Part shown: positions 1 to 64,000 of the stretch, in pieces
Numbering within the stretch: position 1 is the stretch's first letter
Layout: every line of letters begins with the position of its first letter
Source of the DNA: Paeniglutamicibacter quisquiliarum
GTDB taxonomy: Bacteria; Actinomycetota; Actinomycetes; Actinomycetales; Micrococcaceae
Assembly (NCBI RefSeq): GCF_019084045.1
Contig: NZ_JAHRED010000006.1
Location: 186,001-250,000, forward strand
Direction of reading: 5' to 3'
Length of the DNA stretch: 64,000 nt
Position numbers and translations under genes: made by a program
The notes under the pieces: model-generated
Database searches by the model: none
What the model saw: only the letters and a program-made list of their open reading frames with translations
Told to the model about the DNA's origin: nothing

Positions 1-69
1 GTTTCCGACGACGTTGTCTTCACCAAGGCCGCTTTTGATGCCCTGGTCCAGAAGGAGGAAGCCAAATGA
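1..69 (+). CDS. rplD: 50S ribosomal protein L4 (C-terminal end only)
   Basis: The first 22 codons of the window read into the TGA at 67-69 and give [20 protein letters not shown] followed by AK, which fits the C-terminal end of L4. The rest lies upstream of the window. The stop overlaps the rplW start (ATGA), as expected in the S10 operon order rplD-rplW. Identification rests mainly on position. Confidence 0.85.
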
Positions 70-368
70 GCACCTTCTCTAAGGCTCCGCACGATGTGGT
101 CATCGCACCCGTCGTTTCGGAAAAGAGCTACGGTCTGATCGACGAAGGCAAGTACACCTTCCTGGTTGACCCGCGTTCAAACAAGTCGGAAATCAAGAAC
201 GCCGTGGAAGCCATCTTCTCGGTCAAGGTTGACTCCGTAAACACCCTCAATCGTGCCGGCAAGCGCAAGCGCACCAAGTTCGGATGGGGGACGCGCAAGG
301 CTACCAAGCGTGCGATCGTCTCCCTGAAGGAAGGCTCGATTGACATCTTCGGCGGTCCGCTTTCCTAA
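66..368 (+). CDS. rplW: 50S ribosomal protein L23
   Basis: Encodes a 100-residue L23, the 23S rRNA-binding protein at the polypeptide exit tunnel that docks trigger factor and SRP. The core shows [10 protein letters not shown] near residue 17 and [16 protein letters not shown] near residue 55, both typical of the family, and the length is normal. The ATG overlaps the rplD stop by 4 nt, so translation is probably coupled. The gene belongs to the S10 operon. Confidence 0.97.
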
Positions 369-398
369 GCGGAGACCACTTTAACGAGGAATTAAACT

Positions 399-1238
<840 letters not shown>

Positions 1239-1250
1239 GAGCCTGGAAAC

Positions 1251-1532
1251 ATGCCACGCAGCCTGAAGAAAGGCCCCTTCGTCGATCAGCACCTTTTTGT
1301 TAAGGTCGCTGCTGAGAACGAAAAGGGCACCAAGAACGTCATTAAGACGTGGTCCCGCCGTTCGATGATCATCCCCGACATGCTCGGGCACACGATCGCC
1401 GTACACGACGGACGTAAGCACATCCCCGTGTTTGTCACCGAGTCGATGGTCGGGCACAAGCTCGGCGAGTTCAGCCCGACCCGGACGTTCCGCAGCCACG
1501 TGAAGGACGACAAGAAGGGCAAGCGCCGCTAA
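1251..1532 (+). CDS. rpsS: 30S ribosomal protein S19
   Basis: A 93-residue S19, located in the head of the small subunit where it contacts S13. [15 protein letters not shown] at the start and a C-terminal [20 protein letters not shown] are diagnostic. Spacing to rplB is 12 nt with GGAG upstream of the ATG. Normal family length. Confidence 0.98.
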
Positions 1533-1589
1533 CCCGCAAGGGTTTAGCGAGTGCTTAGCACTTCTTCGAGAGACGAGAGAAGGAAAGCA

Positions 1590-1955
1590 ATGGAAGCCAA
1601 GGCAATTGCGCGCCATATCCGCGTGACGCCTATGAAGGCCCGGCGCGTCGTCAACCTTGTTCGTGGCAAGCAGACGAACGAAGCACTGGCGATCCTGAAG
1701 TTTGCCCCGCAGGCAGCTTCAGAGCCAGTGTTCAAGGTTGTAGCATCGGCAGTGGCTAACGCCCGTGCCGCCGCAGACCGCGAGGGTGTCGCGTTCAACG
1801 AAGACGAGCTGTTCATCAGCGAAGCGTTTGTTGACGAGGGTCCGACCATGAAGCGGTTCCAGCCGCGTGCTCAGGGTCGGGCATACCAAATCAAGAAGCG
1901 CACGAGCCACATCACTGTGGTCGTCGCAACCCCTAAGAAGGGTGGGGAAGAGTAA
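1590..1955 (+). CDS. rplV: 50S ribosomal protein L22
   Basis: L22 lines the exit tunnel. The frame is open from 1551, but the ATG at 1590 ([19 protein letters not shown]) is chosen because GAGAAGGA lies just upstream and the family starts there, giving 121 residues. The tunnel beta-hairpin region [20 protein letters not shown] is near residue 85. The stop is directly adjacent to the rpsC ATG at 1956. Confidence 0.95.
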
Positions 1956-2786
1956 ATGGGACAGAAGGTTAACCCGCATGGGTTCCGACTCGGTATCACT
2001 ACCGACCATGTTTCGCACTGGTTCGCCGACAGCACCAAGGTCGGTCAGCGTTACAAGGACTTCGTAAAAGAAGACATCCGTATCCGCGAACTGATGACCG
2101 TTGGCATGGAACGCGCCGGCATCGCCCGCGTGGAGATCGAGCGTACCCGTGACCGTGTTCGTGTGGATATCCACACCGCACGTCCCGGCATCGTTATCGG
2201 TCGCCGCGGCGCCGAAGCCGACCGCATCCGCGGCGAGCTCGAAAAGCTCACCGCCAAGCAGGTTCAGCTGAACATCCTCGAGGTCAAGAACCCCGAGATC
2301 GAAGCCCAGCTTGTTGCCCAGGGCATTGCCGAGCAGCTTGCTTCGCGTGTGGCTTTCCGCCGCGCGATGAAGAAGGCCATGCAGTCGGCAATGCGCGCAG
2401 GTGCCAAGGGCATCCGCGTACAGTGCTCCGGTCGTCTTGGCGGTGCAGAAATGTCCCGCAAGGAGTTCTACCGCGAAGGCCGTGTGCCGCTGCACACCCT
2501 GCGTGCGAACATCGACTACGGCAAGTTCGAAGCCAAGACCACCTTCGGCCGCATCGGCGTGAAGGTCTGGATCTACAAGGGCGACGTCACTTCCAAGGAA
2601 CTGGCAGCCCAGGCTGCTGCAGCTCCGGCCCGCGGCCGCGGCGATCGTCCGGGTGGACGTCCGGGTGGACGTCCCGAAGGTGGCGAGCGTCGTCGTCGCC
2701 CCGAGCGCAACGCCGCTCCAGGTGCAGAAGCAGCTCCGGCTGTCGAGGCTCCTGCAGCAGCAGTTGCAGAAGGAGGACAGGCTTAA
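1956..2786 (+). CDS. rpsC: 30S ribosomal protein S3
   Basis: S3 forms part of the mRNA entry site. The KH domain with [16 protein letters not shown] lies at about residues 74-90, and the C-terminal domain with [14 protein letters not shown] ends near residue 212. The protein has 276 residues and carries a tail (about 220-276) that starts with [18 protein letters not shown] and continues Ala/Glu/Pro rich. Such basic-then-acidic tails are common in actinobacterial S3. It starts immediately after rplV. Confidence 0.97.
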
Positions 2787-3203
2787 ATGCTTATCCCACG
2801 CCGAGTAAAGTACCGCAAGCAGCACCACCCCAATCGGAGTGGCGCAGCTTCGGGCGGTACCACGGTAGCCTTCGGTGAGTACGGTATCCAGGCCCTTACA
2901 CCGGCCTACGTTACCAACCGCCAGATCGAGGCAGCTCGTATCGCAATGACCCGCCACATCAAGCGTGGCGGCAAGGTCTGGATCAACATTTATCCGGACC
3001 GTCCGCTGACGAAGAAGCCTGCCGAAACCCGCATGGGTTCCGGTAAGGGTTCGCCGGAATGGTGGGTCGCAAATGTAAAGCCGGGACGGGTTCTCTTTGA
3101 ACTCTCCGGTGTCAGTGATGAGGTAGCACGCGAGGCCCTGCGCCTTGCAATCCACAAGCTGCCGTTGAAGGCACGCATTGTGCGTCGCGAAGGTGGTGAA
3201 TAG
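2787..3203 (+). CDS. rplP: 50S ribosomal protein L16
   Basis: A 138-residue L16, the 50S protein that helps position t[22 protein letters not shown] at the start and [20 protein letters not shown] in the middle are diagnostic, and the length is standard. The ATG follows the rpsC stop without a gap, and GGAGGACAGGC at the end of rpsC supplies the ribosome binding site. Confidence 0.98.
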
Positions 3204-3205
3204 GA

Positions 3206-3514
3206 ATGGCAATCGGATCCAAGGATCTAGCAACCGAAGCACTGGACGGCTTTGATAACGCCCGTCTGGTCGAGGAGCTTAAGAAGGCCAAGGAGGAGTT
3301 GTTCAACCTCCGTTTCCAGTCGGCTACCGGCCAGCTCGAATCGCATGGCAACCTGAAGACTGTCAAGCGCGATATCGCTCGCATCTACACGGTGCTGCGC
3401 GAACGCGAGCTGGGCATTCGTCCGGACGTTGTTGTCCCAGTAGAGGAAGCCACGAAGGCCAAGAAGTCTTCGAAGAAGGCCGAAGCTGCTGAAGCAACTG
3501 AGGAAGCCAAGTAA
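3206..3514 (+). CDS. rpmC: 50S ribosomal protein L29, with C-terminal extension
   Basis: L29 binds near the exit tunnel beside L23. The family core of about 65-75 residues is covered by [19 protein letters not shown] and the following helix. The protein is 102 residues long because of a charged Lys/Ala/Glu tail after residue 80 (about [18 protein letters not shown]), a type of extension seen in Micrococcaceae. The ATG of rpsQ overlaps its stop by one base. Confidence 0.95.
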
Positions 3515-3801
3515 TGAGCGAGAAGGAGAACGTCGTGGATGCAGCCGCAGAGCGCAACGACCGCAAGACCCTCCGCGGGTACGTGGTTTCCGACAAGATG
3601 CAGAAGACCATCGTCGTTGACGTCGAGGACCGTGTAAAGCACGCCCTCTACGGCAAGGTCATGCGTCGCAACAAGAACGTCAAGGCTCACGACGAAGAGA
3701 ACAGCGCCGGCATCGGCGACCTCGTTCTCATCGCCGAGACCCGCCCGCTGTCTGCCGACAAGCGCTGGCGCCTCGTGGAAATCCTCGAAAAGGCCAAGTA
3801 A
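3514..3801 (+). CDS. rpsQ: 30S ribosomal protein S17
   Basis: S17 binds 16S rRNA early in 30S assembly. The OB-fold core is visible from [20 protein letters not shown] to [20 protein letters not shown]. The protein is 95 residues, slightly extended at the N terminus. It is the last gene before a strong terminator, so here the S10-type transcript ends rather than running on into rplN. Confidence 0.97.
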
Positions 3802-3841
3802 GCCCTTTCGCTGGTTTTCACTCTGACGTGAACCAAGCAAG

Positions 3842-3888
3842 ACACCCCGGAACCGCTGGACTATCCAGCCGGTGCCGGGGTGTTTTGC
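3842..3888 (+). terminator. Intrinsic terminator after rpsQ
   Basis: ACACCCCGG at 3842-3850 pairs with CCGGGGTGT at 3875-3883. Inner pairing is CTGGA with the opposite CCAG, and TTTTGCTTTT follows. This is a canonical hairpin plus U-tract 40 nt after the rpsQ stop, and it separates the upstream r-protein genes from the inserted gene and the rplN group. Confidence 0.85.
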
Positions 3889-3981
3889 TTTTCCGACCAG
3901 GTCACGCAGGTAGCATGGGTGGCCGGGGGAGAGCCGGAGCCGTCGCCGCAGCGACGTAGTTGCATGAACGGGGGACCACCA

Positions 3982-4962
3982 ATGGCAAGGGACCGGACGG
4001 GGGAGTCGTCGGATCTGCGTGTGCCGCTGTCGCGGAGCCTGCTGGCGGTATCAGTTCCCGGGGTGTTCCTGGCCGTGTTGCCGCACCTGTCGATCGGCTC
4101 CTCCGGGATCCTGGCGGTGCTCCAGGCGCTACTGCCGTTGCTGTTTCTCGCGACCCTGGGGCTGTGCGTGGTGCTGGCGTTCCGCCGCTACTTCGCCCAG
4201 GCCGTGGTGCTCCTGGTCCTTGCCGCTACGTCAATGGTTCCGGTTCTCGCGCCGTCAGCCGGAACGACGTGCAGCCCGGGTGCGCCGCTGACGGTGGTGT
4301 CACTCAATGCCGGGCGCGGCCACGCCGATGCGTCGTCTCTCGCGGCGGTGATCGGTGAATCGGACCCGGACATTCTTGTGCTTGTCGAAGCCGGCGAGCC
4401 GCTGCTCAAGGCGCTGGAGGCCGAAATCCCGGGCTGGGCCTACGTCCACCGGACCGGCGAGGTGTTCACCGGCGGCAGCGTTGACACCGTGATCCTCTCC
4501 GGGCACCCGCTGCGCGAGGAAGCGCCGGCGGTGCTGCAATCGCAGGGCGCACTCTTCGATGCGCCGGTGGCCGTCATAGATCATCCGGAGGCAGGGCGAA
4601 TTCGGGTGGCGGGGATCCACCCGGCGCCGCCGACCCACGCACCGTCGTCCTGGGCGGGTTCCCTGCGCCGCCTCGCTGCCTGGAAAGAGGAACACGCGGG
4701 CATGCCGCTGGTCATGGCGGGGGACTTCAACGCCACGACCGCGCACCCCCACTTCCGGACGCTGGCCGCGGGCCTCGTCGATGCCTCCCCGGCGTGGGGG
4801 CCATGGGCGGCAGGCACCTGGCCCGCCGATTCGGCCGTTCCGGCATTCGCGGGCATCGACCACGTCCTGGCGCGCGGGCTCGCGGTGCGCGCCGCCGAAC
4901 GCTTTTCCGTACCCGGCACCGACCACCACGGCATCGTCGCGCACCTGTCTTCCTGCCGGTGA
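3982..4962 (+). CDS. Membrane-anchored endonuclease/exonuclease/phosphatase-family protein
   Basis: A 326-residue protein with an N-terminal block of three probable membrane helices (about 17-37, 41-68, 72-92), then an EEP-superfamily catalytic domain. The EEP motifs are in order: SLNAG (107-111), LVEAG with the metal Glu (about 135), GIHPAPP (211-217), AGDFNAT (246-252), IDHVL (292-296) and GTDHHGI (312-318). The domain probably faces outside. The substrate is unknown; family members cut nucleic acids, phosphoinositides or sphingolipids. ATG 3982 is preferred because GGGGGA lies 6 nt upstream; the frame is open further upstream. It is not a ribosomal gene, and it sits between rpsQ and rplN behind a terminator. 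Confidence 0.85.
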   Translation: MARDRTGESSDLRVPLSRSLLAVSVPGVFLAVLPHLSIGSSGILAVLQALLPLLFLATLGLCVVLAFRRYFAQAVVLLVLAATSMVPVLAPSAGTTCSPGAPLTVVSLNAGRGHADASSLAAVIGESDPDILVLVEAGEPLLKALEAEIPGWAYVHRTGEVFTGGSVDTVILSGHPLREEAPAVLQSQGALFDAPVAVIDHPEAGRIRVAGIHPAPPTHAPSSWAGSLRRLAAWKEEHAGMPLVMAGDFNATTAHPHFRTLAAGLVDASPAWGPWAAGTWPADSAVPAFAGIDHVLARGLAVRAAERFSVPGTDHHGIVAHLSSCR

Positions 4963-5330
4963 CCGGCAGCCCGCGATGGGTGCCGGATCCAGGGGGTTCG
5001 TGTGAGCAACGACCCCCGGTTTCCCCTTAGCACACGGTTTCGGGATCGCGCATCTTTGCGGTAGACTTTATTTTCTGTGCGCGTTATGTATGGGGACTAT
5101 CCACCTCCTGCCTGACGCATAGTGCGGCCGGACGGTTTTTTACGGGCCCGAAAGTCGTGCGGCATAGCTCTGAGCCTAAGCCTCGGCCCTGCTTCCCCAG
5201 CATCATGTTGTTGCGCACTCGTGCGTTGCGAACAGCGGTGTATGGAGGTGGGGGTAAGCAGAAGCTGAGATGGACCATATCCGTTCCGCAAGGCTCCCTA
5301 GGAGAACCAGCGAGACGACAGGAGTAAAAA
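4963..5330 (+). other. Non-coding leader region upstream of rplN
   Basis: This 368-nt stretch holds no convincing gene. It contains a candidate promoter (near 5062) and a roughly 240-nt transcribed leader. Within the leader CCACCTCC (5101-5108) pairs perfectly with GGAGGTGG (5244-5251), closing a domain of about 150 nt. The leader ends in the GAGACGACAGGAG ribosome binding site for rplN. It may be an r-protein autoregulatory leader for the spc group, which is inference. Confidence 0.5.
5039..5067 (+). promoter_or_regulatory. Candidate promoter for rplN operon
   Basis: TAGACT at 5062-5067 is a good actinobacterial -10. TTCGGG lies 17 nt upstream (5039-5044) as a weak -35. The spot fits, since a terminator precedes the inserted gene and rplN heads a long operon. 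Confidence 0.45.
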
Positions 5331-5699
5331 GTGATTCAGCAGGAATCGCGACTGAAGGTTGCCGACAACACCGGTGCTAAGGAAATCCTTACCATTCGTG
5401 TTCTCGGTGGCTCTGGCCGTCGCTATGCAGGCATCGGCGACGTAATCGTCGCCACCGTCAAGGATGCAATCCCGGGCGGAAACGTAAAGAAGGGTGACGT
5501 CGTCAAGGCTGTCATCGTTCGCACCAAGAAGGAACGTCGCCGCGTCGACGGTTCCTACATCAAGTTCGACGAGAACGCAGCTGTCATCCTCAAGGCTGAC
5601 GGCGAGCCCCGCGGTACCCGTATTTTCGGTCCGGTGGGTCGTGAACTTCGCGACAAGAAGTTCATGAAGATCGTTTCCCTGGCTCCGGAGGTACTGTAA
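5331..5699 (+). CDS. rplN: 50S ribosomal protein L14
   Basis: A 122-residue L14 of the intersubunit face. The N-terminal [18 protein letters not shown] and central [17 protein letters not shown] are diagnostic, and the length is exact. It starts with GTG behind ACAGGAGTAAAAA. It heads the spc-type operon here, with its own long leader, instead of being co-transcribed with rpsQ. Confidence 0.97.
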
Positions 5700-5701
5700 C
5701 C

Positions 5702-6046
5702 ATGGGTGCAAAGATTAAGAAGGGTGACCTCGTTCAGGTCATCGCCGGTTCCGACCGCAACAAGCAGGGCAAGGTGCTGAAGGTATTCCCGGCAGCACAG
5801 CGCGTTCTTGTTGAGGGCGTCAACCGCGTCACCAAGCACACCAAGGCCGGCCAGACCGAGCGTGGCACGCAGACCGGTGGCATTGAGGTCGTTGAGGCCC
5901 CGATGCACATCTCGAATGTCGCAATCGTTGACCCGGAAACCAAGAAGCCGACCCGCGTTGGCTTCCGCGAGGAAACCGTGGAGAAGAACGGCGTGTCCAA
6001 GACCGTCCGTGTTCGCTTCGCCAAGTCTTCCGGAAAGGCACTGTAA
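5702..6046 (+). CDS. rplX: 50S ribosomal protein L24
   Basis: L24 initiates 50S assembly by binding the 5' part of 23S rRNA. The KOW motif is visible as [20 protein letters not shown] at about residues 6-25, and the C-terminal half carries [20 protein letters not shown]. 114 residues. It starts 2 nt after rplN, and its stop overlaps the rplE ATG. Confidence 0.97.
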
Positions 6047-6615
6047 TGACTGAAGCAGCTGTGAACATCCAGCCTCGCCTTAAGGCCAAGTACAACGCCG
6101 AAATCCGCGAAACCCTGACGAACGAGTTCAACTACGCCAACCCGATGCAGGTCCCGGGCCTGGTCAAGGTTGTTGTGAACATGGGTGTCGGCGAAGCCGC
6201 CAAGGACTCCAAGCTCATCGAAGGCGCAGTTCGCGACCTCACCGCCATCACCGGCCAGAAGCCGTTGGTTACCAAGGCACGCAAGTCGATCGCACAGTTC
6301 AAGCTGCGCGAAGGCATGCCCATTGGTACCCACGCCACTCTGCGCGGAGATCGCATGTGGGAATTCGTGGACCGTTTGGTTACGCTGGCACTGCCGCGTA
6401 TCCGTGACTTCCGTGGCCTGAGCCCGAAGCAGTTCGACGGCAACGGCAACTACACCTTCGGTCTCACGGAACAGTCCATGTTCCACGAAATCGATGTTGA
6501 TTCCATCGACCGCGTTCGCGGCATGGACATCACCGTAGTGACCACCGCGAAGACCGACGACGAAGGCCGCGCCTTGCTCAAGGCCCTGGGCTTCCCGTTC
6601 AAGACCGCCAACTAG
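6046..6615 (+). CDS. rplE: 50S ribosomal protein L5
   Basis: L5 binds 5S rRNA in the central protuberance. The 189-residue protein shows [38 protein letters not shown], and MGIDITVVTT-like [20 protein letters not shown] near the C terminus. Start ATG 6046 overlaps the rplX stop by one base. The next gene in many bacteria, rpsN, is missing here. Confidence 0.97.
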
Positions 6616-6620
6616 ATCAA

Positions 6621-6656
6621 CTACGTTGCAGGTCCGCGCTTGCGCGGAAACCGTAG
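6621..6656 (+). other. Two-tier stem in rplE-rpsH spacer
   Basis: CTACG (6621-6625) pairs with CGTAG (6652-6656). Inside it TCCGCG (6633-6638) pairs with CGCGGA (6643-6648) across a CTTG tetraloop. There is an asymmetric internal loop between the stems. The element fills the 62-nt gap where rpsN sits in many spc operons and lies just upstream of the rpsH ribosome binding site, so control or processing is possible. Confidence 0.5.
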
Positions 6657-6677
6657 CGAGGAAGGGCAGAAGCCCAA

Positions 6678-7076
6678 ATGACAATGACAGATCCTGTCGC
6701 AGATATGCTGACTCGTCTGCGCAACGCCAACTCGGCTTACCACGACACGGTTTCCATGCCGTCGTCCAAGCTGAAGGTACGCGTTGCCCAGATCCTGAAG
6801 GAACAGGGCTACATCGCCTCGTTCGTTGAGGAAGCAGCAGAGGTTGGCAAGAAGCTGACCATCACCCTGAAGTTCGGCCCGAGCCGCGAGCGTTCAATCG
6901 CTGGCGTTCGCCGTATTTCGAAGCCGGGCCTGCGTGTATACGCAAAGTCCACCAACTTGCCGCACGTCCTTGGTGGCCTCGGCATTGCAATCCTGTCCAC
7001 GTCCTCCGGTCTGCTTACCGACCGCCAGGCAGCCAAGAAGGGTGTAGGTGGGGAAGTCCTCGCCTACGTCTGGTAA
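6678..7076 (+). CDS. rpsH: 30S ribosomal protein S8
   Basis: A 132-residue S8, a primary 16S rRNA binder. [20 protein letters not shown] at the start and [20 protein letters not shown] near the C terminus are typical. ATG 6678 is preceded by GAGGAAGGGCAGAAG. Known in enterobacteria as the spc operon autoregulator, which makes the structured spacer before it notable. Confidence 0.97.
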
Positions 7077-7097
7077 CGGGAAAGGGAGAAAGAAACC

Positions 7098-7634
7098 ATG
7101 TCACGTATTGGACGTCTTCCGATCACTGTTCCTGCCGGCGTCGAGCTCAAGATTGATGGCGACGTTGTCTCCGTCAAGGGCTCCAAGGGCGAACTGACCC
7201 ACACCGTACCCAGCCCGATTGCAGTGGTTCTCGAAGAGAACACCGTAACCGTGTCGCGCCCGAACGACGAGCGCGATTCGCGTTCGCTGCACGGCCTGAC
7301 CCGCACCCTGATCGAGAACATGATCATCGGTGTCACCGCTGGCTACGAAAAGAAGCTCGAAATCCACGGTACCGGTTACCGCGTTGTGGCAAAGGGTTCG
7401 AACCTTGAGTTCGCCCTGGGCTACTCGCACCCGGTGGTTGTCGAAGCTCCCGAGGGCATTGCCTTCGCGCTCGACGGCAACACCAAGATCACCGTCTCGG
7501 GTATCAACAAGCAGCAGGTTGGCGAAGTTTCCGCCAACATCCGCAAGCTCCGCAAGCCTGACCCGTACAAGGGCAAGGGTGTTCGGTACGCTGGCGAAAT
7601 CATCCGCCGCAAGGTCGGAAAGGCTGGTAAGTAA
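7098..7634 (+). CDS. rplF: 50S ribosomal protein L6
   Basis: A 178-residue L6, near the factor-binding stalk. [16 protein letters not shown] at the N terminus and [20 protein letters not shown] at the C terminus are diagnostic, with two L6 repeats between. A GGGAAAGGGAGAAAG site lies before the ATG. It is followed 2 nt later by rplR. Confidence 0.98.
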
Positions 7635-7636
7635 CC

Positions 7637-8008
7637 ATGGCTCTGGGAATCAAGGGTAAGAGCAAGGCAGCCGCACGCGGCCGCCGCCACTTGCGCGTCC
7701 GTAAGCGCATCACCGGCACCGAGGTGCGTCCGCGCCTGGTCGTCAACCGCTCGGCACGCCACATCTTCGTCCAGATCGTAGACGACAGCAAGGGCATCAC
7801 CGTTGCCTACGCGTCGACGATGGAAGCCGACTTGCGCGCATTCGATGGTGACAAGACCGCCAAGGCCAAGCGCATTGGCGAGCTCGTCGCTGAGCGCGCC
7901 AAGGCTGCAGGCATCGAATCCGTGGTCTTCGACCGCGGCGGCAACAAGTACCACGGTCGCGTGGCTGCTGTTGCTGACGGTGCACGCGAAGGTGGGCTGG
8001 CACTGTGA
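7637..8008 (+). CDS. rplR: 50S ribosomal protein L18
   Basis: L18 binds 5S rRNA with L5. The 123-residue protein has the basic N-terminal stretch [20 protein letters not shown] and the C-terminal [20 protein letters not shown], both family hallmarks. Its TGA stop is shared with the rpsE start (GTGA overlap at 8005-8008), suggesting coupled translation. Confidence 0.98.
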
Positions 8009-8718
8009 GCGAAGCAACTAACAAGAAGGAAACTCAGGTGTCTGAAGCTACTGAGGCAGCCTCGACTGCTGCTGCTCCTGCCACGGACAAGGCCGGCGCC
8101 GCTCGCGGCGAAGGCCGTGGACGCGGCGGCGAAGGCCGTGGACGTGGCGAGGGTCGTGGCCGTGGCCGCGACTCGAAGGACAGCCGCAACGAAGACAAGG
8201 ACAAGTTCCTTGAGCGCGTTGTAGCAATCAACCGCGTATCCAAGGTCGTCAAGGGTGGTCGTCGCTTCAGCTTCACCGCACTTGTCGTCGTGGGTGACGG
8301 CAACGGTCTCGTTGGCGTCGGCTACGGCAAGGCCAAGGAAGTTCCGGCAGCTATCGCCAAGGGCGTTGAAGAAGCCAAGAAGTCCTTCTTCCGCGTTCCC
8401 CGCGTCGGCACCACCATCCCGCACCTGGTGCAGGGTGAAGCCGCTGCCGGCGTCGTTCTCCTCCGTCCGGCCGCCCCGGGTACCGGCGTTATCGCCGGTG
8501 GTCCGGTTCGCGCCGTCCTGGAATGCGCTGGCATCCACGATGTTCTGTCGAAGTCCATGGGCTCGACCAACCAGATCAACATTGTTCACGGCACCGTTGC
8601 CGCGCTGAAGGCCCTTGAAGAGCCTGCAGCCGTTGCAGCCCGCCGTGGACTGCCGTTGGACGAGGTTGTCTCGGCTCAGATGCTGCGCAACATCCAGAAC
8701 CAGAAGGCAGGTGCGTAA
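8005..8718 (+). CDS. rpsE: 30S ribosomal protein S5 with arginine-glycine repeat extension
   Basis: S5 controls decoding accuracy and, with S3 and S4, forms the mRNA entry pore. The family core runs from about residue 65 ([20 protein letters not shown]) to the C terminus, with [20 protein letters not shown] in the middle. The first ~60 residues are low complexity, including repeated GEGRGRG units at about 35-55. GTG 8005 overlaps the rplR stop. An alternative GTG at 8038, with AAGGA upstream, would shorten the protein by 11 residues. Confidence 0.95.
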
Positions 8719-8721
8719 GTA

Positions 8722-8928
8722 GTGGCGAAGAATTTTGTCCCTAGCGACGCAAATCTGGCAATCACCCAGATCAGGTCCATCATTGGTGTAAAGCAGAACC
8801 AGCGCGATACCCTTCGCTCGCTTGGCTTGAAGCGCATCGGACACACCGTGTTCCGTACCGCTGATGCAGTGACCGTTGGCATGATCAACACGGTTCCGCA
8901 CCTCGTAAAGGTTGAGGAGGCGAAGTAA
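8722..8928 (+). CDS. rpmD: 50S ribosomal protein L30
   Basis: A 68-residue L30 with the family pattern [20 protein letters not shown] and [14 protein letters not shown] start 3 nt after rpsE. The small size matches bacterial L30. It is followed 2 nt later by rplO. Confidence 0.96.
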
Positions 8929-8930
8929 TC

Positions 8931-9386
8931 ATGGCTGAAAAAGAAAACGCACTGAAGGTACACCACCTGCGTCCGGCCGAAGGTTCCAAGAAGGCCAAGA
9001 CCCGTGTGGGTCGTGGTGAGGGATCCAAGGGTAAGACCGCGGGTCGCGGTATGAAGGGCACCAAGGCGCGCTACCAGGTCAAGGCCGGCTTCGCCGGTGG
9101 CCAGTTGCCGCTGCACATGCGCCTTCCGAAGCTTCGCGGCTTCAAGAACCCGTTCCGCGTCGAGTTCCAGGTTGTTAACCTGGACAAGATCTCGGAGCTG
9201 TTCCCCGAAGGTGGCGAAGTCACCGTTGAGGCACTGATCGCGAAGGGCGCCGTTCGCAAGAACGAGCCCGTCAAGGTCCTTGGCTCGGGCGAACTGACCG
9301 TCAAGGTCGACGTAAAGGTCAACGCCTTCTCGTCCTCCGCAGCGGAAAAGATCGTCGCAGCCGGCGGCTCTGCAGTAGAGCTCTAA
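8931..9386 (+). CDS. rplO: 50S ribosomal protein L15
   Basis: A 151-residue L15, an assembly protein bound to 23S rRNA. The basic Gly-rich N-terminal half shows [20 protein letters not shown] and [19 protein letters not shown]. The C-terminal half carries [20 protein letters not shown]. It is the last gene before a strong terminator, so secY is transcribed separately. Confidence 0.98.
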
Positions 9387-9415
9387 GCTACGTGATCTCT
9401 TGATCACACAGTGAG

Positions 9416-9469
9416 AAGGGGTGGACCCGGGAATTCGCATTGCGGATTCCCGGGACCACCCCTTTTTTC
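9416..9469 (+). terminator. Strong intrinsic terminator after rplO
   Basis: AAGGGGTGG (9416-9424) pairs with CCACCCCTT, and CCCGGGAAT pairs with ATTCCCGGG inside it. A TTTTTT tract ends the element. The near-continuous stem of about 20 bp makes this one of the clearest terminators in the window. Confidence 0.92.
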
Positions 9470-9592
9470 TTCCTTCCTCACAGCCCTGGGACGGCCGGCA
9501 TCCACTGGACGCCGAGAACGCGATCCCGGGGTGCCTCCCCGCTGAATATATCGATCAGCCGGGAAATGATTACAGTCTTTGCCGCGGCGCAT

Positions 9593-9623
9593 TTGGCGAG
9601 TAACGCTGACCACCCGCTAGAAT
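9593..9623 (+). promoter_or_regulatory. Candidate secY promoter
   Basis: TTGGCG at 9593-9598 and TAGAAT at 9618-9623 are separated by 19 nt, about 50 nt before the secY start and downstream of the rplO terminator. Both the position and the -10 are good; the spacer is long. Confidence 0.55.
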
Positions 9624-9673
9624 CGATAGGTCAACCCCCGGGTATGCCGGGCCACCATCACTCAGGAGGACGC

Positions 9674-10978
9674 TTGTTCGCCGCCATTGCCCGGGTATTC
9701 CGGACGCCTGACCTGCGACGCAAGTTGTTGTTCACGCTCGCCATCATCGCGATCTACCGCGTGGGTGTCTATATCCCTGCTCCCGGTGTGGACTACTCGA
9801 ACGTCCAGCAGTGCCTAGCCGCGGGTAACACCACCGGCGGGCTGTACCAGTTCGTGAACCTGTTCAGTGGCGGTGCGCTGCTGCAGGTCTCGATCTTCGC
9901 CATGGGCATCATGCCGTACATCACGGCCTCGATCATCATCCAGCTGCTGCGCGTGGTGATCCCTCGCTTCGAGGAGCTGCACAAGGAAGGCCAGTCCGGG
10001 CAGGCGATCCTGACCCAGTACACCCGGTACCTGACCATCGCGCTGGGCCTGCTTCAGGCCACCACGCTGGTTTCCCTGGCACGCAGCGGGATGCTTTTCC
10101 CCTCCTGCCAGCTGCCGATCGTCCCGGATGACAGCCTGTGGGTCATCGTGCTGATGATCTTCACTCTTACCGCCGGAACCGGCCTGATCATGTGGATGGG
10201 CGAACTGGCCACCGAGCGCGGCGTCGGCAACGGCATGTCGCTGCTGATCTTCGTCTCCATCGCCTCGGGCTTCCCCTCGGCCATGGGCGCCATCGCCACC
10301 TCGCAGGGCTGGGGCGTCTTCATCGGCGTCATCCTCATCGGCCTCGCCGTGATTGCCCTGGTTGTCTTCGTGGAACAGTCCCAGCGCCGCATCCCGGTGC
10401 AGTACGCCAAGCGGATGATCGGGCGCCGCACCGTCGGCGGGACCTCGACCTACATCCCGATCAAGGTCAACATGGCCGGGGTCATCCCGGTGATCTTCGC
10501 GTCCTCGATGCTGGCGCTGCCGACCATGCTGGTCTCGTTCAACACGCGCGCCGACGGCACGCTGCCGGACTGGGCCCTGTGGGTGCAGACGAACTTCTCC
10601 GGTTCCTCCCCGCTCTACATGGTGGCCTACACGCTGCTGACCATCGGATTCACCTACTTCTACGTCGCGATCACGTTCAACCCGACCGAGGTTGCCGACA
10701 ACATGAAGCAGTACGGCGGATTCATCCCGGGCATCCGCGCCGGACGCCCCACGGCCGAGTACCTCGAGTACGTCCTCAGCCGCATCACGTTCCCCGGTGC
10801 CATTTACCTGGCATTCGTGGCCCTGATTCCGTTGATCGCCTTCGTGCTGATCAACGCCGATCAGAACTTCCCATTTGGCGGCACCTCGATCCTCATCATG
10901 GTTGGTGTGGGTCTTGAGACCGTCAAGCAAATCAACGCACAAATGCAGCAGCGACACTACGAAGGACTTCTGCGATGA
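9674..10978 (+). CDS. secY: Protein translocase subunit SecY
   Basis: SecY is the ten-helix channel of the Sec translocon. The frame is open from 9440, but the family begins at MFAAIARVFRTPDLRRKLLF. The TTG at 9674 with AGGAGGA immediately upstream therefore decides the start and gives 434 residues. Visible signatures are YRVGVYIPAPGVDYS, the plug region GGALLQVSIFAMGIMPYITA and the cytoplasmic loop with RRIPVQYAKRM. Its stop overlaps the adk ATG. Confidence 0.96.
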   Translation: MFAAIARVFRTPDLRRKLLFTLAIIAIYRVGVYIPAPGVDYSNVQQCLAAGNTTGGLYQFVNLFSGGALLQVSIFAMGIMPYITASIIIQLLRVVIPRFEELHKEGQSGQAILTQYTRYLTIALGLLQATTLVSLARSGMLFPSCQLPIVPDDSLWVIVLMIFTLTAGTGLIMWMGELATERGVGNGMSLLIFVSIASGFPSAMGAIATSQGWGVFIGVILIGLAVIALVVFVEQSQRRIPVQYAKRMIGRRTVGGTSTYIPIKVNMAGVIPVIFASSMLALPTMLVSFNTRADGTLPDWALWVQTNFSGSSPLYMVAYTLLTIGFTYFYVAITFNPTEVADNMKQYGGFIPGIRAGRPTAEYLEYVLSRITFPGAIYLAFVALIPLIAFVLINADQNFPFGGTSILIMVGVGLETVKQINAQMQQRHYEGLLR

Positions 10979-11547
10979 CAAGACTGTTGATCATTGGACC
11001 ACCCGGCGCCGGCAAGGGCACCCAGGCGGACCGCATCTCCGAGCGCCTCAACGTTGTGGCCATCTCCACCGGTGACATCTTCCGCGCCAACGTCAAGGGC
11101 GGCACCCCGCTGGGCGTCGAGGCCAAGAAGTACATCGACGCCGGCAACTTCGTTCCCGACTCGGTCACCAACTCGATGGTCCGCGACCGCCTGTCCCAGG
11201 ACGACGTCAAGGACGGCTTCCTGCTGGACGGCTACCCGCGCACCAGCGCCCAGGTCGACGAGCTGGACTCGATCCTGGCCGACGCCGGGGTGGAACTCGA
11301 CGCAGTGCTGCAGCTGACCGCCGACGACGACGAACTCGTCGCCCGCCTGCTCAAGCGCGCGGAGATCGAGGGCCGCGCCGATGACAACGAAGAGGTCATC
11401 CGCCACCGCCTGGGCCTGTACCACGAGGAAACCGCAGTCGTGGTCAACCGCTACCAAGAGCGCGGCATCGTGCGCCTGGTCGACGGCATCGGTGAAATCG
11501 ACGAAGTCACCAACCGCGTCATGGACGCGCTGGGACAGAACGTCTAA
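10975..11547 (+). CDS. adk: Adenylate kinase
   Basis: Interconverts ATP + AMP and 2 ADP. The P-loop GPPGAGKGTQ lies at residues 8-17, the AMP-binding STGDIFRANV at about 30, and the LID motif DGYPRTSAQV near 83. The protein is 190 residues, the short form without a large zinc LID, usual in actinobacteria. ATGA overlap with secY indicates coupling. A terminator follows. Confidence 0.98.
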   Translation: MTRLLIIGPPGAGKGTQADRISERLNVVAISTGDIFRANVKGGTPLGVEAKKYIDAGNFVPDSVTNSMVRDRLSQDDVKDGFLLDGYPRTSAQVDELDSILADAGVELDAVLQLTADDDELVARLLKRAEIEGRADDNEEVIRHRLGLYHEETAVVVNRYQERGIVRLVDGIGEIDEVTNRVMDALGQNV

Positions 11548-11560
11548 GTAGCTTGCACAC

Positions 11561-11614
11561 GCGCAAACCGCGGGGATCGGCACACCAGTGCCTGCATCCC
11601 CGCGGTTTTTGCGC
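11561..11614 (+). terminator. Intrinsic terminator after adk
   Basis: GCGCAAACCGCGGGGAT pairs with ATCCCCGCGGTTTTTGCGC around an 18-nt loop. The T-run is within the descending arm. It ends the secY-adk transcript before map. Confidence 0.85.
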
Positions 11615-11654
11615 TAACGACGCAGAGAAAATTCCTTGAAAGGGGAACCACACC

Positions 11655-12485
11655 ATGGCTTTCGGCCAACCCAAAATCGAGTACAAGACCAACCAGCAGA
11701 TCCTGAAGATGCGTGAAGCCGGTTTGGTGCTGGCCGAGGCATTGGACGAGGCAGTGGCAGCCGCACAGATCGGCGTGACCACCGCGCACGTCGACGAGGT
11801 CTTTGCCTCGGTGCTCGAACGCCATGGCGCAAAGTCCAACTTCAAGGGCTACCACGGCTTCCCCGCCACCATCTGCGCCTCCGTCAACGACGAGGTCGTC
11901 CACGGCTTCCCCAGCCAGTACGAGCTCAAGGACGGGGACGTGCTGAAGATCGACGGCGGAGCCATCATCGACGGCTGGCACGCCGACTCGGCACGCACCG
12001 TCATCCTGGGCACCGCCGACCCGGAAGACCAGCGCCTGTCCGACATCACCCAGGAAGCCATGTGGCGGGGGATCGCCGCCCTGGCAGAAGCCCGCTTCGT
12101 GGGCCAGATCGGCGATGCCATCGACGACTTCGTCTCCGGCGTGCCGGGCAAGCCGCTGGGCATCCTGGAGGACTACGTGGGCCACGGCATCGGTTCGGAA
12201 ATGCACCAGGCCCCGGACGTGCTCAACTACCGCACCGGGCACCGCGGGCCCCGGGTGAAGCCGGGCCTGTGCCTGGCCATCGAACCGATGCTGGTGCGCG
12301 GGGGACTTGAGACCAAGGTGCTCGAGGACGACTGGACCGTCGTCACCGTTGACGGCGCCCGCGCCTCGCAGTGGGAGCACTCGGTTGCCGTTCACATGGG
12401 CGGCATCTGGGTGCTCACGGCCCATGACGGGGGAGTGGCGGGCCTCGCCCCCTTCGGCGTAACGCCTTCCCCGATCGTTTCCTGA
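11655..12485 (+). CDS. map: Methionine aminopeptidase type I
   Basis: Removes the initiator Met from nascent proteins. Metal ligands are recognisable in DGDVLKIDGGAIIDGWHADS (two Asp), GHGIGSEMHQ (His) and the C-terminal IEPM (Glu) and WEHS (Glu). 276 residues, normal for type Ia/c. It has GAAAGGGG upstream of the ATG. Between terminators, it is probably an independent unit. Confidence 0.97.
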   Translation: MAFGQPKIEYKTNQQILKMREAGLVLAEALDEAVAAAQIGVTTAHVDEVFASVLERHGAKSNFKGYHGFPATICASVNDEVVHGFPSQYELKDGDVLKIDGGAIIDGWHADSARTVILGTADPEDQRLSDITQEAMWRGIAALAEARFVGQIGDAIDDFVSGVPGKPLGILEDYVGHGIGSEMHQAPDVLNYRTGHRGPRVKPGLCLAIEPMLVRGGLETKVLEDDWTVVTVDGARASQWEHSVAVHMGGIWVLTAHDGGVAGLAPFGVTPSPIVS

Positions 12486-12487
12486 TG

Positions 12488-12523
12488 TTCCGTGCAGCGC
12501 CCGCGCGCGGGCGCTGCACGGAA
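12488..12523. terminator. Perfect 36-nt palindrome after map
   Basis: TTCCGTGCAGCGCCCGCG is followed directly by its exact reverse complement and then GGAAAAAT-type sequence without a U-run on the + strand. It lies 3 nt beyond the map stop. The stem could end or stabilise the map mRNA. Classical intrinsic termination is uncertain because no T-tract follows. Confidence 0.5.
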
Positions 12524-12715
12524 AAATGTGGTGGATCTAACAAATCGAGCCGGTCAAGGGATTTCCCTTTAAGCCTCCCAGCGCGTAGGCTTGACTGTTG
12601 GTTGTCTGTTCCTTGGTGCCCAAAAGCTCGCGCTTAGGGTGCCTCTGTTATTGATGGCCAAGACCATAAACCTGTCGGTGGCAAAAGCCGCCGGCAACAA
12701 AAGTTAGCGGAGGAT

Positions 12716-12937
12716 ATGGCCAAGAAAGAGGGTGTCATCGAGGTAGAAGGCACCGTGTCAGAGGCACTGCCCAATGCGATGTTCCGTGTTGAGCTGCCCA
12801 ACGGGCACGTTGTACTTGCAACTATCTCGGGAAAGATGCGTCAGCACTACATTCGAATCCTCCCTGAGGATCGCGTAGTGGTGGAACTCAGTCCGTATGA
12901 CCTCAACCGCGGACGTATCGTTTACCGCTACAAGTAA
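12716..12937 (+). CDS. infA: Translation initiation factor IF-1
   Basis: A 73-residue S1/OB-fold protein that occupies the 30S A site during initiation. [20 protein letters not shown] and [20 protein letters not shown] are diagnostic. AGCGGAGGAT is immediately upstream. The 230-nt spacer before it holds TTGACT (12591) and TAGGCT (12586) as overlapping promoter candidates. Confidence 0.98.
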
Positions 12938-13020
12938 AGATTTTTGTTCTCCTTCCCTTGGGACGGGCGACAAAGGAATTTACGCTCCACTTGAAACCGC
13001 AACCGCAAAAGGACAAAGCC

Positions 13021-13134
13021 TTGAAGGTTAACCCTAGCGTGAAGCCGATCTGCGATAAGTGCAAGGTGATCCGTCGTAATGGCGTGGTCATGGTGATCTG
13101 CGAAAACCCACGCCACAAGCAGCGTCAGGGCTAA
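13021..13134 (+). CDS. rpmJ: 50S ribosomal protein L36, TTG start
   Basis: A 37-residue L36. It reads [20 protein letters not shown] and ends in [11 protein letters not shown]. The zinc ribbon ligands are Cys11, Cys14, Cys27 and His32, so this is the zinc-binding form. The start is TTG with AAAAGGA 7 nt upstream. Its position infA-rpmJ-rpsM is canonical. The gene is easily missed because of its size and rare start. Confidence 0.96.
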
Positions 13135-13284
13135 TTTCCCTCACGGGAAATCCTGCGCGTAGTAAAAGTAATTGGCAGCACAGCATCCACCGCGCGATGC
13201 ATACCCACGGCACGGAGGCCGTGGACTGGGAACACCCAGGAATGTGCTGCTTTAGACCTCCGCACATCGAAAGGTAGACAGCAT

Positions 13285-13659
13285 ATGGCTCGTCTAGCTG
13301 GCGTAGACATCCCGCGCGAAAAGCGCGTGATCATTGCGCTCACCTACATTTACGGCGTGGGCAAGACCCGTGCAGAACAGACCATCGCCGAGACCGGGAT
13401 CAACCCGGACACTCGCGTGAAGGATCTGACCGACGCTGAGCTGGTTCAGCTGCGTGACTTCATTGAAGGCAGCTTCAAGGTTGAGGGTGACCTCCGCCGT
13501 GAAGTGGCAGCTGACATTCGCCGCAAGGTTGAGATCGGCTCCTACGAAGGCATCCGCCACCGCAAGGGCCTGCCGGTCCGCGGTCAGCGCACCAAGACCA
13601 ACGCTCGTACCCGCAAGGGCCCGAAGCGCACCGTCGCCGGTAAGAAGAAGACCCGCTAA
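13285..13659 (+). CDS. rpsM: 30S ribosomal protein S13
   Basis: S13 contacts tRNA and bridges to L5. 124 residues: [20 protein letters not shown] at the start and the basic C-terminal [20 protein letters not shown] are diagnostic. It follows rpmJ after about 150 nt of spacer, which contains no gene. CGAAAGGTAG precedes the ATG. Confidence 0.98.
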
Positions 13660-13702
13660 ATCTAGCGGTCGTCACTAAGCCAATTTTCTCGTAGGAGTAA
13701 GC

Positions 13703-14104
13703 ATGCCCCCCAAGACTCGTGGAGCGGTCCGCAAGCCGCGTCGCAAGGACAAAAAGAATATCGCGCTCGGACAGGCGCACATCAAGAGCACCTTTAACAA
13801 CACCATCGTTTCCATCACGGATCCGAACGGTGCTGTAATCTCGTGGGCCTCGGCCGGCGAGGTTGGCTTCAAGGGCTCGCGTAAGTCGACTCCGTACGCC
13901 GCACAGATGGCCGCCGAGGCCGCTGCAAAGCGCGCACAGGAGCACGGCCTTCGCAAGGTTGACGTTTTCGTCAAGGGCCCGGGCTCGGGACGCGAAACCG
14001 CGATCCGCTCGCTGCAGGCTGCTGGCCTTGAGGTCGGGTCCATCCAGGACGTTTCCCCAAGCGCTCACAACGGCTGCCGCCCGCCAAAGCGTCGCCGCGT
14101 CTAA
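13703..14104 (+). CDS. rpsK: 30S ribosomal protein S11
   Basis: S11 lies in the platform near the E-site mRNA. The 133-residue protein has [20 protein letters not shown] and the C-terminal [30 protein letters not shown] site precedes the ATG. rpsD, which follows rpsK in many bacteria, is not here; rpoA is next. Confidence 0.98.
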
Positions 14105-14112
14105 AAATGACT

Positions 14113-14190
14113 GTCTGGCTTTGATGCCGCCGCGTCTTTCTCCCGCAAGGGAGTTGGGCGCGGCGGCATGATCGCCACGGCTAGCCAGAC
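14113..14190 (+). other. Three-part perfect stem between rpsK and rpoA
   Basis: GTCTGGCT (14113-14120) pairs with AGCCAGAC (14183-14190). ATGCCGCCGCG (14124-14134) pairs with CGCGGCGGCAT (14159-14169). CTCCC (14140-14144) pairs with GGGAG (14149-14153) across GCAA. All 24 pairs are perfect. No U-tract follows, so it looks like a structured mRNA element, attenuator or processing site ahead of rpoA rather than a plain terminator. Confidence 0.6.
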
Positions 14191-14277
14191 CGAACCAGAC
14201 GAACGCCGACGAGGCATACGTCGTTTCCACCCCCTGTGTTGCGTCATATAGCGGACGCTCGCTGAAAGGAAATGTAA

Positions 14278-15285
14278 GTGCTCATTGCACAGCGCCCTAC
14301 CCTGACCGAAGAAGTCGTAGCGGAGAACCGCTCCCGTTTCGTAATTGAACCGTTGGAGCCAGGCTTCGGCTACACCCTGGGCAACTCGCTTCGCCGTACC
14401 CTTCTCTCCTCCATTCCTGGTGCAGCTGTCACCAGTGTGCGGATCGACGGCGTACTGCACGAGTTCACCACCGTAGCCGGTGTGAAGGAAGACGTCACCG
14501 AGCTGATTCTGAACATCAAGAATCTCTCTGTGTCCTCCGAACATGACGAGCCGGTCGTCGCCTACCTGCGCAAGCAGGGCCCGGGCGTCGTCACCGCAGC
14601 CGACATCACCCCGCCAGCCGGCGTGGAATTCCACAACCCGGACCTGCACATCGCGACGTTGAACGCGAAGGGCAAGTTCGACATGGAACTGACCATCGAG
14701 CGTGGCCGCGGCTATGTTTCTGCAGCGCAGAACAAGAACGTGGACGCCGAGATCGGTCGCATCCCTGTGGATTCGATCTACTCGCCGGTACTCAAGGTGA
14801 CCTTCCGCGTGGAGGCCACCCGTGTCGAGCAGCGCACCGACTTTGACAAGCTCATCGTCGATGTCGAGACCAAGGATTCGATGGCCCCGCGCGATGCAGT
14901 TGCATCTGCCGGCACCACCCTGGTTGAACTGTTCGGACTGGCTCGCGAGCTGAACACCGCCGCTGAAGGCATCGAGATCGGCCCGTCCCCGACGGACGCC
15001 GCCCTCGCAGCCGACATGGCGTTGCCGATCGAGGACCTCGAACTGACCGTTCGCTCGTACAACTGCCTCAAGCGTGAGGGCATCCACTCCGTGGGTGAAC
15101 TCGTTGCACGCTCCGAGGCCGACCTGATGGACATCCGTAACTTCGGTGCGAAGTCCATCGACGAGGTCAAGGCGAAGCTGATCGATTTGGGTCTGGCCCT
15201 GAAGGATTCCCCTCCGGGCTTCGATCTTGCAGCACGTGCCGCCGCCATTGGCGACGATGACGTCTACGGTGACGAAGAAGTCTAA
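14278..15285 (+). CDS. rpoA: DNA-directed RNA polymerase subunit alpha
   Basis: Alpha dimerises to nucleate RNA polymerase and contacts UP elements and activators. The N-terminal domain shows [20 protein letters not shown], and the C-terminal domain shows [20 protein letters not shown] and [19 protein letters not shown]. 335 residues. The start is GTG 14278 behind GAAAGGAAATGTAA. rplQ follows after a hairpin-bearing spacer. Confidence 0.98.
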
Positions 15286-15317
15286 GACTTCTTGGCCCAC
15301 CAGCTATAGAACTTAAA

Positions 15318-15357
15318 CCTTTGCGCCCGGGATCCCCCGGGGCACCGGGCGCAAAGG
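15318..15357 (+). other. Perfect 13-bp hairpin between rpoA and rplQ
   Basis: CCTTTGCGCCCGG (15318-15330) pairs with CCGGGCGCAAAGG (15345-15357) around a 14-nt loop that is itself partly self-complementary. There is no U-tract, and rplQ starts 22 nt downstream. Likely a partial terminator or mRNA processing signal that sets the rpoA:rplQ ratio; this is inference. Confidence 0.55.
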
Positions 15358-15378
15358 CCACCATAATAGGAGAACACT

Positions 15379-15891
15379 ATGCCTACCCCTCCCAAGGGTC
15401 CGCGTCTCGGCGGCAGCGCAGCTCACGAGCGTTTGATGCTCGCGAACCTGTCCGCGCAGCTGTTCGAGAACAAGTCCATCACCACCACGCTGACCAAGGC
15501 CAAGCGCCTTCGTCCGCACGCAGAGCGCCTGATCACCTTCGCCAAGCGCGGAGACCTGGCCTCGCGTCGCCGCGTCCAGGCAGTCATTGCCTCGCGCAGC
15601 CGCACCAACAAGTCGATCGTTCACGAGCTGTTCGAGAACATCGCACCGCTCATGGCCGAGCGCCCGGGCGGCTACACCCGCATCACCAAGATCGGCAACC
15701 GCAAGGGCGACAACGCTCCGATGGCTGTCATCGAATTGGTCATGGAGCCGGTTTCCCCGAAGCAGGCCGTTGTGAAGGAAGCCGAGAAGGCTGCCGCAGT
15801 GGCTGCTCCGGTTGAAGAGGTCGTTGAGACCGAAGCAACCGAAGCTGCAGAGGTTGTAGAGACCGAAGCCGCAGAGGAGAACAAGGCCTAG
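15379..15891 (+). CDS. rplQ: 50S ribosomal protein L17 with acidic C-terminal tail
   Basis: L17 sits at the base of the 50S near the tunnel exit. The core [20 protein letters not shown] and [13 protein letters not shown] is complete by about residue 120. A 45-residue acidic Ala/Glu/Val tail extends the protein to 170, as in other high-GC actinobacteria. TAGGAGAAC precedes the ATG, and a terminator follows. Confidence 0.97.
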
Positions 15892-15916
15892 TCCTTGTTT
15901 CCTCGGCAAGAGCTGA

Positions 15917-15956
15917 AACGTTGGCCCGGTGCACTTATGCACCGGGCCAACGTTTT
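15917..15956 (+). terminator. Intrinsic terminator after rplQ
   Basis: AACGTTGGCCCGGTGCA pairs perfectly with TGCACCGGGCCAACGTT around CTTA and is followed by TTTT. It ends the infA-rplQ operon. Confidence 0.92.
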
Positions 15957-16062
15957 AAGTACTGAAGACCCCCGCGACGGGCCCGCCCGCGGCCGCTCGC
16001 AATTTCGGGGGGAGGACCGCTCCCGTGACAAGTGGAGCAGGCCACCGAATGAGGACCGTGAG

Positions 16063-17016
16063 ATGAATACTTCCGCCTTTGACGCCCAGCACCCCGGTCT
16101 CGCGCCGGCCGGAAGCGCCGCCGAGCCTGCCACCGTGCGCCTGGCCATCCGCATCGGCTATGACGGAACCGCCTACAACGGCTGGGCGCTGCAGCCGGGC
16201 CTGCCCACCGTGCAGGGAGTGCTCGAAGCCGCCCTGGCCATGCTCATCCGCCGCGACATCCGCACCGTCGTGGCCGGACGCACGGACGCCGGGGTGCATG
16301 CCCGGAACCAGATCGCGCATTTCGACCTGACGCCGACCGAGGTTGCGGGCCTGGCCCGAGGAGCGAACATCGAACCCGGCTTTGCCCTGCTTCGCCGGCT
16401 GCGCGGTGTACTCGGCCGCGAACACGGTGCCATCCTGGTCCACGACGTCTGGATCGCCCCCGACGGGTTCGACGCACGCTTTTCCGCACTCTGGCGCCGC
16501 TACTCCTACCGCATCGCCGACGGACCTGCACGCTTCGATCCGCTGACCCGCGCCTTCACCATGTGGCACAAGACGGACCTGGATGTCGATTTGCTGAACG
16601 CGGAGGCCTCAAGCCTGCTCGGACGCCACGACTTCCTCTCCTTCTGCAAGCCGCGCGAGCATGCCACCACCATCCGCACGCTGACGGAATTCGAGTTCGA
16701 CCGTGATGCCGAGGGCATCATCGTGGCGCACCTGAAGGCCGACGCTTTTTGCCACAACATGGTCAGGGCCATGATCGGTGCCTGCATCAAGGTCGGGGAC
16801 GGGCGCGAGGTCCCGGGGTGGGTGGCGATGCGCTTGGAGGAAGCCGTGCGCGATTCCCGGATCATGCTTGCAGACCCGCGGGCACTGGTCCTGGAGGAAG
16901 TCGCCTATCCTCTTGATGCGCACGAGATCGCCAGGCGCGCGGAATTGACGCGCACCCGTCGCACGCCGCATGAGATCACCAAGGACCTGCCGGAATTGCG
17001 CGGAATCGACCTGTAG
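16063..17016 (+). CDS. truA: tRNA pseudouridine(38-40) synthase TruA
   Basis: Isomerises U38-U40 of tRNA anticodon arms. The catalytic motif AGRTDAGVHA lies at about residues 71-80 with nucleophile Asp75. RWRYSYRI-like WRRYSYRI and the C-terminal FCHNMVRAMIG also fit. ATG 16063 (MNTSAFDAQH) behind GAGGACCGTGAG gives 317 residues. The first ~25 residues and the C-terminal tail extend the usual 270-290. The frame is open upstream through the terminator but without family similarity. Confidence 0.95.
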   Translation: MNTSAFDAQHPGLAPAGSAAEPATVRLAIRIGYDGTAYNGWALQPGLPTVQGVLEAALAMLIRRDIRTVVAGRTDAGVHARNQIAHFDLTPTEVAGLARGANIEPGFALLRRLRGVLGREHGAILVHDVWIAPDGFDARFSALWRRYSYRIADGPARFDPLTRAFTMWHKTDLDVDLLNAEASSLLGRHDFLSFCKPREHATTIRTLTEFEFDRDAEGIIVAHLKADAFCHNMVRAMIGACIKVGDGREVPGWVAMRLEEAVRDSRIMLADPRALVLEEVAYPLDAHEIARRAELTRTRRTPHEITKDLPELRGIDL

Positions 17017-17343
17017 TCCGGGGGAATGCGGCGCAATACACTGGCATAAGTCGTCCTGTCGGCAGGCTCACTTCAGGCGCTTTGGCGGTGTCGGGGTTAA
17101 TCCGATAGACTATGGGCTGTTGTGCGTGTCCTTTGTTCGACACAACCTTCTCCGCGTGACGGCTCAGTTGCAGAGCCACTGGTCTGCTGGGATTGCGAAC
17201 ATTCATGGACGGCCGGTCTTTTCAGTCCTCACCTGGCGAACTGGTTACAGCGCATCGAACACAGCACATCTACAACAGTGGATCTCACAGCCGCTGCTTG
17301 GAACTGTGCTTGACCAGTAACCAATAAAACAAAGGCAATTACA
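17017..17343 (+). other. Spacer and long leader before rplM
   Basis: No protein gene is visible in these 327 nt. The first 65 nt follow truA. A good promoter sits at 17082-17111, leaving an untranslated leader of about 225 nt. The leader has several short self-complementary stretches but no stem as long as those in the spc region. A long leader in front of rplM suggests r-protein autoregulation. Confidence 0.5.
17082..17111 (+). promoter_or_regulatory. rplM-rpsI promoter
   Basis: TTGGCG (17082-17087), an 18-nt spacer and TAGACT (17106-17111). Both boxes are good for an actinobacterial housekeeping promoter. The unit downstream, rplM-rpsI, has no other evident promoter. Confidence 0.65.
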
Positions 17344-17787
17344 GTGCGTACGTTCACTCCAAAGCCGGCTGACCAGACCCGCCAGTGGCACATCATTGAT
17401 GCCACCGACGTTGTACTTGGTCGCCTCGCCGTCCAGGCCGCAACCCTGCTGCGCGGCAAGCACAAGGCTACCTTCGCCCCCCACATGGACATGGGCGATC
17501 ACGTCATCATCATCAACGCCGAGAAGGTTGCCCTCACCGGCGCCAAGCTCGAAAACAAGCGCGCCTACCGTCACTCGGGTTTCCCGGGCGGCCTGAAGTC
17601 CGTGACCTACGCCGAGCTTCTTGAAAAGAACCCGGTCCAGGCCGTGGAGAAGGCCATCAAGGGCATGCTCCCGAAGAACTCGCTGGCTGCAGATCAGCTG
17701 TCCAAGTTGAAGGTCTACCGCGGTGCCGAGCACCCGCACGCTGCACAGCAGCCGCAGACCTTCGAAATCACCCAGGTCGCGCAGTAG
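17344..17787 (+). CDS. rplM: 50S ribosomal protein L13
   Basis: L13 is an early 50S assembly protein. The 147-residue sequence shows [40 protein letters not shown] and [20 protein letters not shown]. The start is GTG 17344. rpsI follows after 36 nt with TAGGAGATTATC. Confidence 0.98.
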
Positions 17788-17823
17788 CGCTGGGCCCCGA
17801 GAACAAGACTTTAGGAGATTATC

Positions 17824-18324
17824 GTGGCTCAGAACACTGAAGAGATCACTGAATTCGAGGGTGAAGCTCCGACTTCGTACACCTCGGAGACCGTTGCCGT
17901 TGAGGCAGAAGCCGTCAAGGAACGTCCGGCACTGACCGTTGCAGGCGCAGCAGTTGGCCGCCGCAAGCAGGCAATTGCCCGCGTGCGCGTCGTCCCAGGT
18001 ACCGGCAAGTGGACCCTCAACGGTCGCACCCTGGAAAACTACTTCCCGAACAAGCTGCACCAGCAGGATGTCAACGAACCGTTCAAGCTCCTCGAGCTCG
18101 ACGGCGCCTACGACGTTCTTGCACGCATCCACGGTGGCGGCCCCTCGGGCCAGGCCGGTGCGTTGCGCCTGGGCATTGCCCGTTCGCTGAACGAAATCGA
18201 CCGCGACAACAACCGTGCAGCCCTCAAGAAGGCCGGCTACTTGACTCGTGACGCCCGCGTCATCGAGCGCAAGAAGGCTGGTCTCAAGAAGGCCCGCAAG
18301 GCTTCGCAGTTCTCCAAGCGCTAA
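17824..18324 (+). CDS. rpsI: 30S ribosomal protein S9
   Basis: S9 reaches the P-site tRNA with its C-terminal tail. The S9 core begins near residue 40 ([20 protein letters not shown]) and ends in the basic [19 protein letters not shown], whose last Arg contacts tRNA. The first ~38 residues are an acidic, low-complexity extension typical of actinobacteria. GTG start. 166 residues. Confidence 0.97.
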
Positions 18325-18334
18325 ATCGCTTGCA

Positions 18335-18394
18335 CCGACCCCCTGGGGGTCGGAAACCAGGGGCCCCGCAACCGCAAGGTTGTGGGGCCCCTGG
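18335..18394 (+). terminator. Tandem terminators after rpsI
   Basis: A short hairpin, CCGACCCC with GGGGTCGG (18335-18353), is followed by a longer one, CCAGGGGCCCCGCAACC with GGTTGTGGGGCCCCTGG (18357-18394), then TCGTTA. The U-tract is poor but the stems are very stable. Confidence 0.75.
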
Positions 18395-18420
18395 TCGTTA
18401 AGCAGGCCATCGGCATGCGA

Positions 18421-18465
18421 AAAAGAGCCAGCGTTCAGTTCCACGAACTGAACGCTGGCTCTTTT
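18421..18465. terminator. Bidirectional terminator between rpsI and the sialidase operon
   Basis: AAAAGAGCCAGCGTTCAGTT pairs with AACTGAACGCTGGCTCTTTT around a short loop. A-run and T-run on either side make it work on both strands, here between the + strand rpsI and the minus-strand nan operon that ends at 18543. Confidence 0.9.
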
Positions 18466-18542
18466 CCTGTCATGCAGACCCTCGGTTGGCGTGGTCTTCC
18501 ACCCTGGCGTTGGGCCGACGGGCCAAGATGGCGACGGGTCGA

Positions 18543-20090
18543 CTAACGCCCACCAGGTTGGTTCGGCAGATCGGTGCTGGATTCGACGGCCCAGTCGATG
18601 CGTGGCCGGGCCCCTGCCGCCGTGGTGCGGTGGTTCAGGTGGAGCCACACGGCAGTTGCCCCCGGAGCGATTGATTGGGAGGGACCTTCCACGTCGCCGT
18701 GCGGCCGAACGGTCACCGGATCCGGGCTGCTGTTGGTCACGGCCGCCGAATAGGTGAGGATGTCCCCGGCGCGGATTCCCGGGGCAGGAGGACCATAGTT
18801 GGCCAGCAGGTCCGCCCGGCTGGCGACCAATTGCGCCTCGGCCTGGCCGACCTCCTTCCCTGCCGCCCCGTACCCTGCATCGGCCCGCCCCAGCACCAGG
18901 TGCGGCTCGCTGAATGTCCAGTCATCCGGGGGAGCGGGGGTGATCGAGCGCGGCACGACCTCGACCCGCACCTCCGGGTGCCCGGGCAGCGGGCGCGGCC
19001 CGTGCGGGAGGTTGGTGTCGTCGTCGGCCGGGTTTGTGACGGCCGGCGCGCCCAGCTCCGCGCGCGGGATCCGGGCGAACACGATCTCCTCATAGGCGCC
19101 GCGCTCATAGAGCACGCCGATCGAGCCGTCGGGCAGCTCGGCGGCCGTGGAGTACGCCGAGGCGCCGGCGCAGAGCAGGACGCTTCCGGCCCAGGTGGTT
19201 CCGTCGTCCGGGCTGTGCCGCAGCACGGTGTTCCGGCGCAGGTGCCGGTGCGCGTTGTGGGTTGCCACCATCCCGCCGCCGGCCAGGGCGGTGAGCGAGC
19301 CGTTGTCGCTGGGGTCAGGCAGCGCGGGGACGGGTTCGGGGCGGGAGAAGGTGGCCCCGCCGTCCACCGAGCGGGCGGCCAGCCGGTGCGGCGTGGCCCG
19401 CGAGTGCAGCAGCACGCTGCCGTCGGGCAGGGCGGCGACGGAGGATTCGTTGGTGTGCGTGCCGTCGGCGGACGGCTCCAGCGCCTCCCCGAGCTTCCAG
19501 CTGTGCCCGTGGTCGTCGCTATGGGCCACCGCGGCGGCGATCCGTCCGCCGGCGGACAGCAGCACCACGCAGGGCTGGAGCAGCCGCCCGGCATGCGGGC
19601 CCGCGGAGACACGGGTGCCGGCGCCCGAGGCCGCGAAGATCCCGCGGATCCCGGGGCGCTTGAGCTGGCCGGTGATCCGGCGGTGGCTCCAGCTGAGCCC
19701 GTCGTCGGTGGAGGCGGAGAGATCCACGTGCTGGGTTTGGGCGGTGCCCGGCAGGGACTCGAAAAACCCCCAGCGGGTGGTCGCGGCGTGGAAGCAGAAG
19801 ATCGTGCCGGTTTCGCCGTCCACCAGCAGGGAGGGGTCGCCGAAGCCGTGCAGGCCGGTTCCGGTGCGCAGGGTGCGCTGCGCCTCCCAGGTCCTCCCGC
19901 CATCGGTGCTGCGGCGCAGCACCAGGTCGGCGGGGGAGGGCAGGTCATCGAGCGTGGGCCGCCCGTCGTAGACCGCCAGCAGCGTCCCGGCGGCGGTCAC
20001 GGCCAGGGCGGGGATCCGGTATTGCCGGTGGCCGCCGGCCCCGCGGGTCGCCAGCACCGTTTGGTGCGTGCCGGCCGGGCGGGCGCTCAC
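18543..20090 (-). CDS. nanH: Exo-alpha-sialidase without signal peptide
   Basis: A 515-residue glycoside hydrolase family 33-type sialidase. It has the arginine motif YRIP (residues 24-27) and several Asp-box repeats: STDGGRTW, STDDGLSW, SDDHGHSW, SVDGGATF and SPDDGTTW. SAYSTAAELPDGSIGVLYER contains the probable nucleophile Tyr. After residue ~390 a beta-rich tail follows. No signal peptide, Tat motif or anchor is visible, so it should act in the cytoplasm. It is the last gene of the import operon, and its ATG overlaps the nanE stop by 4 nt. A likely role is trimming imported sialosides. Confidence 0.9.
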   Translation of the reverse strand: MSARPAGTHQTVLATRGAGGHRQYRIPALAVTAAGTLLAVYDGRPTLDDLPSPADLVLRRSTDGGRTWEAQRTLRTGTGLHGFGDPSLLVDGETGTIFCFHAATTRWGFFESLPGTAQTQHVDLSASTDDGLSWSHRRITGQLKRPGIRGIFAASGAGTRVSAGPHAGRLLQPCVVLLSAGGRIAAAVAHSDDHGHSWKLGEALEPSADGTHTNESSVAALPDGSVLLHSRATPHRLAARSVDGGATFSRPEPVPALPDPSDNGSLTALAGGGMVATHNAHRHLRRNTVLRHSPDDGTTWAGSVLLCAGASAYSTAAELPDGSIGVLYERGAYEEIVFARIPRAELGAPAVTNPADDDTNLPHGPRPLPGHPEVRVEVVPRSITPAPPDDWTFSEPHLVLGRADAGYGAAGKEVGQAEAQLVASRADLLANYGPPAPGIRAGDILTYSAAVTNSSPDPVTVRPHGDVEGPSQSIAPGATAVWLHLNHRTTAAGARPRIDWAVESSTDLPNQPGGR

Positions 20091-20773
20091 GATTCCAGGG
20101 CGTCGAGGAACCAGCCGGTCAGGGTCGCCGGGTGGGTGATCGCGGTGCCCACGACCACCGCGTGCGCCCCGGCATCCAGCGCCGCGCGGGCCTGGGCGGG
20201 GGTGTGGATGCGGCCCTCGGCGATGACCGGCACGCCCAGGTCCGCCGCGATGATCGCCTCGAGCAATTCCAGGTCCGGGCCCTGGGTCTTGGGCCGTTCC
20301 CCGGTGTATCCGGCCAGCGTGGTGCCGATCAGGTCCGCCCCGGCGGCGGCCGCCGCGACCGCGTCGTCCAGCGAACCGCAGTCGGCCATCACGGTGGCCC
20401 CGGAGCGTTCGCGGATCCCGGCGATGGTTTCGGCCAGGCTGAGCCCGTCCGGGCGCGGCCGGCGGGTGCCGTCCAGGGCAATGATGTGCGCCCCGGCGGC
20501 CGCGACGGCCAGCGCGTGGTGCAGCGTGGGGGTGATGAACACCCCGTCGTGGCCGTCCTTGAACAGGCCGATGACCGGGACCTGCACCGCGGAGCGGGTC
20601 GCGGCGATGTCGGCCAGGCCCTGCACGCGGACCGCCTTGGCCCCGCCGATCACCGCGGAGGCGGCGACCTGCGCCATGGTGCGCGGATCGCGCATGGGTT
20701 CGCCGGGGTAGGCCTGGGCGGAGACGACCAGCGCGCCCTTCAGGGCGGTGAGGTCCGAAGCTGTCAGTAACAC
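20087..20773 (-). CDS. nanE: N-acetylmannosamine-6-phosphate 2-epimerase
   Basis: Converts ManNAc-6-P to GlcNAc-6-P in the sialic acid pathway. A TIM barrel with KGALVVSAQAYPGEPMRDP at the start, GLFKD, IALDGTRRPRP, and the phosphate-binding PVIAEGRIHTPAQA and AVVVGTAIT near the end. The frame is open further upstream inside the kinase gene. GTG 20773, with GAAGGA upstream, gives 228 residues, the normal family length. It is placed between the ROK kinase and nanH. Confidence 0.93.
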   Translation of the reverse strand: MLLTASDLTALKGALVVSAQAYPGEPMRDPRTMAQVAASAVIGGAKAVRVQGLADIAATRSAVQVPVIGLFKDGHDGVFITPTLHHALAVAAAGAHIIALDGTRRPRPDGLSLAETIAGIRERSGATVMADCGSLDDAVAAAAAGADLIGTTLAGYTGERPKTQGPDLELLEAIIAADLGVPVIAEGRIHTPAQARAALDAGAHAVVVGTAITHPATLTGWFLDALES

Positions 20774-20789
20774 GGGTGGTGGGTTCCTT

Positions 20790-21752
20790 CTAGGCGGGGA
20801 CTGTGGTGGCGTGGGCGCGGAGCAGCAGCAGCGAGGCGGCCCCGGCCAGGGCGGCGTCGGCGCCCAGGGCCGCCGGTTGCGGGACCAGGGAGGCGAGCGG
20901 GGCAATGAGTTCGGCGGCGAAGGCGGCACGCAGCGGTGCCCACCACCGCTCCCCGGCATCGGCCAGTCCGCCGGAGAGGATGACGGATTCGGGGTCCAGG
21001 GTGTTGGCCAGCCCGCCCAGTGCGCGGCCCGCGGCGGTGGCGGCGGTGTCGATGGCCCCCGCGGCGAGCAGGTCCCCGGCGGCGGCGCGGGCGAACACGG
21101 CGCGCGCGTCGGGCACCGTCAGGTCCCCGCCGCGGCGCAGGTAGAGGGCGTGCAGGGCCGGTCCGGAGGCGATGGCCTCCAGGTGCCCGGTGCCCCCGCA
21201 GGGGCAGCGCAGCCCGGCGGCCTCTGCCGCCGGCACGTGGCCCAGGTGCCCGCCGACCTGCCGGGCGCCAAAGACGGGGACCCCGTGCAGCAGCAGCGAA
21301 CCGCCGATGCCGGTGCCGAAGGCGGCCAGCAGCACCGAGTCGGTTCCGGTTCCGGCCCCCAGCCAGCCCTCGCCCAGCGCGTGGGCGTGCACGTCGTTGA
21401 CCGCCTGCACCTGCTGCGGGTGAAGCCCGAGCCGGGCGCCAAGCCCGGCGCGCAGGTCGGTGCCCGCCCAGCCCGGCAGGTGGTCGGTGGCCGAGAGCAC
21501 GGTCGCGGTGCCCGGGTCGATGACCCCGGCCGCGCCGATCCCGACCCCGAGCGCGGGCGCACCGGAGGCGGGGGCGCGGGCGAGCAGGGGAGCGGCGAGT
21601 GCCGCGACTGCATCCAGCACGGCTTCGGGCCCGGCGGCCGCGGGGGTGGGCAGCGAGCTCCGGGAGGTGATGCTGCCGTCGGCACCCACCAGGGCGGCGG
21701 CGATCTTGGTGCCGCCCAGGTCGATGCCGACGGCGGTGCGCGGTGCTGCCAT
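20790..21752 (-). CDS. nanK: ROK-family sugar kinase, probable N-acetylmannosamine kinase
   Basis: A 320-residue ROK kinase that should phosphorylate ManNAc at C6. ATP site VGIDLGGTKIAAALVG (residues 8-23), sugar site VNDVHAHALGE (about 118) and FGTGIGGSLL (about 145). The ROK zinc motif reads CPCGGTGHLE, with His in place of the usual third Cys; His can also bind zinc. ROK specificity is inferred from position between nanA and nanE. Confidence 0.88.
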   Translation of the reverse strand: MAAPRTAVGIDLGGTKIAAALVGADGSITSRSSLPTPAAAGPEAVLDAVAALAAPLLARAPASGAPALGVGIGAAGVIDPGTATVLSATDHLPGWAGTDLRAGLGARLGLHPQQVQAVNDVHAHALGEGWLGAGTGTDSVLLAAFGTGIGGSLLLHGVPVFGARQVGGHLGHVPAAEAAGLRCPCGGTGHLEAIASGPALHALYLRRGGDLTVPDARAVFARAAAGDLLAAGAIDTAATAAGRALGGLANTLDPESVILSGGLADAGERWWAPLRAAFAAELIAPLASLVPQPAALGADAALAGAASLLLLRAHATTVPA

Positions 21753-21756
21753 GGGC

Positions 21757-22683
21757 CTAGAGCAGCCCGGTGTCGGCGAGGATCGAGCGGATGCGCGCGG
21801 CCTCCTCGGCGTTCAGGGATGCCATGGGCTGGCTCATGGTGTTGGAGCCGATGACGCCAAGCTGCACCAGGGCCGTCTTGAACGCGCCCAGCCCGCCGGC
21901 GCCCGGGGAGACCCGGGATCCGTCCGGGACCTCGACGATGCGGAAGAGCTCGGCCAGGCGGTCCTGTTCCTTGACCGCGGTCTCCCAGTTCCCCGACACC
22001 GCGGCGTCATAGAGCCGGCGGTAGCCGGCGGGGTCGACGTTGGCCAGGCCCGGGACCAGTCCGTCGGCGCCCGAAAGCATGGCGGCGTCGCAGACGACCT
22101 CGTGTCCGCTGAACAGCGCGAATCCGTCCAGTCCGCGGGTGAGCAGGCGCAGCTGGCGGAAGGCGATGTCGTTGCCCGAGGAGTCCTTGACCCCGGCGAT
22201 GGTGCCCTCGTGGGCGAGCTCGGCCAGCAGCTCCGGGGCCAGCTTGTAGCCGGTGCGCACCGGGACGTCGTAGGCGAGGACCGGGACGTCAACCGCCGCG
22301 GCGATGGCGCGGAAGTGCGCCTTGACCTCGGCGGCGTCGAAGATCGCGTAGTACGGGGTGGTGGCGACCACGGCGTCGGCCCCGCGGGAGACGACCTTGC
22401 GGGCCTCCTCGATCACCCGGGCGGTGGTCTGCTCGTTGGCGCCGACCAGCAGCGGGACGCGCCCGGCGGTCGCCGAGACCACGGTGGCCAGCACGGCCTC
22501 GCGCTCGGCGTCGGTCAGGTACGGGGTTTCCCCGGAGGAGCCCAGTGGGAACAGGCCGTGCATGCCGTTGGAAACCAGGTGCTCGACGACCGCCTCCAGG
22601 CCCGGCAGGTCCAGGGCGCCGTCGGACGTGCGCGGGGTGAGGACGGGCGGGATGACGCCGGTGAATGCGGGGGTGGTGCTCAT
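21757..22683 (-). CDS. nanA: N-acetylneuraminate lyase (DapA/NanA family)
   Basis: Class I aldolase that splits Neu5Ac into ManNAc and pyruvate. 308 residues. The carboxylate-binding loop is GSSGE (48-52), the catalytic Tyr is in LAYDVP (Tyr138) and the Schiff-base Lys is in AGVKDSSG (Lys166). The family also contains dihydrodipicolinate synthases, but the context with an importer, kinase, epimerase and sialidase makes the lyase function most likely. Its ATG overlaps the upstream ATPase stop by 4 nt. Confidence 0.9.
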   Translation of the reverse strand: MSTTPAFTGVIPPVLTPRTSDGALDLPGLEAVVEHLVSNGMHGLFPLGSSGETPYLTDAEREAVLATVVSATAGRVPLLVGANEQTTARVIEEARKVVSRGADAVVATTPYYAIFDAAEVKAHFRAIAAAVDVPVLAYDVPVRTGYKLAPELLAELAHEGTIAGVKDSSGNDIAFRQLRLLTRGLDGFALFSGHEVVCDAAMLSGADGLVPGLANVDPAGYRRLYDAAVSGNWETAVKEQDRLAELFRIVEVPDGSRVSPGAGGLGAFKTALVQLGVIGSNTMSQPMASLNAEEAARIRSILADTGLL

Positions 22684-23546
22684 GCTTCCTCCAGGGGAGT
22701 TCGGGTGGTTGCGGGGGCCTGGAGCAAACTCGGTGCGGCCCCCAGCAGGGTTCGGGTGTAGTCGTTGGTGGGGTTGTCAAAGACCTGGGCGGCGGAGCCC
22801 TGCTCCACGATCCGCCCGGCGTTCATCACGCAGATGCGGTCCGCGACGTAGCGGACGGTGGAGATGTCGTGGGAGATGAAGACCAGTCCCAGGTTGAGCC
22901 TGGCCTTCAGGTCGGTGAGCAGGTTCAGCACCTGGGCGCGGACCGAGACGTCCAGGGCGCTGGTCGGCTCGTCGGCGATGACCAGTTCCGGGTCAAGGGC
23001 CAGGGCCCGGGCGATGGCCACGCGCTGGCGCTGCCCGCCGGAGATCTGGGCGGGGGAGACCTCCGCGGCGGAGGCGGGCAGCCCGACCAGCTCGAGCAGC
23101 TCGTAGACCTTGGCCGAGCGGGTGGCCCGGGTCCCGATTCCGTGCACCAGCAGCGGGTCGGTGAGGATGTCGTGGACCGTCATCCGCGGGTTCAGCGCGG
23201 TGGCCGGGTCCTGGAAGATGATCGAAACGGACTTGCCGAATTCCCGGCGGGCGGGCCCGCGGCGGGAGAACGGTTCGCCGTGGAAGAGCACCGAGCCGCT
23301 GGTCGGTTCGCGCAGGCCCACCAGCACCGAGGCGAGGGTCGACTTGCCGCAGCCCGATTCTCCGACGATGCCCACGGTCTCCCCGCGGGCGATGGTGAAG
23401 TCGACCCCGTTGACGGCCTTGACGATGGTCGGGTGGAAGAGCTTGCCGCCGCGTGCCCGGTGGTGCACGTGCAGGTCCTTCAGTTCCAGGACCGGGGCGG
23501 AGCCGGGCGCGGCGGGGTGTGCGGCGGCCGGTGCGGTGGTGCTCAT
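22680..23546 (-). CDS. ABC transporter ATP-binding protein (DppF/OppF type) for sialic acid uptake
   Basis: A 288-residue ATPase. Walker A GESGCGKST near residue 63, Q-loop IIFQDPATALNPRM, signature ISGGQRQRVAIARAL, Walker B ELVIADEPTSALD and switch His in FISHD. The C-terminal oligopeptide-type extension is present. It pairs with the ATPase half of the neighbouring fusion. The arrangement resembles the SiaEFGI and SatABCD sialic acid ABC importers, which supports the substrate call. Confidence 0.9.
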   Translation of the reverse strand: MSTTAPAAAHPAAPGSAPVLELKDLHVHHRARGGKLFHPTIVKAVNGVDFTIARGETVGIVGESGCGKSTLASVLVGLREPTSGSVLFHGEPFSRRGPARREFGKSVSIIFQDPATALNPRMTVHDILTDPLLVHGIGTRATRSAKVYELLELVGLPASAAEVSPAQISGGQRQRVAIARALALDPELVIADEPTSALDVSVRAQVLNLLTDLKARLNLGLVFISHDISTVRYVADRICVMNAGRIVEQGSAAQVFDNPTNDYTRTLLGAAPSLLQAPATTRTPLEEA

Positions 23547-25558
23547 GCGTTGGCTCCTTCGGTGCGGGTGCTCGGGGCCGCGGTGGCCCAGTAGTGGTCG
23601 GAGGTCCCGACCCGTTCCAGGGACAGGGCCCGGGCGGGGTCGGCTGCGGGGTCAAGGGAGCGGGCGGCGAACCTGTCCCCGGCGGCGAAGTCGCGCGGGC
23701 TGGGCACCGATCCGGGGATCTGGTGCAGGCGCTGCGCCCCGGATTCGATGGAGAGCACCGCGCCGAGCAGGCCGCGGGTGTATTCGTGCCGGGGATCGGC
23801 CAGCAGCTCGGCGGTGGCGCCGGATTCGACGACCTGCCCGGCGTACATCACCGTCACGCGGTGCGCCAGGGAGGCGACCAGCGCCAGATCGTGGCTGACG
23901 AACACCATGGCGAAGCCGAGCTGTTCGCGCAGCTCGTTGAGCAGGTCCACGACCTGCGCCTGCACCGTGACATCCAGCGCGGTGGTCGGCTCGTCGGCGA
24001 CCACGAGCTTGGGGGAGCGGGAGAGCGCCATGGCGATGAGCACGCGCTGGCGCTGCCCGCCGGAGAGCTCGTGCGGGTAGGAGCGCAGCGTCCGGCGCGG
24101 ATCCAGCTTGACCAGCTTGAGCAGTTCCTCCGGGCTCATCCGGCCGTTGCGCCGGGTCAGCTGCTCCATCTGCTCGCGGATCAGCATCGAGGGGTTCAGC
24201 GAGGACAGGGCGTCCTGGTAGACCATCGCGATCTGTTCCCCGCGCAGGCCCTTGAAGAGCTTTTCGCGGGTGGTCTCGCGGTTGTCGGGGCCCACCAGTT
24301 CGCGGCCCTCGAACATGATCGAGCCGGTGACCTCGGCGTTGGGGGCCAGCAGGCCCATGATGGCAAGCGAGGTGATCGACTTGCCGCAGCCTGACTCGCC
24401 GACCAGGCCCATGGTCTCGGACTCGTTGACGGTGAAGGAGACGTTGTCGACGATCCGCGTGTCGCCGTAGCGGTCCGGGAAGCGGATGGAGAGGTTGCGC
24501 ACCTGCAGGATCGGCCGGGCCTTGGTGTCGGGGTGCAGCCTGTCGCCGCGGCCCAGCTCGGTGGCGCGCAGGCGTTCGAGTTGGGCGGCGAGCAGCGGCG
24601 GGGTGGCCGCGTCGGGCGAGGCGGCGTCGATGCCGTGGCCGGACTCGGCGCGCAGCACCGCGGCGGCGGTGTTGTCCTTCTCGGTGATCTTCGCCGGCTT
24701 GCGCAGCCGCGGGTTCACCATGGCGTCGGTGAGGCCCTCGGCGAGCACGTTCAGGCAGAGCACCGTGAGCAGGATCAGCAGGCCCGCGTAGGTGGTGGCC
24801 CACCAGGCGCCGTTGAGCACCAGGGTGCGGCCGTAGGAGATGACGTTGCCCCAGCTGGGGGCGGGGTCCTGGACGCCGGCGCCGAGGAAGGAGAGCGAGG
24901 CCTCGAAGATGATCGCGTCGGCGACCATCACGGTCGCGAAGACCAGCACCGGGGCGGCGGTGTTGCGCACCACGTGGCGCACCAGGATGTGCAGGCGTCC
25001 GGCTCCCAGCACCTGCTCGGCGCGCACGTAGTCCTCACCCCACTGGGCCATGACGTTGGCGCGGACCACGCGGGCCAGCTGCGGGATGTAGATGACGGCG
25101 ATGGCGACGATGATCACCGGGACGGAGTTGCCCAAGGTTGCCAGCAGCACCGCGGCGAGCGCAATGCCGGGGAAGGCCATGATGATGTCCATGATGCGCA
25201 TGACCGATTCGCTGACCCACTTCGAGGCCGTGGCGGCGATCGCGCCGAGCACCGCGCCGACGGCGATGGCCAGCGCCACGGCGCCCAGGCCGATCAGCAG
25301 CGAGGAGCGGGCGCCGAAGAGCAGACGCGAGTAAATGTCGCGGCCCAGCCGGTCGGTGCCGAAGGGGTTGGCGGCGCTGGGCGCCTGGGCGGGGATGCCG
25401 GTGGCCAGCGGGTCGTGCGGGGCCAGCCAGGGGGCGAAGAGTGCCGCGAGGGCGACGACTGCCAGGAAGAGCAGGGCGGCCTTGGAGCCCAGGGGAAGGG
25501 CCCTGAAGGCGAGGCCGGGGCGGCTGAGGCGGTCAGCAAGTCCGTACCGCATGGTCAT
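23543..25558 (-). CDS. Fused ABC permease-ATPase of sialic acid importer
   Basis: A 671-residue fusion. Residues ~1-295 are a DppC-type permease with about six membrane helices and the coupling motif EDYVRAEQVLGAGRLHIL. After a linker (~295-345) comes a DppD-type ATPase. It has Walker A GLVGESGCGKS near 380, YQDALSSLNPSM, signature ELSGGQRQRVLIAMALS, Walker B LVVADEPTTALD, and VSHD. Fusion of these two subunits is known in actinobacterial sialic acid transporters. Four-nt overlaps with both neighbours indicate coupled translation. Confidence 0.92.
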   Translation of the reverse strand: MTMRYGLADRLSRPGLAFRALPLGSKAALLFLAVVALAALFAPWLAPHDPLATGIPAQAPSAANPFGTDRLGRDIYSRLLFGARSSLLIGLGAVALAIAVGAVLGAIAATASKWVSESVMRIMDIIMAFPGIALAAVLLATLGNSVPVIIVAIAVIYIPQLARVVRANVMAQWGEDYVRAEQVLGAGRLHILVRHVVRNTAAPVLVFATVMVADAIIFEASLSFLGAGVQDPAPSWGNVISYGRTLVLNGAWWATTYAGLLILLTVLCLNVLAEGLTDAMVNPRLRKPAKITEKDNTAAAVLRAESGHGIDAASPDAATPPLLAAQLERLRATELGRGDRLHPDTKARPILQVRNLSIRFPDRYGDTRIVDNVSFTVNESETMGLVGESGCGKSITSLAIMGLLAPNAEVTGSIMFEGRELVGPDNRETTREKLFKGLRGEQIAMVYQDALSSLNPSMLIREQMEQLTRRNGRMSPEELLKLVKLDPRRTLRSYPHELSGGQRQRVLIAMALSRSPKLVVADEPTTALDVTVQAQVVDLLNELREQLGFAMVFVSHDLALVASLAHRVTVMYAGQVVESGATAELLADPRHEYTRGLLGAVLSIESGAQRLHQIPGSVPSPRDFAAGDRFAARSLDPAADPARALSLERVGTSDHYWATAAPSTRTEGANA

Positions 25559-26508
25559 ACCGTCCTAATCCGGGGGTTGATGAGCAGGTAAAGCAGGTCC
25601 ACGGCGATGTTGACCAGCACGAAGGTGATGGCGATGGTCAGCGTGACGCCCTGGACCAGGGAGACGTCGTTGTTGGTGATGCCGTTGAGGATGAGCTGGC
25701 CCATGCCGGGCAGCGAGAAGATCATTTCGATGACCACCGCGCCTCCGAGCAGGTAGCCGATACGCAGGCCCAGCACGGTGACCGGGGTGATCAGCGCGTT
25801 GCGCAGCACGTTGCGGCGGATCACCTCGTGGCGCGGGACCCCGTTGCCGATGGCGGTGCGGACGTAGTCCTTGTCCATTTCCTCGACCATCGAGGTGCGC
25901 ACCACGCGGATCAGCGAGGCGCAGACCGGGATGGCCAGGGCCAGGGCGGGCAGCGCGAGGGAGCGGAAGTAGCCGGCGGGGTCCTGGCTGAAGGGGACGA
26001 AGCCGCCGGAGGGGAAGGTCCCGGTGCCCAGGGCCAGCCACTGGATCAGCAGGATGCCCAGCCAGAAGGAGGGCGTGGCCACGGCGGCGATGGAGAGCAC
26101 GCGGATGCCCGCGTCGGGCCAGCGGTCGCGGTAGAGGGCGGCGGTGACTCCCAGCAGCAGGGAGAGCACCACGGCGATGGCCACGCCGAAGAAGGTCAGC
26201 TGCAGGGTCAGCGGGAAGGCCCCGGCGATGATCCCGGAGATCGGCTGGGCCGGCGGGGTGGTCTTGCCGAAGTCAAGCACCAGCAGGCGGGCCAGGAAGG
26301 AGATGTACTGCACGAGGACCGGCTTGTCGAGGCCGCGTTCGGCGCGGCAGGCGGCCTTGGCTTCCTCGCTGGCGCCCTCGCCGAGCGCGGTGGTGGCCTG
26401 GTCGCCGGGGGAGAACTGCAGGACCAGGAAGACCAGCAGCGTCACGCCCAGGATCATCAGTGGCAGTGCCGCCAGGCGTCGGCCCAGCAGGCGGAGGATA
26501 TTGCCCAC
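25555..26508 (-). CDS. ABC transporter permease (DppB type)
   Basis: A 317-residue permease with an N-terminal helix, a periplasmic-type loop rich in charged residues, and five further helices. The DppB signature MLGVTLLVFLVLQFSPGD-like ILGVTLLVFLVLQFSPGD lies at about residues 18-35, and DKDYVRTAIGNGVPRHEVI is the coupling loop. It partners the permease half of the fusion protein. The start follows the solute-binding protein gene across a 100-nt spacer with a strong stem. Confidence 0.93.
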   Translation of the reverse strand: MGNILRLLGRRLAALPLMILGVTLLVFLVLQFSPGDQATTALGEGASEEAKAACRAERGLDKPVLVQYISFLARLLVLDFGKTTPPAQPISGIIAGAFPLTLQLTFFGVAIAVVLSLLLGVTAALYRDRWPDAGIRVLSIAAVATPSFWLGILLIQWLALGTGTFPSGGFVPFSQDPAGYFRSLALPALALAIPVCASLIRVVRTSMVEEMDKDYVRTAIGNGVPRHEVIRRNVLRNALITPVTVLGLRIGYLLGGAVVIEMIFSLPGMGQLILNGITNNDVSLVQGVTLTIAITFVLVNIAVDLLYLLINPRIRTV

Positions 26509-26562
26509 GTCTATGGTGCTCCTCGGAATCGGGGATGTGCGGGGGTGGAGGGGGGAAAGGAT

Positions 26563-26599
26563 GGCGCGCCGCCGACGATGGGGGAGTCGGCGGCGCGCC
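26563..26599 (-). other. 14-bp stem between binding protein and permease genes
   Basis: GGCGCGCCGCCGAC (26563-26576) pairs perfectly with GTCGGCGGCGCGCC (26586-26599). On the coding (minus) strand the stem lies directly after the binding-protein stop. It is followed by only a short T-run, so it is more likely a leaky terminator / 3' end protector that favours the abundant binding protein over the permeases. Confidence 0.65.
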
Positions 26600-26609
26600 G
26601 GCTTTTTTG

Positions 26610-28220
26610 CTAGGCGTGCGCGACGTCCACGAAGGAGAGCCCGGTGGTCGGCAGCGGGCGGAAGCCCGTCAGCGCGTCCGGGTTCCAGGCGGTCGGGAGC
26701 ATGCGGTGCAGGATCGGGTAGAGCGGAGCCTGCTCGGCGATCAGGTCAATGACCTGGTTCCAGACCTTCTGTGCTGCGACCGGGTCCGCGGCGCGCACCG
26801 CGGCGTCAAGCTGCTTCTGCACGGTCGCGTACTCCTTGGTCTGGTGCCAGCGGAAGCGGTCCTGCGGCCACACGGTGCCGCGGAACCACCAGGACAGCAG
26901 CAGGTCCAGGTCGTTGCCGAAGACCGAGGGGTCGCCCGGCGCGGCGACGACGCGGAAGGTGCCCGAGTCGACGTGGTCCGGGTACAGCGCACCGGACTGC
27001 ATGGACTTGAGCGTGACCTTGACGCCGGGAAGCTTGTTCCAGGATTCGATGATCACCGGGGCGGCGTCCTTGACCCAGGAGGTGTCGGTGGTCAGCAGCT
27101 CGAAGGAGAGCTCGGTGACCCCTGCCTCCTTGAGCAGGGACGCTGCCTTCTCCGGGTCGTAGGTGTAGACGGTGGAGGCGCGGTGGTAGCCCGGGTGGTT
27201 TTCCTGGACGAAGGAACTCGCGGCGGTGGCGTTGCCCAGCAGGGCGCGGTCGATGACGGTCTGGGTGTCCAGGCCGTAGTGCAGGGCCTGGCGGACCAGC
27301 TTGTTGTCGAAGGGCTTCTCGGCGCAGTTGAACATCAGGAAGAGCAGGCCGAAGGACTGCACGGACTCGACGGTGGCATTGGCCTTGAGCCGCTCGATGT
27401 CCAGGTAGGGGACGTCCTCGATGGCCTGGACGCGGCCTGACTCCACGGCGGTGACGCGGGCGGCTGCGTCCGAGAGCAGGAACCAGGTCATGCCCGGGGC
27501 CTTGGCGGCCATGGGGCCGTTATAGGACTCGAACTTCTCGAAGACGATCTTGTCGTCCTTGACCGCGGAAACGAGCTTGTAGGGTCCGGTGCCCACCGGG
27601 GCGGCGTCGAAGCCGGCCTGGTCGGCGGAGGCCAGCTTCTTGGGCACGATCTTGACGATGGAAATGCGTTCGGCGAAGAGCGGGAAGGCGTACTTCAGGG
27701 TGAAGGCGATCGTGTCGGTGCCCTTGGCGGCGACCTTGTCGATGAAGGGGATGAACTGGGCGAAGAGCGAGGCGTTCTTCTCATCGAGCACGCGCTCGAA
27801 GGAGTAGACGACGTCATCGACGGTGACCGGGTCCCCGTTGTGGAAGGTGGCCCCGGCGCGCAGCTTGATCTCGTATCCCAGCTCGCCGACCTTGACCGGT
27901 TCGGCCGCGGCGAGTGCCAGATAGCGTTCGCGGGTGGCCGGGTGCAGTTCGGTCAGGCCCTCGAAGATGTGCAGGTTCGCTGCCATCGGGGTGGCCCCGG
28001 AGGAGGTCATCGGGTCGAACCCGGTGGAGAGCGCGTAGGACATGCCGGCCTCGATCGGCTTGGTTCCGGCGGCCCCGGAGACGGCGGTGCCGGTCGAACC
28101 GCTCGGCCCGCAGGCCGACAGGGTCGCGGCGAAGGCGCCGGCGACGCCCATGGCCCCGGCCAGTTTGAGGAAATTGCGGCGGGAGCTGGCCATGTTCAAA
28201 ACTTCGTTGTGTAGCGTCAT
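26610..28220 (-). CDS. Sialic acid ABC transporter substrate-binding lipoprotein (SBP family 5)
   Basis: A 536-residue extracytoplasmic binding protein of the peptide/nickel class. The N terminus carries a Tat motif SRRNFLK (about 13-19), a hydrophobic helix and the lipobox LSAC with Cys37, so it is a Tat-exported lipoprotein. ATG 28220 is chosen because GAGGTGA lies 6 nt upstream; a second ATG at 28193 lacks a site. It is the first gene of the import operon. Substrate is inferred from the nan genes downstream. Confidence 0.9.
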
Positions 28221-28260
28221 GGTGGGTCACCTCGGGTGGGATGTGGACGGTTATCGGATG

Positions 28261-28272
28261 TAGGATGTCCTA
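28261..28272. promoter_or_regulatory. Candidate NanR-type operator (importer operon)
   Basis: TAGGATGTCCTA is an inverted repeat (TAGGA-TG-TCCTA). It starts about 6 nt into the predicted importer transcript. Its core GGATGTCCTA recurs at 31973-31982 at the start of the secreted sialidase transcript. The adjacent divergent FadR-type gene is the natural candidate regulator. Confidence 0.6.
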
Positions 28273-28284
28273 TGCCTGAAGTAC

Positions 28285-28313
28285 AATGTATGCGAAGTCA
28301 CATTGAACGTCAA
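28285..28313 (-). promoter_or_regulatory. Importer operon promoter with Crp/GlxR-like site
   Basis: On the minus strand TTGACG (28313-28308), a 17-nt spacer and TACATT (28290-28285) form a strong promoter. Inside the spacer, the + strand reads TGTAT-N6-TCACA (28287-28302), an 8/10 match to the TGTGA-N6-TCACA site of Crp/GlxR proteins. Binding there would be expected to affect polymerase directly. Confidence 0.65.
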
Positions 28314-28372
28314 CCACGGACCCGCACCCGGCGGGACCCGCAGGCACGAAGCGGCAGAAGGAAGGGAAACCG

Positions 28373-29104
28373 ATGAGCGCAGCACAGCCATCCGCCCGGC
28401 GGATCAGGGCCAATGCGGCCGACCGGCTGCAGGCCCTGCAGCAGGAAATCATGGAGCTGATCCTCGAACGCGGGCTGGTACCTGGTGATCCGCTGCCCAC
28501 CGAGCACGAACTTGTCGAGGTGCTCGGCGTGGGGCGCAACACCGTGCGCGAGTCGCTCAAGGTGCTCCAGGCGCTGGGCATCGTGGACGTGCGCCACGGC
28601 TACGGCATGTTCGTGGCCACCAAGCAGCTCGGCGCGCTCGCCGCAACCCTCGAATTCCACTCCCGGCTCTCGCTGAGCACCAGTGGCCACGAGGCCCTCG
28701 AGCTCGTCGAGGTCCGCCAGGCGCTCGAGGCGGGGCTGATCGGCGCGGCCATCGACGCGATGACGGCGCCCGCCTTGGAACGCGTCCGTGCCGCGGTGGA
28801 GGACATGGAGGCCCGGGCCGAGGCCGGCCAGCCGCTGAGCGAGGCCGACGAGCAGTTCCACCGCGGATTGTTCGAGCCGCTGGAAAACGGGATGCTCACC
28901 AACCTGCTGGGGGTCTTTTGGTCGGCCTACTCGAAGCTGCACGAGCAGATGGACCCGGCCGACGACCTGCTGGTCGAGACGGCCCGCAACCACCGGGACA
29001 TCTACGAGGCCGTGGCGTCCGGCGACAAGGCCACCGCCGCGCGGCTGATGGCCGGGCACTTTGACGGGATCCGCGGGCTGATCCGCACCACCGTCGGCGG
29101 CTAG
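28373..29104 (+). CDS. FadR-subfamily GntR regulator, probable sialic acid repressor
   Basis: A 243-residue regulator with an N-terminal winged helix (about 15-80: ELVEVLGVGRNTVRESLKVL) and an all-helical FCD effector domain (about 95-235). The FCD ligand residues include EVRQALE, DEQFHR and NHRDIYEAV with the metal-binding Asp/His set. GAAGGAAGGGAAACC precedes the ATG. It is divergent from the sialic acid import operon, so it is probably the NanR-type repressor of this locus. Confidence 0.88.
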   Translation: MSAAQPSARRIRANAADRLQALQQEIMELILERGLVPGDPLPTEHELVEVLGVGRNTVRESLKVLQALGIVDVRHGYGMFVATKQLGALAATLEFHSRLSLSTSGHEALELVEVRQALEAGLIGAAIDAMTAPALERVRAAVEDMEARAEAGQPLSEADEQFHRGLFEPLENGMLTNLLGVFWSAYSKLHEQMDPADDLLVETARNHRDIYEAVASGDKATAARLMAGHFDGIRGLIRTTVGG

Positions 29105-29107
29105 GTC

Positions 29108-29131
29108 CCCGGCCCCGGTCAGGGGGCCGGG
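29108..29131. terminator. GC hairpin between convergent regulator and nagA
   Basis: CCCGGCCCC (29108-29116) pairs with GGGGCCGGG (29123-29131) in the 32-nt gap between two convergent genes. There is no U-tract, so termination is only likely from position. Confidence 0.5.
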
Positions 29132-29136
29132 CGGGA

Positions 29137-30273
29137 TCAGCCAAGCGCGAAGGCGCGCCGCAGCGATCCGTCCGCACCCAGGAGCACGGGTGCCGGCGCG
29201 CCCGGCTCCAGCGTTCCGGCGCCACGGCCCAGGCCCAGCGCCCGCGCCGGGTCACTCGTCGCGGCCCGGATCGCCTCCCCGAGCGGGACCCCGGCCGCAA
29301 CGGCCCGGCGCACCGCGGCGTCCATGGTGAGGGTGCTGCCGGCGATGGAGCCGCCCGCGGCGAGCCTGGCCACCGAATCGCGCACCTCCACGGCGAGTTC
29401 GCCCAACTGGTAGCTGCCGTCGCCGAACCCCGCGGCGGCCATCGCGTCGGTCACCAGGGCCACCCGTCCCGGCGCCTGGGTGAAGAGCAACCGGATGAGC
29501 GGGTCGTGGACGTGCACGCCGTCGGCGATGAGTTCCAGGACCACCCGCCCGTCGTCGAGGGCCGCGGCAATCGGGCCGGGGTTGCGGTGGTGCAGCCCCG
29601 GCATGGCATTGAACGCGTGGGTGAGCAGCGAGGCCCCGGCGTCGAAGGCCGCCCGGGCGGTGGCGTAGTCGGCCTCGGTGTGGCCGACCGCCACCCGCAC
29701 GCCGTGTTCGACCAGGAAGCGCGTGGCCGCCAGGCCGGGATCCGGTTCCGGGGCGAGCGTCACCTGCACGATGGCGCCGCCGGCGGCCTCCAGCAGCGGT
29801 TCGAGCACCGCCACCGAGGGCGCCAGCAAGTGGTCGGGGTGGTGGGCCCCGCGCTGCCCGGGCGCCAGGCACGGGCCTTCCAGGTGGATGCCGGCGATCC
29901 GGCCCTCCGCGGTGGCGGCGGCCAGGCGGGCCACCGCCCGGCGCAGCTCGGGCAGGGGATTGGTCACCAGCGAGGCGACGAGGGTCCCGGTGCCGTGGCC
30001 GCGGTGCGTGGACAGGACTGTGTCCAGGCCCCCGGGGTCCTCGAAGGCCGCGCCGCCGCCGCCGTGGCAGTGGATGTCCACGAAGCCCGGGGCCAGCAGG
30101 TCCCCTCCGGCATCCAGCACCTCGGTTCCCGGGGGCACCCGCTGGGTCCAGCCCGGGCCTGTGCGCAGTTCCACCAACGAGCCCTCCTCGACGAGCGCCC
30201 ATCCGGACGGATCTGGTGATGCAGCGGATCCGCTCCCGGCGAGAATTGCGGAATGGATGAGGACGCGGTTCAT
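29137..30273 (-). CDS. nagA: N-acetylglucosamine-6-phosphate deacetylase
   Basis: Deacetylates GlcNAc-6-P to GlcN-6-P. 378 residues, amidohydrolase fold. Metal and active-site motifs: DIHCHGG (HxH at 68/70), GIHLEGPCLAPGQRGAHH, VGHTEADY, LTHAFNAMP, ADGVHVHD and the catalytic Asp in VTDAM. ATG 30273 (MNRVLIHSAI) with GGAG 6 nt upstream is the start. The frame stays open far upstream through the gntR gene, but that part is not coding. It acts on the product of NanE. Confidence 0.95.
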   Translation of the reverse strand: MNRVLIHSAILAGSGSAASPDPSGWALVEEGSLVELRTGPGWTQRVPPGTEVLDAGGDLLAPGFVDIHCHGGGGAAFEDPGGLDTVLSTHRGHGTGTLVASLVTNPLPELRRAVARLAAATAEGRIAGIHLEGPCLAPGQRGAHHPDHLLAPSVAVLEPLLEAAGGAIVQVTLAPEPDPGLAATRFLVEHGVRVAVGHTEADYATARAAFDAGASLLTHAFNAMPGLHHRNPGPIAAALDDGRVVLELIADGVHVHDPLIRLLFTQAPGRVALVTDAMAAAGFGDGSYQLGELAVEVRDSVARLAAGGSIAGSTLTMDAAVRRAVAAGVPLGEAIRAATSDPARALGLGRGAGTLEPGAPAPVLLGADGSLRRAFALG

Positions 30274-30325
30274 TGGTGCTCCGGTTCGAGGTCGGGGACA
30301 GCGTGTGGTGTCGGTGCGAACGCGC

Positions 30326-31060
30326 TCAGGAGGGATCCCGTTCCACGGCGGTTTCGTAGCCGTAACGGTCCCCGCGGTAAAGCGTCTCGGTGGCCTCGAT
30401 AGCCCGTCCTCGATCGGTGAAGCCGACCCGGTCCACCCGCAGGGCCGCGGCGCCAACCGGTTGGTCGAGCAGGTGCGCCTCGGTGGCCGTGAGATTGGTG
30501 GCGGTGATGGTCTGGCTGGCCCGCATGATGCGCTGGCCATGTTCAGCCAGCTGCGTATCCAGCGAGCCTTCAGGATCGGGAAGTCCGTCGCCAAAGAGGC
30601 CCGGAAGCAGGCGGGCGGTTTCCAGGGCCATGGGCGCCTGGTCCGCCAGGCGGAGCCTGCGCAGCAGCAGGACGCCGGAGCCCTCGGCCACGCCCAGGGC
30701 GCGGGCGGTGTCGGCGGGGCAGGGCTCGATCCTGCAGTCCAGCGTGCGGGAGGAGGCCCGGAGACCGCGCTCGGCCATGTCCTGGCTGAATCCGGTGAGC
30801 CGCGGGCCCTTGCGGATCTGCGCGGGGTCCGCGACGTAGGTTCCCGAGCCCTGCACGTTGAAGACCAGGCCGGCGGCGGCCAGCCGGGCGATGGCCCGGC
30901 GCACGGTGTCGCGGCTGACGCCGAAGCCGGCCTGCAGCTCCCGCTCCGTCGGCAACGGATCGCCGATGGCCAGCGTCGTGCGGATCTGTTCGGCCAGGGC
31001 GTTGGCCAGGGCCACGTACTTGGGGGAACCGGTCCGAACCAATTCGCGTGATATCTCCAT
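30326..31060 (-). CDS. GntR regulator, HutC/DasR subfamily
   Basis: A 244-residue regulator with a winged-helix domain (about 10-78: ELQAGFGVSRDTVRRAIARL) and a UTRA effector domain (about 95-235). The subfamily includes DasR and NagR, which sense GlcN-6-P or GlcNAc-6-P. It lies upstream of nagA and divergent from nagB, so control of amino-sugar catabolism is likely. TATACT sits 7 nt before the ATG, so the transcript may be leaderless. Confidence 0.88.
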   Translation of the reverse strand: MEISRELVRTGSPKYVALANALAEQIRTTLAIGDPLPTERELQAGFGVSRDTVRRAIARLAAAGLVFNVQGSGTYVADPAQIRKGPRLTGFSQDMAERGLRASSRTLDCRIEPCPADTARALGVAEGSGVLLLRRLRLADQAPMALETARLLPGLFGDGLPDPEGSLDTQLAEHGQRIMRASQTITATNLTATEAHLLDQPVGAAALRVDRVGFTDRGRAIEATETLYRGDRYGYETAVERDPS

Positions 31061-31067
31061 GTTTCCG

Positions 31068-31126
31068 AGTATATCCCGCTGAATATTGATATTGGTACGG
31101 ACAAATCATCGAATAGTGGGTACTCT
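31068..31126. promoter_or_regulatory. Divergent gntR/nagB promoter region with dre-like site and palindrome
   Basis: For gntR (minus) the -10 is TATACT (31073-31068). For nagB (+) CGGACA (31098-31103), a 17-nt spacer and TACTCT (31121-31126) are candidates. Between them lie the palindrome AATATTGATATT (31082-31093) and ATTGGTACGGACAAAT (31091-31106), a 10/16 match to the DasR dre consensus. Either could be the operator of the adjacent GntR protein. Confidence 0.5.
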
Positions 31127-31132
31127 GGGCAG

Positions 31133-31921
31133 GTGGAAATCATCGTGCTCTCAGACCCGGCGGCCGTGGGCCGCCACGCCGCCCGCCTCATCGCCGACAC
31201 CCTGGCCAGGCGGCGGGACCCCGTGCTTGGCGTGGCCACCGGCTCCAGCCCGCTCGGCACCTACGCGGCGCTAGCGGTCCTGGCGCGCGAGGGGCTTGAC
31301 CTCTCGCGAACCACCGCCTTTGCCCTGGACGAGTACGTGGGGCTGGATCCCGCGCACCCCGAGGCCTACCACTCCGTCATCGACCGCGAGGTCACCCTCC
31401 CGCTGGGACTTGACCCGCGCAAGGTGCACGTCCCGCACGGCGCGGCCGCCGACCTGCCCGCGGCCTGCGCCGAGTACGAGGCGGCGATCGAGGCGGCCGG
31501 GGGCATCGACGTGCAGCTGCTGGGGATCGGGGCCAACGGGCACATCGGCTTCAACGAGCCCGGCTCGTCGCTGGGCAGCCGCACCCGCGTCAAGACCCTG
31601 GCCCCGCGCACCCGGCGCGACAACGCGCGGTTCTTCGGGGGAGACGTCGAGGCGGTTCCGTTGCATTGCCTGACCCAGGGCATTGGCACCATCCTGCGCG
31701 CCCGCTCGGTGCTGCTGGTGGCCACCGGCGAGTCCAAGGCGGCCGCGGTGGCGGCCATGGCGGAAGGGCCGCTGGGCGCCTTCTGCCCCGCGAGCGCGCT
31801 GCAGCTCCATGAGCGGGCGACGGTGGTCCTGGACGAGGCCGCGGCCTCGCTGCTTGCCGACCGCGAATACTACGACTTCGCCCGGGACAACGCGCCCGGG
31901 GGTGCCCCGAAGCGGGATTGA
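31133..31921 (+). CDS. nagB: Glucosamine-6-phosphate deaminase
   Basis: Converts GlcN-6-P to fructose-6-P and ammonia, feeding glycolysis. 262 residues. The substrate loop ATGSSPLGTY is near 36-45, the catalytic Asp is in ALDEYVGL (about 67), and GIGANGHIGFNEPGS (about 132-146) carries the active-site Asn/His. GTG 31133 has no clear ribosome binding site and a -10 6 nt away, so a leaderless mRNA is likely. It completes the route from sialic acid. Confidence 0.96.
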   Translation: MEIIVLSDPAAVGRHAARLIADTLARRRDPVLGVATGSSPLGTYAALAVLAREGLDLSRTTAFALDEYVGLDPAHPEAYHSVIDREVTLPLGLDPRKVHVPHGAAADLPAACAEYEAAIEAAGGIDVQLLGIGANGHIGFNEPGSSLGSRTRVKTLAPRTRRDNARFFGGDVEAVPLHCLTQGIGTILRARSVLLVATGESKAAAVAAMAEGPLGAFCPASALQLHERATVVLDEAAASLLADREYYDFARDNAPGGAPKRD

Positions 31922-31936
31922 GGCGATGCGCGACGC

Positions 31937-31982
31937 TTGACAGATGTGGGCGATGTCACGTATCCATAGATCGGATGTCCTA
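31937..31982 (+). promoter_or_regulatory. Promoter and operators of secreted sialidase gene
   Basis: TTGACA (31937-31942), an 18-nt spacer and TATCCA (31961-31966). The spacer holds TGTGG-N6-TCACG (31945-31960), an 8/10 match to the Crp/GlxR consensus. GGATGTCCTA (31973-31982) lies at the predicted start of transcription. The same two sites occur in the same order in the importer promoter. Confidence 0.65.
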
Positions 31983-32036
31983 CCTCTTTGCTCGACCTCA
32001 CCGACCCTCCCAAGCCGGAAAGGCACTTCCCAAGAG

Positions 32037-34673
32037 ATGACCGATCACCCGAAACCCCGACTTTCACGCGCGGCCCGCCCCCTGGCCACGGCGGCGCTCC
32101 TGGCCCTGTTGGCCCCCGTCGCCCTGGCCGGATCCGCGGGCGCCGCCCTGTCGGCACCCGGCACCGACCCCTTCGCCGCCCCGGGCACCTACACCGAGGC
32201 GAACCTCGCCGCCGACCGCACAAGCGAAAACTACTTCTACCGCATTCCCGCCCTCGCCCACCTGGGCAACGGCGTGGTGCTCGCCTCCTGGGACGCCCGC
32301 CCGAATTCCGCCGCCGACGCGCCCAATGCCAACAGCATCGTGATGCGCCGCAGCACCGACAACGGCAAGACCTTCGGGGAGATGACCACCATCGCCGCCG
32401 GCCACCTGGGCGACGCCGAGACCCCGAAGTACGGCTACAGCGACCCCAGCTTCGTGGTCGATGCACAAACCAACACCGTCTTTGCCTTCTTTGTCTATTC
32501 CAAGGACCAGGGATTCCACGGCAGCACCTTCGGGAACGACGACGCCGACCGCAACGTCATCAGCGCCGCGGTGGTTTCCTCGGGCGACGGCGGGGTGAGC
32601 TGGAGCGAACCGCGCCTGATCACCGACGTGGCCAAGCCCGGCGCCGACGCCACCCCGGAACCGGGCGACGTGAAGTCCACCTTCGCCACCTCCGGGGCAG
32701 GCATCCAGCTGCGCTACGGGGCCCACGCCGGGCGGCTGGTGCAGCAGTACGCCGGCCGGGTCATGCAGGCCGACGGCAGCACGCCGATCCAGGCCTACTC
32801 CGTATATTCGGACGACCACGGCCAGACCTGGGAGCGCGGGGAATTCATCGGCACCGGGATGGACGAGAACAAGGTCGTCGAGCTCTCCGACGGACGGGTG
32901 ATGCTCAACTCCCGCGACTCGAACAACGGGGGATTGCGCAAGGTGGCGATCTCCAGCGACGGCGGACACAGCTACTCGCCGGTTCAAGCCGACACCGAGC
33001 TCGTGGACCCGACCAACAACGCCCACGTGACCCGGATGTTCCCCGAAGCCGCCGAGGGCAGCGCGGAGGCGAAGATGCTGCTCTACACCGGCGCCAACCA
33101 CCCCACCGAGCGCCGCAACGTCTCGGCCCGGGTCTCCTGCGACGACGGGGAAAGCTGGCCCGGGCTGCGCACCATCCGCTCCGGCTTCTCCGCCTACTCG
33201 GTGGCCACCGCGCTGGACGACGGGCTCTACGGGGTCTTCTACGAGGGCAGCTACACCAACGACCTCCCCTTGGCCACGTTCGACCAAGACTGGCTCAATG
33301 TGGCCTGCGCCCCGCTGTCAGCTGCGCCGCTGGCACTGGACGCCGGAGGCAGTGCCGAGGCATCCGTGCGCATCGCCAACCAGGAAGCCACCGCGCTCTC
33401 GGGCACGCTGACACTCACCGGCCCGGACGGATGGGACCTGGGCACCGCCGACCTCGCCCCGCTGGCCGCCGGCGCCGAAGCCACCCTCCGGCTCCCGGTC
33501 ACCGCCCCGGCCACGGCCAACGGAACCGTGAAACTGCAGGCCCGCTTCACCGCCGCCGACGGCCGCACCTCGCACGGCACGCTGGCCGTCGCGGTCAAGG
33601 GGCAGGAAATCGTCTCGCTCGAGGTCTCGGGCAAGCGCACCGACGGGGTCCGCGACCTCGCCGCGGCTCCCTACGCGGCCGGAGAGAAACTTCCCTACTC
33701 CTTCCACGTCGCCAACACCGGCAACACCACCACCTGGGTGGTGCCGACCGAAGGCAACTTCACCCCGCTGGTTGCCGCACCGGTGGGCCAGAGCAGCCCG
33801 GCGGGCAACTGCCGCTACTCGTCGCTCGCCGCCGGCGCCTCCTACGACTGCGCCACGCCCAGGCACACGGTGACGGAGGCGGAGGTGGCCGACGGCTTCT
33901 TCGTCCCCGCCAGCACCTGGACCGCCGGGCGGATCCCGGACTACGCCACGGTCGTCAAAAAGTATTCCGTCGACGGCGGCGAGGTCGACCTGCTGGTGCG
34001 CGCCCCCGGCCTGGCGACAAGCGCCTCCGCGGGAACCTTCACCGACGAGGACGGCAACGGCCATGCCTCCGCGGGGGACACGGTGAGGCACCCGGCGGTC
34101 CTGTCCAACACCGGCAACGTCAGGCTGACCGGGATCCGCGCCGGGGACCAGGCGCTCGCCGGCGCACTCGCCCCCGGGGCCACCCTCGAGACCGAGCTCG
34201 TCCACGAGCTCACGGCGCAGGAGGCCCTCAGTGGCCAACTGGCCGAACGCACCGTGCAACTGGCGGCGTCCAACGGCAATAGGCAGGCCACTGCGCAGCT
34301 CGCGCTGGGCCCGGTGCAGCTGCCCCTGGACCCCGAAGCCTGGGAACCCACCGACGTGGAGACCCAGGTCCCGGCCACCAGCAGGCTGTCCCTGGCGCCC
34401 GAGGCCGGCGCCGCGCGCTGGGACGGGGACTTCTCCGTGGTGATGGAGCTGCCGCGCGGGACCAATGCAAGTGTCTTCCGTCTCTTTGAGGACGGCCGTC
34501 TGATCCACGGCCAGCAGCTGAAGGCCGACAGCCCGCGTTCCCAACGCGCCGTGGTCGGGCTCACCGGGAGGGCGGACGGAAACCGCCGCTACACCGCCGA
34601 ACTCCAGAACGCGGCCGGCACCTCCACCTCCCTTCCGCTGCGGGTCACCGTGGATTCCGGGCGGGCCGGCTAG
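32037..34673 (+). CDS. nanH: Secreted multidomain exo-alpha-sialidase
   Basis: An 878-residue secreted sialidase. ATG 32037 (MTDHPKPRLS) gives a Sec-type signal peptide with hydrophobic core about 17-36 and likely cleavage near AGAALSA. The six-bladed catalytic domain (about 55-425) has YRIP (68-71), the Asp-boxes STDNGKTF, SGDGGVSW, SDDHGQTW and SSDGGHSY, and SAYSVATALDDGLYGVFYEG. Two or more beta-sandwich modules follow: a NEW3-like one at ~425-520, then further domains to the end, which may bind substrate. No sorting signal or membrane anchor is visible. Confidence 0.92.
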   Translation: MTDHPKPRLSRAARPLATAALLALLAPVALAGSAGAALSAPGTDPFAAPGTYTEANLAADRTSENYFYRIPALAHLGNGVVLASWDARPNSAADAPNANSIVMRRSTDNGKTFGEMTTIAAGHLGDAETPKYGYSDPSFVVDAQTNTVFAFFVYSKDQGFHGSTFGNDDADRNVISAAVVSSGDGGVSWSEPRLITDVAKPGADATPEPGDVKSTFATSGAGIQLRYGAHAGRLVQQYAGRVMQADGSTPIQAYSVYSDDHGQTWERGEFIGTGMDENKVVELSDGRVMLNSRDSNNGGLRKVAISSDGGHSYSPVQADTELVDPTNNAHVTRMFPEAAEGSAEAKMLLYTGANHPTERRNVSARVSCDDGESWPGLRTIRSGFSAYSVATALDDGLYGVFYEGSYTNDLPLATFDQDWLNVACAPLSAAPLALDAGGSAEASVRIANQEATALSGTLTLTGPDGWDLGTADLAPLAAGAEATLRLPVTAPATANGTVKLQARFTAADGRTSHGTLAVAVKGQEIVSLEVSGKRTDGVRDLAAAPYAAGEKLPYSFHVANTGNTTTWVVPTEGNFTPLVAAPVGQSSPAGNCRYSSLAAGASYDCATPRHTVTEAEVADGFFVPASTWTAGRIPDYATVVKKYSVDGGEVDLLVRAPGLATSASAGTFTDEDGNGHASAGDTVRHPAVLSNTGNVRLTGIRAGDQALAGALAPGATLETELVHELTAQEALSGQLAERTVQLAASNGNRQATAQLALGPVQLPLDPEAWEPTDVETQVPATSRLSLAPEAGAARWDGDFSVVMELPRGTNASVFRLFEDGRLIHGQQLKADSPRSQRAVVGLTGRADGNRRYTAELQNAAGTSTSLPLRVTVDSGRAG

Positions 34674-34675
34674 TT

Positions 34676-34739
34676 CCGGCACCCCGTGCCGGGGACCGGG
34701 TGCAGGGGACCTGCGGCCATCAGGTCGCGGGGCCCCTGC
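34676..34739 (+). terminator. Tandem GC hairpins after secreted sialidase
   Basis: CCGGCAC with GTGCCGG (34676-34692) and GCAGGGG with CCCCTGC (34702-34739, inner CCTG/CAGG). No U-tract follows. Position directly after the stop suggests a termination region. Confidence 0.5.
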
Positions 34740-34846
34740 GCCGGGCCGTCCCCGGGCATGGGGCTTGGCTTCGGGCCCGTCCGGAGCCGTGGGCAGCCCA
34801 AAGGGTGCCCCGTGGAGAAATACCGGGGAATGATCCGGGAGCGGGT

Positions 34847-34852
34847 TATGAT
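34847..34852 (+). promoter_or_regulatory. -10 of leaderless glmM promoter
   Basis: TATGAT is a near-perfect -10 whose last base is 9 nt before the A of the glmM ATG. No ribosome binding site lies between, so transcription probably starts at or next to the ATG. The -35 region is weak. Confidence 0.55.
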
Positions 34853-34860
34853 GAGTCGCG

Positions 34861-36207
34861 ATGGCAAGGTTATTTGGGACCGATGGTGTCCGCGGAAAAG
34901 CAAACGAACTTCTGACCCCCGAGCTGGCGATGGCGCTTTCACAGGCCGCCGCCATGGTGCTGGGGCACGAACAAATAGATGACGGGCGCAGGCCCGTGGC
35001 GGTGGTGGCCAAGGATCCAAGGATCAGTGGCGACTTCCTTTCGGCTGCGATCGAGGCGGGCCTCGCGGCTTCCGGCGTCGACGTGCACGATGCGGGGACC
35101 CTGCCGACTCCGGCGGCGGCATACCTGGTCGCGGACCTGGGTGCCGACTTCGGCGTCATGATCTCCGCCTCGCACAACGCGGCACCCGACAACGGGATCA
35201 AGTTCCTGGCCCGCGGCGGCAAGAAACTCGACGACGCCCTGGAGGACGCCATCGAGGCGGCCATGGAGAAGCCCAAGCACCGCCCGGTCGGCGCGGACGT
35301 GGGACGCATCTCGCGCTTCGCCGATGCCGAGGACCGTTACATCATGCACCTGTTGCAGACGCTGCCCCACCGCCTGGACGGGCTCAAGATCGTCCTTGAC
35401 TGCGCGCACGGCGCGGCCAGCGGCTGCTCGCCGGAGGTGTTCAACGCCGCCGGTGCCCAAGTCGTGGTCATTGGCGCGGAACCCGACGGCATCAACATCA
35501 ACGACGGCTACGGCTCCACGCACCTTGAACGCCTGCAGGCGGCAGTGGTGGACAACGGGGCCGACCTGGGCATCGCCCACGACGGCGACGCCGACCGCTG
35601 CCTGGCCGTCGACCACGAGGGAACCGTCGTGGACGGGGACCAGATCATGGCGGTCATGGCCATGGACATGAAGGAACGCGGCGTCCTGAAGGACAACACC
35701 CTGGTCGCCACCGTGATGAGCAACCTGGGCCTGAAGATCGCGATGCGCGAGGCCGGCATCACGATCAAGGAAACCGGCGTGGGGGACCGCTACGTGCTCG
35801 AGGGCATGCGCGAGGGCGGCTACAACCTGGGTGGCGAGCAATCCGGCCACGTGATCTTCGCGGACCACGCCACCACCGGCGACGGGGTGCTGACCGGCCT
35901 GCACATTGCGGCCCGCGTCAACGCCACCGGCAAGTCCCTGAAGGAACTTGCCGGAGCCATGACGGTGCTGCCGCAGGTGCTGATCAACGTCAAGGGCGTT
36001 GACAAGGAAGCGGCACCAAGCAACCAGATGCTGATCGCCGCGATCGTTGCCGCCGAGGCGGAACTCGGGAGCAACGGCCGGGTGCTGCTGCGCCCCTCGG
36101 GCACCGAACCCGTGGTGCGCGTGATGGTGGAAGCCACCTCGCAGGACATGGCCCAATCGCTGGCCACCTCGCTGGCCGAGGTCGTTTCACGCGAACTGGC
36201 GCTATAG
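34861..36207 (+). CDS. glmM: Phosphoglucosamine mutase
   Basis: Interconverts GlcN-6-P and GlcN-1-P for UDP-GlcNAc and peptidoglycan. 448 residues. [15 protein letters not shown] at the start, the phosphoserine loop ISASHN (Ser104), the Mg loop AHDGDADR (about 240), the sugar loop GGEQSGH and the phosphate loop RPSGTEP near the end. It starts with a probable leaderless ATG. NagB's reaction uses the same GlcN-6-P pool as this pathway. Confidence 0.97.
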
Positions 36208-36230
36208 ATTCTTTTTGCAACATTGAGACC

Positions 36231-36274
36231 GTGGCCGAGTGTTCCGGCACCAACGGTGTCAGGCGCTCGGCCAC
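36231..36274 (+). terminator. Hairpin after glmM
   Basis: GTGGCCGAG (36231-36239) pairs with CTCGGCCAC (36266-36274), loop 26 nt with inner pairing. There is no long T-tract (CATTTG follows). A weak terminator or structured spacer. Confidence 0.45.
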
Positions 36275-36336
36275 ACGCATTTGAAATGTGCAGCCCCAGG
36301 CTGCACCAGTGATTTTCGAAAGGGTGTTCCACGGGC

Positions 36337-37680
36337 ATGAGCATGAAGATATCGGTGATAGGTACCGGATACCTGGGCGCGACACACGCGGCCTGCATGG
36401 CTGAACTCGGCTTCGAAGTCATCGGCGTTGACGTCGACCCGGCAAAGATCCAGGCCCTGTCCGAAGGCAGGTTGCCCTTCCACGAACCTGGCCTGGGGGA
36501 GTTGTTGCGCAAGCACGTGGCCTCGGGCCGGCTGCGCTTCACCACCGACTATGAGCAGGTGGCCTCCTGGGCAGACATCCACTTCGTGGGCGTCGGCACC
36601 CCGCAGCGTGCCGACGGGCACGGGGCAGACATGCGCTACGTCGACGCGGCGGTGGCCGAGCTTGCCGCCCGCATTCGCGGCACTGCACTGATCGTGGGCA
36701 AGTCCACGGTTCCGGTGGGCACCGCCCGCAGGCTGCGCGGGCTGATTGCGGCCAACGCCCACCCCGATGCGCAGATCTCCCTGGCCTGGAACCCCGAGTT
36801 CCTGCGCGAGGGCTTCGCCGTGGCGGACACCATGTCCCCGGACCGCCTGGTGCTGGGTGTCGAGGACGGGACCTCCGAGGCCATCCTGCGCGAGGTCTAC
36901 GCCAGTGCCCTGGAGGCGGACACCCCGCTGATCGTGACGGACTTTGAGACCGCGGAACTGGTCAAGGTCGCGGCCAACGCCTTCCTGGCCACCAAGATCT
37001 CCTTTATCAACTCCTTTGCCGAGGTCACCGAGACCATCGGCGGGGACATCACGGTGCTGGCCGACGCACTGGGCCACGACGCGCGCATCGGGCGCAAGTT
37101 CCTCAATGCAGGCGTGGGCTTCGGCGGCGGTTGCCTGCCCAAGGACATCCGGGCCTTGCAGGCGAGGACCAGTGAACTGGGCCTGACGCACACCATGGGC
37201 TTCCTGGCCGAAGTGGACGAGATCAACCTGCGCCGGCGCGAACGCGTGGTCCGCCTGGCGAACGTGATGCTCAAGGACGACCTGGTCGGGGCTCGCATTG
37301 CGGTCCTCGGGGTCACCTTCAAGCCCGACTCCGACGACGTGCGGGATTCCCCGGCGCTGGACATCGCCGTGCGGCTGTACAACGCCGGTGCCGACGTACT
37401 CGTCTACGACCCCAAGGGCAACAAGAACGCGGCCGAGCGTTTTCCGCGGCTGCAGTACGCAGGTGACCTGCCCGAGGCCGTGCAGGATGCCGACTTGGTG
37501 CTGCTGCTGACCGAATGGGCGGAATTCAAGGCCCTGGTTCCAGCTGACCTCGCGCACCTGGTGGCTGCCCGGCGCCTCATCGATGGAAGAAACGTCCTGA
37601 ACCGGAAGCAGTGGGAAGCGTCCGGCTGGGAGATCGTGGGCATGGGCCAGCACCATGCTCCGCTCGACGGAGAGCTCTAG
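36337..37680 (+). CDS. ugd: UDP-glucose 6-dehydrogenase
   Basis: Oxidises UDP-glucose to UDP-glucuronate for cell-surface polysaccharide. 447 residues. The Rossmann motif MKISVIGTGYLGATHAA is at the N terminus, and the catalytic Cys266 lies in GFGGGCLPKD. The C-terminal UDP-binding domain has LGVTFKPDSDDVRDSPA. TCGAAAGGGTG precedes the ATG. Family members can also be GDP-mannose dehydrogenases, but the LAWNPEFLREG pattern fits UDP-glucose. Confidence 0.93.
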   Translation: MSMKISVIGTGYLGATHAACMAELGFEVIGVDVDPAKIQALSEGRLPFHEPGLGELLRKHVASGRLRFTTDYEQVASWADIHFVGVGTPQRADGHGADMRYVDAAVAELAARIRGTALIVGKSTVPVGTARRLRGLIAANAHPDAQISLAWNPEFLREGFAVADTMSPDRLVLGVEDGTSEAILREVYASALEADTPLIVTDFETAELVKVAANAFLATKISFINSFAEVTETIGGDITVLADALGHDARIGRKFLNAGVGFGGGCLPKDIRALQARTSELGLTHTMGFLAEVDEINLRRRERVVRLANVMLKDDLVGARIAVLGVTFKPDSDDVRDSPALDIAVRLYNAGADVLVYDPKGNKNAAERFPRLQYAGDLPEAVQDADLVLLLTEWAEFKALVPADLAHLVAARRLIDGRNVLNRKQWEASGWEIVGMGQHHAPLDGEL

Positions 37681-37840
37681 GCCCTGGCGACGGCCGGCCA
37701 CGCGGCGGTGGACATGCGCCGCTCCGTTCCGGCACCGGCCATCGTCTCGGTGCCTGGGCGGTCCGTCGCGCCGCTTCGCGCCATGACAATCGAATTCAAT
37801 TTTGGTGGTCAATTAGGCAGGCGAACATCCGGAATTTGGG

Positions 37841-37846
37841 TAGCAT
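37841..37846 (+). promoter_or_regulatory. -10 of candidate small RNA
   Basis: TAGCAT preceded by GGG, with predicted start about 37853, exactly where the first hairpin of the candidate RNA begins. The -35 is poor. The 160 nt between the ugd stop and this box hold nothing else that I can identify. Confidence 0.45.
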
Positions 37847-37852
37847 GACTTG

Positions 37853-37958
37853 AGCGTGGATTACCCCAATTGTCCACGCAGTATTTGCGTGTACCCCAAG
37901 TATCCGCAAATGCGAGGGACCCACCAAGCACTCGCAATGTTGGTGGGTCCCTTTCGTT
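37853..37958 (+). ncRNA. Candidate small RNA, 6C-like: two C-rich loop hairpins plus terminator
   Basis: Hairpin 1 is GCGTGGA (37854-37860) with TCCACGC (37873-37879), and its loop contains TACCCCAA. Hairpin 2 is ATTTGCG (37883-37889) with CGCAAAT (37905-37911), and its loop also contains TACCCCAA. Then AGGGACCCACCAA pairs with TTGGTGGGTCCCT, followed by TTCGTT, as a terminator. Two tandem hairpins showing identical C-rich loops followed by an intrinsic terminator is the architecture of the actinobacterial 6C RNA, although the loops here have four rather than six Cs. No protein gene is visible in 37681-38018. Confidence 0.6.
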
Positions 37959-38018
37959 AATCCGGTCCTGCTTCCGGGCCGCATTCCGGGTCCGGCCCGC
38001 CGACCGGCGGCGACGTCC

Positions 38019-39554
38019 CTAAAGCCCCAGCTCGCGGCCAGCGCGGGGGAGTTCCTGCAGCAGGTCGACGGCGCTGACCATGCCTTCGTGTGCCGCCAAC
38101 GCGCCCGCATGCGCATGGACCAGGGCACCGGCCGCGGCCAGGTCCACCAGGCGATGGCTCTGCGCCACGACGTCGGCCGCGGTGGGCGTGGCGGGGAAAT
38201 TCGCTGCCGCCAGCAGCGTGCCGAGGATGCCCGTGAGCACGTCGCCGCTGCCGGCGGTGGCAAGATCAGGGGTGGAGGCGTGGACGATCAGGGTGTAGCC
38301 GTCGGGAGCGGTGCAAATTGTCGAGGGCCCCTTGAGAAGGACCACGCAGTCGTAGGCAACGGCAGCCCAGCGGGCCCAGCGGATCGGGTCGTTGGAGATA
38401 TCGCGGGAGCTGACGCGTACGCCGGCCTTGGCCAGCAGGGCGTGCAGTTCCCCGGCATGCGGGGTGAGAATCCGCAACTGGTGGTGTCCGCCCGGTTCCA
38501 GCATGGAAAGCGCGCCTGCATCGATGACACAGGGAGTGCTCGCGGCCAGGATCATGGCCAAGTGTCGGCGGGTGTCCTCGGTGTCCTCAAGCCCCGGGCC
38601 GATGGCCCAGGCTCCGATGCGGGTCGCACCCTCGCGCTCATTGCGGCGGTTGCGTGCCAACAGGGCCGTCAGCTCCGGGGTCGCCAGCGGAACGGACTCC
38701 GGCACCTGGGTGGTCAAGGCCGTAGCAACGGCCTCCGGGACCAGAGTGCGCAGCAGGCCGAGCCCGCTGGAAACCGCGGCCCTGGCGGTGAGCACCGCAG
38801 CGCCGGGGTACTTGGCGGAGCCCGCCATCAGCCCCAGCACCCCTCGCTGGTACTTGTGCCTGCCGGCCGCGCTCCAGTCGGTATTTCGGTCCAGCAGAAG
38901 TTCGAGGTCGTCTCCCTGCACCATCCAGGCCTCGGGTTCGGGCAAGGTTGCGGAGAGCCCCAGGTCGGTGACGAGAATGTTCCCGGACACCAGGTGGCCC
39001 GATCCCACCACAAGCCCAGTCTTCAGCGCACCGAAGCTGACGGTGCGGTCGGCCGGGATGACGTTGTCCGCCGCGGCGCCGGTGTCGGGGTTCACCCCGC
39101 TGGGAAGGTCGCACGCCAGTACGGGGATTTCGCGGGGCACCTCGGGAAGCTTCGCCCCGGGACGGCCCCCGGTGCCATAGCCGGCATCGATCAGCAGATC
39201 GCAGTTAACCAGGAGGTCGTCCAGGCCCGCCAAGGTTGCCGTGCGCCCGCCCGCACGTGACAGTGACTTCAATCCGGCCTGGTGGGCGTCGGTTCCCAGC
39301 AACACCGCGGTGGCCTGCACCCCGCGCTTGGCCAAGGTGGCGAGGGCAAAGAGCCCGTCCCCGCCGTTGTTTCCCGGACCGATCAGGGCCACGGCACGGG
39401 AGCCGTACAGCCGTCCCGTATTTTCCTTGAGCAATAGCACTGCCTGGTGTGCCAGTGCGTCTGCGGCCCGGTGCATCAAGGTCAGGTCGTTGGCATCGCG
39501 CAGCAGCTGGGCTTCGGCATCTCGAACGTGGGAACCTGCGTAGACGGGGATCAT
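38019..39554 (-). CDS. nnr: Bifunctional NAD(P)H-hydrate epimerase / ADP-dependent dehydratase
   Basis: Repairs hydrated NAD(P)H. The N-terminal YjeF_N epimerase domain (about 1-215) has GPGNNGGDG and CDLPSGVNPDTG. The C-terminal carbohydrate-kinase-like dehydratase domain (about 225-511) has GAWAIGPGLED, TPHAGELHALL, LLKGPST and the ATP motif TAGSGDVLTG. 511 residues, the usual fused form. It is the second gene after acpS on the minus strand (64-nt gap). Confidence 0.94.
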   Translation of the reverse strand: MIPVYAGSHVRDAEAQLLRDANDLTLMHRAADALAHQAVLLLKENTGRLYGSRAVALIGPGNNGGDGLFALATLAKRGVQATAVLLGTDAHQAGLKSLSRAGGRTATLAGLDDLLVNCDLLIDAGYGTGGRPGAKLPEVPREIPVLACDLPSGVNPDTGAAADNVIPADRTVSFGALKTGLVVGSGHLVSGNILVTDLGLSATLPEPEAWMVQGDDLELLLDRNTDWSAAGRHKYQRGVLGLMAGSAKYPGAAVLTARAAVSSGLGLLRTLVPEAVATALTTQVPESVPLATPELTALLARNRRNEREGATRIGAWAIGPGLEDTEDTRRHLAMILAASTPCVIDAGALSMLEPGGHHQLRILTPHAGELHALLAKAGVRVSSRDISNDPIRWARWAAVAYDCVVLLKGPSTICTAPDGYTLIVHASTPDLATAGSGDVLTGILGTLLAAANFPATPTAADVVAQSHRLVDLAAAGALVHAHAGALAAHEGMVSAVDLLQELPRAGRELGL

Positions 39555-39618
39555 TAGTTCAGAATACCCAACTCCGGAGGCGAATTGCCGCAGCCATGGC
39601 CAGTCGGGAGGTGCCTGT

Positions 39619-39969
39619 CTACCGTTCGGCGACGACCATGGCGGTGGCCAGATCGCCGTCGTGGCTCATGGACAGGTGCCAGTGCACCACACCTTTTCTT
39701 GCGGCCGCCTCGGCAACCGAGCCGTCAAGCACCACAAAGGGGTCGCCGGCGCCGTCTTTCTCGATCCAGCAATGCTGCCAGTTCATGCCTGCCGGAGCAC
39801 CCAATGCCTTCGCAATGGCTTCCTTGGCAGCGAATCGTGCGGCCAGGGACCTCACGTGGAGCTCGCGTTCCGCGGGAACAAAGAGGCGCTCGCGCAAGGC
39901 CGGGGTCCGCTCCAGTTGCGCCTTGAAGCGCGAGACCTCCACTACATCAACACCAATTCCCACGATCAT
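39619..39969 (-). CDS. acpS: Holo-[acyl-carrier-protein] synthase
   Basis: Transfers 4'-phosphopantetheine from CoA to acyl carrier protein. [20 protein letters not shown] with the Mg Asp and [15 protein letters not shown] with the Glu are diagnostic. ATG 39969 has CGGAGG just upstream, giving 116 residues; the frame is open upstream without similarity. It probably forms an operon with nnr, a common arrangement. Confidence 0.95.
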
Positions 39970-40096
39970 GCCTCCGAGTTTATCGGCTTCCGGAGTAGCT
40001 CCATGCCGGATACGGATTCTTGCTATGGCATGCCGACCACCGGAGTCGTAGGCTACGAGGCAGTGCGTCCAGCGAACCGATGGGAAGGGACAGGCA

Positions 40097-40660
40097 GTGA
40101 CGGTGAATGAGATCGGAATTGAGCCAAGCGCGATTGCGCTGTTGCGGGACGGCTTTGGCCGCATTCGGGATGGCCTCCAGCGGCTCCTGGCCGAGGCCGA
40201 ACCGCGGATGCTGAGCTTTAGGGCGAGCAGTCATTCGAATTCCATGGCATGGCTCATCTGGCATCTGACCCGCATCGAGGATGACCACTTCACGCATCTG
40301 GCCAGGGCACTGGATGGGGAATCAACGCTCGAGCAGTGTTGGATCGCCCGGGACTGGGTGACCCGTTTCAATCTGCCCTACCGCCGGCTCGATACCGGCT
40401 TCGGGCACAGCAGTGACCAGGTTGCGGATTTCGGGATGTATGACGCCGAGTACCTGCTCGGCTACCACCGGGATGTGCACGAACAAGCAATGGGCATCCT
40501 GTCGGCCTTGCCCGAGGCGGACCTTTCGACCGTTATTGACCGGCGGTGGAATCCACCCGTCACCGCCGGGGTCAGGCTGATTAGCGTCCTCAACGAGACC
40601 GCCTCGCACTTGGGTCAGGCGGAATTCCTGCGTGGGATCTACGCCGACCAATCCGGCTGA
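40097..40660 (+). CDS. DinB-like (DUF664) four-helix protein
   Basis: A 187-residue protein of the DinB/DUF664 superfamily. Predicted metal ligands are His in [12 protein letters not shown] (about 56), His in GYHRDVHE (about 124) and His in [12 protein letters not shown] (about 174). The superfamily includes mycothiol-dependent transferases, which would suit an actinobacterium, but the substrate is unknown. GTG 40097 has GAAGGGA 7 nt upstream. It is divergent from acpS. Confidence 0.8.
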
Positions 40661-40681
40661 GGGAAGGCACGTTCCTTAAAA

Positions 40682-40729
40682 CCGGCGGTGCCGGTGCTTC
40701 CGCGTTTCGGGAAGCACCGGCACCGCCGG
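40682..40729. terminator. 20-bp stem between DinB-like gene and glmS
   Basis: CCGGCGGTGCCGGTGCTTCC pairs exactly with GGAAGCACCGGCACCGCCGG across an 8-nt loop, between two convergent genes. There is no U-tract on either side. It is probably a shared terminator. Confidence 0.7.
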
Positions 40730-40755
40730 AAGCGGAACGTATTTTGGTCCAGGAC

Positions 40756-42627
40756 CTACTCGACAGTGACCGACTTTGCCAGGTTGCGCGGCTGGTCCAC
40801 GTCCAGCCCCTTGGCCGAGGCCAATTCGCAGGCGAAGAGCTGCAGCGGGACGGTGGCCAGCAGCGGCATCAGCAGCACCGGAGTCTCCGGAAGGTAGAAC
40901 ACGAACTCGGCGTAGTCGCGAACCGCCTCGTCGCCTTCCTCGGCGATGACCAGGGTCTTGGCGCCGCGGGCGCGCACTTCCTGGATGTTCGAGACGACCT
41001 TGGAGTGCAGCGAATCGCGGCCGCGCGGCGAGGGGACAACCACGAAGACCGGCTTGCCCTCCTCGATCAGCGCGATCGGGCCGTGCTTGAGCTCGCCTGC
41101 GGCGAAGCCCTCTGCATGGATGTAGGCGATTTCCTTGAGCTTCAGGGCGCCTTCCATGGCTACCGGGTAGCCAACGTGGCGGCCCAGGAAGAGAACCGAC
41201 TCGGTCTCCTGCATGGAACGGGCCAGCGACTTGATTTCATCCGCGCGGTCCAGGACGTCCTGGATCTTGGCCGGGATCTTGCCCAGGTCGGCAAGGATGT
41301 CCTTGATCTGTCCGGAGAACAGGTTGCCGCGCAACTGGGCCAGGTACAGGCCGAGCAGGTAGGTGGCGGTGATCTGCGCGAGGAACGCCTTGGTGGAGGC
41401 AACGGCGATTTCCGGTCCGGCGTGCGTGTACAGCACTGCATCGGATTCACGCGGGATGGTGGAGCCGTTGGTGTTGCAGATGGCCAGGGTCTTGGCGCCC
41501 TGTTCCTTGGCGTAGCGCACGGCCATGAGCGTATCCATGGTCTCGCCGGACTGCGAGATGGAAACGACCAGGGTGTTCTCGTTCACGATCGGGTCGCGGT
41601 AGCGGAACTCGTGGCTCAGCTCGACCTCGACCGGGATCCGGCACCAGTTCTCGATGGCGTACTTGGCCACGGATCCCGCGTAGGCGGAGGTTCCACAGGC
41701 CAGCACAACGATCTTGGTGACGGCGGCGAGTTCCTCGGGGGAGATGCGCAGTTCATCGAGGGTCAGTCGGCCAAAGGCGTCCGAGCGGCCCAGCAGGGTG
41801 TCGGCCACCGCAGCGGGCTGGTCGAAGATTTCCTTTTCCATGAAGGAGCCGAAGCCGCCCTTTTCGGCGCTGGCGGCATCCCAGTCGACGTGGAATTCCT
41901 TGCCTTCGGCAGGGTTGCCGGAGAAGTCGGTGATGCTGTGGGAATCGGGGGTGATCGTGACGATCTGGTCCTGCCCCAGCTCCACCGCGCGGCGGGTGAA
42001 GTCGATGAATCCCGAAACATCCGAGCCCAGGAAGTTCTCGCCGTCGCCCAGGCCCAGGACCAGGGGGGAGTTGCGGCGAGCGGCCACGACGACGCCCGGG
42101 TGGTCCGCGTGAACAGCCAGCAAGGTGAATGCACCCTCGAGTTGGCGGGCGGCCAGCTCCATCGAACGGGTGAGGTTGCCTTCGCCGGCTCCGCGGTAGA
42201 CGGAGCCCAACAGGGCAGCTGCCACTTCGGTGTCGGTTTCGGAAAGGAACTCGACGCCCTCTGCGAGCAGCTTGCCCTTGAGCTCGGCGAAGTTCTCGAT
42301 GATGCCGTTGTGGATCAGCGCGAGGTTCCCTCCGTCGGCCAGGTGCGGGTGGGCGTTGCCATCCGTGGGGCCGCCGTGGGTCGCCCAGCGGGTGTGGCCA
42401 ATGCCGGTCAGGGAGGACGGCAGCGGATCGGCTTCCAGGGCCTCGACGAGGTTGTTCAGCTTGCCCGACTTCTTGCGCGAGTCGATGCCCGCTTCGGTGA
42501 CGACGGCCAGTCCGGCCGAGTCATAGCCGCGATATTCGAGGCGTCGAAGACCCTCAAGAATCACATCGAGCGCCCCGTGATCGGCTGCGCGTCCAGCATT
42601 ACCTACGTATCCAACGATTCCACACAT
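40756..42627 (-). CDS. glmS: Glutamine-fructose-6-phosphate aminotransferase (isomerising)
   Basis: Makes GlcN-6-P from fructose-6-P and glutamine, the entry to UDP-GlcNAc. The N-terminal nucleophile is Cys2 (MCGIVGYVG), with HTRWATHG and IENFAELK in the glutaminase domain. Two SIS domains follow, with ACGTSAYAG and SQSGETMDTL in the first and the conserved C-terminal LAKSVTVE. 623 residues. NagB runs the opposite way, so glmS and nagB need opposite regulation. Confidence 0.97.
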   Translation of the reverse strand: MCGIVGYVGNAGRAADHGALDVILEGLRRLEYRGYDSAGLAVVTEAGIDSRKKSGKLNNLVEALEADPLPSSLTGIGHTRWATHGGPTDGNAHPHLADGGNLALIHNGIIENFAELKGKLLAEGVEFLSETDTEVAAALLGSVYRGAGEGNLTRSMELAARQLEGAFTLLAVHADHPGVVVAARRNSPLVLGLGDGENFLGSDVSGFIDFTRRAVELGQDQIVTITPDSHSITDFSGNPAEGKEFHVDWDAASAEKGGFGSFMEKEIFDQPAAVADTLLGRSDAFGRLTLDELRISPEELAAVTKIVVLACGTSAYAGSVAKYAIENWCRIPVEVELSHEFRYRDPIVNENTLVVSISQSGETMDTLMAVRYAKEQGAKTLAICNTNGSTIPRESDAVLYTHAGPEIAVASTKAFLAQITATYLLGLYLAQLRGNLFSGQIKDILADLGKIPAKIQDVLDRADEIKSLARSMQETESVLFLGRHVGYPVAMEGALKLKEIAYIHAEGFAAGELKHGPIALIEEGKPVFVVVPSPRGRDSLHSKVVSNIQEVRARGAKTLVIAEEGDEAVRDYAEFVFYLPETPVLLMPLLATVPLQLFACELASAKGLDVDQPRNLAKSVTVE

Positions 42628-42738
42628 GCCAAAAAGATTACCGTGCCGCGCAAGCCTCCACGTTCATTTGCGCTGACGGCTGGTCTTAAAAATATGTGTG
42701 CATGCCCACGCGTCCGGAGTATGGCCAAAAGGTTAAGT

Positions 42739-42768
42739 TTGGGAATACGGGCGGATTGTTGGCACAAT
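42739..42768 (+). promoter_or_regulatory. Candidate leaderless promoter of coaA
   Basis: TTGGGA (42739-42744), 18 nt, CACAAT (42763-42768). The GTG of coaA starts 8 nt later with no ribosome binding site, so the message would be leaderless. Confidence 0.45.
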
Positions 42769-42775
42769 TCAAGGC

Positions 42776-43735
42776 GTGAATGGACAGCGTGCGGTCGACT
42801 ACAGTGCAACACCCTTCGTCGAATTGGACCGCCAAACCTGGGCAAGACTGTCCAACGAACTCAAGCAACCGCTGGATGAAGCGGACCTGCGCCGGCTCAG
42901 CGGGCTCGGCGAGCAACTCAATCTCGCCGAGGTGCGCGAGGTCTATCTCCCTCTATCGCGCCTTCTCAACCTCTATGTCCAGGGGTCGGCCGCGCTTCAC
43001 CAAGCCACCAACACCTTCCTGGGGGAGAGCACCCGGCGCACGCCCTTTGTCATCGGCGTGGCCGGTTCCGTTGCGGTGGGCAAGTCGACCACGGCCCGCG
43101 TGCTGCAGGAGCTCTTGCGCCGCTGGCCCGACACCCCCGACGTGCAATTGATTACCACCGACGGCTTCCTGTATCCGAACGTGGACCTGGAAAAACGCGG
43201 CATCATGCACCGCAAGGGATTTCCGGAATCCTACGACCGGCGTCGACTGTTACGTTTCGTCTCCGAGGTGAAATCCGGCGCGCCGGAGGTGCGCGCGCCC
43301 TGGTACTCGCACCTCACCTACGACATCGTTCCGGGCAAGGAAGTCGTGGTGCGTTCTCCTCAGGTGCTGATCGTGGAGGGCCTAAATGTGCTTCAGCCCG
43401 CACGGGCGCGCCTTGATGGCACTGCAGGCCTGGCCCTGAGTGATTTCTTTGACTTCTCCGTCTATGTTGACGCCCGCACAGCGGACATCGAGGAATGGTA
43501 CATCCGCCGATTCATGAAACTGCGGTCCGGTGCGTTCTCGGACCCCGCATCCTATTTCCACCGTTATGCATCACTGAGCGACGAGGAAGCCAGGGAAACC
43601 GCACACGGAATCTGGAAAAGAATCAATGAGCCGAACCTTCGGGAAAATGTCATTCCGACGCGTGGCCGCGCACAACTTGTGCTTAGTAAATCCGCTGATC
43701 ATTCGATCCGACGAATGCTTCTTCGCAAGATCTGA
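42776..43735 (+). CDS. coaA: Pantothenate kinase type I
   Basis: First step of CoA synthesis, ATP-dependent phosphorylation of pantothenate. P-loop [12 protein letters not shown] at residues 94-105, DGFLYPN near 123, [16 protein letters not shown], and [11 protein letters not shown]. 319 residues. GTG start. It is divergent from glmS. Confidence 0.96.
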
Positions 43736-43828
43736 CTTGCGAATCCAGCGGATGAACGTATCGCAAATTTTGAAAAATATCCGCGTCACCATCTGTTGAC
43801 CACTACCATCGTGTGCAAAGCTGGGCAC

Positions 43829-44227
43829 ATGTTAAAAGGATTCAGAGATTTCATTATGCAGGGCAACGTTGTTGACCTTGCCGTTGCCGTTGTCATTGGT
43901 GCTGCTTTCGGCGCCGTGGTCAAGTCATTGGTTGAGAACATCATCATGCCTTTGATTGCCGCATTGGTGGGTTCGCCGAACTTCGACGATTTCCTGATTG
44001 TCACGATCGGCGACGGCGTTGCCATCAAGTTCGGTGTGTTCTTGACCGTCCTGGTGAACTTCATCCTCATTGCTGCCGCCATCTACTTCGTGGTCGTTTT
44101 GCCGATGAAGCACCTCAGCGAAAAGCGCCAGGCCCGCCTGGGCGTCGAAGAGCCCGCCGAGGAATTGGACCCGCAGGTTGCCCTGCTGGCCGAAATCCGC
44201 GACGAGCTCCGCAGCCGAGCGCTCTAA
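43829..44227 (+). CDS. mscL: Large-conductance mechanosensitive channel
   Basis: Osmotic safety valve of the inner membrane. MLKGFRDFIMQGNVVDLAVA at the start, TM1 with VVIGAAFGAVVKSLVENIIM, TM2 around VFLTVLVNFILIAAAIYFVV, and a C-terminal helix LLAEIRDELRS. ATG 43829 gives 132 residues, normal; the frame opens 11 codons earlier without family similarity. TACCAT (43804-43809) is a -10 candidate. Confidence 0.95.
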   Translation: MLKGFRDFIMQGNVVDLAVAVVIGAAFGAVVKSLVENIIMPLIAALVGSPNFDDFLIVTIGDGVAIKFGVFLTVLVNFILIAAAIYFVVVLPMKHLSEKRQARLGVEEPAEELDPQVALLAEIRDELRSRAL

Positions 44228-44260
44228 ACTCGCTGCAACACTTCCCTATCAGCCAATAAC

Positions 44261-44306
44261 GAAGCCCTGGCGGCCCTGTTCACATGATCAGGCCACCGGG
44301 GCTTCG
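44261..44306 (+). terminator. Hairpin after mscL
   Basis: GAAGCCCTGGCGGCC pairs with GGCCACCGGGGCTTC with two imperfect positions around a 16-nt loop, 33 nt after the mscL stop. It has a weak T-tract (TTCGTCG). Confidence 0.55.
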
Positions 44307-44395
44307 TCGCGCCCGGCGCCGTCAGGACGACGGCCACGGCCATCGGTGGCGTGCCCCTGAAGCATGCACCACGGGGATAGTGGGATGATGGATGG

Positions 44396-45598
44396 GTGAG
44401 TGCACAATCAACCCAACAGACCGAAAAACCAGCCCACCCCCAGGATGAGACAACGTCGTCGGCCTGGGAACGGCGCGCAGTCATCGATCTGGCCAACATC
44501 CGTGAAAACGTGAAGCGCGTGGCCGAGCTGGTCGCCCCGGCCGCGGTGATGGCCGTGGTCAAGGCGGACGGCTACGGACACGGGGCGGTGGCCGTGGGCC
44601 GCGCGGCGGTGCAGGCCGGGGCCACCTGGCTGGGCTGCGCCCACGTCACCGAGGCCCTGAAGCTGCGCGAAGAGGGGTTGGAGACTCCGCTGCTGGCATG
44701 GCTGCACACCGCGGACACCCCCTTCGAGGCGGCCATTGCCGCGAACATTGACTTGGCGGTTTCGGGCTGGGAACTCGAGCACGTGGCCCGCGCAGCGCAG
44801 GCAGCCGCCCAGCCCGCCCGCGTCCACCTGAAGATCGACACCGGTCTGGGCCGCAACGGCTGCATGGCCGACCAATGGGAGCTCCTGCTGGGGCGTGCCG
44901 CCAGCTACCAGGAAGAGGGTCTGATGCGCGTGGTGGGTGTCTTCTCCCACCTGGCCGTGGCCGACGAGCCCGAACGCCCGGAAACGGACGACCAGCTGGC
45001 CGCCTTCAACCAGGCTGTTATCCTGGCCGAGGATGCTGGATTTGACCTCGAGGTGCGGCACATTGCCAACACCCCCGCAATCCTCACCCGTCCCGATGCC
45101 CACTACGACATGGTGCGGCTGGGACTGGGCCTGTACGGGCTGAGCCCCTTTGCCGGGGAAGACCCCTCGCGCTATGGGTTGCGCCCCGCAATGACCTTGA
45201 TGAGCCGGATCGCGAACGTGAAGAAGGTTCCCGCTGGCCAGGGCGTGGGCTACGGACTGAGGTACCACACCGAGCGGGAAACGTACCTGGGCCTGGTCCC
45301 GATGGGCTATGCCGACGGCGTGCCGCGTTCGGCCTCGAATGCTCCGGTGAGCATCAACGGCAAGACCTACCTGGTGCGCGGCACCATTGCTATGGACCAG
45401 TTCGTGGTGGACCTGGGCCCGAATGTCGATGTCGATGAAATCCTCGGTTCCGAGGTTATTCTCTTCGGCGACGGCGGCCCGAGTGCGACCGAGTGGGCGG
45501 ACGCGGCTGGAACCATCAACTACGAAATCGTGACCCGCGTTTCACCCCGCGTGCCGCGTCGGCTCGTGGAGGGTTCCTGGGGTGAATCCGGTGAGTGA
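44396..45598 (+). CDS. alr: Alanine racemase
   Basis: Supplies D-Ala for peptidoglycan. The PLP lysine is in AVVKADGYGHGA (about residue 56), the second catalytic base Tyr in GVGYGLRYH, and LKIDTGLGRNG and MDQFVVD also fit. 400 residues, with ~25 extra N-terminal residues. GTG start. It overlaps tsaE by 17 nt, so the t6A genes downstream are probably co-transcribed. Confidence 0.95.
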   Translation: MSAQSTQQTEKPAHPQDETTSSAWERRAVIDLANIRENVKRVAELVAPAAVMAVVKADGYGHGAVAVGRAAVQAGATWLGCAHVTEALKLREEGLETPLLAWLHTADTPFEAAIAANIDLAVSGWELEHVARAAQAAAQPARVHLKIDTGLGRNGCMADQWELLLGRAASYQEEGLMRVVGVFSHLAVADEPERPETDDQLAAFNQAVILAEDAGFDLEVRHIANTPAILTRPDAHYDMVRLGLGLYGLSPFAGEDPSRYGLRPAMTLMSRIANVKKVPAGQGVGYGLRYHTERETYLGLVPMGYADGVPRSASNAPVSINGKTYLVRGTIAMDQFVVDLGPNVDVDEILGSEVILFGDGGPSATEWADAAGTINYEIVTRVSPRVPRRLVEGSWGESGE

Positions 45599-46139
45599 GG
45601 CCTCGATAGCCGCCGAGCTTGCGGTGGCCGACATCGCCGAAACTCGCGACTTCGCCCACCGCCTCGGAGGGATCATGCGCGCCGGGGACCTGGTGATCCT
45701 GACCGGGGAACTTGGCGCCGGAAAAACCACCTTCACCCAGGGCCTGGGGCTGGGCATGGGGGTGCGCGAAGGCATCATCTCGCCCACTTTCGTGATCTCA
45801 CGCATCCACCCGGCACTGGGCCACGGACCCGACCTGGTGCACGTGGATGCGTACCGGCTCGCCAGCGCCGCGGAACTCGACGACCTCGACCTCGAGGCGA
45901 GCATGGGCCAGTCCGTCACGGTGGTGGAATGGGGTGCGGGCAAGGTGGAACAGCTCAGCGACTCCAGGCTCGAAATCGTGCTGCTGCGACCCGGTTCGGC
46001 CGAAATCCACGAGGACCTGGTCTTCGACTTCAACGAGGGCGAAGACGACGAGCCACGCACCATCCGGATCGCGGCCTTCGGCCCGCGCTGGGAGAACGAT
46101 CCCGGTTTGGCCGCGTTGTTGACAGACTTCGAACGCTAG
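45582..46139 (+). CDS. tsaE: tRNA t6A biosynthesis ATPase TsaE
   Basis: ATPase partner of the TsaB-TsaD complex that makes t6A37 in tRNA. Walker A GELGAGKTT at about residues 42-50, SPTFVISR, HVDAYRL, and VVEWGAG. 185 residues with a small acidic tail. Start is GTG 45582 or 45591, both overlapping alr. Confidence 0.94.
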   Translation: MNPVSEASIAAELAVADIAETRDFAHRLGGIMRAGDLVILTGELGAGKTTFTQGLGLGMGVREGIISPTFVISRIHPALGHGPDLVHVDAYRLASAAELDDLDLEASMGQSVTVVEWGAGKVEQLSDSRLEIVLLRPGSAEIHEDLVFDFNEGEDDEPRTIRIAAFGPRWENDPGLAALLTDFER

Positions 46140-46160
46140 AGCACCAAGGGAACCGCATAC

Positions 46161-46832
46161 ATGCTTGTACTGGCCATTGATACTTCCGCCAACGCCTCGG
46201 CGGCCTTGCTCGAATCCACGGACTCCACCGTGACCGTGGCGGGCTCCTTTACCTCAAGCGTCGGCAACGACCACTCCGAGGTCCTTTCTCCGGCCATCGA
46301 GTCCCTGCTGGCGCAGGCCGGCGGCCGGATCCCTGACGCGATCGCGGTCGGTGTGGGACCAGGTCCCTTCACCGGTTTGCGCGTGGGTCTGGCCACCGCC
46401 CGGACCCTGGGCTTTGTCTGGGGAATCGGAGTCCACGGCGTCATGAGTTTGGACGCGGTAGCCCTTGACGCCGTTGCGCAGGGCCCGGCTGGGGAATTCA
46501 CCGTGGCTATCGACGCCCGCCGCAAGGAACTTTATTGGGCCCGCTACGACAACACCGGAGTGCTGGTTGGGGGCCCGTATGTGACCGTTGCCGAGGAGTT
46601 GCCGGCCGGACCCGTGTACGGGGCCGGCGGAGGGCTGTACGCCGAGCGCCTGGCGGCCGTGGGTGCCGAGGTGGTGCCCGGCTTCGAGTCCGCCCACCCC
46701 GGAGCGGTTTCGCTGGGCACCCGTGCCGTCCGGGCCCTGGCCTCCGGACAGCCGCTGTTGGGGACCGAGCCGCTCTACCTGCGCGAATCCGATGCGAAGG
46801 TTCCCGCGGTCATGAAGGGCAAACTGCTGTGA
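46161..46832 (+). CDS. tsaB: tRNA t6A biosynthesis protein TsaB
   Basis: ASKHA-fold scaffold of the t6A complex. MLVLAIDTSANASAALLES and GVGPGPFTGLRVGLATARTL are diagnostic. 223 residues. The stop TGA is shared with the rimI start (GTGA at 46829-46832). Confidence 0.95.
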   Translation: MLVLAIDTSANASAALLESTDSTVTVAGSFTSSVGNDHSEVLSPAIESLLAQAGGRIPDAIAVGVGPGPFTGLRVGLATARTLGFVWGIGVHGVMSLDAVALDAVAQGPAGEFTVAIDARRKELYWARYDNTGVLVGGPYVTVAEELPAGPVYGAGGGLYAERLAAVGAEVVPGFESAHPGAVSLGTRAVRALASGQPLLGTEPLYLRESDAKVPAVMKGKLL

Positions 46833-47314
46833 GTCGGGCAATGGCCAACCCCGCACTGGCGGGCCTGGTGACCCGCGAGATGGTTCACGAGGACGTGGCC
46901 GAGGTCTGGGAAATGGAAAAGGCCCTTTTCCCCGCCGACGCCTGGCCCTTGGATATGTTCTTTGGCGAGCTGGACCAGAAGGAGACCCGGAATTACTGGG
47001 TGGTGTTGGATGCCGGGAAGATCGTTGCCTATTGCGGGCTGATGTGCGTGCTGCCGCTGGCCGACGTGCAGACCATTGCGGTGGCCCCCGACTACGAGGG
47101 CAGGGGGATCGGAACGCATCTTTTGCGCCTCATGATCGACACCGCGATCGGCCGCAGCGCCACGGACCTGTTGTTGGAGGTCAGGGAGGACAATCCCCGC
47201 GCCCGGGAGCTCTATGAGCGCCATGGCTTCGATGCCATCCACCGACGGGCCCGCTACTACCGCGACGGTGTCGACGCGGTGATCATGCGCAAGGTGCTCA
47301 TCCTGGGCGATTGA
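46829..47314 (+). CDS. rimI: Ribosomal-protein-alanine N-acetyltransferase RimI
   Basis: GNAT acetyltransferase expected to acetylate the N terminus of S18. Acetyl-CoA loop [14 protein letters not shown] and the C-terminal [19 protein letters not shown] are typical. GTG 46829 (8 nt after GAAGGG, overlapping tsaB) gives 161 residues; ATG 46841 is an alternative. The frame opens much earlier inside tsaB, but that part is not coding. tsaB-rimI-tsaD is a conserved order. Confidence 0.92.
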
Positions 47315-47415
47315 GCTGGAGTGGCCGAGGCCCGAAGCAACGGATTGTCGGTCTTTCGCCCGCCCAGTGGAGGCCGCTTCGCCGAAACCGGGCCGGGCAA
47401 CCTAAAATTGGTTCC

Positions 47416-48489
47416 ATGTCCCTTTCTGCACCGCTTGTCCTTGGCATTGAATCCTCCTGTGACGAAACCGGGGTGGGTATCGTGCGCGGGACCGAGCTGT
47501 TGGTCAATGCCGTGGCTTCCTCGATGGAGGAACACGTGCGCTTCGGCGGTGTCATTCCCGAGATTGCTTCCCGGGCCCACCTGGATGCCTTTGTTCCGAC
47601 TCTCGAATCTGCCCTCAAGGATGCCGGGGTGACGCTCGCGGAGATCGACGCGATTGCGGTGACCAGCGGCCCCGGGCTCTCCGGCGCACTGATGGTGGGC
47701 GTCTCCGCGGCCAAGGCCCTGGCCCTGGCTACGGGCAAGCCCCTTTACGCGATTAACCACCTGGTCGCACACGTCGGCGTGGGCATCCTGGACGGGGGAG
47801 AGCTGCCCGAGAACCTCGGGGCGCTGCTGGTCTCCGGTGGCCATACCGAAATCCTTCAGGTCAATTCGCTGACGTCGGATGTGCGGCTGCTTGGAGCCAC
47901 CATCGATGACGCGGCAGGGGAAGCCTATGACAAGGTCGCCCGCCTGCTGGGGCTGGGTTACCCCGGGGGCCCGGTCATTGACCGGATCGCCAAGGAAGGC
48001 GACCCGAAGGCCATCCGGTTCCCGCGCGGGCTGACTTTGCCCAAGTTCGTGGGAACCGAGGAAAACCCGGGGAGGCACCGCCACGATTTCTCCTTCTCGG
48101 GCCTCAAGACCGCCGTGGCGCGCTGCGTCGAGCAATACCAAAAGCGTGGCGAGGAGGTTCCGGTGGCTGACATCGCCGCCAGCTTCCAGGAAGCGGTGGT
48201 CGACGTGATCACTTCCAAGGCCGTGCGTGCCTGCCGCGAAAACGGACTGACCAATCTCTTGTTGGGGGGAGGGGTGGCCGCCAATTCCCGCCTGCGCGAG
48301 TTGCTGGCGGCCCGCTGCGCCTCGGCCGGGATCACCTTGCGAGTGCCCCCGCACAGCCTCTGCACGGACAACGGAGCCATGGTCGCGGCGCTGGGTGCCC
48401 AGCTGGTGGACGATGGGGTGCTTCCAACCGGGTTGGGGTTCTCCACCGACTCCGGGCAGCCGGTGAGCCTGATTTCACTGGCCGTCTAG
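47416..48489 (+). CDS. tsaD: tRNA N6-adenosine threonylcarbamoyltransferase TsaD
   Basis: Catalytic subunit for t6A37. [17 protein letters not shown] at the start, metal-binding INHLVAHVG (two His), [10 protein letters not shown] and [17 protein letters not shown] 47416 is selected because the family starts there and TAAAAT (47403-47408) lies 7 nt before it, implying a leaderless start. A TTG at 47311 would add 35 unrelated residues. 357 residues. Confidence 0.95.
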
Positions 48490-48504
48490 AATCGGCCGGG
48501 AACG

Positions 48505-48542
48505 CGAAAGGGTGGATGGGCAAATGCCCATCCACCCTTTCG
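48505..48542. terminator. Bidirectional terminator between tsaD and YbdK-like gene
   Basis: CGAAAGGGTGGATGGGCA pairs perfectly with TGCCCATCCACCCTTTCG around AA, between convergent genes. Confidence 0.85.
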
Positions 48543-48565
48543 CTTGGGTTCCGTACGGCTTCGCC

Positions 48566-49708
48566 TTAGGCCAAGTGCATGCGACGTACGTTGTCCTTGA
48601 CGACTTCACGCAGGTTGCCGTTGTGGGCTGAGGCGATCTTGTGCTGCCACTGGTAGCCGGCACCACCCTTGATGATGCGTTCCACATCGGCGAGCTCGGC
48701 ACTGCAGCCGAGTTTTTCGGCAACGGGGGCCAAACGGACGAGCTCCTGGAGAAGATGCTCGGTGACGAGCATTTCATCCCCGGCGGCGTTGAGGATGATG
48801 ATGGCCTCCATGCCGTAGCGAGCGGCGCGCCACTTGTTTTCAACCCGGTACCAAGGAGGCATGACGGGGATGGTGCCGCCATTATCGAGAGTCGTGGACA
48901 TGTCATCCACGAGGCATTGCGTCAGCGCAGCTATGGCACCGATGTCTTGCAGCGAGGAGAGGCCGTCGGAGATGCGCATTTCGACGGTCCCGAAGCGGGG
49001 GACCGGGCGCACATCCCAGCGGATTTCCGAGATGTCGTCAATGACGCCGGTGTGCAGCATGTCGGCAACGTAGGACTCGTATTGGTCCCAGGACGGGAAA
49101 TGGTAGGGGATGCCAGCGGTGGGAAGCTGCTGGAACATCAGGGCTCGGTGCGATGCGTAGCCGGTATCTTCCCCGCCCCAGAACGGGCTGGACGCGCTCA
49201 GAGCCTGGAAGTGCGCCTGATAGTTGATCAAACCGTCAACGATCGGCAGGGCCTTGGCGCGGGAGTCCAGTCCTACATGCACGTGCACACCGTAGATCAC
49301 CATTTGCTGGCCCCACCACTGAGTGCGGTCGATCATCTTGGCGTAGCGGTCCTTATCAGTGACCGGCTGCAGCTTGGGAGGTGCGAACGGGTGGGAACCT
49401 GCGCAGTACAGGTCGACATCCATCGGGTCGGTGACCTCGCGGACCGCCACCAAGTTCTCGTGCAGTTGGGCTTTGGCCTGGGCCACGGTTTCGCAAACAC
49501 CGGTGACGATCTCCACGGTGTTCAGCAACAGTTCCTGCTTCACGTGGGGATGTTCCTCGTCGATGGCAAGTGAACCGTGGCGGAGGTTCAATTCGGCCAG
49601 CACTTCCTCGGCTACCGACCGCAGATCGGAGGTATGCCGATCCACCAATGCAACTTCCCATTCCACACCAAGGGTGGACTGGCGTGATGATGCGAAATCT
49701 ATCTGCAT
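48566..49708 (-). CDS. YbdK-type glutamate-cysteine ligase family protein
   Basis: A carboxylate-amine ligase of the GCS2 family, 380 residues. TLGVEWEVALVD (ATP/Mg Glu), VHVHVGLDS, and RPVPRFGTVEMRISDG are family landmarks. Actinobacteria use mycothiol rather than glutathione, so the physiological product is uncertain. ATG 49708 with GGAGG 6 nt upstream is preferred over the frame start 10 codons earlier. Confidence 0.88.
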   Translation of the reverse strand: MQIDFASSRQSTLGVEWEVALVDRHTSDLRSVAEEVLAELNLRHGSLAIDEEHPHVKQELLLNTVEIVTGVCETVAQAKAQLHENLVAVREVTDPMDVDLYCAGSHPFAPPKLQPVTDKDRYAKMIDRTQWWGQQMVIYGVHVHVGLDSRAKALPIVDGLINYQAHFQALSASSPFWGGEDTGYASHRALMFQQLPTAGIPYHFPSWDQYESYVADMLHTGVIDDISEIRWDVRPVPRFGTVEMRISDGLSSLQDIGAIAALTQCLVDDMSTTLDNGGTIPVMPPWYRVENKWRAARYGMEAIIILNAAGDEMLVTEHLLQELVRLAPVAEKLGCSAELADVERIIKGGAGYQWQHKIASAHNGNLREVVKDNVRRMHLA

Positions 49709-49850
49709 CGGGCCTCCATGTCTTATGCGGCGAATCACGCCAATATGTTGTTACTGCTCAGTCTATCGAGCGTAATGGCGCATTTGATGCGACCGTCGAG
49801 GGTCGGCGGTGATTTTGTGGATCAACAGGGTACTCGTGCGCACACACCAT

Positions 49851-51101
49851 CTACACGGGCTCGACCTCAATGGCGTAACGCTGATCGCCGACCCGGGTGA
49901 GGATCAGGGTCGCCTTGTTCTTGGCATCGCGCCCTGTACCTGCCAGCAGGATCTTGCGCAGTTCCTCCGGCGTGACATCCATGCCGCGTTTCTTGATGTC
50001 CAGCACTCCGATCTTTTCGGTCTTTACCCAAGCACGGAGATTCTTCACATGGTAGGGCCGGACGGCAAGTACCTTGTAGGCCTTGGCAAGCGGGGTTTCA
50101 ACGGGCTCCGCGGTGCTGAAGTAAGCGATGCGCGGATCGATCAGGTGCCCACCGGTGGTCTTGAGCAATTCATCAATGAGTCCGGCGCGGATCACGGCGC
50201 CGTCGGGTTCATAGATGTAGGAATCGATTGCGCCCACCGGGACGTCGCCACGCAGCGCCGCGTCCGGATCGAAGTCCACCGGACTGGTCAGCTCAGTGGC
50301 ACCGTGCGCGGCAATGACAAGGGCAGCGCGGCGGATCCCGGGGCGGGCGAGCGGGCCGAACCAAAGTGCGGCCTCCGTGACGTCTCCGTTGATCGAAACC
50401 CACTGGACCTCGCAATTGGAAGGTACCGCTTCGTGGGGCAGTCCCGGGCCCATCTTCACGCCCACGGCCAGTCCACGGTCGGCCAGTGACTCGACGAAGG
50501 ACAGGGGAGGGCTGAACGCCTCCGGGTCGAAGATCCTCGAGGTCCCGGATGCATCGGTGGTTCGGCGAGCCGGGTCGAGCCACACGCCGTCAAAACCGGT
50601 CAAATCGAAGGTCGTCGCGTCCGCATTGACGACGGTGGCGGTGGGCCACGGCATGAGGTTTAGGGTAGCGGCCGCCGCTGTGGCTTCGTCCATTTCCACG
50701 GCCGTGACCTCGAGGTCGGCACTTGCTAACGCGAGGGAATCAGCGCCGATCCCGCAACCCAGGTCGGCCACCTTCTTGACTCCGGCACGTGTGAAGCGTT
50801 GAGCATGGAGTCCTGCGAGCTTGAGCCGCGTTGCTTGTTCCAGGCCGGCCGGAGTGAAGACCATTCGGTCGGCGAACGGGCCGAACTTGGTTCGGGCCTT
50901 GGAACGAAGCTGGGCCTGCTGGACCACCGCCGTCACCAATTCCACCGGGTGGCCGTCCTTGCGCAGCGACAGATTGAGATTCAGTGCCGCTTCCTTGGTT
51001 CCGGCGGCGGACGGGTCCACCGAGTTCAGAAGATCCCACCCCTGGGGTGTTAACAGGATTGCTAGTTGGGATGCTGCAGCTTCGGAGCTTTGATTTGCCA
51101 T
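49851..51101 (-). CDS. SAM-dependent methyltransferase with THUMP-like C-terminal domain
   Basis: A 416-residue class I methyltransferase. The SAM loop VADLGCGIGADSLALA is near residue 113, followed by VTAVEMDEA and WLDPARR, an (N/D)PPY-like motif. The C-terminal ~80 residues (VKTEKIGVLDIKKRGMDVTP) match the THUMP-like domain of this family. It is probably an RNA or protein methyltransferase; target unknown. Divergent from the kinase gene that follows. Confidence 0.82.
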   Translation of the reverse strand: MANQSSEAAASQLAILLTPQGWDLLNSVDPSAAGTKEAALNLNLSLRKDGHPVELVTAVVQQAQLRSKARTKFGPFADRMVFTPAGLEQATRLKLAGLHAQRFTRAGVKKVADLGCGIGADSLALASADLEVTAVEMDEATAAAATLNLMPWPTATVVNADATTFDLTGFDGVWLDPARRTTDASGTSRIFDPEAFSPPLSFVESLADRGLAVGVKMGPGLPHEAVPSNCEVQWVSINGDVTEAALWFGPLARPGIRRAALVIAAHGATELTSPVDFDPDAALRGDVPVGAIDSYIYEPDGAVIRAGLIDELLKTTGGHLIDPRIAYFSTAEPVETPLAKAYKVLAVRPYHVKNLRAWVKTEKIGVLDIKKRGMDVTPEELRKILLAGTGRDAKNKATLILTRVGDQRYAIEVEPV

Positions 51102-51241
51102 GAGATCAAGCCTAGCTGGAGGAAGCAGAGGTGATCCTTATCTGTTGGCCCATGCGGAGAAGCGGCCTCCCCACATGACGCCCGGGAGCTCTGTCGTGTC
51201 ATATATCGACTCGTAATGTTACCGGTACCGCCGAGGTACGT

Positions 51242-52504
51242 TTGAGTCTCACCAATGCCGATGCTGTCGTGGCGCAGAAGACCGCGAACGCCTGGGTCGA
51301 TGCACTTGCAGAACAAGTCACGGAAATTGAATCTGGTTTTGCCAGCGGATCATCGAACAAAGATTCAATCGTTCAATTTGTTCCACTGGTGGATGCCGAA
51401 ATTCCGACTGCGCCGGTGTCGCCCAACACCAAGTTGGTCATAGCCCTTGGGGCTGTGCTCGGGTTGGCGCTCGGTGTCGGATATGCGTTGCTCCGGCAGC
51501 ATTTGGACCGCCGCGTTCGATCGGTCGAGGATCTTGAGAAACTTGGCACGTCGGTGATCGGCACGATTCCGTTGGACCCCCGCTTGGTGAACAACCGCAC
51601 AACCATCGAAACCGGTGCCTTGGATCATGACGACCGCGCTTCGCACCCATATGCTGAGGCCCTGCGCGAGCTGCGTACTAACCTCACCTACGTTGATGTA
51701 GACAAACCAGCGCGGGTCCTCCTCGTTACTTCTTCGGTCCCCGGCGAAGGCAAGTCTTCCGTCGCGGCAAACCTGGCGATCGCCATTGCGTCCACCGGCC
51801 GACCCACGATTCTTGTTGATGCAGATTTGCGCCGCCCCGTGGTTACCGATGTCTTTGGTCTTCCAGGAGGGGCAGGGCTCACTGATGTTCTCAGCCACCA
51901 CGCAACGCTGGATGACGTTCTCCAGCCCTATGGACCCATTCCAACGTTGTCGATTCTCGCGGCCGGACGAATCCCGCCGAATCCCTCGGAGCTTTTGGGA
52001 TCCCAGGCAATGCTCTCATTGCTTGAAGACATGAGCCGCGATGCCCTTGTTCTGATCGATGCACCCCCGCTTCTTCCTGTCACCGACGCCGCCGTATTGA
52101 GCAACTTTGTCGATGGGGTTCTGGTGGCAGTGAAGGCCGACTCGACTTCAACCGATGAGGTTGCCAAGTCGTTGAACAACCTGCACAAAGTCGGTGCTCA
52201 TATTCTGGGGTTCGTCCTGAACCAGGTGCCGACCAAGGGTGCGTCAGCTGCGAACTACGGCTACTACGGCCAGTACTACTACGCTTCCGAGGAACCGCAG
52301 GCAGACTCGACGAAAAAGGCCAAGCCGAGCCGCCGCCTGAAGCAGGCAGTTCCAGTGCAGGCACCAATGCGCACTGTAGAGCCACAGACCGCGGCTGTTG
52401 TCCAAGTGGACGGCAACGCTTCAGGGGCAACCTACATCGCGGCGAATGCGGAATTTGATGACGTGCTCACATCGCGAGCAGGCATGCGGCACCTAAGGCG
52501 CTAA
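51242..52504 (+). CDS. Exopolysaccharide tyrosine kinase (Wzz-CpsD type), N-terminally truncated
   Basis: BY-kinase of capsule/EPS synthesis. The intact kinase domain has Walker A VPGEGKSS (about 163), Walker A' ILVDADLRRP, Walker B LVLIDAPPLL and a Tyr cluster ANYGYYGQYYYASEE. One membrane helix (about 65-85) precedes it. The Wzz part is only the end of the normal domain: the first membrane helix and most of the outer loop are missing. Wzz-like coding seems to continue upstream to about 51209 in frame, before a stop at 51176-51178. TTG 51242 with GAGG upstream could restart it. It is either a pseudogene or a shortened kinase. Confidence 0.75.
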   Translation: MSLTNADAVVAQKTANAWVDALAEQVTEIESGFASGSSNKDSIVQFVPLVDAEIPTAPVSPNTKLVIALGAVLGLALGVGYALLRQHLDRRVRSVEDLEKLGTSVIGTIPLDPRLVNNRTTIETGALDHDDRASHPYAEALRELRTNLTYVDVDKPARVLLVTSSVPGEGKSSVAANLAIAIASTGRPTILVDADLRRPVVTDVFGLPGGAGLTDVLSHHATLDDVLQPYGPIPTLSILAAGRIPPNPSELLGSQAMLSLLEDMSRDALVLIDAPPLLPVTDAAVLSNFVDGVLVAVKADSTSTDEVAKSLNNLHKVGAHILGFVLNQVPTKGASAANYGYYGQYYYASEEPQADSTKKAKPSRRLKQAVPVQAPMRTVEPQTAAVVQVDGNASGATYIAANAEFDDVLTSRAGMRHLRR

Positions 52505-52517
52505 TCCTCGCCAACTT

Positions 52518-52560
52518 AACCGCTCGTATCCGGACACAGAGGCCGGATACGAGCGGTTTC
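52518..52560 (+). terminator. Intrinsic terminator after tyrosine kinase gene
   Basis: AACCGCTCGTATCCGG (52518-52533) pairs with CCGGATACGAGCGGTT (52543-52558) and TCTTGTT follows. The next 113 nt to the SGNH gene hold nothing I can identify. Confidence 0.85.
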
Positions 52561-52673
52561 TTGTTGAATCAATAGATCTTTAGGTGATTCCGAGGGGGCC
52601 GGTTCGAAACCCAGTCGATCGAGCTCCCCACGAAGGGATTTGTGGACCCAAAGTGCGTGCCCGATTGCGTCGC

Positions 52674-53525
52674 TCAGAGGTGATGTTTCACTGCCGGGTA
52701 GTAGCCTTTGAGATACCCGTCGGTGGTGGGGTGCAGATTGGATGGATCAGCGAGATCGACCTGGTTGAAATAGATCCACGGCTTGTTCGCGCCGAGACCG
52801 TGGTTGTTGAATGCCCCGGTGACCGAAACGAACTTGGCACTGGTGCGCTTCGTGGCATTCTTGATGGCCAGGTTGAGTGCATCTCCCAATCGATTCAGTT
52901 GCTTCGCGCGCTTGGCAGAGATGAGCTGCTCATCCCCGTTTGAGGTGGTGAACAGGCGCGGGTAGCCTAGGACCAGGATCTTGCCGCGGGTGGCGGCGTC
53001 AAGCGTGCGCAGGGTCTGATGCGCGGATGCCCCGATCGTTGGAATAGCCAGATTTCCCAGGCGCAAGGCACCGTCGCAGGCAGCATCGCTTCCCAGCGTG
53101 CTGCAGGCCGTGACGAGCCCTCTGATATCGAGGTCGTTGGCGCCCAGGGTGAGGGTTACCAATTCGGCACCGGCCAGGTAGGGGGTGAGCAGCGGCACAG
53201 TACCGGCGATTTGGGCCGTGGTGAGGCCGGCACAGGCGGCATTGGCGGTGAGGTTGACCCTGGGCCGCGCGTCCAACGCCGTGACGTGCGTTGGTCCGCT
53301 TCCTTGGAGGCAGCCGGACGGCATCATCGGGTTTTGGGTCAGGATTCCTGAACCGAAGCCAGCGGAATATGAGTCGCCGAGATTGACGTAATCAGTGACC
53401 TTGGACTGGGTCTTGGTTTGGGAGGCCGTGGCGGTGGCCGGGGCGATGCCGGTGAACGTGAGGGCAAGCGCCGCGGCGCCGATGCCCAGCGTGGTGAGGA
53501 AACGAAATTGTCTTCTGCGAGCCAT
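52674..53525 (-). CDS. Secreted SGNH/GDSL-family hydrolase
   Basis: A 283-residue exported esterase or lipase of the SGNH fold. The N-terminal signal sequence (RRRQFRFLTTLGIGA, hydrophobic to about 27, ATA cleavage region) has a twin Arg and may be Tat or Sec. Block I GDSYSAG (50-56, Ser52), block III GAND near 128, block V DPSNLHPTTDGY near 265 with Asp and His. Four Cys suggest disulfides. Substrate unknown; similar proteins act on lipids or acetylated polysaccharides. Confidence 0.88.
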   Translation of the reverse strand: MARRRQFRFLTTLGIGAAALALTFTGIAPATATASQTKTQSKVTDYVNLGDSYSAGFGSGILTQNPMMPSGCLQGSGPTHVTALDARPRVNLTANAACAGLTTAQIAGTVPLLTPYLAGAELVTLTLGANDLDIRGLVTACSTLGSDAACDGALRLGNLAIPTIGASAHQTLRTLDAATRGKILVLGYPRLFTTSNGDEQLISAKRAKQLNRLGDALNLAIKNATKRTSAKFVSVTGAFNNHGLGANKPWIYFNQVDLADPSNLHPTTDGYLKGYYPAVKHHL

Positions 53526-53876
53526 GAGGATTGAACCGTCTCAAGATGGCGGTGCACGGTGGGGCACACCGGATCAAGCCCGAATGCACGGGCGGCAAGT
53601 GACGCACACGTGTGTCCCCGTGCACGTGGGTGGCCCAACCCCAAGGTCTCGCCACAATCCGACCCCCCCAAAGTGAGGATTGGTTCAGCTGCCGGCGGGC
53701 CAGGGAGTAATGGTCCGCGCGTATTGCCAATCGTAAGCGCCGTGGTTCACGGAGAACAGGCTTGCGGGGGAGTCAGGTACGCCGGCATTGAGCAACGCCA
53801 GCCACTGTGGACCCTGGGTGGGCGCGCATCAGCGCGAACGGGGTGTGGCTGCCAAACCTGCTCCGAAACCGAAACC
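53526..53876. other. 351-nt spacer between SGNH hydrolase and fliW
   Basis: No complete gene is evident. On the minus strand, a 47-codon stop-free stretch (53685-53828) ends in a protein-like sequence containing SVNHGAYDWQYARTITPWPA, possibly the tail of a lost gene. A palindrome CACACGTGTG lies near 53606 in the promoter region of the SGNH gene. csrA, often next to fliW, is not found here. Confidence 0.4.
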
Positions 53877-54251
53877 TTAGAGGGGCAGTGCCGAGCGGAT
53901 GGGCCAGTCTTGGCCCTCGAGGATGACCTGTGCACAGCTGCCGGTGTCGGCGTTGAACACCAGGGGAGCAAAGAGGTTGACGCTCGCTTGGTGGTCGGAG
54001 GTATTCACAATTACCAGGACGCCTCGGGAGCCAGGCTCCGGGTCTCCGACCAGCGCCATTTGTTCGTTGGTGAAGACGGGCTTGTAGTCGGTCAGGTGCA
54101 GGGCCGCATCCAACACGAAGAGCCGAAGCCCGGCTGCTTGGGGAGAGGCCAACGCGTACAAGCCAAGTGCTCCCTCCACCGGTTCCAGGGACAACGTGGT
54201 GGCTTCGGGGAAGCCGGGCAGGGCCGCTGCAGGAACCAAAACGCGGCTCAT
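53877..54251 (-). CDS. fliW: Flagellar assembly factor FliW
   Basis: FliW binds flagellin and antagonises CsrA, linking flagellin secretion to fliC translation. The 124-residue protein shows ALPGFPEATTLSLEPVEGAL at the start and the family motif VNLFAPLVFNADTGSCAQVI near residue 90. It is the last gene of flgN-flgK-flgL-fliW; its ATG overlaps the flgL stop by 4 nt. The partner csrA is not in the window. Confidence 0.9.
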   Translation of the reverse strand: MSRVLVPAAALPGFPEATTLSLEPVEGALGLYALASPQAAGLRLFVLDAALHLTDYKPVFTNEQMALVGDPEPGSRGVLVIVNTSDHQASVNLFAPLVFNADTGSCAQVILEGQDWPIRSALPL

Positions 54252-55123
54252 CGCAGGAAATCCATCAACGAGGGCTGCAAGGTGCGCGAAGCTGCGGACA
54301 GTGCCGCCTGGTAGGCAACCTCTTGGGTCTTGAGTTCCAGAATGACCGAACCCAGATCGATGTCCTCGATGCCGCTGCGCCGTGCTTCCAATGAAACCGA
54401 ATCCGAGAGCAACGCATCTTCGGCGGCCAGGACTGAAGCGTGGCTTGCGCCAATGGTGGCCTGGGATCCCAGGACCTTTTGCAAGCTCACATCGACCTCG
54501 CCGATGCGGGAGGAAATATTAGTTCCGGCGCGCAGATCAGCGACGATGTTCTTGATCAGTTGAAACACGCTCGTGTTGCCCTCTCCAAATACCTGGGCTC
54601 CGTCGGCATCCACTCGGACGCTCGAGTTCGTTCCGATGCGGCGTTCCACACCGCTGGTGCCCGAGAATCCATAGGCACTATCCACTGCACTGGCTTGGTC
54701 GGATGTCCCGGCAAAGACGTGACGCCCCATGAACTTGGTGTTTGCCGCGTTCGAGAGCGAGTCATGCAGTTGGTCGAGTTCCAGGGCGATGGCTTCCTTG
54801 GCATCCGGAGCCAACGCGCCGTCGTTGGCGCCCTTGACCGTGAGGTCGCGAACCTGCTGGAGGATGTCGGTGGCGGATGTCAGCGCCTGGTCCGTGGTGG
54901 AGAGCCAGCCATTGGCATCCTGCACGTTGCGGGAGAACTGCTCGTTCTGGCGTTGCTGCGTACGAAGTGCCATGACGTTGGCGGTGCCGGCGGGATCATC
55001 GCTGGGCCGGCCGATTTCCTTGTGGGTGCCGGCCTTGTTCTGGATGGTGGCGAGCCGGTTCATGGCCGCCTGCAGGTTGCGCTCGGTGTTGGTGGTCAGC
55101 GATGCGGTGGTGATTCGAGTCAT
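54248..55123 (-). CDS. flgL: Flagellar hook-associated protein 3
   Basis: FlgL forms the second hook-filament junction ring. 291 residues with flagellin-like coiled ends: N-terminal NTERNLQAAMNRLATIQNKA and C-terminal RRSGIEDIDLGSVILELKTQ. The middle variable part is short. The RBS AAAGGAGAAGGCCC precedes its ATG, 12 nt after flgK. Confidence 0.93.
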   Translation of the reverse strand: MTRITTASLTTNTERNLQAAMNRLATIQNKAGTHKEIGRPSDDPAGTANVMALRTQQRQNEQFSRNVQDANGWLSTTDQALTSATDILQQVRDLTVKGANDGALAPDAKEAIALELDQLHDSLSNAANTKFMGRHVFAGTSDQASAVDSAYGFSGTSGVERRIGTNSSVRVDADGAQVFGEGNTSVFQLIKNIVADLRAGTNISSRIGEVDVSLQKVLGSQATIGASHASVLAAEDALLSDSVSLEARRSGIEDIDLGSVILELKTQEVAYQAALSAASRTLQPSLMDFLR

Positions 55124-55135
55124 GGGCCTTCTCCT

Positions 55136-56554
55136 TTATCGTCCAACGAGCCCGGTGCGGTTGATGAGGGTGTCGAGCATTTCATCAATGGCGGTCATGA
55201 CCCGTGCGGCGCCCTGGAAGGCGTGTTGGTTGGCGATGAGGGCTACGTTTTCCTCATCGATGGAAACAGCGGAGACCGATTGCTGGGCGTTGACGGCACC
55301 GGCAGCGGCAACGGCCGTCGAGACTGCCTGCTGGGCCTCGGACTTGGTCGCGGTTCCGATCTTGATGACCATATTGGCCCAGAGTGCGTCGGGACCGTCG
55401 GGGGAGCCGCCCAGCTTGGACATTTCCGTTGCGTTGGAGCCGTCGAGCGCGCCACCGTTGGTGCCGGCGGTGGCAAGGTCCTTGGCCCCTGTGGCCAACA
55501 CCCTCAGCGAGCGTGCCGGATTGTTGGAATCGGTGATTCCAAAGAACGGGGGACCGGGGGTGCCGTCCACCGTCTTGCCGTTGGCCTGCGCCGCGTTGAC
55601 TGTGGTGGCCAGCTTCTCTGCAATGACGTCCAGCGACTTGGCTGCCTCGGCCAGCGGTCCACCGGTTCCAGCATCATCGGCCGGTGCGAGCAGGGAAACA
55701 GTGCCGGCGATGCGGCCTGCCTGCAGAGCCACGGGCTGTCCCGGGCGGTGGGTCCACTGCAGCGCCGGGGCCGTGCCGCCATCGAACGTAGCCGACCCGG
55801 TGACCTCCAAAGGACGCACCGTTGAGCCGGTGACCAAGGCGTTGCCATCGATCAACACGTCCACGGTGCCGTCGGGCAGTTCGCGAACCGTCGCGCCGGA
55901 GAGTTCCGAGATGGTTTGCGTGAGCACGGCACGCTGGTCCAGCAAGGCGTTTGGCGCCCCACCGGCCGCGACCGCGGAACGAATTTGGGCATTGAGCCCG
56001 GCGACGGTGTTTGCCGCGCTGTTGACGTCATTGACCATGGTGTCCAGGGACTGGCGTTGGGCAGACCACTGGTCGGTTACTTCGGTGTGGGACTGGTCGA
56101 TGCGGTTCACCACCGCCTTGGCCCGTTCCAGCAGGACGGCTGCCGGGGAAGATTCGCCTGGCTGGTTGGCCACATCTTCCCAGCCGGCCCAGAAGTCATT
56201 GAGCAATGAGGACAGGCCGTTCTCGCCTGGTTCCCGCAGGATCCCCTCGAGGTTTGTCAGGCCCTCGGCACGGGTGTCTGACTGCGCGGCCAAGGCCACG
56301 GTCCCGCGCACGCGGGCATCCAGGTGCGCATCGGCGAGCCGGGCGATTCCGGTGAGAACCACTCCCTGGCCAACGCCGGGGCGCGAAGCGAGCATACCGG
56401 TGGAAGCGACGGAACCTGCAGAGACGAAGTCGGCCCGCTGCCGTGTGTAACCCGCGGTGCCCACATTGGCCAGGTTGTTTCCGGCAGTCTCCATGGCGAG
56501 GCGCGCCGCGTTGAGGCCGGACATGGCCGTATTCAGTCCGCTGAACGTACTCAT
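55136..56554 (-). CDS. flgK: Flagellar hook-associated protein 1
   Basis: FlgK is the first junction protein on the hook. The N-terminal D0 rod-type motif MSTFSGLNTAMSGLNAARLA with NNLANVGTAGYTRQ and the C-terminal NQHAFQGAARVMTAIDEML coiled region are diagnostic. 472 residues. It begins 9 nt after the flgN-like gene. Confidence 0.94.
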   Translation of the reverse strand: MSTFSGLNTAMSGLNAARLAMETAGNNLANVGTAGYTRQRADFVSAGSVASTGMLASRPGVGQGVVLTGIARLADAHLDARVRGTVALAAQSDTRAEGLTNLEGILREPGENGLSSLLNDFWAGWEDVANQPGESSPAAVLLERAKAVVNRIDQSHTEVTDQWSAQRQSLDTMVNDVNSAANTVAGLNAQIRSAVAAGGAPNALLDQRAVLTQTISELSGATVRELPDGTVDVLIDGNALVTGSTVRPLEVTGSATFDGGTAPALQWTHRPGQPVALQAGRIAGTVSLLAPADDAGTGGPLAEAAKSLDVIAEKLATTVNAAQANGKTVDGTPGPPFFGITDSNNPARSLRVLATGAKDLATAGTNGGALDGSNATEMSKLGGSPDGPDALWANMVIKIGTATKSEAQQAVSTAVAAAGAVNAQQSVSAVSIDEENVALIANQHAFQGAARVMTAIDEMLDTLINRTGLVGR

Positions 56555-56563
56555 GTCAGTTCC

Positions 56564-57049
56564 CTATAGATTCGTGTCGATGATGTGTGCACCGGAATTG
56601 TGTGCCGCCGATGTTCCGGAAGGACCGTATAGCGAGGTGTCCTCACCCAGGTTCGCCAGCGTTTCCTGGGTGGAGCGGTAGGCCGCACGCAGATACTGTT
56701 CATTGGCATCCCGTAGCCGGGTGATTTCAGCCGTGGTGTTCCGCAGCGCAGTCAAGTGGGCGGTGAGGATTTCATTCCACGGACCAGGAGGCGCAGTCTC
56801 AATGATCCGGGTCAAGGGTGAAGCCGCGTCAATTCCCCATGCGGATGCCAGCTGTGACGCCTCCAAGGCGCGCGCAAGACCGGCGGCGTGGACCTTCTCG
56901 AGAATGTTCTCGATCTCCCGCGTCGCCAGCGGTATCCATTGCGACTTCCCGGAGACCAGCAACAAATGCTCTTCCTCCAACTTGAAGTGAAGCAACTCGA
57001 GTAGTTCCCGTTCTTTCCACAACAGGGCCGAAAGCTCATTGGTTCCCAT
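56564..57049 (-). CDS. flgN: FlgN-type flagellar export chaperone
   Basis: A 161-residue helical protein, the probable chaperone for FlgK and FlgL, which follow it directly. The N-terminal coiled region LLWKERELLELLHFKLEEEH and Ala/Leu-rich helices fit the FlgN family. The C-terminal tail is polar. The ATG is preceded by GGAGAGATGG. The predicted transcript starts about 47 nt upstream from a FliA-type promoter. Confidence 0.8.
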   Translation of the reverse strand: MGTNELSALLWKERELLELLHFKLEEEHLLLVSGKSQWIPLATREIENILEKVHAAGLARALEASQLASAWGIDAASPLTRIIETAPPGPWNEILTAHLTALRNTTAEITRLRDANEQYLRAAYRSTQETLANLGEDTSLYGPSGTSAAHNSGAHIIDTNL

Positions 57050-57102
57050 GTATCCATCTCTCCAGACTGTTGTGCCCCCAAAGTATCCCCAGTTATTTCA
57101 GT

Positions 57103-57129
57103 CTATCGGCCGGTCCAAAGTGAACGTTA
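57103..57129 (-). promoter_or_regulatory. FliA-type promoter of flgN-flgK-flgL-fliW
   Basis: On the minus strand TAAC (57129-57126), 15 nt, GCCGATAG (57110-57103). It matches the sigma-28 pattern TAAA-N15-GCCGATAA and is identical in both boxes and spacing to the fliC promoter. Confidence 0.75.
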
Positions 57130-57145
57130 GTTGTACAACTTCAAA

Positions 57146-57219
57146 TTGGGGTGCTTTCAAGTCCGCTTTTTGGGGATATTCGGGCTAGTATCTTCGTTGG
57201 GGAAATGGTTTTTTTGGGG
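57146..57219 (+). repeat. Four TTGGGG repeats upstream of the sigma factor gene
   Basis: TTGGGG occurs at 57146, 57170, 57197 and 57214 on the + strand, and its complement CCCCAA at 57076-57081 across the divergent promoter. TAGTAT (57186-57191) is a possible -10 for the sigma gene, placing two copies in its leader. They may be regulator sites or RNA pairing sites. Confidence 0.5.
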
Positions 57220-57287
57220 AAAACAGACGTGGCCACTAGCAATAGCTCTTGGCTTGATCATCACTCAAATTGACAAGGACGATCCGG

Positions 57288-58100
57288 GTGGAGCGACAGG
57301 CACGCAACCAGTTGGTTATAGAGAACCTTCCCTTGGTCGGATATCTTGCGGCAGAATTATGTGCCAAGGCGACCCACCTTTCCCGTGAAGACCTCGCTTC
57401 GGTGGGTGCCATAGCACTCATTACTGCCGCGGATGCCTTTGACGATTCGCTGGGCGTCCCCTTCGGAGCCTACGCGCGCCGGCGCATCCTCGGGGCATTC
57501 GCGGACGACATGCGATCCAACGACTGGGCCACCCGGGGTGCGCGGAAGAAGATCACCGAAACCCGTACGGTCCAGGAATCCCTGACCGCAGCATTGGGGC
57601 GAACCCCCACCGTTTCCGAGCTCTCCGACGCCCTCGGCATGGACCAGGCGTCAACCCTTGCGATCTTGAGCGATTCTGCCCGCACGGTCGTATCGATCGA
57701 CGACACCATGAACGACTACCTCGTCTCCGGCACCGAGACCCCTGAAGAGGCGTTGCTCGAGACCGAGCACACCAAGGTGATCCGGGATGCCGTTGCCGCG
57801 TTGCCGGAGAACCTGCGTGTCATCATTGAGCGCATCTACTTCCAGGGCTCGACAGTCAAGGAACTTGCTGCCGAAATGGGTGTCACCCATTCGGCGATCT
57901 CCCAGCGCCGCACCTCCGCCATGAAGCTGCTTCACGAGGGACTGCAAACGCGCTATGTGCCGGAGCAGCCACCCGCACCGGAAACCGCCATGACCCGGGC
58001 CGCGACCCGGCGACGCGAGCTTTACCTGAAGGAATTTGGCCAGCGGGTGTCCGGCGGGATCGTGCGCATCGCCGGCGGCGCGGTGTCGCCAACGGCCTAG
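57288..58100 (+). CDS. fliA: FliA/WhiG-family sigma factor
   Basis: Alternative sigma-28 type factor for flagellar genes. GTG 57288 with AAGGA 8 nt upstream gives 270 residues. Region 2 includes FGAYARRRILGAFADDMRSN (about 62-81) followed by DW, the FliA hallmark. Region 3 covers about 90-150, and region 4 has STVKELAAEMGVTHSAISQR (about 187-206). The C-terminal ~45 residues are an unusual basic tail. TTG 57270 is an alternative start. It lies between its three likely target promoters. The symbol follows function; whiG is the sporulation relative. Confidence 0.88.
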   Translation: MERQARNQLVIENLPLVGYLAAELCAKATHLSREDLASVGAIALITAADAFDDSLGVPFGAYARRRILGAFADDMRSNDWATRGARKKITETRTVQESLTAALGRTPTVSELSDALGMDQASTLAILSDSARTVVSIDDTMNDYLVSGTETPEEALLETEHTKVIRDAVAALPENLRVIIERIYFQGSTVKELAAEMGVTHSAISQRRTSAMKLLHEGLQTRYVPEQPPAPETAMTRAATRRRELYLKEFGQRVSGGIVRIAGGAVSPTA

Positions 58101-58133
58101 CCGGGTCCGAGCGAAATTTTTTCTCCGGTCTGC

Positions 58134-58160
58134 TAACAAACCCTGGTGGGTGGCCGATAG
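58134..58160 (+). promoter_or_regulatory. FliA-type promoter of fliC
   Basis: TAAC (58134-58137), 15 nt, GCCGATAG (58153-58160). Same boxes and spacing as the flgN operon promoter. Transcription should start near 58168, leaving a ~55-nt leader. Confidence 0.8.
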
Positions 58161-58169
58161 TCGGTGATT

Positions 58170-58212
58170 GAGGTCCACGGACGGACCTCGTTACAGACAC
58201 CCGTCTCACGGA
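58170..58212 (+). promoter_or_regulatory. Two CsrA-like sites in the fliC leader
   Basis: GAGGTCC (58170-58176) pairs with GGACCTC (58183-58189), exposing the loop ACGGAC. A second ACGGA (58208-58212) overlaps the Shine-Dalgarno GGAGGA. A GGA in a hairpin loop plus one over the ribosome binding site is the layout of CsrA control of flagellin in Bacillus. Confidence 0.55.
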
Positions 58213-58222
58213 GGAATTCACC

Positions 58223-59095
58223 ATGGGTATGCAGATCAACACCAACATCGCGGCGCTTAACGCTCACCGCAACCTGACCAGCACGCAGAACGACCTTTCC
58301 AAGTCGCTGGAGAAGCTCTCCTCCGGCCTGCGCATCAACCGCGCAGCCGACGATGCAGCAGGTCTGGCAATCTCCGAGGGCCTGCGCTCGCAGGTCAACG
58401 GCCTCACCGTTGCAGCCCGCAACGCCCAGGACGGCATCTCGGTCATCCAGACCGCTGAAGGCGCCCTGACCGAGGTCCACTCCATCCTGCAGCGCATGCG
58501 TGACCTTGCTGTCCAGGGTGGTAACGACTCGAACAACGCCGATTCACGTGCAGCCATCAAGGGTGAAGCGGATGCGCTCGGCTCCGAGCTTTCGCGTATC
58601 TCGGAATCCACCAACTTCAATGGCATCAACCTGTTCCAGGGTGGCGCAACCGCCGGACCGGCTTCTCTCGCCTTCCAGGTAGGCGCCGAAGGTGATGCAG
58701 CATCGCAGATCTCGGTTTCACTCGACAGCCTGGCAACTTCGCTCTCGGGCGTCGTGACCATGACCGGTGGCACTGTCTCGACCGCGGCCGCCGGATTCCT
58801 CGTCACCGATGCCACCGCGGCACAGACGACCATCGAAGCGATCGACGTGGCAATCAAGAACGTATCCACCTCGCGTGCCGATCTTGGTGCCAACCAGAAC
58901 CGCTTCGAGTCGGCCATCAACACCCTCAATGTTTCCCGTGAGAACCTGCAGGCTGCAGAGTCCCGCATCCGCGACGTTGACATGGCTTCCGAAATGGTTA
59001 GCTTCACCCGCTCGAACATCCTGTCCCAGGCCGGAACCGCCATGCTCGCGCAGGCCAACCAGGCCAACCAGGGCGTGCTGCAGCTTCTCGGCTAA
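58223..59095 (+). CDS. fliC: Flagellin
   Basis: Filament protein of 290 residues. N-terminal D0/D1 MGMQINTNIAALNAHRNLTS with SSGLRINRAADDAAGLAISE, and C-terminal RDVDMASEMVSFTRSNILSQ. The central domain is short, so the filament surface is minimal. ATG 58223 follows ACGGAGGAATTC. It has its own FliA-type promoter and a downstream hairpin. Confidence 0.97.
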   Translation: MGMQINTNIAALNAHRNLTSTQNDLSKSLEKLSSGLRINRAADDAAGLAISEGLRSQVNGLTVAARNAQDGISVIQTAEGALTEVHSILQRMRDLAVQGGNDSNNADSRAAIKGEADALGSELSRISESTNFNGINLFQGGATAGPASLAFQVGAEGDAASQISVSLDSLATSLSGVVTMTGGTVSTAAAGFLVTDATAAQTTIEAIDVAIKNVSTSRADLGANQNRFESAINTLNVSRENLQAAESRIRDVDMASEMVSFTRSNILSQAGTAMLAQANQANQGVLQLLG

Positions 59096-59160
59096 GCTTT
59101 CAGGGCGTTTTTGGCAACTGGCTTTCCCGGGCAGTGAAGATGTCCGGGAACGCGCCAAGC

Positions 59161-59225
59161 CGCAAACGATCTCCCGTGGCAGGCATCGGCTCTCCGAGTC
59201 ACTTGCCTGCCGCGGGAGATTTGCG
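59161..59225 (+). terminator. Long composite hairpin between fliC and fliD
   Basis: CGCAA, ATCTCCCG and GGCAGGCA on the left arm pair with TGCCTGCC, CGGGAGAT and TTGCG on the right. There is no U-tract, so partial termination is likely, making fliC more abundant than fliD. Confidence 0.65.
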
Positions 59226-59257
59226 GTATCCACACCATAGGTAGAAGCGGAGAAAAC

Positions 59258-60583
59258 ATGGGCCTGGCACTCGACGGACTCGCCAGCGGGCTGGACACCA
59301 CGGCATTGATCAAATCCCTCATGCAGGTGGAGGCGATCCCGCAGAACATCCTGAAAAACAAGGTCAGCGCGACCCAGACCATGGTGTCGGCCCTACAGGC
59401 GCTCAACACCCGCGTCGCGGACCTCGCAACTCTGACCACGAAACTGGCCAAGCCTGAATCGCTGCAGCTTTTCAGCACCTCGGGAAGCTCCGAGGGACTG
59501 ACCGTAACGACCACCGCCGGCGCAAGCGCGGGATCCCTGGACCTTACGGTGACCAAGCTGGCCCAAAGTCAGCTCCAGGTCTCCGATCCGGTCACCGAAT
59601 GGACCGAATCCAGCTTCTCCATCATCGCCGCCGACGGCACCGAAACGCTCATAACGGCACCATCGAATTCACTCGATGACATCGTCACTGCTGTCAATGC
59701 CTCCGATAGCGGCGTGCAAGCGGTCAAGGTTTCCGCCGGCAAGGACGCGAACGGTGTGGACCAATACCGGGTCCAATTCTCCTCCGGCGACTCAGGTGCC
59801 GCGAACTCCTTTACCATTTCCGGGACCGCGGTTCCGATGACGGAAATCCGCGCGGCACAGGACGCCGAGCTCAAGCTCTGGGCCGGAACCGCCGCAGAGC
59901 AATCTGTTAGCTCCACGACCAACACGTTCGCCTCCCTCTTGCCGGGAGTCGATGTCACAGTCTCCAAGGTTTCCACCGAACCAGTCACCGTGTCCGTGGA
60001 GCGCGACGGCGAAGCCACCTCCAAGATCGCCTCGAACCTGGTGGATTCCCTCAACGGTCTCTTCAATTTCATTGCCACAAACTCCTCGGTCACTTCCGGA
60101 ACCGGCGGTGCCACGAAGGGCATGATCTTCACCGGTGACAGCACGGCGCGGATGGTGAAGCAGCGGGTGATGGACGCGGCGATCTCGCCGATTGACGGCA
60201 AGTCGCCTTCCGAGATCGGCATCTCCATCACCAAGGACGGCAAGCTCGAATTCGATTCCGAAAAGTTCTCCCAGGCCCTGGCCGAAGATCCAGCCCGGGT
60301 CGAAACGGTGCTGCAGACCATCTCTTCCCGGGTCTCCGCGGTGTCGACGGACATGTCCGACAAATACGACGGGGTCATCACCTCCCGGATCAAAGGCCAG
60401 GAATCGGTCGTGACCCGTCTTGATGACCAGATCTCGGACTGGGACCGGCGCCTGGACAGTCGGGAAGCCACGCTCAAGCGGATCTACTCGGCTCTCGAAG
60501 TTCAAATGAGCAATCTCAATTCACAATCGTCGTATCTTGCCTCTCAATTGGCCTCGCTCCCGACAACGCAGAAGCAGTCATGA
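59258..60583 (+). CDS. fliD: Flagellar filament cap protein FliD
   Basis: FliD caps the growing filament and folds flagellin. 441 residues. MGLALDGLASGLDTTALIKS at the start and a C-terminal coiled coil with GQESVVTRLDDQISDWDRRL are typical. AGAAGCGGAGAAAAC precedes the ATG. Its stop overlaps the fliS start. Confidence 0.95.
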   Translation: MGLALDGLASGLDTTALIKSLMQVEAIPQNILKNKVSATQTMVSALQALNTRVADLATLTTKLAKPESLQLFSTSGSSEGLTVTTTAGASAGSLDLTVTKLAQSQLQVSDPVTEWTESSFSIIAADGTETLITAPSNSLDDIVTAVNASDSGVQAVKVSAGKDANGVDQYRVQFSSGDSGAANSFTISGTAVPMTEIRAAQDAELKLWAGTAAEQSVSSTTNTFASLLPGVDVTVSKVSTEPVTVSVERDGEATSKIASNLVDSLNGLFNFIATNSSVTSGTGGATKGMIFTGDSTARMVKQRVMDAAISPIDGKSPSEIGISITKDGKLEFDSEKFSQALAEDPARVETVLQTISSRVSAVSTDMSDKYDGVITSRIKGQESVVTRLDDQISDWDRRLDSREATLKRIYSALEVQMSNLNSQSSYLASQLASLPTTQKQS

Positions 60584-60987
60584 TGAACCCCGCCCAGAAA
60601 CTTGCCCAACTCAATCGCGAAGCAATCCTTTCGGCCAGCCCGGCGCGCCTTCTCACCATGCTCTACGACCGCCTGTTGGTGGACCTGAACCGTGCCGAAG
60701 CAGCGCAACTCGCAGCGGACTGGGCAGTGTCCTCGGAAAACCTGGTGCATGCCCAGGCCATCATTTCCGAACTGGTCTCAAGCCTGGACTCCGAGGCCTG
60801 GTCGGGGGCAACCGCGCTCCACAGCATCTACGCCTTCGCCACCCAGCTGCTCATTGATGCGAACGTCAAGCGCGACCCGGCGTTGACGCGACAGGCCATC
60901 GGCATCATGGAGCCACTGCGGCAAACCTGGCACGAGGCAGCTTCCGCCCCGGCTGCCCCCAGCACCGGTGGCGTCCACATTGGCTAA
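60580..60987 (+). CDS. fliS: Flagellin export chaperone FliS
   Basis: FliS keeps flagellin unpolymerised before export. 135 residues, with QLNREAILSASPARLLTMLY and the downstream helix containing YDRLLVDLNRA. It overlaps the fliD stop (ATGA). ATG 60583 would give one residue less. Confidence 0.93.
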   Translation: MMNPAQKLAQLNREAILSASPARLLTMLYDRLLVDLNRAEAAQLAADWAVSSENLVHAQAIISELVSSLDSEAWSGATALHSIYAFATQLLIDANVKRDPALTRQAIGIMEPLRQTWHEAASAPAAPSTGGVHIG

Positions 60988-61309
60988 TCAGCCCGAATCC
61001 GCCGGGCACTCGGTCCCATGGGAACGCTTCCTCGCCGATTTGGAGGACCAGGTGGCCCAACTGCGCGAATCTTGCGCGGATGACACCTCCTTGTTCGAGC
61101 TGCCCGACACTTCATGGAGCCCGCCGGCCGGCCTCGGCGAATTGCCACCGGAACTTGCCCCACGGGCGCGAGCGCTACTCGAGGAAATGGATTCGCTCAC
61201 CCCGGTCCTGGGGGAACGGCGCGACGAAGCCGCACGGCAGCTCCGTGCCGTGTCATCGGTTCCAAGGGATTCGTCAGCGACCTCCGTTTACCTGGATTCG
61301 GTCGGATAG
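60980..61309 (+). CDS. Small flagellar-cluster protein in the fliT position
   Basis: About 109 residues, rich in Glu, Leu, Arg and Pro, with helical potential in RFLADLEDQVAQLRESCADD and the later ELAPRARALLEEMDSLTPV. I do not recognise the family. Its place directly after fliS suggests a FliT-like chaperone. TTG 60980 (MANQPESAGHS) is preferred; GTG 60968 would add four residues. It overlaps fliS. Confidence 0.6.
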   Translation: MANQPESAGHSVPWERFLADLEDQVAQLRESCADDTSLFELPDTSWSPPAGLGELPPELAPRARALLEEMDSLTPVLGERRDEAARQLRAVSSVPRDSSATSVYLDSVG

Positions 61310-61319
61310 CCCAAACAGC

Positions 61320-61346
61320 TAACGGCCAACGCCCGGTAACCGATTG
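61320..61346 (+). promoter_or_regulatory. FliA-type promoter of flgB operon
   Basis: TAAC (61320-61323), 15 nt, ACCGATTG (61339-61346). This is the same spacing as the other two flagellar promoters, with two changes in the -10 box. Confidence 0.6.
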
Positions 61347-61422
61347 TCTAGTATGAGCACGGATAGCTCACTTCCTTTTGAGCCCACGGATGGGCCACGA
61401 AACGACCTTGGAGCGATTCGTC

Positions 61423-61764
61423 GTGTTCAATTCCGTCACGTCCATGGCGATCGAAAGTGCCCTGGATGGCCTGGCACTGCGCCAGCGAGCCATCGCCAAC
61501 AACATCGCCAACGTCAACACCCCCGGCTACCACGCCCGCCGTGTTGAGTTTGAATCGGCCCTGTCAAAGTCGGTGGCCGAAGGCAACGGCCTAGCGGCTG
61601 CGACCACTTCGGCCTCCTTGGAGCCCACACGTCTCGACGGATCCAACGTCAATCTGGACACCGAGACGCTCTCGAACATCGATACCGTGTTGCGCTACCA
61701 ATTCGCCACGCAGGCCGCCTCCGGGCCGTTCAACTCCATCCGCACCGCCCTTCGGAGCAACTAA
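61423..61764 (+). CDS. flgB: Flagellar basal-body rod protein FlgB
   Basis: Proximal rod protein. ALDGLALRQRAIANNIANVN and TPGY(H)ARRVEFES form the rod motif. GTG 61423, with GGAG 9 nt upstream, gives 113 residues; the frame opens at 61378. The stop overlaps the flgC ATG. Confidence 0.9.
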   Translation: MFNSVTSMAIESALDGLALRQRAIANNIANVNTPGYHARRVEFESALSKSVAEGNGLAAATTSASLEPTRLDGSNVNLDTETLSNIDTVLRYQFATQAASGPFNSIRTALRSN

Positions 61765-62156
61765 TGCTTGACGCCATCGGAATCGCCGGCAGCGCACTGA
61801 CCGTGCACCGCAAATGGCTTGACGCCGTCTCCGACAACCTGGCCAATGCGAACACCGCCACTGCCACCGACGGCGAAGCCTTCCGGGCCCGCTACGTCTT
61901 GGCCCAGGCCGGTGCCGAGAACACCGGCGTGTATGTCGCGGGTGCGGAGTTCGGGGACGCCGAGGGGCGCATCGTGCACGAACCGGACCACCCCTTGGCG
62001 GACGAGGAAGGCAATGTCCGCTACCCGGATATCGACATGTCCGAGCAAATGGGATCCCTGATCATGGCCCAGCGTGGCTACCAGGTCAACGCCGCGGTTG
62101 TGGACCGCGCTAAGGAAACATACCAGGCAGCACTGCAGATCGGACGCAACCAGTAA
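61764..62156 (+). CDS. flgC: Flagellar basal-body rod protein FlgC
   Basis: Proximal rod protein, 130 residues. N-terminal AGSALTVHRKWLDAVSDNLA and NANTATATDGE replace the usual ANSTT-type motif, and the C-terminal VRYPDIDMSEQMGSLIMAQR is typical. One-base overlap with both flgB and fliE. Confidence 0.94.
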   Translation: MLDAIGIAGSALTVHRKWLDAVSDNLANANTATATDGEAFRARYVLAQAGAENTGVYVAGAEFGDAEGRIVHEPDHPLADEEGNVRYPDIDMSEQMGSLIMAQRGYQVNAAVVDRAKETYQAALQIGRNQ

Positions 62157-62464
62157 TGGCCTTCGAAATCGGCCCCGTCGCGGGCGTCAGCCCCACCCTG
62201 CCCACCGGATACCTGAAGCCGGCCGGTGCATCCGCCACCGACGGCTCGGCTTTTGCCAATGCCCTGGGAGGAGCCGTGGACCAGGTCCAGTCCCTGCAGG
62301 CCACCTCCAATGATCTTTCCATCAAGGCCGTGACCGGGGACCTGACGGATATCCATGCCGCCACCCTCGCCTCGACTCGTTCTGCAGTAGCCCTGGAGAT
62401 GGTTTCCACCTTCCGCAACCGTGGAGTTGAGGCCTTCAACGAGATCATGAGGATGCAAGCCTAG
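62156..62464 (+). CDS. fliE: Flagellar hook-basal body complex protein FliE
   Basis: FliE links the MS ring to the rod. 102 residues, with FANALGGAVDQVQSLQATSN and the C-terminal ALEMVSTFRNRGVEAFNEIM. The order flgB-flgC-fliE-fliF is canonical. Confidence 0.94.
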   Translation: MAFEIGPVAGVSPTLPTGYLKPAGASATDGSAFANALGGAVDQVQSLQATSNDLSIKAVTGDLTDIHAATLASTRSAVALEMVSTFRNRGVEAFNEIMRMQA

Positions 62465-64000
62465 TGGCTAACGTTCCAGCCCCGCTGGCGAAGGCCGCGG
62501 ATGCCGTGCGCGGCTTCAGCCTGGCACAACGCACCATTGCCTTGATCGGCATCGCCGTCCTGGCCTTGGGAACCATTGCCTTGGTTTCCTTCATGAGCCA
62601 GCCCAAGCTGACACCGTTGTTCACGGGCCTTGCCCCGGAAGACGCCGCCGGTGTCGTAGAACAATTGAAGGCCGATTCGGTTCCCTATGAACTTACCGGG
62701 GGAGGGGGCACCATACTGGTGCCCGAGGCCAATGTCTACGACTCGCGTCTCAAGGCCGCAGCTGCCGGGCTGCCCACAGCCGGCACCAGTGGATACTCCC
62801 TGCTCGATGACATGGGCGTGACTTCCAGCGAATTCCAGCAGTCCGTCACCTACAAGCGGGCGCTCGAAGGCGAACTGGCCAGCACCATCCAGGCCATGGA
62901 AGGGGTCAACCTTGCCTCGGTCAAGCTTGCCATTCCGGAGCAAACCGTTTTCGTGGATTCCAAGACCAACCCCACCGCCTCGATCTTTGTCGAAACCAAG
63001 CCCAACGTGACCTTGGGCAACGACCAGGTCCAGGCCATCGTGCACTTGACCTCCGCGGCCGTTGACGGGCTCAAGGCCGAGGACATCTCCGTCGTGGATT
63101 CGACGGGCAAATTGCTTTCCGCCGCAGGTGTCGGGTTGACCGGCGGCGCCGAAAAGCAAGCTGCCGACTACGAAACCCGCGTAGCCGGAGTCATCCAGGC
63201 CATGCTCGACCGCGTGGTCGGCCCGGGCAACGCCACGGTCGCCGTGGCAGCCGACCTGTCCCTGGAATCGGCGGAACGCACCGAGGAATCCTTCACCAAC
63301 CCCGAGGGCAACCCTGCGCTGACCGAATCCGTCAAGGAAGAGGAATATGAGGGCAGCGGTGGGGCCGGCGCAGGAGTGCTGGGCCCGGACAACATTGCGG
63401 TGCCCGGCGGCGAGAACGGCGAGGGAACCTTTACCTCCACCGACAACCAACGCACCAATGCGGTGAACAAGGTGACCGAGAACCGCTTGATCCCCTCCGG
63501 CAACCTGAACCGGCAGAGCGTCTCGGTGGCCCTGAACTCGGCAGCCACCCAGGGCCTGAGCATCCCCGACATCACCCAGATGGTCAGCACTGCGGCAGGT
63601 ATCGACGAGGCACGCAACGACACCGTCAATGTCTCGGTCGTGCCCTTCAACGCCGACGGCGCCGCAGCCGCGGAGGAAGCGCTCGCCGCCGCAGCCGCCG
63701 CGGAGGAGGCAGCCCGCACCGCGGAGCTCCAGCGCACCTTGATCATTGCCGGGGTCATTGGCCTGGCACTGATCCTTGCGGTGGTTTACGCACTCTATGT
63801 GAGGCGCAACAAGCAAAACCGCGAACCGGTGGACCTGGGCGAGTTCCGCGAATTCACGTCGCTGCCACCGGCACCGGCAGCAGCCGAGGTCGCGTCCCTT
63901 AACACCATGGCCATTAGCCAGGTTCCGACCCCCGAGCCCGTGGCTCCGTTGGTAACCCCACAACACATCAAACGTGAGCAACTGGCGGCACTTGCCGCCA
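62464..64000 (+). CDS. fliF: Flagellar MS-ring protein FliF (3' end outside window)
   Basis: MS-ring protein. GTG 62464 overlaps the fliE stop by one base. About 512 codons lie in the window. TM1 at about 25-45 (TIALIGIAVLALGTIALVSF), then the ring-building domains with YKRALEGELASTIQAMEGVN and ASIFVETKP. TM2 lies at about 425-446 (LIIAGVIGLALILAVVYALY), after which the cytoplasmic tail begins. The FliG-binding C terminus lies beyond the window. Confidence 0.95.
   Translation, partial: MANVPAPLAKAADAVRGFSLAQRTIALIGIAVLALGTIALVSFMSQPKLTPLFTGLAPEDAAGVVEQLKADSVPYELTGGGGTILVPEANVYDSRLKAAAAGLPTAGTSGYSLLDDMGVTSSEFQQSVTYKRALEGELASTIQAMEGVNLASVKLAIPEQTVFVDSKTNPTASIFVETKPNVTLGNDQVQAIVHLTSAAVDGLKAEDISVVDSTGKLLSAAGVGLTGGAEKQAADYETRVAGVIQAMLDRVVGPGNATVAVAADLSLESAERTEESFTNPEGNPALTESVKEEEYEGSGGAGAGVLGPDNIAVPGGENGEGTFTSTDNQRTNAVNKVTENRLIPSGNLNRQSVSVALNSAATQGLSIPDITQMVSTAAGIDEARNDTVNVSVVPFNADGAAAAEEALAAAAAAEEAARTAELQRTLIIAGVIGLALILAVVYALYVRRNKQNREPVDLGEFREFTSLPPAPAAAEVASLNTMAISQVPTPEPVAPLVTPQHIKREQLAALAA

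Follow-up and report, generated by a model that had tools for sequence, protein, structure and literature searches.

To our knowledge, the RNAs with C-rich loops known in Actinobacteria are 6C and B11, for which the proposed mechanism is base-pairing of a simple C run with a simple G run. According to the accessible part of one study, 6C is built of two stem-loops, each typically with six cytosines, is known from many Actinomycetales genera and measures about 100 nt in C. glutamicum (PMC4046766). For Mycobacterium abscessus, the accessible part of a second report describes that B11 represses a reporter carrying the eccB4 5' UTR with its six Gs in a row, and that either C-rich loop suffices for this effect, which is lost only when both are mutated (PMC10470900). 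Actinobacteria have no known Hfq, as far as the available section of a further paper states (PMC6789036). The portions of the open literature that were accessible contain no report of such RNAs in the genus studied here, nor of C-loop RNAs with an adhesin target.

The window analysed here, a stretch of 64,000 nucleotides from Paeniglutamicibacter quisquiliarum (genome G000), contains a candidate RNA of comparable design, with the following features:

36337..37680, + strand: ugd, UDP-glucose dehydrogenase family (Pfam), upstream neighbour
37836..37847, + strand: conserved block TTGGGTAGCATG with a putative -10 TAGCAT (37841-37846), predicted start near 37853
37853..37958, + strand: small RNA gene, presumably transcribed, with a predicted transcript of about 100 nt, called from the fold z-score and five orthologues
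37854..37879, + strand: hairpin 1, GCGTGGAT[TACCCCAATT]GTCCACGC, with the loop TACCCCAATT at 37862-37871
37881..37913, + strand: hairpin 2, GTATTTGCG[TGTACCCCAAGTATC]CGCAAATGC, with the loop TGTACCCCAAGTATC at 37890-37904
37916..37958, + strand: terminator, GGGACCCACCAA[12 nt]TTGGTGGGTCCC, 12 bp, with the loop GCACTCGCAATG and the tail TTTCGTT
38019..39554, - strand: NAD(P)H-hydrate dehydratase/epimerase (nnrD/YjeF-type; Pfam), convergent neighbour

An initial annotation made from the letters alone had described two tandem hairpins with a shared loop and a terminator, and this architecture is confirmed by the sequence and by its fold, which at -54.9 kcal/mol lies far below that of shuffled sequences (-27.2, sd 3.5; z -8.0) and is equalled by 0 of 200 shuffles. 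The hairpins it had described as perfect 7-bp stems exist, but are slightly longer, at 8 and 9 bp, and in the minimum-energy fold the loop of hairpin 2 is partly closed by GUAC/GUAU. The terminator it had called strong does form a 12-bp hairpin, but its T-run is short here (TTTCGTT), whereas three of four relatives carry TTTTTC. Similarly, the -10 TAGCAT that it had read lies inside a 12-nt block identical in all five orthologues, which may be part of the promoter, but no -35 is recognisable upstream of the RNA and a sigma-70 scan of positions 37600-38100 returned no promoter. TGCGA ahead of the terminator and TCGCA in the terminator loop (window 37911-37937) are also kept in all five orthologues, and a possible alternative pairing between them would compete with the terminator. 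A protein-coding reading was rejected, as a 16-codon ATG frame over the terminator is, by eye, not kept as such in relatives.

The RNA is narrowly distributed. Among 58 other genomes compared by BLAST, four contain it, and a model built from these four sequences and the one studied here (R1) gave five strong matches, including the own genome, among 295 genomes of the family, all of them in one genus, where the RNA lies downstream of ugd in 5 of 15 genomes; carriers with names are Arthrobacter sp. C2, Arthrobacter sp. AQ5-05 and Paeniglutamicibacter psychrophenolicus. Nine weaker R1 matches in other genera (L021-L029) were rejected, twin CCCCAA loops being present in none. A pattern scan of contigs returned 11 stretches, three of which are known orthologues (G003, G010, G004), and the other eight, from unrelated bacteria or unclassified bins, were taken as chance.

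Invariant among the five orthologues are ACCCCAA in both loops, TTGGGTAGCATG upstream, TTACCCCAATT and, in hairpin 2, ACCCCAAGT, and the flanks of the two loops, which differ from each other, are likewise kept in all five (AAUU and AAGU). The claim that the loops are under selection fits this comparison, in which the stems vary with some compensation. The alignment of the region downstream of ugd, which had been proposed as a check, thus bears out the invariant loops, but the compensatory changes expected in the stems are thin and some pairs are broken. Only three of 35 pairs change on both sides, one in the stem of hairpin 1 and two in the terminator hairpin, a count that 10 of 500 shuffles reach and that is low given how similar four of the five sequences are to one another. 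In hairpin 1, a pair that forms in this genome is U-C in all four other orthologues; in hairpin 2, two pairs are disrupted, each of them in two of the sequences. As a whole, 94.8% of cells pair in the orthologue alignment (reached in 10 of 500 shuffles), compared with 34-52% for slid structures. Between this genome and G009, identity is 99-100% for the flagellar sigma protein and rplA, 87% for nnrD and 92% for ugd, and this drop at window positions 36337-39554 suggests an exchange of the ugd-nnrD region.

Whether the RNA is a divergent relative of 6C or a separate family had been left as alternatives, with a 6C covariance search suggested to decide. The 6C model (RF01066) found nothing at its gathering cut-off in the window, nothing in 37681-38018 even at E up to 10, and nothing at E 0.001 in the whole of this genome; membership was rejected on this result, and the tests favour a separate RNA that would be 6C-like in action. 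In the family, 6C matches occur in 10 of 149 genomes (five above the cut-off; 3 of 32 genera). Neighbours were inspected at six of the ten loci: L007 and L012, both of genus g11, follow ribosomal protein L1, L011 (g6) adjoins a catechol dioxygenase gene (Pfam) and L015 a similar frame, and L013 and L014 gave no usable neighbours after the frame filter. The genome also contains at least three further multi-C-loop RNAs, which with the RNA bring its C-loop set to four or more:

G000:C32:159925-160070, + strand: multi-C-loop RNA with three C-loop hairpins in the rplA-rplJ gap, outside the window
G000:C30:18880-19000, - strand: RNA with C-rich loops on three hairpins, ahead of a frame that by eye resembles a nitroreductase
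G000:C31:8140-8270, + strand: RNA with C-rich loops on three hairpins, following the IMP dehydrogenase gene

Twin loops on the rplA side, within 900 nt of that gene, are found in 9 of 15 genomes of the genus. The counterpart in genus g11 at the rplA-rplJ place scores 49.6 bits as 6C, so that the place where that genus has 6C is taken here by another C-loop RNA, which likewise favours a separate identity for the RNA downstream of ugd. Four rplA-side copies of the genus studied here (L210, L216, L219, L220) gave no 6C match at E 0.5.

Judged by its letters, the best target candidate of the RNA is the start region of a large adhesin, described by two features:

G000:C30:138264-146720, - strand: giant sortase-type surface protein encoded by an open frame of 2,819 codons, outside the window
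L240:2311-2536, - strand (G000:C30): leader preceding the giant surface protein, about 200 nt long, structured and rich in TGGGG/TTGGGG

The protein has SpaA_4 and DUF11-type domains, and LADTG in its translation reads as a sorting signal. Directly 5' of its probable GUG start stands 5'-CUUGGGGUAAUUGGGGUA-3' (CTTGGGGTAATTGGGGTA before GTG), of which the first 9 letters are antisense to loop 2 and the last 10 to loop 1, the right order for antiparallel pairing. Paired sites of this kind (at most one mismatch each, starts 0-40 nt apart) were found only in the adhesin leader and in the RNA's own complement in the 2.39 of 4.44 Mb of the genome that were searched. The adhesin start ranks first of 851 predicted gene starts in 1.64 Mb (-36.5, the next being -31.4; z -5.3), a rank that must not be taken as an independent test, since the leader was first noticed through its TTGGGG cluster. 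The correct loop order gives -36.5 to -38.7 and the swapped order -32.8 to -34.1, the correct one being better in all four genomes compared, and six loop pairs taken from three other C-loop RNAs reach only -27.3 to -31.3 on the adhesin sites. Of 2,000 trials with random flanks around CCCCAA, 61 were as good here, as were 14, 16 and 18 of 2,000 in G003, G007 and G010; the specificity of the flanks for the adhesin sites is moderate. With the letters of this genome each loop-site duplex is predicted at about -15 kcal/mol; opening costs 0.1 kcal/mol for loop 1 and 1.5-4.1 kcal/mol for loop 2 in the RNA, and 11.2 kcal/mol for both sites in the adhesin mRNA (5.2 in G003, 5.7 in G007).

AATTGGGGTA is kept in all nine aligned adhesin leaders and CTTGGGGTA in seven of them, including all four readable carriers of the RNA. 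Two non-self exact copies of AATTGGGGTA exist in the 2.39 Mb; one is the adhesin site and the second starts at nucleotide 16 of an ATG frame at C23:282246. The RNA and the adhesin also co-occur: all five carriers, and one of the ten non-carriers, have a strong match to the adhesin N-terminus (E below 1e-60, a limit chosen after seeing the gap; Fisher 0.002, uncorrected for kinship), and the contrast becomes 5 of 5 against 5 of 10 once weak matches are included (Fisher 0.08). G009 and G014, the nearest genomes by flagellar sigma protein (99% and 95%), have neither the RNA nor the adhesin.

The reading we prefer, to which we would give an even chance, is that of a trans-acting, 6C/B11-like RNA with the adhesin mRNA as its main target. 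The RNA would be transcribed, probably from its own promoter, and ended by its terminator, and its two rigid hairpins would present the C-rich loops for pairing with UUGGGG sites at a translation start, thereby blocking the ribosome. The most likely main target would be the mRNA of the giant sortase-type surface protein; there, loop 2 (UACCCCAAG) would pair with the first site and loop 1 (UACCCCAAUU) with the second. If so, the RNA may control the surface attachment of the cell.

The adhesin leader appears to be an RNA element in its own right. It is conserved in nine of the ten genomes of the genus with an adhesin match, the tenth (G004) having too little upstream sequence, and in the nine-row alignment the G-motifs are invariant while the surroundings diverge. 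Its consensus fold has 53 pairs, 13 of them with two-sided changes, and presents CTTGGGG at the tip of one hairpin; an Rfam search with eight of the nine loci gave no family match up to E 1. The G-motifs are also kept in five genomes without the RNA (G001, G002, G006, G008, G011), which suggests that they serve a further purpose, either in cis or together with other C-loop RNAs. From these observations a matched two-address system can be sketched, which we regard as possible rather than probable. In it, the flank codes of the loops (AAUU, AAG) would each address one of two adjacent UUGGGG sites of the adhesin mRNA, and the leader would be a conserved structured RNA offering a G-rich loop on the hairpin GTTCGAA[CTTGGGG]TTTGAAC. 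The pair would belong to a wider network of several C-loop RNAs acting on adhesin, flagellar and pilus G-tract leaders, and in bacteria that lack Hfq its specificity would come from the flank letters and the order of the loops.

A different account, which we consider rather unlikely, sees the RNA as a general 6C-like regulator that, together with the other C-loop RNAs of the genome, binds many starts with G-tracts (cpaB, flagellar sigma, a regulator), the adhesin being nothing special. The existence of those other RNAs speaks for it, as does the likeness to B11, for which either loop is sufficient in the accessible part of the report (PMC10470900). Further loci of note are:

57146..57219, + strand: four TTGGGG (57146, 57170, 57197, 57214) upstream of a flagellar-type sigma factor gene (57270-58100)
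G000:C31:5111: leader from a scan of leaders for TTGGGG
L068:3066-3200 (- strand), L064, L061, L062, L067 and G000:C32:260864-261434 (- strand): loci of the WQN family

All 11 genomes of the genus that have the flagellar sigma gene carry TTGGGG in its leader, close to where the mRNA probably begins (TTGGGGA in 10), and cpaB of the Flp pilus ranks eighth among the 851 gene starts; the flagellar-type sigma gene itself ranks 77th as a target of the RNA loops and is a secondary candidate only. By eye, the divergent flgN leader (57050-57100, - strand) carries TTTGGGGG and CTGGGGA. At cpaB/rcpC (G000:C23:345089, - strand), CTTGGGGGG stands right before the ATG and CTTGGGGG recurs at codons 5-8. Against a general regulator, TTGGGG shows no clear enrichment near starts, where it stands at 5 of 850 predicted ones (a ratio of 1.4 to background, with 0 to 2.1 for permuted motifs), or in leaders (54, with 32-48 for four permuted G-motifs and 72 for CCCCAA), and it was rejected as a generally enriched ribosome-site motif. 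Clusters, defined as three or more CCCCAA/TTGGGG in 150 nt, number four in 1.64 Mb (two C-loop RNAs, the flagellar sigma leader and the adhesin leader), which is inside the range of permuted motifs (0-44), so that only the exact paired sites carry weight; for the same reason our confidence in the adhesin as main target is slightly lower. Over 2.39 Mb there are seven clusters, the three further ones being one at C23:456 kb, at the start of a large open frame taken by eye for a regulator, and two at C12 (C12:511589, C12:636793). Finally, the loop flanks suit the adhesin sites better than those of the other C-loop RNAs do, which also speaks against a general regulator.

The WQN family, small membrane proteins of about 45 aa with a WQN motif and no Pfam match, adjoins ugd in G001, G005, G009, G010 and G014, and in related genomes its leaders carry CTTGGGG, for which reasons it was at first considered a likely main target. 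It was dropped because the two copies of this genome have only CTTGGAGG and CTTGGGAG upstream, and because no match to it was found in G003, G004 and G007.

It is improbable that there is no small RNA at all and that the element is the terminator of the convergent ugd and nnrD genes or the 3' end of ugd, with hairpins that are decorative or are DNA sites for a protein reading TTGGGG. The position between two convergent genes and the negative promoter scan would fit such an element, and TTGGG recurs in the conserved block preceding the RNA and ahead of the -10 of the flagellar sigma gene. In G010, however, about 770 bp and a small antisense gene separate the RNA from ugd, and nnrD is about 9 kb away, yet block and structure are kept; in this placement, apart from both genes, it looks like its own unit, which speaks against a mere 3' end of ugd. 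The spacing of the two motifs varies (30 to 32 nt), yet both still sit at hairpin tips, and the stems of relatives contain G-U pairs, which allow pairing only in the RNA of the + strand. In the window, TACCCCAA occurs on either strand only as the two RNA loops. Across 2.39 Mb of the own genome, 48 hairpins with CCCCAA in the loop yield four tandem pairs at three loci, whereas 14 permuted orders of CCCCAA yield 1,232 hairpins and two tandem pairs in the same sequence; one of these two (ACCCCA) is the same RNA seen through an overlapping motif, leaving a chance background of one pair.

Very improbable, lastly, is an RNA that uses its repeated CCCCAA loops to hold or titrate some RNA-binding protein, in the manner of CsrB-type RNAs and CsrA: an identical loop on two to three hairpins in several RNAs is indeed the usual look of a sponge RNA, but complementary sites are present in conserved leaders, and the differing flanks kept in all five orthologues are something that a single protein site would not need.

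Taken together, the locus is very probably a real, narrowly distributed small-RNA gene, 6C-like but by the tests applied not a member of 6C, with an ordered match to the mRNA of a surface protein. RNA and adhesin leader would form one concrete, testable RNA-target pair. If the preferred reading of a trans-acting RNA on the adhesin mRNA is true, the ordered fit of two loops to two adjacent sites would show how C-loop RNAs gain specificity, and a set of such RNAs would be linked to structures on the surface of environmental bacteria, namely the adhesin and perhaps also flagella and Flp pili.

Among known systems, sponges of the CsrB/RsmZ type resemble the RNA in repeating one loop motif on several hairpins, but their motif is GGA and not C-rich, and here complementary mRNA sites exist. 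The rplA-rplJ RNA of the same genus shares CCCCAAG loops on tandem hairpins and differs in having three hairpins, mostly five Cs, other stems and another place. Compared with 6C/B11, the RNA has four cytosines per loop in all five orthologues, where 6C has six or more, it has fixed and differing flanks (UACCCCAAUU, UACCCCAAGU), it is without a 6C-model match, and it is confined to 5 of 15 genomes of one genus (5 of 295 in the family), where 6C spans many genera. What it has in common with 6C/B11 is the actinobacterial host, a size (here predicted) of some 100 nt, C-rich loops on two hairpins, a terminator (12 bp here) and the proposed pairing with G-tracts at mRNA starts, and by analogy it probably works as they do.
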